A DNA stretch of 37,575 nucleotides from contig SKKN01000042.1 in the NCBI GenBank assembly GCA_007121455.1, positions 1-37,575 on the forward strand. Direction: 5' to 3'. Each line of letters opens with the position of its first letter. The first letter of the stretch is position 1. Source of the DNA: Gemmatimonadota bacterium (GTDB lineage: Bacteria > Gemmatimonadota > Gemmatimonadetes > Longimicrobiales > Gaopeijiaceae). A program made the position numbers and the translations under genes. The notes under the pieces are model-generated. The model searched no databases, was not told where the DNA came from, and was given only the letters and a program-made list of their open reading frames with translations. This document shows positions 1-37,575 of the stretch, piece after piece.

Positions 1-39
1 CCGGCACATGTCCGGGATCCCGCAAGTGCGTGAGCTCCA

Positions 40-68
40 GATCCGTCCATGGCTCTTTGGGACGGATC
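40..68. repeat. Perfect 9-bp inverted repeat near the left edge
   Basis: GATCCGTCC at 40-48 pairs with GGACGGATC at 60-68 around an 11-base loop. It lies about 170 bases beyond the stop of the minus-strand gamma-glutamyltransferase gene, so it could be a transcription-ending hairpin for that gene or for a gene to the left. There is no clear T-run. The rest of 1-233 is very GC-rich and shows no gene I can support. Confidence 0.4.
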
Positions 69-233
69 GCTCAGCCGCGGGGCCACGGGCGGAGGCGCGG
101 CACGTGGGCAGCGGGAGGTGGCACGGGGAGGCGCGGGGAGGCGCGGTCCGCGGGCGGGAGAGGGGTGGTGCGGCGCGGTAGGCGGTGAGGTGCGCTGGGT
201 GCTGCCCAGGGCTGAGGTCCCTCGGGTCTCAGG

Positions 234-2066
234 TCAAAGACCCAGCGCGACTCCACCTCGGCGGGGGTCGGAATGGGCGGCGAGGGTTCCGTCGGGAAGG
301 ACCATGATCGCCTGGACATCTCCGGAGATCCCGCCTCGCTCATCCACGGTGTGGCCAAGCGCTCTCAGCGCCTCCACCACCTCGGGACGGAGCCCACCGT
401 TTTCGTACTGGATGCGGTCCGGGAGATGCTGATGGTGGACCCGGGGCGCATTCACGGCGCGGACCACGTCCATCCCGAAGTCGACGACGTTGGAGATCGT
501 CTGGAAGACTGTGGTGATGATCGTCGCCCCACCCGGCGTCCCGGTCACGAAGAGCAACTCTCCATTCGGATCGACGACGAGCGTGGGGGTCATCGACGAG
601 AGCATCCGTTTCCCGGGCTCGACGGCATTGTTCTCCCCCTGCACCAGCCCGAACTGGTTCGGGTGGCCGGGCCTGGCCGAGAAGTCGTCCATCTCGTTGT
701 TGAGGAGGAACCCCGCTCCACGCACGGTGACCCGGCTTCCGTAGGAGAGGTTGATCGTCGTGGTCACCGAAACCGCGGTCCCCTCCTCGTCGACGATCGA
801 GAAATGGGTGGTGCTGGGGCCGTCCGACGTGTACGAAAGGTCGGCGGTCTCGTCGAGGCCCGCACGCACCTGCTCGGAGGGCACGGCCCTTTCGAGCGAG
901 ATCTCACTGGCCCTCTGGGCGAGATAGCTCGGGGAGAGCAGGTCGTCCACCGGTACATCCACGAAGTCCGGGTCGGCCAGGTACTCGTTCCGGTCTGCGT
1001 AGGCCCGCTTCCAGACCTCCGCCATCAGGTGGATCATCTCGGGGGAGTGCCAGCCAAGGGAGCCGAGATCATCGTCGAGCGCCTCGAGCATTCCAGCCGC
1101 CTGGGCCATCGTGATCCCACCCGAGGACACCGGCGTCATGGAAACGACGGTGTGGTCCCTGTAGGAGAAGGTCACGGGGTCCCGCCACGCCGCGGTGTAT
1201 GCCTCGAGATCTTCGTGTGTGATGATTCCGCCGCCGGCTTCCATCTCCTGCACGATGAGGTCCGCTGTCTCCCCTCGGTAGAAGCCGTCCGCGCCCTGAT
1301 CCCGGATTCGGCCCAGCGTTCGCGCGAGGTCCGGCTGCCGAAAGATCTCTCCGAGGGCCGGAAGGCTGCCATCGGGAAGGAACACCTCGCGCGTCGAGTC
1401 GAATTCCTCGAGCCGGCTCCGGTACTGTTGAAGCGATCCGGCGAGGCGCTCGTGAAGCTCGATTCCCTCGGCGAGTTCCACGGCGGGCTGTACGAGGTCG
1501 TCCCATGGAAGGCTTCCCAGGCGCTGGTGTGCTTCCCACATACCCATCACGGTGCCCGGGACTCCGGAGGCCAGATGTCCGATCACGGAGGTGTCGGTGA
1601 GTTCGCCCTCCTCGTCCAGGAACATGTCACGGTGGGCGGCGAGCGGAGCCTTTTCCCGATAATCGAGGGCGAAGGTCTCGCCATCCTCCCTCCGGGTGAC
1701 CATGAAGCCTCCTCCCCCGATATTGCCCGCCTCCGGGTTCACGACGGCGAGCGCGAAGGCCACCGCGATCGCCGCGTCCACCGCATTTCCGCCCCGCTCC
1801 AGGATGTCTGCGCCCACGCGGCTCGCGTACTCATCCGTCGTGCTCACCATCCCCCGCGCCGAGATCACCGGGTCCTCGTCCTCGGGAAACCGCCAGCTAT
1901 CGGGGAACTCGACTGAAGGGTCGAGCGTGCTGGCCCCGACTTCCGCTCCACGGTCGCGAGGCTCCCCTCCATCCGCGGCAGGCGGCTCGCATCCCCCGAC
2001 GAGGAGGGAGGTGACGAGGAGCGGCAGGGCGAGCGTGGAGAATGCGGCGTGGTGGCGTGTCGTCAT
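234..2066 (-). CDS. ggt: Gamma-glutamyltransferase (lipoprotein form)
   Basis: This encodes a 610-residue gamma-glutamyltranspeptidase, an enzyme that cleaves gamma-glutamyl bonds of glutathione and related peptides outside the cytoplasm. The N-terminus is a lipoprotein signal, with a hydrophobic stretch ending LLVGGC at Cys26, so the protein is probably membrane-anchored. The large-subunit signature RGGNAVDAAIA lies near residue 91. The self-cleavage site is visible at STTHFSIVD, where Thr419 should become the nucleophile of the small subunit. MLSSMTPT, TGTPGG and the C-terminal GDVQAI segment match the family, and the length is normal. The start codon overlaps the stop of the upstream amidohydrolase by 4 bases (ATGA), so the two are translationally coupled. 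Together they suit breakdown of gamma-glutamyl or N-acyl peptides, but the physiological substrate is an inference. Confidence 0.95.
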   Translation of the reverse strand: MTTRHHAAFSTLALPLLVTSLLVGGCEPPAADGGEPRDRGAEVGASTLDPSVEFPDSWRFPEDEDPVISARGMVSTTDEYASRVGADILERGGNAVDAAIAVAFALAVVNPEAGNIGGGGFMVTRREDGETFALDYREKAPLAAHRDMFLDEEGELTDTSVIGHLASGVPGTVMGMWEAHQRLGSLPWDDLVQPAVELAEGIELHERLAGSLQQYRSRLEEFDSTREVFLPDGSLPALGEIFRQPDLARTLGRIRDQGADGFYRGETADLIVQEMEAGGGIITHEDLEAYTAAWRDPVTFSYRDHTVVSMTPVSSGGITMAQAAGMLEALDDDLGSLGWHSPEMIHLMAEVWKRAYADRNEYLADPDFVDVPVDDLLSPSYLAQRASEISLERAVPSEQVRAGLDETADLSYTSDGPSTTHFSIVDEEGTAVSVTTTINLSYGSRVTVRGAGFLLNNEMDDFSARPGHPNQFGLVQGENNAVEPGKRMLSSMTPTLVVDPNGELLFVTGTPGGATIITTVFQTISNVVDFGMDVVRAVNAPRVHHQHLPDRIQYENGGLRPEVVEALRALGHTVDERGGISGDVQAIMVLPDGTLAAHSDPRRGGVALGL

Positions 2067-3376
2067 CGTGGTTCATCCAGAAGGGTCACCGCGGCTCCTG
2101 CGAGCGCGGCTGCAGCGAGAGAGATCGCGGATTCGTCGATGTCGAATCGTGGGTGGTGGTGCTCCCGGCGGTCGGGCAGTCCCGCTCCCACCCAGAAGAA
2201 CACTCCCGGGGCTTCCTGCGCGAGATAGGAAAAGTCCTCCGCGAGGAGCACCGGCTCGACCTCCTGGATGTGGTCCGGGCCCAGGAGATCACTCAGGCCC
2301 TGCCGGACGCGTGCGGTCGCTCCGGCGTCGTTCACGACGGGGGGATATCCAGGAATCACCCGCACTTCCACCTCCGCGCCGTGTGCCTCGAGCCCATTGA
2401 ATGCAGCCCGCACCGCATCCCGCAGGCGGTCGCGGACATCGAGGCTGAAGTACCGGAGCGTTCCAGTGAGCGTCACCCGATCGGCCAGAACATTCATCGC
2501 CCGGCCGCCCTGGATCGTTCCGAAGGTGACCACCCCTCCCTCCATCGGGTCGATCCTGCGCGAGACCGCCTGTTGGACGGCGACGACCCCCTGTGCGGCG
2601 AGCACGAGCGCGTCGACACCTTCGTGCGGTCGTGCGGCGTGGGCACTTCGCCCCCGCACCGTCACTTCCAGCTCATCCGAGCCCCCGAAGATCGGCCCTT
2701 CCCGCACATAGATCTTACCAGGATCGAGGTGGGCGCCGACATGGGAGCCCACGACAGCATCGACGCCGTGAAGCGCCCCTTCCTCGACCATCCGCCGACC
2801 GCCGCTCTTTCCCTCCGCGTCCATCTGCTCCTCGGAAGGTTGGAAGAGAAAGCGGATCCGCCCCGGGGGCAGTCGCCCCTCACGCGAGGCCTGGACGAGA
2901 AGGCGGGCGGCGCCGATCAGCGCGGAGGTGTGCGCATCGTGTCCGCAGGCGTGCATGATCCCCGCCGCGGTGGAGGCATAGGGAACGTCCGACTCCTCCT
3001 GGATCGGCAGCGCGTCCATATCGGCCCGAATCGCTATGGTGCGGCCCACGGCCCCGCTTTTCCCGCCCGCGGTCGCACCCTCGCCGCCCGCGGTCCCGCT
3101 CCTTCCGCCCGCAGCTCCGCTTTCCTCGCCCGCGGTCCCATCCTCCCCAATCACCAGTTCGCCCACCACGCCCGTTCCCGCGAGACCGCGACGCACCTCG
3201 AGGCCGAGCGACGCCAGCGCGTTCGCCGCGATGTCGGCGGTCCGCTTCTCCTGATACGAGAGCTCCGGGTGGCGGTGGAGGTCTCGTCGGAGTTCGATGA
3301 GGTCGGGGGCGATGTTCCGGGCCGCCTCCAGGAGCGATGATCCCTCGGGAACCCTCGTTGCCGCGGCGTTTTCCAT
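2063..3376 (-). CDS. M20 family metallo-amidohydrolase (hippurate/N-acyl-amino-acid hydrolase type)
   Basis: This encodes a 437-residue M20D-type peptidase. The family hydrolyses amide bonds of N-acyl or N-aryl amino acids. Early motifs are DLHRHPELSYQE and ADMDALPI. The metal-binding core HACGHDAHTS and the QPSEE segment follow, then the dimerisation-domain motif SAHAARPHEG and the late motif LAEDFSYL. I chose the ATG at 3376 because a strong minus-strand -10 element (TATACT, 3409-3414) lies just upstream, placing the next in-frame ATG (3436) outside the likely transcript. The protein carries an unusual Gly/Ala/Ser-rich seven-residue repeat between the first strands of the catalytic domain (DNA repeat at 3064-3147). 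It is co-transcribed with ggt through an ATGA overlap. The exact substrate is not predictable. Confidence 0.9.
   Translation of the reverse strand: MENAAATRVPEGSSLLEAARNIAPDLIELRRDLHRHPELSYQEKRTADIAANALASLGLEVRRGLAGTGVVGELVIGEDGTAGEESGAAGGRSGTAGGEGATAGGKSGAVGRTIAIRADMDALPIQEESDVPYASTAAGIMHACGHDAHTSALIGAARLLVQASREGRLPPGRIRFLFQPSEEQMDAEGKSGGRRMVEEGALHGVDAVVGSHVGAHLDPGKIYVREGPIFGGSDELEVTVRGRSAHAARPHEGVDALVLAAQGVVAVQQAVSRRIDPMEGGVVTFGTIQGGRAMNVLADRVTLTGTLRYFSLDVRDRLRDAVRAAFNGLEAHGAEVEVRVIPGYPPVVNDAGATARVRQGLSDLLGPDHIQEVEPVLLAEDFSYLAQEAPGVFFWVGAGLPDRREHHHPRFDIDESAISLAAAALAGAAVTLLDEPR
3064..3147. repeat. 21-bp tandem repeat inside the M20 hydrolase gene
   Basis: CGCCCGC-type units begin at 3064, 3085, 3106 and 3127, an exact 21-base period with about four imperfect copies. 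In frame on the minus strand they encode seven-residue Gly-Gly-x-Ser-Gly-x-Ala units. The insertion falls in a loop before the ADMDALP motif and does not break the reading frame. It may vary in copy number between strains. Confidence 0.75.
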
Positions 3377-3408
3377 ACGATTAGCTTCCGAGTGCGGATA
3401 GGAATGCG

Positions 3409-3438
3409 AGTATAGCCCTCTCTTCCACGCTTCCACAA
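3409..3438 (-). promoter_or_regulatory. Sigma-70-like promoter for the M20 hydrolase-ggt operon
   Basis: On the minus strand TTGTGG (3438-3433) is followed after 18 bases by TATACT (3414-3409). Transcription would start near 3402, about 26 bases before the ATG at 3376. Within this GC-rich sequence the AT-rich -10 box stands out. Confidence 0.6.
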
Positions 3439-3450
3439 CCTGGCCGGTGG

Positions 3451-4359
3451 ATGTTCGACGAGCGACTGACAGAGCAGCGAAACCCGCGCTCGGCCGGGAT
3501 CGATCTCCGTACCCCTCTCGAGCTCGTGCGGCTCATGAATGAGGAGGATCGGCAGGTCGCGGACGCGGTCGCTGGGGAAGAGGAAGCGCTCGCGCGGGCG
3601 ATGGAGCTCGTTGCCGATGCCTTCCGGCAGGGAGGAAGGCTCTTCTATGTGGGCGCGGGCACGTCAGGTCGGCTCGGCGTCCTGGACGCCGCGGAGATGC
3701 CCCCCACATACGGTACGGATCCCGAGCTCGTGCAGGGGATCATCGCGGGCGGGTACGAGGCGCTCGTCCGCGCCCGCGAAGGTGCGGAGGACCGGCCCGA
3801 GGACGGAGCGGCGGCGATCGTCGAGCGGGGCGTGGGAGAGAGCGACTTCGTCCTGGGCATCGCGACCTCCGGCACGACCCCCTTCGTGCACGGCGCCCTG
3901 GCCCGCGCCCGGGAATCGGGGGCGCGCACCGGATTTCTCCTCTGCACCCCGCCTTCCGAGGACCTCCGTGCCCGTCACGATGTCGTCATCGCACCGCTCG
4001 TCGGCCCCGAGGTGGTCACCGGGTCGACCCGCATGAAGGCCGGGACGGCGACGAAGCTCGTTCTGAACACGCTGACCACCGGGGCGATGGTCCTTACGGG
4101 AAAGGTCTACGGGAACTTGATGGTCGACCTCCAGGTCACCTGTGAGAAGCTCCAGGACCGGGGCGAGCGCATCCTCATGACGATCCTCGGTCTCGAGCGG
4201 GCGGAAGCGAAGCGCCTGCTCGACCGGGCGGGAGGACACGTCAAGACCGCGATCGTGATGGAACGGCGACAGGTGGAGGCGGGGGAAGCACGTCGGCTCC
4301 TCGACGCCGCGGAGGGGAGGGTCGCCCGGGTCGTGGGCGAGCTTCCGGCCGCGAAGTGA
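3451..4359 (+). CDS. murQ: N-acetylmuramic acid 6-phosphate etherase
   Basis: This encodes a 302-residue MurQ, which removes the lactyl ether from MurNAc-6-phosphate to give GlcNAc-6-phosphate and D-lactate in cell-wall sugar recycling. The N-terminal half is a SIS sugar-phosphate domain with YVGAGTSGRLGVLDAAEMPPTYG near residues 66-88. Glu82 and Glu113 (in GAEDRPEDG) sit where the catalytic acids of the E. coli enzyme are. The highly conserved GSTRMKAGTATKLVLN lies near residue 190, and a C-terminal helical region follows. The length is typical. The stop overlaps the start of anmK (GTGA at 4356-4359), and AnmK makes the substrate of MurQ, which strongly supports the assignment. The gene is divergent from the M20-ggt pair with 74 bases between starts. 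Confidence 0.97.
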   Translation: MFDERLTEQRNPRSAGIDLRTPLELVRLMNEEDRQVADAVAGEEEALARAMELVADAFRQGGRLFYVGAGTSGRLGVLDAAEMPPTYGTDPELVQGIIAGGYEALVRAREGAEDRPEDGAAAIVERGVGESDFVLGIATSGTTPFVHGALARARESGARTGFLLCTPPSEDLRARHDVVIAPLVGPEVVTGSTRMKAGTATKLVLNTLTTGAMVLTGKVYGNLMVDLQVTCEKLQDRGERILMTILGLERAEAKRLLDRAGGHVKTAIVMERRQVEAGEARRLLDAAEGRVARVVGELPAAK

Positions 4360-5627
4360 GCGGCTCCGCGCCCATGCTCCTGGCCGGTCTCATGTCCGGG
4401 ACCTCCCTGGACGGAATCGATGCGGCGCTGCTCGAGATCGAGGATGGGGGGCCCGGGGGCACGGAGTTCGCGGCTGGGGGGACCGCGGCCGGGCAGCGGG
4501 CGAGCGGCGAGAACGCCGACCGCGCGGCACCGGGGCTTCGCTGGCGGATCCTCGCATTCCGAAGCCGGCCGTACAGCGACGCGCAGCGGGAGGTCATCCG
4601 GGAGGCGGTCGAAGGGCGGGCCCGCGTCCCCGAGCTCGCTCGTCTCCACGTCTATCTCGGAGAGTGGTTCGCCGGAGCCCTCCTCTCCCTCCTCGAGGAG
4701 GCGGGCGTGCGCCCGGAGGAGGTGGCGGCGATCGGATCCCACGGGCAGACCGTCCGCCACGATCCTCCCCGGGGATCGGAGCGAGGACACTCCTTCCAGC
4801 TCGGAGACCCGGCGACCCTCGCGGAGCGGACGGGAACCCCGGTCGTCTCGGACTTCCGGGCGCGGGACCTGGCAGCGGGAGGTCACGGCGCGCCCCTCGT
4901 TCCCCGGGCGGACCTCCTCCTCTTCCATGAACCGGGGCGGGCGCGCGCTCTCCAGAACCTGGGCGGAATGGGCAACGTGACCTGGCTTCCCCCGTCCGGG
5001 GACCCGGCGCAGGTGAGAGGGTTCGACACGGGCCCCGGCGTAGCGCTCCTCGACGAGGCAGCGGCCCGCGCCACGGGAGGCAAGTGGGACCGGGACCTCG
5101 ACGGTGCGCTCGCAAGGCAGGGACGCGTCGACGAGGCGCTCCTCAAGGAGCTGCTCACGGATCCCTACTTCGAGGAGGAGCCCCCCCGCTCGACGGGACG
5201 GGAGCGCTTCGGCCCTCCACTGATCGACCGGCTCGCGCGCGAACTGCTCCCCGGCCGGCCGGAGGAGTGGGTCGACCTCCTCGCGACCCTCACCGCGCTC
5301 ACCGCTCGGAGCGTGGCCGACTCGTACCGGCGCTGGATCCTCCCTCTTGGTCTGGACGAGGTCGTGCTTCTCGGCGGCGGCAGCCGGAACCCGGCCCTGG
5401 TGGACGCGATTCGGCACGAGCTCACCGGGGAGCTGGGCCGGATCCCGCTTCGTGGCGGTGACGCGCTCGGCATCGACCCGGACGCCCGCGAGGCCGCCGC
5501 GTTCGCGGTCCTGGCCTGGTGCCATCTGCGGGGGCTCCCCGGAAACGTGCCGGCCGTCACGGGTGCGGAGGGGGAGCGGGTGCTGGGGTCGTGGACGCCG
5601 GGGCGGGACGTGGGCGGCACCGGATGA
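4356..5627 (+). CDS. anmK: Anhydro-N-acetylmuramic acid kinase
   Basis: This encodes a 423-residue AnmK, which opens 1,6-anhydro-MurNAc and phosphorylates it to MurNAc-6-phosphate, feeding MurQ. It has the sugar-kinase (actin-like ATPase) signatures GLMSGTSLDGID near the N-terminus, IGSHGQTVRH, and VSDFRARDLAAGGHGAPLVP with the catalytic-Asp region. FDTGPG and the late LLGGGSRNP are also present. The GTG at 4356 overlaps the murQ stop; an ATG at 4374 is a possible alternative start and would remove only six residues. A Gly/Ala-rich insertion (about residues 27-55) makes the protein longer than the roughly 370 residues usual for the family. The stop overlaps the next start (ATGA at 5624). Confidence 0.95.
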   Translation: MSGSAPMLLAGLMSGTSLDGIDAALLEIEDGGPGGTEFAAGGTAAGQRASGENADRAAPGLRWRILAFRSRPYSDAQREVIREAVEGRARVPELARLHVYLGEWFAGALLSLLEEAGVRPEEVAAIGSHGQTVRHDPPRGSERGHSFQLGDPATLAERTGTPVVSDFRARDLAAGGHGAPLVPRADLLLFHEPGRARALQNLGGMGNVTWLPPSGDPAQVRGFDTGPGVALLDEAAARATGGKWDRDLDGALARQGRVDEALLKELLTDPYFEEEPPRSTGRERFGPPLIDRLARELLPGRPEEWVDLLATLTALTARSVADSYRRWILPLGLDEVVLLGGGSRNPALVDAIRHELTGELGRIPLRGGDALGIDPDAREAAAFAVLAWCHLRGLPGNVPAVTGAEGERVLGSWTPGRDVGGTG

Positions 5628-7378
5628 GCTCTCAGCGGGACCGCCGGCTCCTCCTCTGGCTGGGGGGAGCGGTCGTGGTTCTCCAGGGGGTGATCCTCCT
5701 CGCGGTCTTCCAGCCGAGCCCCCATTCCGGCGGCGACAACGCCGCCTACATCGCGCTCGCCCATGCGTTGGTGGAGGGGAAGGGGTACGTCGAGCTGTGG
5801 GAGCCCGGGGCGCCCGCCCATGCCAAGTACCCGCCGGTCTTCTCGGCCGTGCTCGCGGGCGCGATCCTCCTCGGCGCCGTGACGTGGAGCCACCTGAAGG
5901 TGATCTCCGTCCTTTTCGTGTCCCTCTCGGTCCTCCTGACCTTCGCGTGGGTGCATGGCCGGAGGGGTCCGGCCTTCGCCGCGACCGTCGCGCTCCTGAT
6001 CGTCCTCTCGGACGCCTTCCTCTCCGCGAGTCACTGGGTGCTCTCCGAGCCACCGTTCGTCGCCTTCGTGCTGCTCGCCCTCTGGGCCGCGGACCGGGTC
6101 GGGCCGGGCTGGTGGAAGGACGGCGAGGATCCTCCTCCTGCGGACCCCCAGCGCGCCACCGCCTGGATCGCCGTGGCGGGTGCCGCCGCCCTTCTCGCCT
6201 ACTTCACCCGCGGAGCGGCCCTTCCCCTTCTTCTCACCTTTCTCCTCTGGCTCGGACTGCGCCGTGCGTGGAAGCCGCTCGCGGCCGCGCTCCTCCTCTT
6301 CCTCCTCCCGGCCGGTCTCTGGTGGGCCCGCGTGCGGAGGGTGGGTGAGGACGACTACGCATCGGAGTTCTGGATGGTCGACCCCTACCGTCCCGAGGCG
6401 GGCGAGGCAGGGATCGCGGATCTGATCGCGCGGATGGGAGCGAACCTGCAGGGCTACGTCGGCGTGTACTTCCCCGAAGGACTCGTGGGCGCGCGGGGCT
6501 GGCTTCCCGCGCTGCTCGGCATCGCCCTCGCGCTTGCGGCGCTCCTGGGGTGGATTCGCCGCGTTCGGCGAGGTCCGGGGCTCGCGGAGCTCTTCCTTCC
6601 GTTCTACTCCGGCCTCATCCTGCTCTGGCCCGAAGTCTGGTCCGGCGACCGTTTCGCGCTCCCCCTCTATCCCCTCCTCCTGTTCTATGGCGGGGAGACG
6701 GTGGTGGATTCTGCGCGGGCCGTGGGGCGCCGGGTGTCCGGGAGGGGGGGGCGGATGCTACCGTATGCAGCAGGCGCGGGCGCCGCTCTCCTCTTCGCCG
6801 TACCTGCCCTCGGAGGTTGGATGGAGCGCGTGGAGACGACGTCGCTTTGCCGGGCGCAGGTGGAGCGGGCCGGGGTGTGGTCCTGCCATCCTCCTCCCGT
6901 GCACGAGTTCGCCGCCGCGGCCCGGTGGAGCGGAGCGCATCTGCCGGACGGCGCGGTGGTCGTGAGCCGGAAGCCGCGGATCTTCTATCTTCTCTCGGGG
7001 ACTCCCAGCCGGATGTTCCCGATGTCGGCGAACCCCGACCTGCTCTTCGCCGAGTTGGAGGCTTCCGGTGCCTCCTACGTCCTCCTGGACTGGGTCGACG
7101 GTGTCGGATTCCGGTACCTTCAGCCGGCGGTCGGGGCTCGTGTGGAGGCGTTCTGCCACCTTGCGGCGTGGGGCGGGAGGGAGGAGGCGCAGACCAACCT
7201 CCTGGGGGTCCTGGACGCCGAGGAGCGGCCACGGCCCGGAGCGGCCAGGCGTGAGGGAGACTCCGTGCTCTTAGATTCGTGTCCCGACCACTTCGTGCGG
7301 GCCGATCCCGGGAGAACGTTGGAGGACGATGGGAGGATCCCCCTCCTGTCCGGCTACCTCTTGGGGCGCGATCCGTAG
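5624..7378 (+). CDS. Multi-pass membrane protein, probable GT39/ArnT-like glycosyltransferase
   Basis: This encodes a 584-residue integral membrane protein that starts at the ATG overlapping the anmK stop by 4 bases. About ten hydrophobic segments lie in the first 420 residues, and a soluble C-terminal domain of about 160 residues follows. The first loop has the acidic/aromatic pattern SGGDNAAYIALAHALVEGKGY and later KYPPVFSAVL. This matches the first periplasmic loop of polyprenol-phosphate-dependent GT-C enzymes (PMT/ArnT/GT83), which carries the catalytic Asp. The last part is predicted extracytoplasmic and resembles the tails of DUF2029-like or dolichyl-mannosyltransferase-like proteins. 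The acceptor and sugar are unknown. The link with murQ-anmK suggests cell-envelope glycan chemistry, but only by position. Confidence 0.7.
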   Translation: MSSQRDRRLLLWLGGAVVVLQGVILLAVFQPSPHSGGDNAAYIALAHALVEGKGYVELWEPGAPAHAKYPPVFSAVLAGAILLGAVTWSHLKVISVLFVSLSVLLTFAWVHGRRGPAFAATVALLIVLSDAFLSASHWVLSEPPFVAFVLLALWAADRVGPGWWKDGEDPPPADPQRATAWIAVAGAAALLAYFTRGAALPLLLTFLLWLGLRRAWKPLAAALLLFLLPAGLWWARVRRVGEDDYASEFWMVDPYRPEAGEAGIADLIARMGANLQGYVGVYFPEGLVGARGWLPALLGIALALAALLGWIRRVRRGPGLAELFLPFYSGLILLWPEVWSGDRFALPLYPLLLFYGGETVVDSARAVGRRVSGRGGRMLPYAAGAGAALLFAVPALGGWMERVETTSLCRAQVERAGVWSCHPPPVHEFAAAARWSGAHLPDGAVVVSRKPRIFYLLSGTPSRMFPMSANPDLLFAELEASGASYVLLDWVDGVGFRYLQPAVGARVEAFCHLAAWGGREEAQTNLLGVLDAEERPRPGAARREGDSVLLDSCPDHFVRADPGRTLEDDGRIPLLSGYLLGRDP

Positions 7379-7989
7379 AGGATCGCGAGAAGCGTGGCGT
7401 AGAGGAGATGATCGAAGATCGGACGCTCTCCGACATCGAGCGGCGACAGAAGTCGGTGGAGGCCCGGCACCTTGGCGTGCGGGGTCGCCCCCTGGAGCGG
7501 GCCGAGCAGGCCGCCCCACGGAGCCGCGATATGCTCCGCGGAGCCGACGAGCAGCCCCCGGAGCACCGGCGGCCCCGGTATGTTCGGCTCGATGATCGCA
7601 GCGTAGACGAGGCCGTGCCCCGCCCCCTCCAGGAGCTCGTCGAGGAGGTCGGAGTCGATCCCGTCGGAGCGGGGCCTGGACTCGACGAGGTACCGGGCCG
7701 CCGCGAGAACCCCGGCCGCTCCGATCCCGGCTGCCGCTCCACGGAGGAGCCAGGGGAGCGAAGGGGACTTCCGGGCCAGCCACCGCTCGAACGTCCGGAC
7801 GACGAGGGAGCCCGCGGTGGCCACCGCGAAGCGGCTCAGAGAGGAGGAGACCGCCGGGTGATTCGATTCCGGCTCGAGCGGGTCCCCGTGAGGCTCGGGA
7901 GGGACGCCTCCCCCTCGGCGCGTCGCGGAGCGGGCGCGCTCGGCGGTGTATCCCAGGCTGTGCCAGATGTTCGGCGATCGGTCGAGCAT
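7354..7989 (-). CDS. Small hypothetical membrane protein
   Basis: This is a 211-residue protein of unknown function. The start ATG (7989) has a clear ribosome site on the minus strand, GGAG at about -10. Residues 1-50 are polar and Arg/Pro-rich. Three hydrophobic segments follow (around SLPWLLRGAAAGIGAAGVLA, GLVYAAIIEP and HLLYATLLAILYG). The repeated Gly/His pattern SAEHIAAPWGG and FDHLLYA faintly recalls DUF1440/DUF6789-type four-helix membrane proteins, but I cannot assign it. Its 3' end overlaps the end of the GT39-like gene by 25 bases tail to tail. It is divergent from the metalloprotease gene, with 66 bases between starts. Confidence 0.7.
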   Translation of the reverse strand: MLDRSPNIWHSLGYTAERARSATRRGGGVPPEPHGDPLEPESNHPAVSSSLSRFAVATAGSLVVRTFERWLARKSPSLPWLLRGAAAGIGAAGVLAAARYLVESRPRSDGIDSDLLDELLEGAGHGLVYAAIIEPNIPGPPVLRGLLVGSAEHIAAPWGGLLGPLQGATPHAKVPGLHRLLSPLDVGERPIFDHLLYATLLAILYGSRPKR

Positions 7990-8055
7990 AGGAGTTCTCC
8001 TTCGGTGCGGTCCGGAACCGGGCTCCGGGTACGACAAGGACACGCCGGGAAACCT

Positions 8056-11000
8056 ATGCACGTACGGTGCCAGGTTGGGCGACTTCTGACAAGGTCGTTC
8101 GGAAGGACGGCGGCGATTCTGCTTTTCCTCCTCGCGGGGCTTCTCACGACCACGTCCCCCGCTGCTGCGCAGGGTGCTCCCGACGAGCGGTGGCGGACGC
8201 TGGAGACGGAGCGGTTCCGGGTCACCTTCCCGGAGGGGCTGGACGCCGTGGCGGAGAGGGCAGCGGTGCATTCGGAGGAGGCGCACCGATCGCTCCAGGA
8301 GGTGTTCGTCGAGGCTCCGGGGCGCAGGATCGACGTGCTTCTCACGGATCACGCGGACTACGCGCAGGGGTTCGCGCGGATCTTCCCCTCGAATCAGATC
8401 GTGATCTTCCTCCCGCCGCCTGTCGACGGCTTCGCGCTCTCCCATTTCGACGAGTGGCTCCGGCTCGTGATCGTGCACGAGCTTGCGCACGTCTTTCACA
8501 TGGACCGGACCGGCACCCTCGGCCGGGTCGGCCGGGCGCTCGTGGGACGACTGCCGGTGGGCTGGCCCCTCTTCCCAAACGTGAACCAGCCGCGCTGGGC
8601 GCTCGAGGGCATCGCCACCTACTACGAGACCGTGCTGACCGGGGAGGGAGGCCGAGGTCACGGGACGTACCACGAGATGATGCTCCGCACCGCCGCGCTC
8701 GAGGGGCAGCTCGAGCGGCTCGACCAGGCCCTCGGGAGCAGTCCGGTGTGGCCTGCAGGGGAGCGTCCCTACCTCTACGGCTCCCGGTTCTTCGCGTTCA
8801 TGGCGGAGCGGTACGGGGAGGAGGGGGTGGGAGAGTACTCCGAGGCGGTCGTGCACCAGTGGGTGCCGTTTCGTCTGAACTCCGCCGCGAACGACGGCTT
8901 CGGCGTCACGTTCAACGAGGCATGGGAGGAGTGGAGAGAGAGCCTCGTCGAGGAGTCGGCGGCGCATGTGGCGGCGCTCGAGGCGGCCGCCCCGCTCACG
9001 ACGCCGAAGGCCCTCACCGGCTACGGCCGATCCACCCTCCATCCCGCCGCCGGATTCCCGGGCGATTCCCTCGTCTACTTCCGCTCCGATGGGCACAGCG
9101 ACCCACAGCTCCGGCTCCTGGCCCTCGACGGCTCGGGGGACCGCAGTCTCTTCCGTGTGAACGGCGCGACGACCGTCTCCCGGCATCCTTCCGGGAGGCT
9201 CCTCTTCTCCCAACTCGAGTTCACCGATGCCTATCGGCTGCGGGGCGACCTCTACCTGGCGGGACTCGACGGATCCGTGGAGCGGGTCACGACCGGGGAG
9301 CGGTTGAGCCACGGGGACGTCCATCCCGGGGGCGCCCTCGCGGCCGCCGTGCAGGAAGGGGAGGGGACGAACCGTCTCGTCATCGTCGATCTCGAGTCGG
9401 GAGAGGTTCGTCCGCTGACCCCCTGGGACCGGGAGCGGCACTGGGCTTACCCGCGCTGGTCCCCCGACGGGCGCTGGATCGCGGCGAGCCTCTGGAGCGG
9501 GGAGGAGAGCGTATTCCACATCGCCCTCCTCGACGGAGAGGGCGGCGCGCTCCGGCACCTTCTCCCGGGCGCGCGGTTCGTCGACACCTCGCCCGCCTGG
9601 TCCCCGGATGGGTCGTGGCTCGTGTGGGCATCGGACCGGACCGGAATCTCCAACCTGTTCGCCGTCCCGATCGATTCCGAGTCCGGGGAGCCGGGCGAGG
9701 TGCGGCAGCTCACGAACCTCATCGGGGGGGCCCTCTTCCCGACCGTGGATCCCGACGGGCGCTGGATCGTCTTCTCCTCGTACGGGGCCGAGGGGTGGGA
9801 CCTCGCGCGGGTCCCCTTCGGGCCCCTGGACGGCTTCGCGCCCCTCCACGCCGGGCTCGGGGGGGAGGCGGCGGACGGATCCGGGGCCGAGGCGCAGGAG
9901 GGCGACAGGTCGCCCGGCGACCTCGGCGGCGACCGCGACGCGGAGTCCGAGGGTGAGCAGACGATCGGTCCCTCCCGGAGGTACTCGCCGCTGCCGACCC
10001 TCCTTCCCCGCTACTGGGAGCCTCGCCTTCAGGGCGGCAGCACGACGGGCGGGGTCGAGGTCGTCGCCCCGGCCTTCGGAGGGCGGACGAGCGGGCACGA
10101 CCTCGTGGGGCGGCACCGGTACGCGGCGGAGGTCCTGCGCGGCGGCGCCCCGGCCGGCCCCCAGTGGTGGGCCTGGGGGGGATACGAGTGGTGGGGGCTG
10201 GGAAACCCGGGCCTCGGCCTCTCGGCCGAGCAGGAGCACCGGGCGCTCTCGGCGCTGTCGGTTCCCGGGGAAGTCGACTCCGACGCGGACTTCGTATACC
10301 CCGTCGCGCGTGAGCGATCGGTGGTTCTGTCCTCCACCTTCCTCCACCGGAGGTTTCGACGGGCAGGCCGCGTGGAGGTGAGCGGTCGGCGCCTGAGTCA
10401 GGAGATCACCCTCCGGGACGAGCGGGGCATGCCGTCGGAGTTGGCCCTCGCTCGCCCGAACCGCTCCTTCCTCGAAGGACGGATCACGGCTTCCGCCTCG
10501 ACGGCACGGCGCCATGCGTTTTCCGTGGGCCGGGAGGAAGGTGTCTCCGCGAGTCTCCGGCTTCGGACCCGGCACGAGCAGTCGGTGCCCGACACCCTCC
10601 GGGGCCAGAGGGGTGGGGACGGCCGATTCGACGATGCAGTTGCGGTCGTTCATGCGTTCCGGGGGTTCGAAGGGCCCGGGTACGCGAATCACGTCCTCGC
10701 CCTCCGGGTCGCGGCGGGAGCGGGCACGGGTCCGGGAGCTGGGGTCGGGCACTTCCGGGTGGGTGGAGCGTCCGGTGGGAGTGACCCGCTCCTCGGGGGC
10801 GTCCTGGGCGCCGGAGGGAGCTACCTCTTTGCCGTGCGCGGCCAGCTCTCCGGCGTTCGCACGGGGAGCCAGGCGTGGGCCGCCTCCCTCGAGTACCGCG
10901 TTCCGATCGCGGTTCTGCACCGGGGATGGAGGACCTTTCCCTTCTACCTCGACCGGCTGAGCGGGGGCGTCTTCGTCGATGCCGCCGGCACCCGGGGACC

Positions 11001-11172
11001 GGACGGCCACGAGGGGCCACGCACCGGGACCGTCGCCTCTGCCGGAGCGGAGCTCGTTCTGGAGGCGCTCCCCTTCTGGTTCAGTCCCGTACCCCTCCGT
11101 GCCGGTGTGGCCGTGCCCCTGGACGGTGCGACCGGTCCGTCGCTCCATTTCCGAATCGGCCGCTCCTTCTGA
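8056..11172 (+). CDS. Secreted metalloprotease with TolB-like propeller and outer-membrane barrel domain
   Basis: This encodes a 1038-residue protein with an N-terminal signal peptide (hydrophobic core around residues 18-33, cleavage near AAAQG). Residues 45-280 form a gluzincin-like peptidase (peptidase-MA type): the zinc motif HELAHVFHMD begins at His141, and the third ligand is in WALEGIATYYE (Glu184). Residues from about 300 to 610 contain WD40/TolB-type repeats (for example YPRWSPDGRWIAASL, SPAWSPDGSWLVWASD), which form a beta-propeller. After an acidic linker, the C-terminal 380 residues look like a beta-barrel ending in phenylalanine (IGRSF), as outer-membrane barrels do. The protein is therefore probably anchored in the outer membrane with the protease outside or in the periplasm. 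Substrates are unknown. The ATG chosen precedes a good signal peptide, but its ribosome site is weak. Confidence 0.85.
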   Translation: MHVRCQVGRLLTRSFGRTAAILLFLLAGLLTTTSPAAAQGAPDERWRTLETERFRVTFPEGLDAVAERAAVHSEEAHRSLQEVFVEAPGRRIDVLLTDHADYAQGFARIFPSNQIVIFLPPPVDGFALSHFDEWLRLVIVHELAHVFHMDRTGTLGRVGRALVGRLPVGWPLFPNVNQPRWALEGIATYYETVLTGEGGRGHGTYHEMMLRTAALEGQLERLDQALGSSPVWPAGERPYLYGSRFFAFMAERYGEEGVGEYSEAVVHQWVPFRLNSAANDGFGVTFNEAWEEWRESLVEESAAHVAALEAAAPLTTPKALTGYGRSTLHPAAGFPGDSLVYFRSDGHSDPQLRLLALDGSGDRSLFRVNGATTVSRHPSGRLLFSQLEFTDAYRLRGDLYLAGLDGSVERVTTGERLSHGDVHPGGALAAAVQEGEGTNRLVIVDLESGEVRPLTPWDRERHWAYPRWSPDGRWIAASLWSGEESVFHIALLDGEGGALRHLLPGARFVDTSPAWSPDGSWLVWASDRTGISNLFAVPIDSESGEPGEVRQLTNLIGGALFPTVDPDGRWIVFSSYGAEGWDLARVPFGPLDGFAPLHAGLGGEAADGSGAEAQEGDRSPGDLGGDRDAESEGEQTIGPSRRYSPLPTLLPRYWEPRLQGGSTTGGVEVVAPAFGGRTSGHDLVGRHRYAAEVLRGGAPAGPQWWAWGGYEWWGLGNPGLGLSAEQEHRALSALSVPGEVDSDADFVYPVARERSVVLSSTFLHRRFRRAGRVEVSGRRLSQEITLRDERGMPSELALARPNRSFLEGRITASASTARRHAFSVGREEGVSASLRLRTRHEQSVPDTLRGQRGGDGRFDDAVAVVHAFRGFEGPGYANHVLALRVAAGAGTGPGAGVGHFRVGGASGGSDPLLGGVLGAGGSYLFAVRGQLSGVRTGSQAWAASLEYRVPIAVLHRGWRTFPFYLDRLSGGVFVDAAGTRGPDGHEGPRTGTVASAGAELVLEALPFWFSPVPLRAGVAVPLDGATGPSLHFRIGRSF

Positions 11173-11205
11173 GTGCGAACTCCAGCCCCACAGGGACTTC
11201 CCGAC

Positions 11206-12096
11206 ATGACCGAACCGCTTCGCATCTCCCGCCACTTCTTCAAGGGACACGGCCTCGGCAACGACTACCTCGTCTTTCGGGCCGAGGAGGACGGGTGGCC
11301 CCTCTCCCCGGAGGCGGTGCGCCGGATTTGCCACCGGGAGGAGGGGGTGGGCTCCGATGGCATCGTCGTTCTCGTGGGGCGATCCGGCGCCGGACCCGGA
11401 CCCTTTCTCCTCCGCATGTTCAATCCGGACGGTTCGGAGTTCGAGCGGAGCGGAAACGGGCTCCGCGTCCTCGGAGCCTTCCTCCTCGCGGAGGGCGAGG
11501 TGGGAGGGGAGCCGTTTCTGGTCGAGTCCGGAGGAGACCGGATCGAGATGGAGGTCGTCGGGGAGGGGCCGGGAGGCGTGTCGGTCCTCACCGTGGAGAT
11601 GGGACGCGCCTCGCTCGCGCCCGAGAGCGTGCACCTCGACCCCGAGCGGACCGCGGAGGAAGGGGGAGGCCTCGCCCACCCCGATCTCGGCGCCGTCGAT
11701 TTTCAGGCAGTCTCGGTCGGGAACCCCCACTGCGTCGTCTTCACCGAAGAGGATCCCGAGGAGTCCGTCGATGCGCTCGGTTTGTTTCTCGCGGTCCATC
11801 CCGCCTTTCGGGAGGGGACGAACGTTCAGGTCGTACGGGTCGCCGGAGAGCGGAAGCTCCGTATCGCGATCTGGGAACGGGGGGTCGGCCGTACCGCCGC
11901 CTCGGGGACCAGCTCGTGCGCGGCCGCGGTCGCCTCGGTGGCCCGAGGGCTCGTGCCCGCGGGAGAGGTGGAGGTGGAGATGGCCGGCGGAGCGCTCCAC
12001 GTCACCGTGACGGAGGAGCTGGACGTTGTGCTCCGGGGGCCGGTCCAGGAGGTGTTTCGGGGCGAGCTGTCGCCCGCGTTCGCGGAGGCGCTCTAA
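11206..12096 (+). CDS. dapF: Diaminopimelate epimerase family protein lacking both catalytic cysteines
   Basis: This encodes a 296-residue member of the DapF fold, which normally converts LL- to meso-diaminopimelate for lysine and peptidoglycan. It has the opening FFKGHGLGNDYL, MFNPDGSEFE, SVGNPHCVVF and IWERGVGRTAASGTSSCAA, all in the right order and spacing. In the H. influenzae enzyme the two acid/base cysteines lie in QCGNGARC and ACGSGAC. Here both are serine: the codon AGC at 11449-11451 in RSGNGLRV, and TCG at 11902-11904 in ASGTSSC. One cysteine survives three residues after the second position. The rest of the active site looks intact. The gene could be a serine-type variant, a different isomerase, or an inactive paralogue. 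The ATG at 11206 is preferred over the GTG at 11173 because of an AGGGA ribosome site. Confidence 0.85.
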   Translation: MTEPLRISRHFFKGHGLGNDYLVFRAEEDGWPLSPEAVRRICHREEGVGSDGIVVLVGRSGAGPGPFLLRMFNPDGSEFERSGNGLRVLGAFLLAEGEVGGEPFLVESGGDRIEMEVVGEGPGGVSVLTVEMGRASLAPESVHLDPERTAEEGGGLAHPDLGAVDFQAVSVGNPHCVVFTEEDPEESVDALGLFLAVHPAFREGTNVQVVRVAGERKLRIAIWERGVGRTAASGTSSCAAAVASVARGLVPAGEVEVEMAGGALHVTVTEELDVVLRGPVQEVFRGELSPAFAEAL

Positions 12097-12118
12097 CGGC
12101 CGGCCGCGGGCGGGCCCG

Positions 12119-13192
12119 TCAGGTGCGCACCCGGATCAGAAGGTAGATCCCGGCGGCCAGGAATATCCCGTTCGGAAGCCAGGCCGCGACCAGCGGATTG
12201 ATCGCTCCTGCGGTTCCGAGTGCCCCCGCCACCCGGAAGAGCATCATGTACAGGATCGTCGTACCGAGGGAGAGGCCGACCCCGAAGGCGGTGCCCCCGC
12301 GGTGCGAGCTCGTGGCAAGAGGGGCGCCGAAGAGGATGATGATGAGCGTCGCCACCGGGATCGCCAGCTTCTGCTCGCGCTTCACCTCCACCCGGTACGG
12401 GTCGCCACCGGAGCGCCGGATCCGGTCCGCGAGCCGGCCGAGCTCCGCGTACGTCATCTCATCCTCGTGGCGGGGCTCCTCGACGAGCTCCTCGGGGCTC
12501 TCCCTGAGCTCCCGGCCGTAGTACTGGTCGAACGAGTATGCCCGCTCCCTCCCATCTCCGTCGAGGTAGCGGTAGTAGCCCTGCCGGAACGTCCAGCCCG
12601 AGTCCGGATCGTAGTCCGCCCTCTCGGCGACGAGGTGGAAGTAGGGCTCTTCCGGATTCTCACTCGGTCGTTCGAGGACGACCCCCTGCATCAACCCCTC
12701 AGCGACCACGAGCCGTCGGACGCTGAGGGCCTCTCCCGCGTCCGTCATGTAGACGAAGTTGGAGCGCCATTCACTGCGTCCCGACCGCTCCTCCCGGATC
12801 TCCGCGGCCTTTCTCGTGAGCTCGGGTGAGACCTCGGCGAGGACGAGGCCGGCTCCGGTGAGGATCACACCGAGGGCGACGAGCGGCAGGATGAGCCGGT
12901 GAAAGGAGATGCCCCCCGCCTTCGTCGCCATGATCTCGTTGTGCGCGGTCATCTGATGGATCGTGAAGACCGCGGCGAGGAGCGACGCGATGGGGAAGGA
13001 CCAGAGCATGAACTGCGGGAACTGGTACAGGTAGGAGAGTGACACCTGGCCGAAGCTGAGTCCTCGGTCCAGGTACCGATCGAGGTTCTCCACGGCATCC
13101 CCGAGCGTGAAGAGCATGGGAGCCCCCAGCACGAAGATGATGAAGAGCCGGATGAAGCTCCGGGCCACGAGCCGGTCGAGGATCCGGATCAT
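12119..13192 (-). CDS. lptG: LptF/LptG family lipopolysaccharide export permease (second gene)
   Basis: This encodes a 357-residue inner-membrane permease of the YjgP/YjgQ family. These proteins pair to form the transmembrane part of the LptB2FG transporter, which extracts lipopolysaccharide from the inner membrane. Helices lie at about residues 13-35, 55-75 and 95-120, and three more follow in the last 100 residues, with a periplasmic beta-jellyroll domain between. Motifs typical of the family include FIRLFIIFVLGAPMLF, the NEIMATKAGGISFHR coupling segment, and LAIPVATLIIILFGAPLA. The start overlaps the stop of the upstream partner (ATGA, 13189-13192), so the two are co-translated. Whether this is strictly the F or the G member is not certain. 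The gene is convergent with dapF, with 22 bases between stops. Confidence 0.88.
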   Translation of the reverse strand: MIRILDRLVARSFIRLFIIFVLGAPMLFTLGDAVENLDRYLDRGLSFGQVSLSYLYQFPQFMLWSFPIASLLAAVFTIHQMTAHNEIMATKAGGISFHRLILPLVALGVILTGAGLVLAEVSPELTRKAAEIREERSGRSEWRSNFVYMTDAGEALSVRRLVVAEGLMQGVVLERPSENPEEPYFHLVAERADYDPDSGWTFRQGYYRYLDGDGRERAYSFDQYYGRELRESPEELVEEPRHEDEMTYAELGRLADRIRRSGGDPYRVEVKREQKLAIPVATLIIILFGAPLATSSHRGGTAFGVGLSLGTTILYMMLFRVAGALGTAGAINPLVAAWLPNGIFLAAGIYLLIRVRT

Positions 13193-14631
13193 GCCTCGAT
13201 CTCCGCCTTCCTTCCGGAGAACGGCCGGCGGATCGCCACGCCGATGCGGTATTTGAGCTGGTCCCACGTCCCTCCCCGCATCGTCGAGATCTCCCGTCCC
13301 ATGCGGTACGCGAGGATGAGCGCGGGAACGAGCAGGATCACGTTCGGCGCCCACATCGCGATGATCGGATGAAGGTGGCCCCGGTCCGCGAGTCGCTCGC
13401 CGGCGATCAGCCCCGCCCAGTAGAGGAAGAAGATGCCCACCGAAACCGCGATCACCATCCCCACGCCGCCACGAGGGAATCGGATCGCCAGCGGCGCGCC
13501 GAGCAGGACGAAGACGATGCACGCGAAGGCGATCGCCCACTTCTTGTGGATCTCCACCTGGTAGGAGTACGCCGTGAGCTGATGGATGTCCGCCCGACTC
13601 ACGTTCACGTCGTACGTCCCCCGCACGAAGCTGGTGACTTCGTCGGGCCGGAGGCCGGCGTGGAACTCCCCATCCCCGTCCGAAACGCCGGTGCCGGCGG
13701 TCATCGTATCCGCGTTCATGGAGGGCTCCAGCCCTTCTCCCGAGCCGAGGGCTTCGAGAACCGCGCTCCGGGAGCGGACCATGCTTTCCTGGCGTGCCTG
13801 CTCTGCCTGGCTCAGATTCTCTTCCATGCGCTCCCTCAGCATGGCGATCGTCATTTCCCGGTCCCCCCGGCGTCCCTCGGTGCGCCGCTCCAACTCGGAG
13901 CCCACGCCGGGCATCCGGACGACCTGCTCCTGGAAGGCGAGTCGGTGGAACTCCGCCGGGGTGCCCTCGCCCACCTCGAGAACCTCACCGTCCTCGAGGG
14001 CGATGATCAGGTCCGTGCGGCTTTCATCGAAGTACATCGTCCCCCGAGCGGCGTGGACCGTCCGGTAGCGGCCGAACGTGCTGAGGTCGAAGATCGAGAC
14101 GTCCGTCAGCTCGTTCGTCGCCTGGTCGATCTCACGGGCCCTCAGGAAGTAGCGCGTATCGTCCGCGGTCTGAACCGGGTTGACGACCTCTTCGCGAAGC
14201 TCGAAGGTGGGGCTCTTGCTTCCCACGTCCAGCAGGAGGTTGCTCAGGCGGTGGTTGGATTCCGGCAGAACCCGGTCGTTGAAGCCGACCATGAGCCCGG
14301 CGAGGATCACACTGACCCCGAGCAGGGGGATGAGGAGGCGGGTCGGGCGTACCCCGCCGGCCGCCATCGCGGTGATCTCGTTCGACGCGGTGAGCTCGCT
14401 GAAGGCGTAGAGGACGGCGACGAGCACGGCCATGGGGAAGGTGAGCGCGATGATGTGCGGGAGGGAGAGGACCATGAACTCCGCGATCACGCTCCAGTGC
14501 AGCCCCTTTCCGGCGAACTCCTCCATCCTCTGCGCCACCGCGTTCAGGAAGAGGAGACCCGTCACGGTGGTGAAGGCGAACAGAAACGGACCCAGGTGGG
14601 CTCGGAGGATGTAGCGGGTGAGAATCTGCAT
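13189..14631 (-). CDS. lptF: LptF/LptG family lipopolysaccharide export permease (first gene)
   Basis: This encodes a 480-residue partner of the next gene. It has the same architecture: three N-terminal helices (MQILTRYILRAHLGPFLFAF and onward), the coupling segment NEITAMAAGGVRPTR, a periplasmic jellyroll, and three C-terminal helices beginning HKKWAIAFACIVFVLLGAPL. It is over 100 residues longer than proteobacterial LptF. The extra part lies between the jellyroll and helix 4: a charged, helix-prone stretch (MLRERMEENLSQAEQAR and following) and a Gly/Asp-rich stretch. Similar enlargements are known in LptF-like proteins of Bacteroidota and relatives. The gene is divergent from the sprA-like gene. 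Confidence 0.88.
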   Translation of the reverse strand: MQILTRYILRAHLGPFLFAFTTVTGLLFLNAVAQRMEEFAGKGLHWSVIAEFMVLSLPHIIALTFPMAVLVAVLYAFSELTASNEITAMAAGGVRPTRLLIPLLGVSVILAGLMVGFNDRVLPESNHRLSNLLLDVGSKSPTFELREEVVNPVQTADDTRYFLRAREIDQATNELTDVSIFDLSTFGRYRTVHAARGTMYFDESRTDLIIALEDGEVLEVGEGTPAEFHRLAFQEQVVRMPGVGSELERRTEGRRGDREMTIAMLRERMEENLSQAEQARQESMVRSRSAVLEALGSGEGLEPSMNADTMTAGTGVSDGDGEFHAGLRPDEVTSFVRGTYDVNVSRADIHQLTAYSYQVEIHKKWAIAFACIVFVLLGAPLAIRFPRGGVGMVIAVSVGIFFLYWAGLIAGERLADRGHLHPIIAMWAPNVILLVPALILAYRMGREISTMRGGTWDQLKYRIGVAIRRPFSGRKAEIEA

Positions 14632-14661
14632 CGCGCCTGAAATCGCCCCGGTCTATCGTCT

Positions 14662-14687
14662 CCCGGCCGGCCGCTGCGTCGGCCGGG
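14662..14687. repeat. GC-rich hairpin between the divergent lptF and sprA-like genes
   Basis: CCCGGCCG (14662-14669) pairs with CGGCCGGG (14680-14687) around a 10-base loop. It lies in the 114-base divergent promoter region. It could be an operator or a leader structure; nothing in the sequence decides between them. Confidence 0.35.
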
Positions 14688-14745
14688 GGGAGGCCCTCGC
14701 GGGCAAGAGTTCGGTCGTAGCCTGTGCGATACCCTGCATCCTCGA

Positions 14746-17700
14746 ATGCGGTCCCGCCTGAGAACGGGCATGTTCCCCCTCCCGCTCCACCTCGCCCTCG
14801 TGCTCCTGGCGACCCCGCCCGGGCCGATCGGCGCGGACACCGTCCCCCCGGCCGCGGGGGCTCCTGCCCCCATCGGGGATACGATTCCGCCCGCCGCGGA
14901 GGGCCCGATGCCCGTGGGAGACTCGATCCCGCCGGCTGCGAGCTTCTGGCGGGGGCCGGAGGCTTCCGACCTCGCGATCCGGTTCTGGGGGAGGGGGGAG
15001 TTCGGAGGCGATTGGACCCGGTTCCGTCCCTGCGTCACAGGCCTCCAACTCACCTGCAACCCCAACACGGTCCCGCAGCTCCAACCGGATCTCCAGTTCG
15101 GCATCGTCGCCCAGGGCGTGGTCGCGGACCGGATCCTCGTCGACGTGGACTACGACCAGACGCGGGAGTTCCTCGGCGCGAACCGGTTCCGGATCGAGTA
15201 CCAGGGAGGGGAGGGGGAGACCCTGAGGAGCGTGGAGGTGGGGGACGTGAGCTTCGACCTCCCCGATTCACGCTTCCTCACCCGGGGCATCCCCGCCGGG
15301 AACTTCGGCGTCCTCGCCAGGGCCGGGACCGGTCCCCTCGAGCTCCAGGGCGTCTTCGCGCAGCAGCAGGGAGCGCGGGCGGTGCGGGAATTCCGGCTCG
15401 CCGACCCGGGGCCGGAGCAGGGGTTCGTCCGGGAGGATACGCTCGTGGTCGACGATGCGGACTACGTCCGGGGCCAGTTCGTCCTGCTCGTGGATCCTGC
15501 GGAGATCCGCGGCAGCCCGCACGTCGACATCCTCTCCCTCTCTCCGGCGGACGTCCCGGCCGCACTCGCCCCGGGGGCCGAGCCGATCCAGCTCTACCGG
15601 ATGGAGCGGGAGCCGGTGCTCCGGCAGCAGGTGGAAGGATACATCCAGGCGCATGCCGTGGCGGACGGGCCAGGGCTGCCCGTGAGCGAGACGGGATGGT
15701 ACCGCCATCTTCAGCCCGGAACGGATTACTACCTCCACCCGAGCGGCCTCTGGGTCGCGCTCCGGAGCCCCCTTCGGCCGGATGAGGCTCTGGCCGTGAC
15801 CTACATCACGCAGGATGGAGACACGATCGGCGACTACAATCCCGAACGGCTCCACAACGTGGGGGAACGCCCCCAGCTTCAGCTCCTCCGCGCGACGCGG
15901 GGAAATCACCAGCCGGGGCGGGCGACGTGGGACCGGGAGCTCAAGAACGTCTATCGGATGTCGGGAACGGGTGAGGTGGAAATCGGGTCCGTCGAGCTCG
16001 AGGTGAGCCTCGGCGAGCGCTCCGGCGGCACCACCTTCCGGAGAGGGCCGGACGGGCGATCGATCTCCTTCCTCCGCCTCCTGGGCCTCGATGAGGAGCT
16101 TCCCTTCGAACAGGTCGACCGAAGCGCGATCTTCCTCCCCGCCGAGGAGGCCTTCGATGAGCCAAGCCCCGTCACCGGAAGCTTCATCGTCTTCCGCACC
16201 CTCCGCCCCTTCCTCGAGCCCCCTCCCGTCCCCTCCGAGAATCTGACCGCGAGCGAGACCCGCGCCTTCCTCGAGCCCGATGTGAACCGGAGGATCTACG
16301 AGGAGCCGGATCCATTCGAGCGGGAGAACGCCGGCCTTTTCCGGTTGAACATGTCCTTCCAGGTCCGGGGCGCGGGGCTTCTCTCCACCTTCCAGCTCGG
16401 AGCCTTCGGGATCCGAGAGGGGAGCGAGCGCGTCTACCTGGGGGAGGAGCTCCTCCAGCCGGAGCTCGATTACGTCATCGACTACCGGATGGGTCAGGTG
16501 ACGCTCCTCGCACCGAGCTCGCTGCTCACGCGGGTGCCGGGCGAGCGCCTCCGGGTCACCTGGGAGGAGCGCTCGATGTTCCAGGTCGCACCGACCTCGG
16601 TGTTCGGGCTGAATACGCAGTACTCGCTGGGGGAGCGGGGGGCGATCAATCTGCTCGGCCTCTACCAGACCGAGCGGCAGATGGTGAATCGTCCTCAGCT
16701 CGGCGTCGAGCCGGCCGCGCTCTTCATGGGCGGGGTGAGCGGGCAGCTCGACCTCGCAACCGGTTGGCTCGACCGGGTCGTGACGGGCATCCCCGGCGTG
16801 CGGTCCGAGGAGCCCTCCTCCTTGCGGCTGTCCGCGGAGGTGGCGGTGTCGGCGCCCACACCGAACACCCAGGGAGACGTCTTCCTGGACGACTTCGACC
16901 GGGCGGACGACCGGCGGGTCTCCCTCCTCACCGACGCATGGCACCTGGGGAGCGCTCCGGCCTTTCGCGAAGGCGCCGAAGACGTGCTCCCGGCCGTGAC
17001 GGACGAGGAGACGGTGGCGAGCCTCGTCTGGCAGCACACCTGGGTCGAGGAACGGGTGCCGGGAGACTCGATCGGGGTCTTCGAGGGCTTCCTTCCGCGG
17101 GAGGAGATCGACCGGCAGATCAGCGTCGCCGGAGGGCCGACCCGTGAAATGGGGCTCAATCTCGCGTTCGGGCGGGATCAGCGAGGCGTCTTCGACGAGC
17201 CACGCTGGCGGTCGATCACGACCCTGCTGAGCCCGAGCGGGATCGACCTCAGCCAGGCCGAGTTCCTGGAGTTCTACGTCGCGGAGGGCGACTCCCTCGA
17301 CCTGGTCATCGACCTGGGGCTGGTCAGCGAGGACGCCTTCTTCGTGGACGAGGAGGGACGGACGGGCGGAATCCACCCCGAGACGGGACGGCCGTGGGGG
17401 CTCGGCGTCCTCGACCAGGAGGCGGATCCCCTCGCCGGAGAGATCTGGAGCGAGGAGGCGGACCGGCGCGGCGTGTGGCCGCAGGCGTGCGAGGCGGAAC
17501 CGGGCCGCGTCTACCGCCTCGGAGATCCGCGGGCGAACTGCACGCGTGGCAACGCGCGCCGGGATACCGAGGACCTGAACGGGAACGGCGTGCTGGACAC
17601 GACGGAGCGGTACATGCGGTACGTGGTCCGGCTCGACGGCTCCTCGCCGTTCCTCCAGCGGACCCGCGGCGAGACGGGCACCCGGTTCCAGCTCTACCGG

Positions 17701-20664
17701 ATCCCGCTCCAGGGCGGTGCCGGCGCGAACCCCGGCGGGTTCAGCGAGGCCGACTGGCGGGCCATCCAGTTCATGCGGATGACCGTGGCCGGTGGCCGGC
17801 CCGCGGACCTGACCTTCGCGCGGATGCGGATCGTGGGCTCCCGTTGGGTCAAGCGGGGCGGGGACGGGGTCCTGCAAGGGATCGCGGGCGACGTCCACGG
17901 GAGCGGAGGGGTCGTGGAGGTGAGCCCGGTGAGCATGCTGACCGAGGGGGCGGCCTATCAGGCGCCGCCGGGGGTGCTGGAGGAGCTCGACGATCCCACC
18001 CAGGCGGTGGCGGGGCGGGGCGTCGAGTTCAACGAACAGTCCCTCGGGATCCGGTACCGGGACGTGGCCGGCGGAGAGCGCGTGGAAGTCTACCACCGGT
18101 TCCTCCAGCGGCCCCGAAACTTCATGAGCTACCGCGAGGCGCGGCTCTGGGTCGTGGCGCGGGACGGCGACTGGGGGCCGGGGGGGTCGAGTTCGTTCTT
18201 CGTGAAGATCGGAACCGATCCGGACAACTTCTACATCCACCGCGCGGAGCTCACCCGCGCGGCGAATCCGGGGGGAGTGGTTCCCGAGGACTGGCTACCC
18301 GAGACGGTCATCCAGTTCGAGGAGTGGTTCCGGCTCCGGGCCCGGGCGGAGCAGGAGCTTCTCGCCTCGCCTCGGAGCCCCGGGGACCCACCGGTGGAGG
18401 TCTGGAGCGCCGACTCGACCTACGCGGTCGTGCTGCGCGACCGGGCACGTGCGCCCAACCTCGCGGCGGTGCGCGAGATCTCCTTCGGGGTCTGGAACGA
18501 GGGGGCGGGGCTCCAGTCCGGGGAGGTGTGGATCAACGAGCTCCGGTTGGGTGGAGGGCTCAGGGCGCCGGGCAGCGCAAACCGAATGAACCTCGAGATG
18601 AACGCAGGTGGGCTCCTCACGAGCCGGGTGTCCGTGACGGGACAGGGGGCGTACTTCCGGCAGCTGGACGAGATGGCCACCTTCCAGTCCAGTCGCGACG
18701 TATCCCTCCACTCCACCCTGAACCTCGACCGCTTCACTCCGGAGGAATGGGGGCTGGAAATGCCCCTCCTCGTCTCGCACTCTTCGCACGGGGAGGATCC
18801 GACCTTCCTCCGGGACACGGATCTCCGGGTGCGGAACCTGGTCGGGCTTCGGTCGAACCGGTCGCGGCACACCCGCGTGGCGCTCTCCCTCCGAAAGGAG
18901 ACGCCTGCCGATCACGGGCTCGTCGACCTCCTCATCGGGGGAATGGATCTCCGGCTCGGCTACACGACCGGTCGCTCGACGACGGTGACCGCAGAGACCG
19001 CCGCGGACGGGATGGACGTGCGGCTCGGGTACGAGAAGCGGCCCGAGAATCGCGAGGTCCCGCTCCTGCCCGCCTTCCTCGGACCGGTCGCCGACCTGCT
19101 CATTCCGAGGCCGATCTCCCGGCGGCTCCAGAGGGCGCAGCTGCGTTGGAGCCCCACGGAGCTCGCGGCGGGAACGGGGTACTTCCGCCAGGTGAACCGA
19201 ATCCAGCGGTTCGACGATATCGTCTGGTTGCCTTCCGACGCGCCGGGCCTCGGAGCCGCAGGGGCACGCGCGCCACGGGAATGGATGGAGAGCTCCTTCC
19301 GCGTCCGGTTTCAGCCCTTCCGGGCACTCGGGGGCGGGCTGACGTTCCTCTCCACCCGAGACCTCCTCGACCCGGAGGAAGGGGTGCGGGACGCCCGCAT
19401 CCGGCCCCTGGTCGCGGCGGAGCGGCTCCAACTCGCAGGCCGGAACCTCGGGTGGGAGACGCACCGGACGCTCCGGGGAGAGGTCGCGTTCCGCCCGGAG
19501 CTGACGACCTGGCTCCGCACCGAGGTGAACGCCACGACGCGGTACCTCTCGGACCGGAACTCCGGATTCGCGAGCGTTCAGGAGGCTCCCGGGGACACCG
19601 TGGCTCAGCTCCACCGGAACGTGAGCGGGCAGCGGGATCTCAGGGCGAGCAGCTCCTTCGACCCCGCGCGTTTCTGGCAGAGCCTCCACGAGCGCTTCGG
19701 AGACCCCGACACGGCGGCGGAGATGGGAGACGATCCTCTCCCTCGCGTGCTGGCTCCGGTGACGGTCACCTACCAGGACGGGCTCACCTCCCGGTTCCTC
19801 AGGGAGCCCGTGGACCCGGGGCGCGCGTTCCAGCTCGGCTGGGGAGGGCTCGACGACTTCCGGACCCTCGACGGGCTCGGCGCCTCCTCGCTCGTGCGTC
19901 GCCGGTCGTGGAATGCGGGAACCGGGCTTCGCCTCCCCGCCAGCGCCTACGTCAATGCGAACTACTCGCGCTCCCGGGTGGCCGCCTTCGATCCGAGGAG
20001 CGATCGGTCGAGCCGGAATCAGGTGTGGCCGGACCTGCGCGGAGGCTTCTCCGAGCTCCCGCTTCCCGAGCGGCTCCGGGCGGTCGTGACCCGGGCCGGA
20101 GTGAGCACCGGCTATCAGCGGGACGTGCGGACCTCCCGGTTCGGAGCCGTGGGCCTTCAGCACCGAAGGACCGAGGATCACCGCATCCCGCTGGAGGCGA
20201 CGATTCTCTGGCCCGGGGACGTGCACCTCCGCTATCGCGGGTTCCTGGTGCGTGGCGACGGACAGGATCCGACCGGGACGACGGACCGGAACCAGAGGGA
20301 TCACACCCTCTCGCTCGCATCGGTGGTGGCGTCTCCCGCGCTCCTCTCTCCCCGGCTCGAGCGTCCCCCGCACCTGTCGCTTCTCCTCCGCTACGCATCG
20401 CTCGAGGAGTGCCGCACCACCGTGGGGACCGAGGTCTGCGTTCCCTTCCTCAGCCAGCTCACGCGGAGCGCGAGCTTGAACCTCGACACGGTGGTTTCGG
20501 GTCTCGAGATCGGGTTTCAGGCGACCCTCCTCGACCGCCGGACCTATGTCGGGCTTCGGTCCGGGTCGACGCAGTTCCAGCTCGGGTTCTGGGGACGGTT
20601 CCTCTTCACGGCCGGCTCGAGCGAGGCGCTGCGGGAGCTCCCGCCCCTCCTGCCGGGAGGCTGA
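14746..20664 (+). CDS. sprA: SprA-like giant outer-membrane translocon protein
   Basis: This encodes a 1972-residue exported protein resembling SprA (Sov in Porphyromonas), the very large beta-barrel through which the type IX secretion system passes proteins; SprA is also needed for gliding. A signal peptide covers about residues 1-30. A short Pro/Ala-rich repeat follows, with three copies of a (A)DT/S-x-PPAA unit between residues 30 and 65. SprA-type landmarks include YLGEELLQPELDYVIDYRMG, FLDDFDRADD, DLNGNGVLDTTERYMRYV and SGEVWINELRLGG. The long beta-rich C-terminal part ends near PPLLPGG. It is somewhat shorter than Bacteroidota SprA (about 2,400 residues). No other type IX gene (porV, gldKLMN) is in the window. 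The ATG at 14746 has a weak ribosome site; Met9 (14770) is an alternative. Confidence 0.85.
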   Translation: MRSRLRTGMFPLPLHLALVLLATPPGPIGADTVPPAAGAPAPIGDTIPPAAEGPMPVGDSIPPAASFWRGPEASDLAIRFWGRGEFGGDWTRFRPCVTGLQLTCNPNTVPQLQPDLQFGIVAQGVVADRILVDVDYDQTREFLGANRFRIEYQGGEGETLRSVEVGDVSFDLPDSRFLTRGIPAGNFGVLARAGTGPLELQGVFAQQQGARAVREFRLADPGPEQGFVREDTLVVDDADYVRGQFVLLVDPAEIRGSPHVDILSLSPADVPAALAPGAEPIQLYRMEREPVLRQQVEGYIQAHAVADGPGLPVSETGWYRHLQPGTDYYLHPSGLWVALRSPLRPDEALAVTYITQDGDTIGDYNPERLHNVGERPQLQLLRATRGNHQPGRATWDRELKNVYRMSGTGEVEIGSVELEVSLGERSGGTTFRRGPDGRSISFLRLLGLDEELPFEQVDRSAIFLPAEEAFDEPSPVTGSFIVFRTLRPFLEPPPVPSENLTASETRAFLEPDVNRRIYEEPDPFERENAGLFRLNMSFQVRGAGLLSTFQLGAFGIREGSERVYLGEELLQPELDYVIDYRMGQVTLLAPSSLLTRVPGERLRVTWEERSMFQVAPTSVFGLNTQYSLGERGAINLLGLYQTERQMVNRPQLGVEPAALFMGGVSGQLDLATGWLDRVVTGIPGVRSEEPSSLRLSAEVAVSAPTPNTQGDVFLDDFDRADDRRVSLLTDAWHLGSAPAFREGAEDVLPAVTDEETVASLVWQHTWVEERVPGDSIGVFEGFLPREEIDRQISVAGGPTREMGLNLAFGRDQRGVFDEPRWRSITTLLSPSGIDLSQAEFLEFYVAEGDSLDLVIDLGLVSEDAFFVDEEGRTGGIHPETGRPWGLGVLDQEADPLAGEIWSEEADRRGVWPQACEAEPGRVYRLGDPRANCTRGNARRDTEDLNGNGVLDTTERYMRYVVRLDGSSPFLQRTRGETGTRFQLYRIPLQGGAGANPGGFSEADWRAIQFMRMTVAGGRPADLTFARMRIVGSRWVKRGGDGVLQGIAGDVHGSGGVVEVSPVSMLTEGAAYQAPPGVLEELDDPTQAVAGRGVEFNEQSLGIRYRDVAGGERVEVYHRFLQRPRNFMSYREARLWVVARDGDWGPGGSSSFFVKIGTDPDNFYIHRAELTRAANPGGVVPEDWLPETVIQFEEWFRLRARAEQELLASPRSPGDPPVEVWSADSTYAVVLRDRARAPNLAAVREISFGVWNEGAGLQSGEVWINELRLGGGLRAPGSANRMNLEMNAGGLLTSRVSVTGQGAYFRQLDEMATFQSSRDVSLHSTLNLDRFTPEEWGLEMPLLVSHSSHGEDPTFLRDTDLRVRNLVGLRSNRSRHTRVALSLRKETPADHGLVDLLIGGMDLRLGYTTGRSTTVTAETAADGMDVRLGYEKRPENREVPLLPAFLGPVADLLIPRPISRRLQRAQLRWSPTELAAGTGYFRQVNRIQRFDDIVWLPSDAPGLGAAGARAPREWMESSFRVRFQPFRALGGGLTFLSTRDLLDPEEGVRDARIRPLVAAERLQLAGRNLGWETHRTLRGEVAFRPELTTWLRTEVNATTRYLSDRNSGFASVQEAPGDTVAQLHRNVSGQRDLRASSSFDPARFWQSLHERFGDPDTAAEMGDDPLPRVLAPVTVTYQDGLTSRFLREPVDPGRAFQLGWGGLDDFRTLDGLGASSLVRRRSWNAGTGLRLPASAYVNANYSRSRVAAFDPRSDRSSRNQVWPDLRGGFSELPLPERLRAVVTRAGVSTGYQRDVRTSRFGAVGLQHRRTEDHRIPLEATILWPGDVHLRYRGFLVRGDGQDPTGTTDRNQRDHTLSLASVVASPALLSPRLERPPHLSLLLRYASLEECRTTVGTEVCVPFLSQLTRSASLNLDTVVSGLEIGFQATLLDRRTYVGLRSGSTQFQLGFWGRFLFTAGSSEALRELPPLLPGG

Positions 20665-20745
20665 CGGAGCGGCGCAGGTCGCCCGGTTTCGGAAGTCCCC
20701 GGTCGCCATCCCTCTGCCCGGACCGACCGCGAGCTTGTTCTCATC

Positions 20746-21384
20746 ATGAACGAGCCCGAGCGAAAGAGCGTCGCGATCACGTCGGTCGTCCTCCTGGCGG
20801 CGAGCCTGGTCCGGGGTGGATGGGAGCTCCGCACGCCCCCTCCCATCCTTCCCCCCGATACATCCGCATACGCCGAGCTCGTGGACGGCACCCGTCAGGC
20901 GATCGAGGAGCAGGAGCGGCGGACGACGCCTCTGGCCGCCGGAGAACGGGTCGACGTGAACCGCGACCCGGAGGTCGAGTTGGCCCGGCTCCCGGGTGTC
21001 GGGCCGGCCCTCGCCCGGCGGATCATCCAGGCGAGGGAAGAGCGCGCGTTCACTCGGCCCGAGGACCTTCTGCGGGTCCCCGGGATCGGGGACGCCACGC
21101 TCGAGCGGATCCGGGAGCATGTCGAGGTCGGAGCTGCTCCCTCGGGAATCCCGTCTCCTCTGCCTCGGTCGGGGTCTGGCGCGCCCGACCGGATCGACCT
21201 GAACCGGGCTTCCGAGGAGGAGCTCGAGCAGCTCCCCGGAGTGGGACCCGCGCTCGCCGGCCGTATTGCGGAGGCGAGGCGGGAGCGGGGCGGCTTCCGG
21301 ACGGTCGAGGAGCTGCTCGAGGTGTCCGGGATCGGTCCGGCCACGCTGGACCGGATCCGGCCGCTCGCAACCGTCCAGCCCTGA
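20746..21384 (+). CDS. ComEA-like membrane-anchored double helix-hairpin-helix protein
   Basis: This is a 212-residue protein with one N-terminal hydrophobic segment (residues 8-22) followed by two tandem helix-hairpin-helix domains of the ComEA type. The first contains VDVNRDPEVELARLPGVGPA (about residues 67-86) and VPGIGDATLERI. The second contains IDLNRASEEELEQLPGVGPA (about residues 148-167) and VSGIGPATLDRI. ComEA proteins bind incoming double-stranded DNA in the periplasm during natural transformation. The two domains are separated by a Pro/Ser-rich linker. The position directly upstream of pilB-pilT-pilC fits a DNA-uptake role for the pilus, but that is inference. Double-domain forms are less usual than single-domain ComEA. 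Confidence 0.85.
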   Translation: MNEPERKSVAITSVVLLAASLVRGGWELRTPPPILPPDTSAYAELVDGTRQAIEEQERRTTPLAAGERVDVNRDPEVELARLPGVGPALARRIIQAREERAFTRPEDLLRVPGIGDATLERIREHVEVGAAPSGIPSPLPRSGSGAPDRIDLNRASEEELEQLPGVGPALAGRIAEARRERGGFRTVEELLEVSGIGPATLDRIRPLATVQP

Positions 21385-21418
21385 CGGATTTGCAGCGATC
21401 CGGAAGGGCCCGGTCCGC

Positions 21419-21448
21419 TTGACCGGCCGGGTCGGGCGCTCCTACCTT
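21419..21448 (+). promoter_or_regulatory. Candidate sigma-70 promoter upstream of pilB
   Basis: TTGACC (21419-21424) is followed after 18 bases by TACCTT (21443-21448) in the 138-base gap between the ComEA-like gene and pilB. The leader to the ATG at 21523 would be about 65-70 bases. Confidence 0.45.
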
Positions 21449-21522
21449 CTACGCCGATCAGCAGAGGGTTCTTCCGCCGCCGTACGCGGCGCACCGCCTT
21501 TCACCGGGGGTCCTTCGACCGC

Positions 21523-23241
21523 ATGTCGATCAAAGTAGCCCAGGACCGACTCGGCGACCTCTTCGTGCGAGAGGGGTTGATCACCGAAGCGCAGCTCCAG
21601 GAGGCGCTCGTCGAGGCGAAGGCGGGCCGGACCCGTGTCGGATTCGCGCTGGTCAAGCTGGGATTCGTGGCCGAGGACGAGCTCACCCGCATGCTCGCCC
21701 GGCAATACCGCGTGCCCGCGGTCGACCTCGAGAAGATTACCGTCGACCCGAAGGTCCTGAAGATCGTTCCCGGCGAGACCGCCTTCAAGCACCTCGTCCT
21801 CCCGCTCCGGAAGGTGGGTCGCACCCTCACGGTGGCGATGGCGAACCCGACGGACCTGGGGGCGATCGACGACCTGAAGTTCATGACCCGGTTCGAGATC
21901 GAGCCGGTGATCGTCGGGGAGTACACGCTCCGGAAGCACCTCGAGCAGTACTACGAAAGCACCGACGAGAAGATGAAGGACATCCTCTCGGACTTCGTGG
22001 ACGACGAGGATCTCGAGTTCGTCGAGGAAGAGGAGGAGGAGGTCTCCGTCACGGCCCTCCAGGAGCAGGTGGAGGCGGCTCCCGTCGTGAAGTTCATCAA
22101 CGGGCTCCTCACGGATGCCGTGAACAAGGGGGTCTCCGACATCCACATCGAGCCGTACGAAAACGAAATGCGGGTACGGTACCGGGTGGACGGGGCGCTC
22201 AAGGAGATCATGAAGCCGCCGATGAAGATGAAGGCGGCGCTCACCTCCCGGATCAAGATCCTCTCCGACCTCAACATCGCCGAGCGGCGTGTCCCGCAGG
22301 ACGGCCGGATCAAGCTCAAGATGAAGAACCGGGTCGTGGACTTCCGGGTCTCGACGCTCCCGGTGATCTTCGGTGAGAAGATCGTCCTCAGGATCCTCGA
22401 CAAGAGCAACCTGACCCTCGATCTCGAGAAGTTCGGGTTCGAGCCGAAGGCCGAGAAGGACTTCATGGGTGCGATCATGAATCCCTACGGCATGGTGCTC
22501 GTCACGGGACCGACCGGCTCGGGGAAGACGACGACGCTCTACTCGGCCCTCTCGAAGATCAACTCCGAGGACGTGAACATCATGACGGCGGAGGATCCGG
22601 TGGAGTACAACCTCCACGGGATCAACCAGGTCCTCGTCCGGAACGAGATCGGGATGAGCTTTGCCGCGGCTCTGAGGGCGTTCCTCCGGCAGGACCCGAA
22701 CATCATCATGGTCGGTGAGGTCCGGGACATCGACACCGGAAGCATTGCGATCAAAGCGGCGCTCACCGGCCACCTCGTGCTCTCGACCCTTCATACGAAC
22801 GATGCGCCGTCCACGATCACCCGGCTGATCGACATGGGCCTCGAGCCCTTCAACGTCGCCGCGGCCGTCAACCTCGTGACCGCGCAACGGCTCCTCCGCC
22901 GGATTTGCTCGCACTGCAAGGTGGAGACGACGTACCCCGACGAGTTCTACGAGTCCGCCCGCATTCCGGCGGACTGGCTCGAACGGGTGACGTTGTACAA
23001 GGGAGAGGGCTGCGAGCGTTGCAACGGAAGCGGCTACAAGGGGCGGCAGGGGCTCTACGAGGTCATGGCCATCGGCTCCAAGCTGAGGAAGCTCATCATG
23101 GCGGAGGCCGCCACGGACGAGATCCGGGACGCCGCGATCGAGGGCGGAATGCTCACGCTTCGGATGGATGGGCTCAAGAAGGTGGAGCGGGGTGTCACGA
23201 CGCTCGACGAAGTGGTCAAGGAGACCTCGGATCAGGCCTGA
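21523..23241 (+). CDS. pilB: Type IV pilus assembly ATPase PilB (MshEN-containing)
   Basis: This encodes a 572-residue cytoplasmic ATPase that powers pilus extension. Residues 1-150 form an MshEN/GspE N-terminal domain with two RLGDLFVREGLI- and RVGFALVKLGFV-type motifs, which bind cyclic di-GMP in relatives. The ATPase core has Walker A GPTGSGKTTT (Lys335), the Asp box TAEDPVEY, Walker B IIMVGEVRD and the His box STLHTND. A zinc site is formed by Cys462/Cys465 and Cys497/Cys500 (CSHC...CERC). The length and order are standard. It begins a pilB-pilT-pilC cluster with short gaps (59 and 26 bases), probably one transcript. Extension may be tuned by cyclic di-GMP, which is an inference from the MshEN motifs. 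Confidence 0.96.
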   Translation: MSIKVAQDRLGDLFVREGLITEAQLQEALVEAKAGRTRVGFALVKLGFVAEDELTRMLARQYRVPAVDLEKITVDPKVLKIVPGETAFKHLVLPLRKVGRTLTVAMANPTDLGAIDDLKFMTRFEIEPVIVGEYTLRKHLEQYYESTDEKMKDILSDFVDDEDLEFVEEEEEEVSVTALQEQVEAAPVVKFINGLLTDAVNKGVSDIHIEPYENEMRVRYRVDGALKEIMKPPMKMKAALTSRIKILSDLNIAERRVPQDGRIKLKMKNRVVDFRVSTLPVIFGEKIVLRILDKSNLTLDLEKFGFEPKAEKDFMGAIMNPYGMVLVTGPTGSGKTTTLYSALSKINSEDVNIMTAEDPVEYNLHGINQVLVRNEIGMSFAAALRAFLRQDPNIIMVGEVRDIDTGSIAIKAALTGHLVLSTLHTNDAPSTITRLIDMGLEPFNVAAAVNLVTAQRLLRRICSHCKVETTYPDEFYESARIPADWLERVTLYKGEGCERCNGSGYKGRQGLYEVMAIGSKLRKLIMAEAATDEIRDAAIEGGMLTLRMDGLKKVERGVTTLDEVVKETSDQA

Positions 23242-23300
23242 GGTCGGAACGCGCATTTCGCCGTCCGACCCATCGGGGCCGGCGCCCAACCGAGGACGAG

Positions 23301-24407
23301 ATGGGAGATCCACAGCAGGCCCAGACGAAGCCGGCGCTGAACCTCCGGCTGATGCTCCAGGAGATGATCGACCGGGGAGCGTCCGACCTCCACATCACCG
23401 TGGGGGAGAAGCCGAAGATCCGCGTGGACGGGGATCTGGTGGACAGCTCCGTGGACGTGGTCCTGACCCCGAAGGACACCCTGCAGCTCGCCTACTCGAT
23501 CCTTACCGAGGCGCAGAAAAAGCGCTTCGAGACCGAGGACGAGCTCGACTTTTCCTTCGGCGTCCAGAACCTCTCCCGCTTCAGGGGGAACTGCTACAAG
23601 CAGCGGGGCTGCATCGCGATGGCGCTCCGGCAGATCCCCTACGAGATCCACTCCCTCGAAGAGCTGGGGCTCCCCCCGGTGCTCAAGCAGCTTGCGGAGC
23701 GGCCCCGCGGCCTCGTCCTGGTCACCGGCCCCACCGGGTCCGGCAAGTCCACGACCCTCGCCGCCATGCTCGACAAGGTGAACACCGAGCGGAAGGGCCA
23801 CATCATCACGGTCGAAGACCCGATCGAGTTCATCCACAAGCACAAGAACTGCACCGTCAACCAGCGGGAGGTCGGCGCGGACACGAAGAGCTTCGCACAC
23901 GCGCTCAAATACGCGCTGCGACAGGATCCCGACGTGATCCTGATCGGAGAGATGCGCGACCTCGAGACGATCAGCGCCGCCCTCACGATCGCGGAGACGG
24001 GCCACCTCGTGCTCGCGACGCTCCACACGAATTCGGCCGCCGAATCGATCAACCGCATGATCGACGCCTTCCCCTCGCATCAGCAGTCGCAGGTGCGGGC
24101 CCAGCTCGCCTTCGTCCTCGAGGGCGTCGTCACGCAGACGCTGCTTCCGAAGGTGAATGGAGCCGGACGGGTCTGCGCCGTGGAGGTGATGGTGTGCACG
24201 CCCGCGATCCGCGCGCTGATCCGGGACGAGAAGATCCATCAGATCTACTCGCTCCTCCAGGCCGGGAAGAAGCACGGGATGCAGACGATGAACGACGCGC
24301 TCCAGATGCTCTATCTCAAGCGCGAGGTATCGCTCGAGGAGGCCGTGAAGCGTTCCTCGGATCCGACGGAGCTTTTGCGAGCGGTCGGAGAGCCGGTTCC
24401 CGGCTGA
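23301..24407 (+). CDS. pilT: Type IV pilus retraction ATPase PilT
   Basis: This encodes a 368-residue PilT, the hexameric ATPase that retracts type IV pili and drives twitching and DNA uptake. Key features are the N-terminal GASDLHITVGEKPKIRVDG, Walker A GPTGSGKST (Lys149), the Asp box TVEDPIEFIH, and Walker B VILIGEMRD. The His box ATLHTNSAAESINRMID and the C-terminal retraction motif AIRALIRDEKIHQI are also present. The ATG at 23301 follows a GAGGACGAG ribosome site and gives the standard PilT length; upstream in-frame sequence belongs to the pilB 3' region in another frame. It sits between pilB and pilC. Confidence 0.97.
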   Translation: MGDPQQAQTKPALNLRLMLQEMIDRGASDLHITVGEKPKIRVDGDLVDSSVDVVLTPKDTLQLAYSILTEAQKKRFETEDELDFSFGVQNLSRFRGNCYKQRGCIAMALRQIPYEIHSLEELGLPPVLKQLAERPRGLVLVTGPTGSGKSTTLAAMLDKVNTERKGHIITVEDPIEFIHKHKNCTVNQREVGADTKSFAHALKYALRQDPDVILIGEMRDLETISAALTIAETGHLVLATLHTNSAAESINRMIDAFPSHQQSQVRAQLAFVLEGVVTQTLLPKVNGAGRVCAVEVMVCTPAIRALIRDEKIHQIYSLLQAGKKHGMQTMNDALQMLYLKREVSLEEAVKRSSDPTELLRAVGEPVPG

Positions 24408-24433
24408 TCCGGATCCTCACGAACGGATAGCCC

Positions 24434-25636
24434 ATGCCGACGTTCACATACAGCGCTCGCCCCGCGTCCGGCGGTGACATCAAGTCCGGCGAGATCGACC
24501 TCGCCTCGAAGGACGAGGTCTTCTCCTACCTCCACAAGCAGAAGCTGATTCCCGTCTCCGTCCGGGAGAAGCCGAAGCAGATCGTGATCCAGTTCGGCAC
24601 CGGGGTGTCGACACGGGAGATCGTCATCTTCACACGGCAGTTCGCCACGATGATCAACTCCGGCCTGCCCCTCGTGCAGAGCCTGGACATCCTGGCCGAG
24701 CAGACCGAGAACGACAAGCTGCAGCGGGTCGTCCGCGAAGTACTCTACGACGTGGAGTCGGGAAATACCCTCGCGGACGCCCTCGGCAAGCACCCCAAGA
24801 TCTTCACCAAGCTCTACGTGAACATGGTGGCCGCAGGCGAGGCGGGAGGGATCCTGGACACGATCCTGCTCAGGCTCGCTACCTTCCTCGAGAAAAACGA
24901 CGCGCTCGCGCGGAAGATCAAAGGGGCGATGATCTACCCCGCCGTGATCTTCGGCGTCGCGGCCGCCGCCGTGCTCGTCCTGCTCATCTTCGTGATCCCC
25001 ACCTTCCAGGAGATGTTCGCCCAGGCCGGGGTGCCCCTGCCGATGCCCACGCAGATCGTGATCGGGATGTCGGCGATCCTTCAGGCGTACTGGTGGGCGC
25101 TACTGGCGGGGATCGCCGGGACCGTCTTCGCGATCCGCACCTACTACAAGACGGATCAGGGGCAGCTCGTCATCGACCGGATCCTCCTGAAGATGCCCCT
25201 GGTCGGCGACCTCCAGCGGAAGGCCGCCGTCGCTCGCTTCACCCGGACCCTCGGGACCCTCGTCTCTTCCGGCGTCTCGATCCTCGAGGGGCTCGAGATC
25301 ACCGCAAAGACGGCAGGCAACCGCGTGATCCACGACGCCGTCATGGGTTCGCGAAGCTCGATCGCGGGGGGGAATACGATCTCCGGGCCACTCAAGGAGT
25401 CCGGCGTCTTCCCCCCCATGGTCGTGCAGATGATCCACGTCGGGGAGCAGACGGGCGGCCTCGACGAGATGCTCTCCAAGATCGCCGACTTCTACGACGA
25501 CGAGGTGGACTCGGCCGTGAGCGCGCTCCTCGCCGCAATGGAACCCTTCATGATCGTCGTGCTGGGCGTCGTCGTGGGCGGCATGATCGTCGCGATGTAC
25601 CTGCCGATCTTCGATATGATCGGGGCGGTGGGGTAG
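24434..25636 (+). CDS. pilC: Type IV pilus inner-membrane platform protein PilC
   Basis: This encodes a 400-residue GspF/PilC-family platform protein that works with the PilB and PilT ATPases. The N-terminal region (FTYSARPASGGDIKSGEID) precedes two GspF domains. The first has FTRQFATMINSGLPLVQSLDIL and the family LYVNMVAAGEAGGILD. The second has FTRTLGTLVSSGVSILEGLEI and MIHVGEQTGGLDEML. Hydrophobic segments lie near residues 170-195, 215-235 and 370-395, the last ending MYLPIFDMIGAVG. The length is normal. It is the last gene of the vertically inherited-looking block; the sequence character changes right after its stop. Confidence 0.96.
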   Translation: MPTFTYSARPASGGDIKSGEIDLASKDEVFSYLHKQKLIPVSVREKPKQIVIQFGTGVSTREIVIFTRQFATMINSGLPLVQSLDILAEQTENDKLQRVVREVLYDVESGNTLADALGKHPKIFTKLYVNMVAAGEAGGILDTILLRLATFLEKNDALARKIKGAMIYPAVIFGVAAAAVLVLLIFVIPTFQEMFAQAGVPLPMPTQIVIGMSAILQAYWWALLAGIAGTVFAIRTYYKTDQGQLVIDRILLKMPLVGDLQRKAAVARFTRTLGTLVSSGVSILEGLEITAKTAGNRVIHDAVMGSRSSIAGGNTISGPLKESGVFPPMVVQMIHVGEQTGGLDEMLSKIADFYDDEVDSAVSALLAAMEPFMIVVLGVVVGGMIVAMYLPIFDMIGAVG

Positions 25637-25651
25637 GGGGGTGCTCCTCGG

Positions 25652-25717
25652 GGACATGTGACTCGTTCCGATGGAGATATTTGATCCGTTCCGGTTCTGG
25701 ACAGGTGATTCGTTCCG
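25652..25717. repeat. Three iteron-like repeats at the core/accessory boundary
   Basis: TGACTCGTTCCG (25659-25670), TGATCCGTTCCG (25682-25693) and TGATTCGTTCCG (25706-25717) are spaced 23 and 24 bases apart. The first and third extend leftward as GGACATG/GGACAGG. Such regularly phased repeats occur at the ends of IS21-type insertion sequences and at replication or operator sites. No transposase gene is adjacent, so I read this as a possible element end or remnant. It begins 16 bases after the pilC stop. Confidence 0.55.
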
Positions 25718-25728
25718 GAGACCCGAAC

Positions 25729-25750
25729 GGCCCGCGGGGACGGGCCTTTC
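25729..25750 (+). terminator. Terminator-like hairpin downstream of pilC
   Basis: GGCCCG (25729-25734) and CGGGCC (25741-25746) enclose a six-base loop and are followed by TTTC. This is a plausible rho-independent end for the pilBTC transcript. The following 25,751-26,047 has open frames on both strands but no recognisable protein; it contains less GC than the pil genes and may be eroded mobile DNA. Confidence 0.5.
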
Positions 25751-26047
25751 GGCGTATCCGGGGTTGCGTTGTTTCGGAACAACTCGGCCCGCGACGCTCG
25801 AAAAGTCGAAAAAAGCGCCTTGGCAGAAGCGCGCGATCGGCCCTTGAATCCGGCAAAACGGCTGCCATCAACCATCCAACAAACGGGCGCCATCAAATCG
25901 CCAACGGCGGCGCGGCGTACGACGGTGTCGACATCCGTGCCCAGGGCGAAGGACCAGATGCGAAGGTGGCCCAAGAGTGCCTCTCCAAGCTTCTGAAGTA
26001 GTCGGAACGGGGTGGGTTTCGGTTTGAGGCGGGTAGGCTCCGAGAGG

Positions 26048-26079
26048 ATGATCACCCAGTTACGCGCGCAACTGATCAT
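26048..26079. repeat. Inverted repeat spanning the stop of the hybrid kinase gene
   Basis: ATGATCA (26048-26054) and TGATCAT (26073-26079) flank an inner AGTT/AACT pair and an alternating CGCGCG centre. The kinase stop codon (26060-26062) lies inside. It could be a weak terminator for the kinase transcript or a protein-binding palindrome. Confidence 0.4.
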
Positions 26080-28642
26080 TCCCCAGCGCGCGCTCGATGG
26101 CTTCCATGTCGGCCGGCTTGGTGAGGTGCGTGTTGAAGCCGGCTTTGGCTGCCCGGTCCTTGTCCTTCTGCTGGCCCCAGCCGGTAAGGGCGATGAGCGT
26201 CATGTCACGACCCCATGACGTGCTGCGGATTCGCTGCGCCAGTTCGTAGCCGTCCATGCCGGGCATACCAATATCGACAAGCGCGGCTTCCGGCTGATGA
26301 GCGGCGGCGAGAGAGAGCGCGGTGCTGCCGTCCTCCGCGGTGAGCACATCATGGCCCGCGCTGCGCAGGACGCCTGCGAGGCCATTGAGCGCATCGAGGT
26401 TGTCATCAACCGCAAGAATTCTGCGCGGTTTCTTTGTCTTTAGAATGCGGTTCACTCCGCCATGGTCGGAAGCGGAAACCGCATTTGGCTCGAGCGATTG
26501 AGCGAGCGGAATGGTCACAACAAACTCGCTCCCCTTGCCTTCGCCTTCGCTACTCGCTTCGATCGTGCCGCCGTGCACATGGACGATGCCTCGCGCAAGC
26601 GCAAGGCCGATGCCGAGCCCGCCCGTTCTGCGGTCGCGTTCGGGATCAAGCTGGGCGAACCATTCGAAGATACGTTCAATTTGGTCGGGCGGGATGCCCA
26701 CGCCGGTGTCGCGCACGCGGATGACGGCTGCAGAGTCGTTCCGCTCGATGAAAATGTCCACCGTTGAGCCCGGCTTGCTGTACTTGCATGCATTGCCGAT
26801 CAGGTTCGAGATGACCTGCACAAGACGCAGCGGATCGGCATCAACGATCAGTGGCTCGTCCGGCTTCTCACTCTTGAGGTGAACCGCGTGACCCTCCGAT
26901 GAGGGGTCCGCAGCTTCGATCGCGTGCTGCAGAACGGAATCAAGGTCGATGACTTGCTTGTCCAATTCAAACGTGCCGCGCGTGATGCGGGTCATGTCGA
27001 GCAGGTCTTCGACAAGCCGCGAGAGCTGCGTCGTCTGGCGATCGATGACGCGGGCCATGTCGTCGGCCGGGGCAGGCAGATCGCGCGTGTCCTTGAGCAA
27101 CTTCGTCGCCATGCGGATGGCCTGGAGCGGATTACGCAGCTCATGGCTGAGAACCGCAAGGAACTGGTCCTTGCGTTGATCGAGTTCGCGGATTTCGGTG
27201 ATGTCTGTATTCGTGCCGAACCAGCGCACGGTTTCGTTCTGCTGGTTGCGGATGGGAAACGCGCGAGAGAGGAACCAGCGGTACTCGCCATCCTTGCTGC
27301 GCAGCGGGAAGGTGTCCTCCCACGACTCGCCTGTGCCGATGTGCTTGCGGAAATTCTCCACGACGCGCTGCGCGTGATCGGGGTGAAGCACCTTCTGCCA
27401 ACCCCAGCCCTGCATCTCTTCGAGCGTTGTGCCGGTGTACTCGAACCACCTTCGGTTGTACCAGAAAATCTCACCGCTGGGGTCGGTCATCCACGACAGC
27501 TGCGGGATGTTCTCCGCCAGCGTGCGGAAATTCGCTTCGCTTTCGGCCAGTTCCTTTTCGATGCGCTTGCGGTCGGTGATGTCGTCCACGACAGCGACGA
27601 TGGACTGCACGTTGCCTGCATCATCGAGAATCCCAGAGACGTAGTTCCTCACCCATACCAACGTACCGTCCGGCCGCAGGTATCGCTTCTCGACGAGGAA
27701 CGTCTCGATTTCGCCGCGCGCAACGGCGACAAAGTTCTTGACGTTGTCCTCCAGATCCTCGGGGTGGGTGATGTCCTGCATGCGAAGCGCGAGCAACTCC
27801 TCTTCGTTGCGGCCGACTACTTCGCAGTACGTCTCATTCACGCGGATGAATCGGCCGGTGAGGTCCACTTCGGCGATGCCTGCGGAGGTCTGCTCGAACA
27901 CCGCGCGGAAGTGCTTCTCGCTTTCGGCCAGCGCGTGCTCCATACGCCTGCGAGCGGAGATGTCCTTGAAGAAGATCGCGACCTCGTGATTCGCCGGATC
28001 GTCGAAGCGGTAGGCGTACACATCGAACCATCGGTCCCACGCCTGCACATAGTTCTCGAACCGCTCCGGCACGCCCGTCTTCGCGATGCGGCCGTAGGTC
28101 TCGATCCAGTACGGCTCGATGTTCGGCTCGACCTCTCGCATCGTCTTGCCGATGGCGTCCTCCAACCCGCTGTGATCAGCGAACGCAGGATTGCCTTGGT
28201 AGATGAGGTAGTCAATCGGCTTGCCCGCATCGTCGTAGGTCATTCTCACGATGCAAAAGCCGTCCTGAATCGTGTCGAAGAGCGTGCGATAGCGGGTTTC
28301 GCTCTGCTGCAGATGAACCTCCCTGCGTCGATACATCGCGCCGACGACGCAGAGGAGCAGCCCAAGGCCGGCGTAGAGAACCAGATAGGCCTGCCGATGC
28401 TGATCCGCGATGACAAATGAGTGCCTTGGCTCCATGAACAGGAAGCCAGCCGTCACGGCACTGAGCACCATCGCCACCAGTCCGGGCCCGAACCCGCCGA
28501 ACCGCGCCGCCACCAGAATGGCCGCGAAGCTGATGATCAGCGGTCCCATGTCCCCCAGAAAGGGGTCCGCGATCACGCGCAATAGGATCGCAGCCGCGGT
28601 CACGGCCAGGGCAAAGGCGTATTTCGTCCAACGAGGGCGCAT
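26060..28642 (-). CDS. Hybrid sensor histidine kinase with three PAS domains and a receiver
   Basis: This encodes an 860-residue hybrid two-component kinase. Residues 8-105 contain about four membrane segments of the DUF4118/KdpD-like type (FGGFGPGLVAMVLSAV). Three PAS/PAC modules follow at about residues 115-235, 240-360 and 365-485 (each ending in DIS, DITDRKR or DITEIREL). The HisKA domain carries the phosphorylated His500 in SHELRNPLQAIR. The ATPase domain has NLIGNACKYS, DTGVGIPPDQ and GGLGIGLALARGIV. The C-terminal receiver has Asp790 in ALVDIGMPGMDG and Lys in LTKPAD. No output regulator is adjacent, and the signal is unknown. An upstream start at 28732 is possible, but 28642 begins directly before the membrane region. 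Codon use is visibly less GC-rich than in the pil genes, consistent with transfer. Confidence 0.9.
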   Translation of the reverse strand: MRPRWTKYAFALAVTAAAILLRVIADPFLGDMGPLIISFAAILVAARFGGFGPGLVAMVLSAVTAGFLFMEPRHSFVIADQHRQAYLVLYAGLGLLLCVVGAMYRRREVHLQQSETRYRTLFDTIQDGFCIVRMTYDDAGKPIDYLIYQGNPAFADHSGLEDAIGKTMREVEPNIEPYWIETYGRIAKTGVPERFENYVQAWDRWFDVYAYRFDDPANHEVAIFFKDISARRRMEHALAESEKHFRAVFEQTSAGIAEVDLTGRFIRVNETYCEVVGRNEEELLALRMQDITHPEDLEDNVKNFVAVARGEIETFLVEKRYLRPDGTLVWVRNYVSGILDDAGNVQSIVAVVDDITDRKRIEKELAESEANFRTLAENIPQLSWMTDPSGEIFWYNRRWFEYTGTTLEEMQGWGWQKVLHPDHAQRVVENFRKHIGTGESWEDTFPLRSKDGEYRWFLSRAFPIRNQQNETVRWFGTNTDITEIRELDQRKDQFLAVLSHELRNPLQAIRMATKLLKDTRDLPAPADDMARVIDRQTTQLSRLVEDLLDMTRITRGTFELDKQVIDLDSVLQHAIEAADPSSEGHAVHLKSEKPDEPLIVDADPLRLVQVISNLIGNACKYSKPGSTVDIFIERNDSAAVIRVRDTGVGIPPDQIERIFEWFAQLDPERDRRTGGLGIGLALARGIVHVHGGTIEASSEGEGKGSEFVVTIPLAQSLEPNAVSASDHGGVNRILKTKKPRRILAVDDNLDALNGLAGVLRSAGHDVLTAEDGSTALSLAAAHQPEAALVDIGMPGMDGYELAQRIRSTSWGRDMTLIALTGWGQQKDKDRAAKAGFNTHLTKPADMEAIERALGNDQLRA

Positions 28643-28786
28643 TGCAGTACCCAATACTACTACTACAAAACGGAACGGCCGAAGGCGACACCGCCCGGCG
28701 TCGCCGATGCCTGCGGACAATGCTCGAGTCAAACGGGCCGATCTGGTCCCCTTCCCCGGCGGCCCGGTCCCGGCTGGTCCTTCCGG

Positions 28787-29050
28787 TCAGACTCCCGGAA
28801 GCCACATGGCAAAAAGCGAGCCTCCGCCCGGAACGCTGTCGACCTCTATCGTCCCATGGATCGCCTGCACGAGCCGGCGGACCACCGCCAGCCTCAAACC
28901 GGTCCCTCCGGCCGGCCGCGTCGAAGCGGTGCCGACCTGCCAGAACGGGTCGAAGATCTTGCCGAGATCCTGGTTTCGATGGGTGAGCGCGATCGCCAGC
29001 TCGAAGAGTTCGAGCGCTTTCGCATCGAGGCGGTCGAGGGCACATTCTCT
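28787..29050 (-). pseudogene. Fragment of a second histidine kinase (ATPase-domain C-terminus)
   Basis: Reading the minus strand from about 28,966 down to the TGA at 28,787-28,789 gives the end of a HATPase_c domain. It has an F-box-like segment DLGKIFDPFWQVGT, a G2-box-like PAGGTGLRLAVVRRL, and a terminal VDSVPGGGSLFAMWLP. The N-box and the DxGxG segment are missing. The frame upstream (to about 29,050) continues as an unrecognised helical stretch, and no start or kinase core is present. The G2 box has Arg where Gly is usual (GLRLAV). This is therefore a truncated remnant unrelated in sequence to the intact kinase beside it. Confidence 0.7.
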
Positions 29051-29129
29051 TGAGCCTGAGCGGCTGCCGCCTCTAAACCACTGACCGCTGATACCGTGGC
29101 CTGGTAGGCCCGTGGACGCCCCCGCGGAT

Positions 29130-29153
29130 GTTGGCTAACTTGAGTAGGCCAAC
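29130..29153. promoter_or_regulatory. Palindromic operator candidate upstream of the toxin-antitoxin pair
   Basis: GTTGGC (29130-29135) and GCCAAC (29148-29153) form a perfect 6-base inverted repeat with a 12-base centre, 24 bases upstream of the antitoxin ATG. Phd/YefM antitoxins usually repress their own promoter through such palindromes. Confidence 0.5.
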
Positions 29154-29177
29154 TCCTCACGGACCCGGAGGGCCCAC

Positions 29178-29468
29178 ATGGCTCGGAAGAAGCGCGGCGC
29201 GCGCACGGTGCGGGAGGCCGCCATCGGCTACGGGGAGACCGAGGTCTCCGCGAGCGAGCTGAAGAACGCCTGGCACCAGTGGCTCGAGCGGGTCGCCGAA
29301 GGGGGGCAGAGCATCATCGTGACCCGCTACGGCAAGCCGATCGCCCGGCTCTCTCCGGCGGGAGCCGAGGCGCGAGAGCGCCGACTCTTCGGCGCCCTGG
29401 CCGGCTCGGTGACGCGCGCGGAGGACCTGGTGTCACCCACGCACGAGCCCTGGGACGCCGAGGGGTGA
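29178..29468 (+). CDS. Phd/YefM-family antitoxin
   Basis: This is a 96-residue antitoxin of the Phd/YefM fold. The core VSASELKNAWHQWLERVAEG (from about residue 23) and IIVTRYGKPIARLSP match the DNA-binding Phd domain. The C-terminal 30 residues (RRLFGALAGSVTRAEDLVSPTHEPWDAEG region) would wrap the toxin. A GGAG ribosome site lies 7 bases before the ATG. The stop overlaps the toxin start (GTGA, 29465-29468), the usual arrangement for a type II toxin-antitoxin module. It probably represses its own operon through the palindrome at 29130-29153. Confidence 0.88.
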   Translation: MARKKRGARTVREAAIGYGETEVSASELKNAWHQWLERVAEGGQSIIVTRYGKPIARLSPAGAEARERRLFGALAGSVTRAEDLVSPTHEPWDAEG

Positions 29469-29935
29469 GCAGCCGACCCTCCGAGCCGGAGGCAAGGCCG
29501 CTTCCACCCGCCGACGACCTGCCGCTCCTGCTGGACACGCACGTATGGATCTGGACGGCTGCGGGGGACGCGGAACGGCTCCGCCGCGACGTCATCGAGC
29601 GAATCGAGGAGGCCGGGCGAGCGGGCCGGATCCTCATTCACCCGATGAGCGTGTGGGAAGTAGGGACGCTGGTGAGGAAGGGCCGCCTCGCACTCGCCAT
29701 GCCTCCGGAGGAATGGGTGCACCGGGCCCTGGCGCTGCCCGGAGTCTTCCTCCTGGATCTGTCGCCCGAGTCCGCCTTGGAGGGCGCCCTCCTGCCCTCG
29801 GGGCACCTCACGGACCCCGTCGACCGCATGCTCGTCGCGGCGGCGCGGATCGAGCAGGCCTGCCTCGTGACCGCGGAGCGCCGGATCCTGGAGTTCCTGG
29901 AAGGGGGACGGGCGCGGGTGCTCGCTGCGGGGTGA
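29465..29935 (+). CDS. PIN-domain toxin (VapC-like ribonuclease)
   Basis: This encodes a 156-residue PIN-domain protein, a Mg-dependent ribonuclease toxin paired with the upstream antitoxin. The acidic cluster is present: Asp24 in LLLDTHVWIW, Glu65 in MSVWEVGTLV, and Asp117/Asp120 in LTDPVDRMLVAAA. The start is GTG at 29465, overlapping the antitoxin stop; it adds a short polar N-terminal tail of about 20 residues before the fold. All catalytic residues are intact, so the toxin is probably active. RNA target unknown. Confidence 0.9.
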   Translation: MSSRPSEPEARPLPPADDLPLLLDTHVWIWTAAGDAERLRRDVIERIEEAGRAGRILIHPMSVWEVGTLVRKGRLALAMPPEEWVHRALALPGVFLLDLSPESALEGALLPSGHLTDPVDRMLVAAARIEQACLVTAERRILEFLEGGRARVLAAG

Positions 29936-29954
29936 AGGGCGTCGGGGCATCCAC

Positions 29955-30215
29955 ATGGATGCTTCAGGCGCGTGGAGCCTCACGCCTGCCTACGACCTCA
30001 CCTTCGCGAAGGGCCGAGGGTTCACCGCGGACCATCAGATGCGAGTGGCGGGAAAGACCTCGTCGACCCATCTGGACGACCTGGTCGAAATGGGGCGGAC
30101 GTTCGGGATCCGTGCACCCCGCCGAATCGTCGAGGAGATTGCCGCGATCGTAGGGCGGTGGTCCGAATACGCGGAACGTGCGGCGGTGCCGGAGGATCGT
30201 CTGGGTCATGCCTGA
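29955..30215 (+). pseudogene. HipA-family toxin kinase, C-terminal fragment
   Basis: This 86-codon frame matches only the last part of HipA-type Ser/Thr kinase toxins. It has the segment MDASGAWSLTPAYDLTFA, then DHQMRVAGKTSSTHLDDLVE, and a terminal helix RIVEEIAAIVGRW. In full HipA (about 400 residues) the LxPAYDL segment follows the catalytic core, all of which is missing here. The junction lies at about 29,945, only a few bases after the PIN-domain gene. The fragment cannot be active and marks a deletion or recombination point. Confidence 0.8.
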
Positions 30216-30500
30216 GGCCAGCATCCTCCCTGGTCCGCTGTCCGTTCCGATGGGCTTCTTCGATGGAATCAGCGACCTTGTCAGAGTCTTGCGCTTAGGT
30301 AAGGCTAGGGCGACATCCTTATTGGAATGATCGCGCCGAATAACCTCTCTCATGAGCCACCGAAAGACATGTCCAGTGGCTGGAGAGACGATACATGGTG
30401 TTCAAAGAGAAGAGCCCGGCGCAGGAGAAGCTTGCGCATACGGCGTGAGCAGGTGTCCGGAAGATCAAACTACAGAAAGCTCGGCACTTGACCCCTGGCC
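30216..30500. other. Gene-poor stretch with no recognisable feature
   Basis: Only short frames are present. One plus-strand stretch around 30,365-30,440 reads HVQWLERRYMVFKEKSPAQE-like sequence without a start codon and is not recognised. The composition is clearly less GC-rich than in the core region. It probably consists of scrambled mobile DNA. Confidence 0.5.
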
Positions 30501-30611
30501 GTTGTCGACAACTCGGAACTCGTGATCGGGCTCGTTGCCGCAGTTGGTACCCCATTGAAGCACGTGCAAGGCTCGATCACTGAGCAACTGAAGGCGAGGG
30601 GGTATGAGTGA
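30501..30611 (+). pseudogene. Remnant resembling the N-terminus of anti-phage nucleotide deaminases
   Basis: A 36-codon frame reads VVDNSELVIGLVAAVGTPLK and continues for 16 residues to ARGYE before TGA (30609-30611). The ELVIGLV-x-AVGT-(P/D)L pattern followed by a helix ending GY resembles the start of the P-loop-containing dCTP/dCMP deaminases used against phage (AvcD-like). It has no start codon; a TGA lies four codons upstream. The deaminase domain (HAE...PCxxC) is absent. It is a scrap, and the family match rests on about 30 residues. Confidence 0.5.
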
Positions 30612-30672
30612 ATCGCCCCGGAGATCGTTGGGCCGCACCCCGTTCGAGGCCGCTCCTTGAGCTGTGGGCGAC

Positions 30673-32223
30673 TCACCGCAGTCCGAGGCGCTTGACCTGT
30701 CGGTAGAGGTTGCCCCTGTCGACGCCCAGCGAGCGCGCCGTGGCGGCGACATTGTCGGCGTGGGCGTGCAGGCGCTCGCCGATCAAACGGCGCTTGAAAT
30801 TCTCCAGCGCCTCGGCGAGCGTCGCTTCGGCCGGCACGGTCGCAGGCTGTGCGGCCTCGGAAACCGGTTCAGTCCACTCTGATTGGGCGCCTGATTGGGC
30901 GCCCAGGTGGCGTGGGGCCAGCTCCACGATGCTATCGCGAGAGGGTCGCTCGGCAGCCGCACGGACTGCAGCGCGCGAGATTGCGTGCTCGAGCTCACGC
31001 ACATTGCCGGGCCAAGCGTATTCGATCAGCCAGGGGCGGGCGGCGGAATTCAATCGCAGCCCCCGCAGCCCGAGCTTGCGCGCGCAGCGCTCCATGAAAC
31101 AGCCCGCCAGCAATGTCACGTCGTGCTCACGCTCGCGCAGTGGTGGGACCGTGATCGGGTAGACGCTCAAGCGATGATAGAGGTCGTCGCGGAAGCGGCC
31201 TTCGGCGACCTCACGGCTCAGGTCGCGGTTGGTCACCGCGATGATGCGCACGTCGACGCGGTGCGTGCGGTCATTTCCCACCCGTTGGATCTCGCCGCTT
31301 TGCAGCACGCGCAGCAGCTTCGCCTGCACAAGCAGGGGCAGCTCGCCGACTTCGTCGAGTAACAGCGTGCCCTGGTGAGCCAGCTCGAACTTGCCGGGCC
31401 GATCCCTTTCCGCTCCTGAGAAGCTGCCACGCACATGGCCGAAAAGCTCGCTCTCGGCGAGGGATTCCGGCAAAGCGGCACAGTTGACTTGGACCATGGG
31501 CTGATCGGCGCGTGGCGAATGCGACAGGATGGCGCGGGCGACGAGCTCTTTGCCGACACCGGTTTCGCCTTGGATGAGCACCGATAGGCCGGAGAGGGCA
31601 ACGACTTGGATCTCATCGCGCAGTCGTCGCATCGCCCCGCTCTCACCGATGAGTTCGTGCTCCGCGTCGCCGGACAGCCAAGACTGCTGCACCTGACGGT
31701 GCCGATCCAACTTCGACTCCAGCGCCTGGATCAGTTCTATGGCGCGGATCGAGGCTGCCCCCACCGAGGCAAAGGCACGCAGCGACTGCCGGTCCAAATT
31801 CTCGAAAGCGCTCGGCGATAGTGCGTCCAGCGTCAGCGCCCCCCAGATCTCGCCGTCGACGTGAAGTCCGACGCCGAGGCAGTCGTGCACGTGCAGCGGA
31901 CCTTCCCGTTCGATCAGTCCATCGTAGGGATCCGGCAGTGGCGACTCCGCCGGAAAACGCACCGGTCCGCGGCTGTTGATGATTTCCTGCAGCCGGGGTT
32001 GGTCCCTGAGCGCGAATCGTCGCCCCAGTGTATCGCGGCTGAGGCCCTTGATCGCCTGCGGCACCAGGTGTTCGCCCTCCAGCTTGAGCAGCGCCGTGGC
32101 ATCGCATGGAAAGTGGTCCATGATGGCGTCGAGCAGGCGCCGGAAACGGGCGGCGGCCGGCAGCTCACGTGAGAGGTCGGCGACGATGTCGGCGAGCGTG
32201 GTGAGAGTTTGGTCCGTTGTCAT
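30673..32223 (-). CDS. norR: NorR-type nitric-oxide-responsive sigma-54 activator
   Basis: This encodes a 516-residue enhancer-binding protein. The N-terminal GAF domain (about residues 15-165) keeps residues that hold the NO-sensing non-haem iron in E. coli NorR: Arg77, Asp98 and Asp101 in PDPYDG, His113 and Cys115 in HVHDC, and Asp133 in TLD. The AAA+ domain has Walker A GETGVGKE (219-226) and [12 protein letters not shown]. The sigma-54 contact loop reads GSFSGA (266-271) instead of GAFTGA. A Fis-type helix-turn-helix closes the protein ([17 protein letters not shown]). The ATG at 32223 fits NorR alignments; an upstream ATG at 32274 would add 17 residues and overlap the regulatory sites. 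It is divergent from nirK and almost certainly its regulator. Confidence 0.93.
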
Positions 32224-32238
32224 GAAGTCATCGTAGTT

Positions 32239-32309
32239 GTTCTGTCCACATCCGACAAGGGTTGTCATGAGCACATCATGGCCTGAATGAGCTCAATGGT
32301 ACCAACAAC
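32239..32309. promoter_or_regulatory. Three NorR-like binding sites (GT-N7-AC)
   Basis: GTTCTGTCCAC (32239-32249), GTCATGAGCAC (32264-32274) and GTACCAACAAC (32299-32309) fit the GT-N7-AC core known for NorR enhancer sites. They are the only matches I found in the 154-base norR-nirK gap. E. coli norVW also has three sites. The third ends nine bases before the -24 element, closer than is usual. Confidence 0.6.
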
Positions 32310-32317
32310 TTACGCGG

Positions 32318-32333
32318 TGGCACGGGTCTTGTT
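32318..32333 (+). promoter_or_regulatory. Sigma-54 (-24/-12) promoter of the nirK operon
   Basis: TGGCACGGGTCTTGTT carries the -24 GG (32319-32320) and, exactly ten bases later, GT (32331-32332) in place of the consensus -12 GC. The -24 half TGGCACG is perfect. The predicted start is near 32344, and the nirK ATG at 32378 has an AAGGAG site at 32366-32371. Confidence 0.75.
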
Positions 32334-32377
32334 ACTTCCTCGGCACGCGGTCAACCTCGCAACCCAAGGAGCTGTTT

Positions 32378-33319
32378 ATGAACCACCGCGCTGTCTCTCT
32401 CGCCCTGCTCGGCGGAGCGCTGCTCGCCGCGCCGGCAGGCGCCCAGGAAACCCACCGTGTCGAAATATCGGCGGTCGAGACCGACGTGCCGATCGATAAC
32501 TCCGGCAACATGCGCCACATGTGGACGTTTGACGGGGCCGTCCCGGGGCCGGTCGTGCGCGTACGCCAGGGCGATACCGTCGATTTCCGCTTGCACAACG
32601 ATTCCGAAAGCCAGGAAAGCCATTCCATGGACTTCCACGCCGCGCGCGTGGACGTGCTCGAGGAGTTCGCCGAAGTCTCCCCAGGCGAGAGCAAGGAGTA
32701 CACCTTCACCGCAGACTACCCCGGCGTATTCATCTATCACTGCGGTGCCGATGCGATGTCGGAGCACATCGCTCGAGGCATGTACGGAGTGATCATCGTG
32801 GACCCGGCCGAGGGCTATAGCGAGCAGTATCCGGAGCCGGATCGGGAATACGTGCTGGTGCAGGGGGATCTGTTCGAGGCGGGCAGCTCGCCCGACGCGA
32901 TCACGATGGGCCGCAACTGGGAAGCCTCTCTGATCAACGGGAAGGTGTTCCACTACAGCCCTGTGCATGATCCGAACGCCAGCCTGGTGCTCGAGGGCAA
33001 GCCCGGCGAGCGCGTCCGGATTTTCTACGTCAATGCCAACGTGAACGAATCCGCCGCCTTACATCCCATCGCGGGCATCTGGGATCGCGTCTGGGACAAC
33101 GGGAACCCGAAGAACGTGCGCCACGGGATGCAGACCGTAGAGGTGCCGCCCGCCCACGGCGCCGTATTCGATCTGGTGGCACCCGATGATCGTCCCACGA
33201 ACAACGCGATCGTCGATCACCGCATGCGTCACGCGCTCAACGGCGCGGTCAGCGTGATCATGTTCCACGACGATGCCGACCCTGACCTCGGTCGGGGCGA
33301 CAAGCTCACCCCACGGTGA
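32378..33319 (+). CDS. nirK: Copper-containing nitrite reductase NirK
   Basis: This encodes a 313-residue periplasmic enzyme that reduces nitrite to NO. A signal peptide covers residues 1-22 (LAAPAGAQ). Type 1 copper ligands are His82, Cys122, His130 and Met135 (SHSMDFH, IYHCGADAMSEHIARGM). Type 2 copper ligands are His87, His121 and His281 (NNAIVDHRMR). The active-site Asp85 and His229 (LHPIAGIWDRVW) are also present, so the enzyme should be functional. The Cys-to-His loop is one residue shorter than in the Alcaligenes type and equals the AniA-like class. It starts a four-gene run under the NorR/sigma-54 promoter. The two cytochromes downstream are plausible electron donors. Confidence 0.93.
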   Translation: MNHRAVSLALLGGALLAAPAGAQETHRVEISAVETDVPIDNSGNMRHMWTFDGAVPGPVVRVRQGDTVDFRLHNDSESQESHSMDFHAARVDVLEEFAEVSPGESKEYTFTADYPGVFIYHCGADAMSEHIARGMYGVIIVDPAEGYSEQYPEPDREYVLVQGDLFEAGSSPDAITMGRNWEASLINGKVFHYSPVHDPNASLVLEGKPGERVRIFYVNANVNESAALHPIAGIWDRVWDNGNPKNVRHGMQTVEVPPAHGAVFDLVAPDDRPTNNAIVDHRMRHALNGAVSVIMFHDDADPDLGRGDKLTPR

Positions 33320-33358
33320 TTGGCACCGTTAGATCGCTTTGATAGGGAGAGGATTTAT

Positions 33359-34102
33359 ATGCGTCGGTCGATATCTGGCTTGTATCCGATGCTGTTGGTG
33401 CTGCCGGCCCTGGCGGGGGTCGGCGGTGCCGCTGCGGCGGCGCTGTTCCCGCCCCTCATAGGGGCGGACAGTGCCGCCGCTGACGGTGAGGTGTTCGTAC
33501 GCCAAAACTGTGCTGGCTGCCACGCCGTCGATGCGATCGACTACGTGGCGCTCGGGGTGCAGGAACGGCTCGAGCGCGAGGCGCCACCGCTTTATTACGC
33601 TGGCAACAAGTATCGAGAGCAGTGGCTGGTGGAGTGGCTTCAGGAGCCGGAGGCGATCCATCCGGCCGGGTACCTGCGCCTGGAAGTGTTGCAGTCCACG
33701 AACGCGGACGATTCGGTCACGAATGAGGATATCGTTGATCATCCCGCGCTGAGCGAGGACGAGGCGGAAGAGGCGGCGGACTATCTGATGTCGCTGCGCC
33801 CGCACGACGATCTTCTGGAGGCGACCGGATACTCACCGGCTGAGCCGGCGATGCGGATGGCGATGATGCATTTTCGCCGCTTCAACGCCTGCAGTGCCTG
33901 CCACCGTGACGAGGACGGAAGCGGTGGGGTTTCCGGACCCGAGCTCTATACGGCTGGGGAGCGGTTGCAGCCGCGATTCATCGCCTCGTTTCTCGCCGAA
34001 CCTATGGCTTGGGACCCCTACTCGGGGATGCCGTCGAGCGGGTTGAATCCGGACGCAGTCCACCGCCTGGCCGACTACCTGCTCATGATCAGCGAGGAGT
34101 GA
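33359..34102 (+). CDS. Diheme c-type cytochrome
   Basis: This is a 247-residue exported protein with two haem c sites, CAGCH (51-55) and CSACH (178-182). The N-terminus has a long hydrophobic stretch (residues 9-33) that is either a signal peptide or a membrane anchor. Each haem motif starts a cytochrome-c-like half: LYYAGNKYREQWLVEWLQEPEAIHP follows the first, and PRFIASFLAEPMAWDPYSGMP follows the second, with Met residues as possible axial ligands. The ATG at 33359 has an excellent GGGAGAGGA ribosome site. It lies 39 bases after nirK and 2 bases before the next cytochrome gene. It is probably an electron carrier to NirK or to the downstream oxidase. Confidence 0.88.
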   Translation: MRRSISGLYPMLLVLPALAGVGGAAAAALFPPLIGADSAAADGEVFVRQNCAGCHAVDAIDYVALGVQERLEREAPPLYYAGNKYREQWLVEWLQEPEAIHPAGYLRLEVLQSTNADDSVTNEDIVDHPALSEDEAEEAADYLMSLRPHDDLLEATGYSPAEPAMRMAMMHFRRFNACSACHRDEDGSGGVSGPELYTAGERLQPRFIASFLAEPMAWDPYSGMPSSGLNPDAVHRLADYLLMISEE

Positions 34103-34104
34103 CC

Positions 34105-34518
34105 ATGAAGCGTTCCTGGGGAATCGTGTTGTTGTGTGCCGCCCTTCCGTGGACCGCCACTGGGGCGGATGCTCCCGAGTGGAGTGCCACTGGGACCGAT
34201 AATCCGGTGTCGGCTGCCGCCGGGGCGGACGACCTCGAGCGCGCTGAGTCTCTCTACGCGCTCTACTGCGCACAGTGTCATGGCAGCGATGGCACGGGTG
34301 ACGGCCTGAACGCACCGTACATGGATACACGGCCGCGCGATCACACCAACCGCTCAGAGATGGGCGGACGCTCCGATGACGAGTTGTTCCGGACCATCGC
34401 CGAGGGTGGTCAAGCCATGAACCTGTCGGTGATGATGCCGCCGTGGGAGGGCAGCCTCGACGAGGACGAGATCGCGGAGCTCGTGCGGTACCTGCGGGTG
34501 CTGTGCTGCCAGGAGTGA
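34105..34518 (+). CDS. Monoheme c-type cytochrome
   Basis: This is a 137-residue exported cytochrome c. A signal peptide lies at residues 1-20. The haem motif CAQCHGSDGTGDG begins at Cys55, and GGQAMNLSVMMPPWEGSLDEDEI provides the axial methionine, followed by the final helix LVRYLRVL. Between the signal and haem domain is a short Ala/Gly-rich linker. The C-terminus ends in two adjacent cysteines (CCQE), which is unusual for a small periplasmic cytochrome. It is tightly coupled to the diheme gene (2-base gap). Confidence 0.9.
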   Translation: MKRSWGIVLLCAALPWTATGADAPEWSATGTDNPVSAAAGADDLERAESLYALYCAQCHGSDGTGDGLNAPYMDTRPRDHTNRSEMGGRSDDELFRTIAEGGQAMNLSVMMPPWEGSLDEDEIAELVRYLRVLCCQE

Positions 34519-34550
34519 ACAGCCAACAAAGGCAACGAGGAGGTCGAAGG

Positions 34551-35585
34551 ATGCGAAGGTTGACCATAGCGTTGGCAACGGCCACCGCGTTGGGTGTCTC
34601 GGGGGCTGCAGAAGCCGAGGACGAGGATGAGGTGCGCCGTTTCGAGCTCACCATCGAGGAGGTGCGTCTGGAGGTGGCGCCGGGGTTTGAGGCCAACGTA
34701 TGGGGCTTCAACGGCCAGGTTCCCGGCCCCTTGATCCATGTCCAGGAAGGCGATGAGGTGGAGGTCACTGTTCACAACTTCACCAGTCAGACCCACACCG
34801 TGCACTGGCACGGTATCCTTCAGCATGGGACGTGGGAGTCCGACGGTGTGCCGAACGTCACTCAGGAGCCCATCGAGGCGGGTGAAAGCTTCACGTACCG
34901 CTTCACCGCCGACAAGGTCGGGACCCTCTGGTATCACTGTCATGTCAACGTGGCCGAGCACGTCGGCGTGCGTGGCATGTGGGGCCCGCTGATTGTCGAA
35001 CCGAGCGAACCCGAGCCTATCGAACAGGAGGTCACGCACGACGCCATTCTGATGTTCTCCGGTTGGAACTCCGAGGTTGCCGATGTCTGGGGGGAAGGTG
35101 GGTACCCGGGCGAGGTGCTGAACTACTTTTCAATCAACGGCAAATCTTTCCCGATGACCCAGCCGATCCGGGTCTCCGAGGGGGACGTGCTGCGCCTGCG
35201 CCTGATTGCCGCCGCGATTCCCGTGGCCTTTCACCTGCATGGCCACGATATGCTGGTCACGCACAAGGATGGTTTGCCGTTGGCGCACCCCTATGAGGTC
35301 GACGTCGTTAGCATGGCCCCGGGTGAGCGCTACGACGTAATCGTCGAGATGGATAACCCCGGCTTGTGGATGACCCACGATCATATCGATCACCACACCA
35401 CCAATAACGGGGTGCACCACGGCGGTACGATGCTGGCGATTGAGTACGATGAGATCGAGAGGCCGGACTACTACGTTTGGCAGGGCATCGAGTTCGAGCC
35501 GGACTTTTACATGATCGAGTCGATGCGCGAACCCCATGGGATGCACGATACCGAAGTGCATCGCGGCGAGATCTTGATCCCTTGA
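34551..35585 (+). CDS. Two-domain multicopper oxidase with type 1 copper site in domain 1
   Basis: This encodes a 344-residue secreted multicopper oxidase with a signal peptide at residues 1-22. Domain 1 carries HTVHWHG (His85, His87) and WYHCHVNVAEHVGVRGM, giving His129-Cys130-His131, His137 and Met143. Domain 2 carries AFHLHGHD (His228, His230, His232) and MTHDHIDHH (His276, His278) but no cysteine. A mononuclear blue copper only in domain 1 is the pattern of type C two-domain oxidases, evolutionary cousins of NirK. A trinuclear cluster for oxygen reduction is likely. The natural substrate is unknown; copper, a phenol, or cytochrome electrons are all possible. It closes the NorR-controlled run, with GAGGAGG before the ATG. 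Confidence 0.88.
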   Translation: MRRLTIALATATALGVSGAAEAEDEDEVRRFELTIEEVRLEVAPGFEANVWGFNGQVPGPLIHVQEGDEVEVTVHNFTSQTHTVHWHGILQHGTWESDGVPNVTQEPIEAGESFTYRFTADKVGTLWYHCHVNVAEHVGVRGMWGPLIVEPSEPEPIEQEVTHDAILMFSGWNSEVADVWGEGGYPGEVLNYFSINGKSFPMTQPIRVSEGDVLRLRLIAAAIPVAFHLHGHDMLVTHKDGLPLAHPYEVDVVSMAPGERYDVIVEMDNPGLWMTHDHIDHHTTNNGVHHGGTMLAIEYDEIERPDYYVWQGIEFEPDFYMIESMREPHGMHDTEVHRGEILIP

Positions 35586-35829
35586 CGCGGAGCGGGTTCG
35601 CCAATGCCGCCACGACCGAAGGTCGAGCGCCCTCTCGGGCATCTGCACCCATGAAGACGGACCGCTGGCCGGCGGATCGGTGGAAGATGACGTGCTTACC
35701 TGTCCCTGGCACGGAGCGCAGTACGATGTTCGGACCGGGAAGGTCTGTGCGCTTCCCGCGCTTCGTGCCCTCGAAACCTTCCCGGTTCGCGTGAAACCGG
35801 ACGGGTACGTGCAGGTGGAGATACCGTGA
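35578..35829 (+). pseudogene. Rieske [2Fe-2S] protein lacking its 5' end
   Basis: The frame ending TGA at 35827 contains a complete Rieske cluster site: ICTHEDGPLAGGSVEDD (Cys-x-His at 35644-35652) and LTCPWHGAQYDVRTGKV (Cys-x2-His). The usual tail PVRVKPDGYVQVEIP follows. The N-terminal 30-40 residues expected in Rieske ferredoxins are absent. The frame opens after a TGA at 35575-35577 and has no ATG, GTG or TTG before the cluster. It directly abuts the multicopper oxidase stop. It is probably a truncated gene, although translation from an unusual start or by coupling cannot be excluded. Confidence 0.75.
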
Positions 35830-35908
35830 CGCAGCAGTGTGAAGGCTCGCCCGCTGATTCGTGGGACCGGTTTCTTCCGTCCGGTCCCCCCAAGCGGGGA
35901 GGCCGAGA

Positions 35909-36285
35909 GTGAGAAGTCTCACGGCGATATCGGTGGGACTGGTGCTGGCGCTGATGGGCCTCATGGTGGTCCTGGGAGCCTACGCCGGCTAACGGTTTCC
36001 CACACCCACGCGGTGCAGCTGGGCTTCGTCCTGTTCCTCATCCTCGGGGTGGCCATCTGGCTGTTTCCCCGGGCGGGAAAGGATGACACGCGGTACACGG
36101 GGGAGCGCATCGAGGCCTCTTACTGGATCCTGACCATCTCCACCGCCGCACGGTTCCTGGGGGGGATGGCCCGGGCCTGGGTCGACGCGACGCCCCTGGC
36201 CTGGGTGGTCGTCCTGGGAGGCGCGGGTCGGGGGCCACGTGTTCGACACGCTGTCCATCGCTTCGTTCAACTTCACCCAAACCAG
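35909..36285 (+). pseudogene. Frameshifted haem-copper-oxidase-subunit-I-like small membrane protein
   Basis: A GTG at 35909 with a good GGGGAGG site opens a first membrane helix (LTAISVGLVLALMGLMVV) that stops at 35990. The next frame continues as HTHAVQLGFVLFLILGVAIWLFPR and two more helices to about 36,225. A further shift then gives RVGGHVFDTLSIASF. The H-x-H-helix-WxFPR pattern is that of short four-helix proteins related to cbb3 oxidase subunit I. The gene is broken at least twice (near 35,985 and 36,228) and is shorter than normal between helices 1 and 2. Confidence 0.6.
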
Positions 36286-36293
36286 CGGAGACC

Positions 36294-36653
36294 ATGCCTT
36301 CACACAAGAAAAGGGACGCCGTCTGCTGCACCAGACTCCTTACCGGCGGACTGGCCCTGGGCCTCGTCCTGTTTCTGGCTGCGATCACCCTGCCCGCGGT
36401 CGTTTCTGCGGATGCCGTGGAGCCCGAAGCTGTACAGGAAGAACTCAGCCTCACCACGGACACGCCGGAGGAAGGTATGCAGGTCGCCATCCGCCTGGCT
36501 CGTCTGGGCGTCACCGAAACCCAGCCAGACCCGGACGTGCTCCACTCCCTGCGGCCCGAGTACGCGACGGACCCCGATGCCTTGATCGCGTCGTCCCATG
36601 TGATTGCGGTCCATTTTCAGACCGTGGCTGCGGCGAACGACTTCTGGCGGTAG
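36294..36653 (+). CDS. Small hypothetical exported protein
   Basis: This is a 119-residue protein I do not recognise. The N-terminus is basic (MPSHKKRDAVCCTR), followed by a hydrophobic stretch (residues 15-37) that ends TLPAVVSADA, so it is a signal peptide or single membrane anchor. The rest is acidic and soluble-looking, with no haem, metal or catalytic motif. It starts inside the decayed tail of the preceding membrane-protein remnant, so it may itself be a rearranged leftover. Confidence 0.5.
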   Translation: MPSHKKRDAVCCTRLLTGGLALGLVLFLAAITLPAVVSADAVEPEAVQEELSLTTDTPEEGMQVAIRLARLGVTETQPDPDVLHSLRPEYATDPDALIASSHVIAVHFQTVAAANDFWR

Positions 36654-36677
36654 TGTCGTCTGCTGCGCAGCCCTCAG

Positions 36678-37364
36678 CTACTCCGGGCGGGCCATGCGCG
36701 AACTCTCCCGCCAGAGAGACACCAGGTGCCGTTCGCTGATCGCTCGCTCGACGAGAGAGGCGAGGAGTAGGGGACGACCGACCCCCCGGGGAGTTGGGGG
36801 CCGTGCCGGTACGGCAGCGCGCGCAGCTCCAGGGGCACCAGCCTGCCGTGCAGCGGGCTCCGTTCGGACTGTAGCGCCTCCATCCGGGTCACGTCCGACC
36901 CGCATACCACCAAGTTTCAGTTGGGAGCGGTCACGCTCCTCCTCCATCACCGCCTGGACCGCCGACAGCGTCCGCTCGACCTCCGTGCTGGTGGTTTCCA
37001 ACAGCCACGGGGACTCGTCGATGACGGCCAGCAGCTCTTGGTCCCGCGCCATACGGAACAGCACCCGGAACAGTACGGCCACGTCAGGAAGGTCCGGTGC
37101 GACCCCGCCCAGCGGTGGCGTGAGCTGTTTGGCGAAGCGAGTCAGCTGGGCGCCCTCTGCCATACGCTCCGCCACCAGCAACACGGCCGGCTTGCCGTGT
37201 GAGAAGCGCCGGAACAGCCACGACTTCCCGACGCGGCGACGACCGTAAAGGTTGACGGGCATGCGCTCGTCGCCGGCCCACCAGGTCTTGAGCCGGTCGA
37301 TCTCGGCGGTGCGGTCGATGGACTCCTCAACCCGGGGCCACACATAGGGAAGGACGCGCGTCAC
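36678..37364 (-). pseudogene. AAA-family ATPase (archaeal-type ATPase/DUF234 group), frameshifted
   Basis: The GTG at 37364 begins a P-loop ATPase. IDRTAEIDRLKTWW and Walker A VNLYGRRRVGKSWLFRRF lie at about residues 16-54, and LLAVIDESPWLLE is the Walker B region. After SQLKL the frame becomes unrelated, but one base over it continues as VVCGSDVTRMEALQ and SERSPLHGRLVPLELRALPY, exactly what the family should have. A single-base insertion near 36,910 therefore breaks the gene. The C-terminal DUF234-like part is also not recognisable. The 22-bp inverted-repeat element lies 14 bases upstream of the start. Confidence 0.75.
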
Positions 37365-37377
37365 AGACTACTCGTGG

Positions 37378-37470
37378 TTAGAAGCCTGTTGAACAACCGA
37401 CCATCTCAGCCGGGGGCATGAGCGAGGTGCATGTCACTGCTGGATGGGCGGTTGTTCAACAGGCTTCTAA
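37378..37470. repeat. 93-bp element bounded by a perfect 22-bp inverted repeat
   Basis: The left arm (37378-37399, containing GAAGCCTGTTGAACAACC) and the right arm (37449-37470, containing GGTTGTTCAACAGGCTTC) are exact reverse complements with 49 bases between. There is no T-run, and no direct repeat flanks it. It looks like a MITE-like element or two facing insertion-sequence ends rather than a terminator. Confidence 0.7.
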
Positions 37471-37502
37471 TACTACCCTGTTAGATACGGCCCATCGCGA
37501 GC

Positions 37503-37575
37503 ATGGGCGATGAGGTAGAGGACCTGGCGGAAAAGTTCGTCATGGACCTGTCGGCGAAGGGCGGCGACGCTTCGA
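37503..37575 (+). CDS. Possible start of a gene running off the window
   Basis: An ATG at 37503 opens MGDEVEDLAEKFVMDLSAKG and remains open to the edge. No clear ribosome site precedes it, and no family is recognisable from 24 residues. Confidence 0.3.
   Translation, partial: MGDEVEDLAEKFVMDLSAKGGDAS

Follow-up and report, generated by a model that had tools for sequence, protein, structure and literature searches.

In the textbook account, cofactor-independent amino acid racemases depend for catalysis on a pairing of thiol and thiolate, and mutants with Ser in place of Cys serve as dead enzymes. In Cys-type diaminopimelate (DAP) epimerase (DapF), the two thiols are located at helix starts and held by backbone amides, and aziridino-DAP inhibitors attach covalently to the catalytic cysteines (PMC12039745). 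A single Cys-to-Ser change in the Cys-type enzyme PddB leaves <0.1% activity (PMC8225329), and that paper cites a likewise <0.1% activity for Cys-to-Ser Mt-DapF; the loss, which counts against catalysis by serine, reflects the far weaker acidity of a hydroxyl compared with a thiol, and serine is also the poorer base. Within the fold, PMC4113996 provides one precedent for a single catalytic serine, a 4-hydroxyproline epimerase with a Ser93/Cys pair, and also a Ser/Thr pair in a proline-racemase relative that acts as a dehydratase and not as an epimerase, which counts against a serine epimerase. No published description of a Ser/Ser DapF was found among the open-access papers searched.

The window analyzed here, a 37,575-nucleotide stretch of contig SKKN01000042.1 from a Gemmatimonadota bacterium, contains a dapF-type gene at positions 11206-12096 on the forward strand. 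The original prediction described a healthy reading frame with intact DapF motifs, and the translation agrees: the frame encodes 296 aa without an internal stop, and GLGND, FNPDGSE, GNPHC and WERGVG are all intact. An alternative longer frame (307 aa) starts at GTG 11173; ATG 11206 agrees with the family start. The protein scores 204 bits against the DapF equivalog profile TIGR00652 (cut-off 114.65), covering model positions 2-268 of 270, and its closest solved relatives by alignment to PDB proteins are diaminopimelate epimerases. It stays below the cut-off of NF038284 for bifunctional DapF/glutamate racemase (59 versus 350 bits), and the proline racemase profile PF05544 gave 0 matches at E <= 0.001 across the whole of its own genome, the window dapF included. 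Kinship with the proline racemase superfamily is one of fold only (Foldseek, TM about 0.7).

The AlphaFold model (pLDDT 94.8, pTM 0.91) has the two-domain DapF fold, with Ser82 and Ser233 each placed just ahead of the helix (residues 83-95 and 234-246, respectively) that bears the cysteine in known DapF. In a Foldseek search of the PDB, the top 26 matches are DapF or O-ureidoserine racemase, DapF structures rank first, and the fold matches include the laboratory mutants C73S and C217S (2q9h, 2q9j).

On the reverse strand, lptF/lptG-type genes (12119-14631) adjoin dapF convergently, and the arrangement of dapF followed by lptFG and a gene for a large protein recurs in most Ser/Ser loci from the bacterium's own family. 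Upstream of dapF, a gene for AnmK (anhydro-N-acetylmuramic acid kinase; 4356-5627, forward strand) adjoins a GKRP/MurQ-like SIS domain gene (3451-4359), and the two constitute a wall recycling pair.

Alignment with solved DapF confirms the predicted replacement of both catalytic cysteines by serine: CGNG aligns with FERSGNG and ACGTGAC with AASGTSSC, placing the serines exactly at the catalytic positions. Ser82 (codon AGC, 11449-11451, forward strand, as are all codons given below) corresponds to the first catalytic cysteine, Cys73 of the H. influenzae and E. coli enzymes, and Ser233 (TCG, 11902-11904) to the second, Cys217. At both sites serine occupies 74/74 sequences of the clade to which the window protein belongs and cysteine 53/53 of the others, so that the thiol/thiolate pair of DapF is replaced by Ser/Ser in the window and throughout the clade. 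Two neighboring positions are likewise clade-specific. Position 81, beside Ser82, is basic (Arg81 in the window protein, 11446-11448; 69 Arg and 5 Lys in the clade) and is Met in 31 of 33 classical Cys/Cys DapF; position 236, three residues past Ser233, is mostly Ser (11911-11913; 72 Ser, 2 Gly) and is Gly in all 33 classical enzymes.

The substrate contacts are retained. Asn19 (11260-11262), a proximal contact equivalent to Asn11, is invariant in the Ser/Ser and Cys/Cys types. The residues in contact with the distal end of DAP, as described for Anabaena DapF (PMC12039745), are kept in 72-74 of the 74 Ser/Ser sequences: Asn73 (Asn66 in Anabaena; 11422-11424; 74/74), Asn173 (Asn164; 11722-11724; 72/74), Asn206 (Asn197; 11821-11823; 74/74), and Glu224-Arg225 (Glu215-Arg216; 11875-11880; 74/74 and 73/74, respectively).

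To place the variant, we aligned 127 DapF sequences, comprising the best 80 relatives of the window protein and further loci from whole genomes; outside Gemmatimonadota the survey covered the nearest relatives only. Of these, 74 are Ser/Ser, all nested together, 53 are Cys/Cys, and 0 have a mixed pair. Among the best 80 relatives, the readable Gemmatimonadota members are Ser/Ser and those from other phyla Cys/Cys. Three loci titled Gammaproteobacteria (L008, L010, L012) group by DapF sequence in the Gemmatimonadota Ser/Ser clade, and are probably mis-assigned sponge MAGs. In a tree computed by a quick method with columns 81, 82, 233 and 236 removed, and with SH-aLRT support but no bootstrap, the Cys/Cys and Ser/Ser types are separated by one change; the Ser/Ser clade has 99% SH-aLRT support and a long stem of 0.9 changes per column.

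A Ser-type N-terminal motif with an AGY codon was found in 144 of 154 genomes of the bacterium's own order, taken to be Longimicrobiales, representing 58 of 61 genera, with one match per genome. Among the 10 motif-negative genomes, 5 have a DapF match that is Ser wherever one or both sites can be read; the other 5 gave no DapF match and are all fragmented assemblies, so absence there is uncertain. Conservation of the pair in a clade, rather than sporadic error, is thus what the alignment and the genome counts reveal, and Ser/Ser DapF, as judged from these genomes, is the form that an entire order of bacteria from soil and sea carries as its sole copy. Sister orders can be rejected as its source: families f4-f8 of the same class have a different, more distant Cys/Cys type (ERGVE..TLACGTG), which we take to be Bacteroidota-like, and family f9, of another class, has a classical Cys/Cys DapF adjoining lysA. 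The very different DapF of G029, G080, G026 and other f4-f8 genomes (loci L133-L151) implies at least one DapF replacement in the class.

The gene bears the marks of constraint. At the Ser82 site the codons are AGC (51), AGT (14) and TCG (1), that is, AGY in 65 of 66; at the Ser233 site they are TCG (43), TCC (14), TCA (5) and TCT (4), that is, TCN in 66 of 66. Third bases are free at both codons, and the amino acid is therefore held while the DNA drifts. Several of the serine codons lie one step from cysteine, and 0 reversals were seen. With dN/dS of 0.13-0.27 (NG86, pairs of 90-98% identity), the window-type dapF is, by these substitution patterns, under purifying selection and not decaying.

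We then considered where the cell could obtain meso-DAP. No second dapF was detected in the bacterium's own genome or in five single-contig genomes (G017, G058, G069, G070, G075): PF01678 identifies one DapF protein in the former and, in each of the latter, the two domains of one gene. The profile for ddh gave no match above cut-off among 121 genomes of the phylum, and Ddh was rejected as a bypass to meso-DAP on that result. TIGR03540 (DapL) matched in all genomes searched, none of the matches being above cut-off; DapL is in any case no alternative route, because its product is LL-DAP, which still requires an epimerase afterwards. The expected consumers of meso-DAP are present. The genome encodes lysA (458 bits, GPVCETGD motif), the substrate of LysA being meso-DAP, and a murE with the DNPR motif of DAP-adding ligases, a motif that may not separate LL from meso. 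It also encodes dapB; TIGR00036 gave no detection of dapB in two single-contig Ser/Ser genomes, so that the pathway is not fully accounted for in all members, a point against the Ser/Ser protein as a working DAP epimerase. G085, G103 and G110 have no lysA match, yet keep a Ser/Ser DapF (L105, L111 and L090), a retention that fits a role of the protein in the wall. In G069, G093, G100 and G101 a lysA-type match below cut-off lies inside frames of about 880-940 aa, which suggests fusion of aspartate kinase with DAP decarboxylase. Open papers yielded no DAP data on the walls of Longimicrobiales, and neither enzyme activity nor genetics turned up for the Ser/Ser clade.

Other racemases of related fold were considered as replacements for DapF and rejected: the own genome has neither the proline racemase nor the Asp/Glu racemase family, and neither family occurs in every member of the clade. 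PF05544 is missing from f2/f3 members as well as from the own genome. PF01177 (Asp/Glu racemase family, MurI) is missing from the own genome and from the single-contig Ser/Ser genomes G017, G069, G070 and G075, but is present in G058, G110, G006, G032 and G052; the Cys-type G019 lacks it too, so that absence of murI does not follow the Ser/Ser state. The genomes without PF01177 (the own genome, G000, with G017, G069, G070, G075 and G019) still encode MurE; their D-glutamate may be supplied by a D-amino acid transaminase or, in the manner of Chlamydia, by DapF. Since nothing else recognizable could supply meso-DAP, the Ser/Ser protein is its likely source, and the suggestion in the original prediction that the cell relies on another route has gained no support, with no second dapF in the own genome or the five single-contig ones and no ddh in 121 genomes.

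Based on these observations, we consider it likely that the window gene encodes the cell's sole, working DAP epimerase, with Ser82 and Ser233 as the base-acid pair. The Ser/Ser DapF would turn LL-diaminopimelate to the meso form, for wall and lysine, retaining the classical two-base scheme of the fold with the serines as base and acid on opposite faces of the substrate. The helix starts, together with Arg/Lys81 and Ser236, may depress the pKa of the serines or hold their hydroxyls in place; ionization or orientation of the two side chains would be aided by the positive charge next to Ser82 and by the extra hydroxyl close to Ser233. The catalytic part played by the serines and DAP as substrate are the elements of this scheme that we infer. 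On balance we also favor its wider implication: a natural two-serine amino acid epimerase whose active site appears to have been re-engineered through Arg/Lys81 and Ser236, such that hydroxyls, without cofactor or thiol, would take an alpha proton from a free amino acid and give it back. The bacteria of this order thus probably run the DapF reaction in a manner new for DapF. The original prediction had left the choice between a serine-based epimerase and a new activity; the former is the reading best supported by sequence comparison, and the latter survives only as an unlikely rival.

This main rival holds that the reaction or the substrate has changed, for example to a dehydratase-like beta-elimination or to another diamino acid, and that meso-DAP is made by an unrecognized, non-homologous enzyme. 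It gains from the long stem of the clade, from the killing of characterized enzymes by Cys-to-Ser changes (PMC8225329), and from the dehydration that accompanies Ser/Thr in the proline racemase superfamily (PMC4113996). However, a changed substrate sits poorly with the near-complete retention of the distal DAP contacts. The genomes moreover contain neither a ddh above cut-off nor a general DapF-fold substitute: the own genome lacks both PF05544 and PF01177, f2/f3 members lack the former, and several other genomes lack the latter. With dapF single-copy order-wide, the rival further demands an epimerase of unrecognized kind common to the whole order.

Loss of catalysis, with the protein retained as a binding regulator or partner protein, seems distinctly improbable. 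E. coli DapF does pair with RppH, DapF-RppH complexes are found in the PDB (6d13, 6vck), and Cys-to-Ser is the classic inactivation of DapF (2q9h, 2q9j). A protein that only binds would nevertheless have no use for an invariant hydroxyl at the two sites, where Ser is found in 74/74 and never Ala, Gly or Thr; the contacts of the active site are retained, and this reading leaves meso-DAP without a source. Even less probable is that the role of base falls to another residue, such as the conserved Cys42 or Cys238, with the serines as bystanders. The two cysteines are conserved in the clade (74/74 and 73/74), but both are ordinary DapF residues that also occur beside the catalytic pair in Cys/Cys enzymes (36/53 and 25/53), and were rejected as substitute catalysts on that ground; Cys238 is replaced by Ser in L089, from a genome that is 99% complete, and it is Ser82 and Ser233 that occupy the catalytic-cysteine positions in alignment and model. 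Finally, nothing was found in favor of an error of sequencing or assembly, or of a degenerating copy under relaxed selection beside a normal dapF elsewhere. Both are refuted by the Ser/Ser pair in 74 aligned homologues drawn from numerous independent assemblies, by fixation of the Ser form in >140 genomes, single-contig ones included, and by one DapF per genome with dN/dS of 0.13-0.27.

If serine catalysis is true, an order-wide, single-copy Ser/Ser DapF on which the cell seems dependent would mean that the chemistry can do without a thiol, with the co-travelling changes at positions 81 and 236 hinting at how. The variant has a bearing on drug design, since DapF is an antibacterial target and the covalent attachment of aziridino-DAP inhibitors in the Cys type is to the cysteines that are missing here (PMC12039745). 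Annotation rules that demand both cysteines would mislabel Ser/Ser genes as inactive.

Compared with known systems, the protein with the Ser/Ser pair is, by profile match and alignment, a variant of the known enzyme DapF. It shares with DapF (TIGR00652; PDB 2otn, 8qzy, 9mro, 3ejx, 1gqz) the fold, the length, all DAP contacts and a gene present once in a genome that also encodes lysA and murE, and differs in that both catalytic cysteines are Ser and that Arg/Lys81 and Ser236 take the place of Met and Gly. The bifunctional Chlamydia DapF with glutamate racemase activity (PMC5885031; NF038284) is a homologue from a background that, like some Ser/Ser genomes, is missing a recognizable murI; Chlamydia DapF, however, keeps both cysteines, and the window protein reaches only 59 bits against the NF038284 cut-off of 350. 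The Ser/Cys 4-hydroxyproline 2-epimerase and the Ser/Thr trans-3-hydroxyproline dehydratase belong to the same fold superfamily and offer a natural Cys-to-Ser change in which a catalytic Ser occupies the first position, but they are of another family, act on proline-type substrates, and have Cys kept or Thr at the opposite position; the accessible part of PMC4113996, from which this comparison is drawn, describes no Ser/Ser epimerase. The same residue changes as in the window protein occur, singly, in the H. influenzae mutants C73S and C217S (2q9h, 2q9j). Those mutants were engineered to be disabled and have no accompanying changes, whereas in the clade of the window protein both replacements are natural and fixed order-wide.
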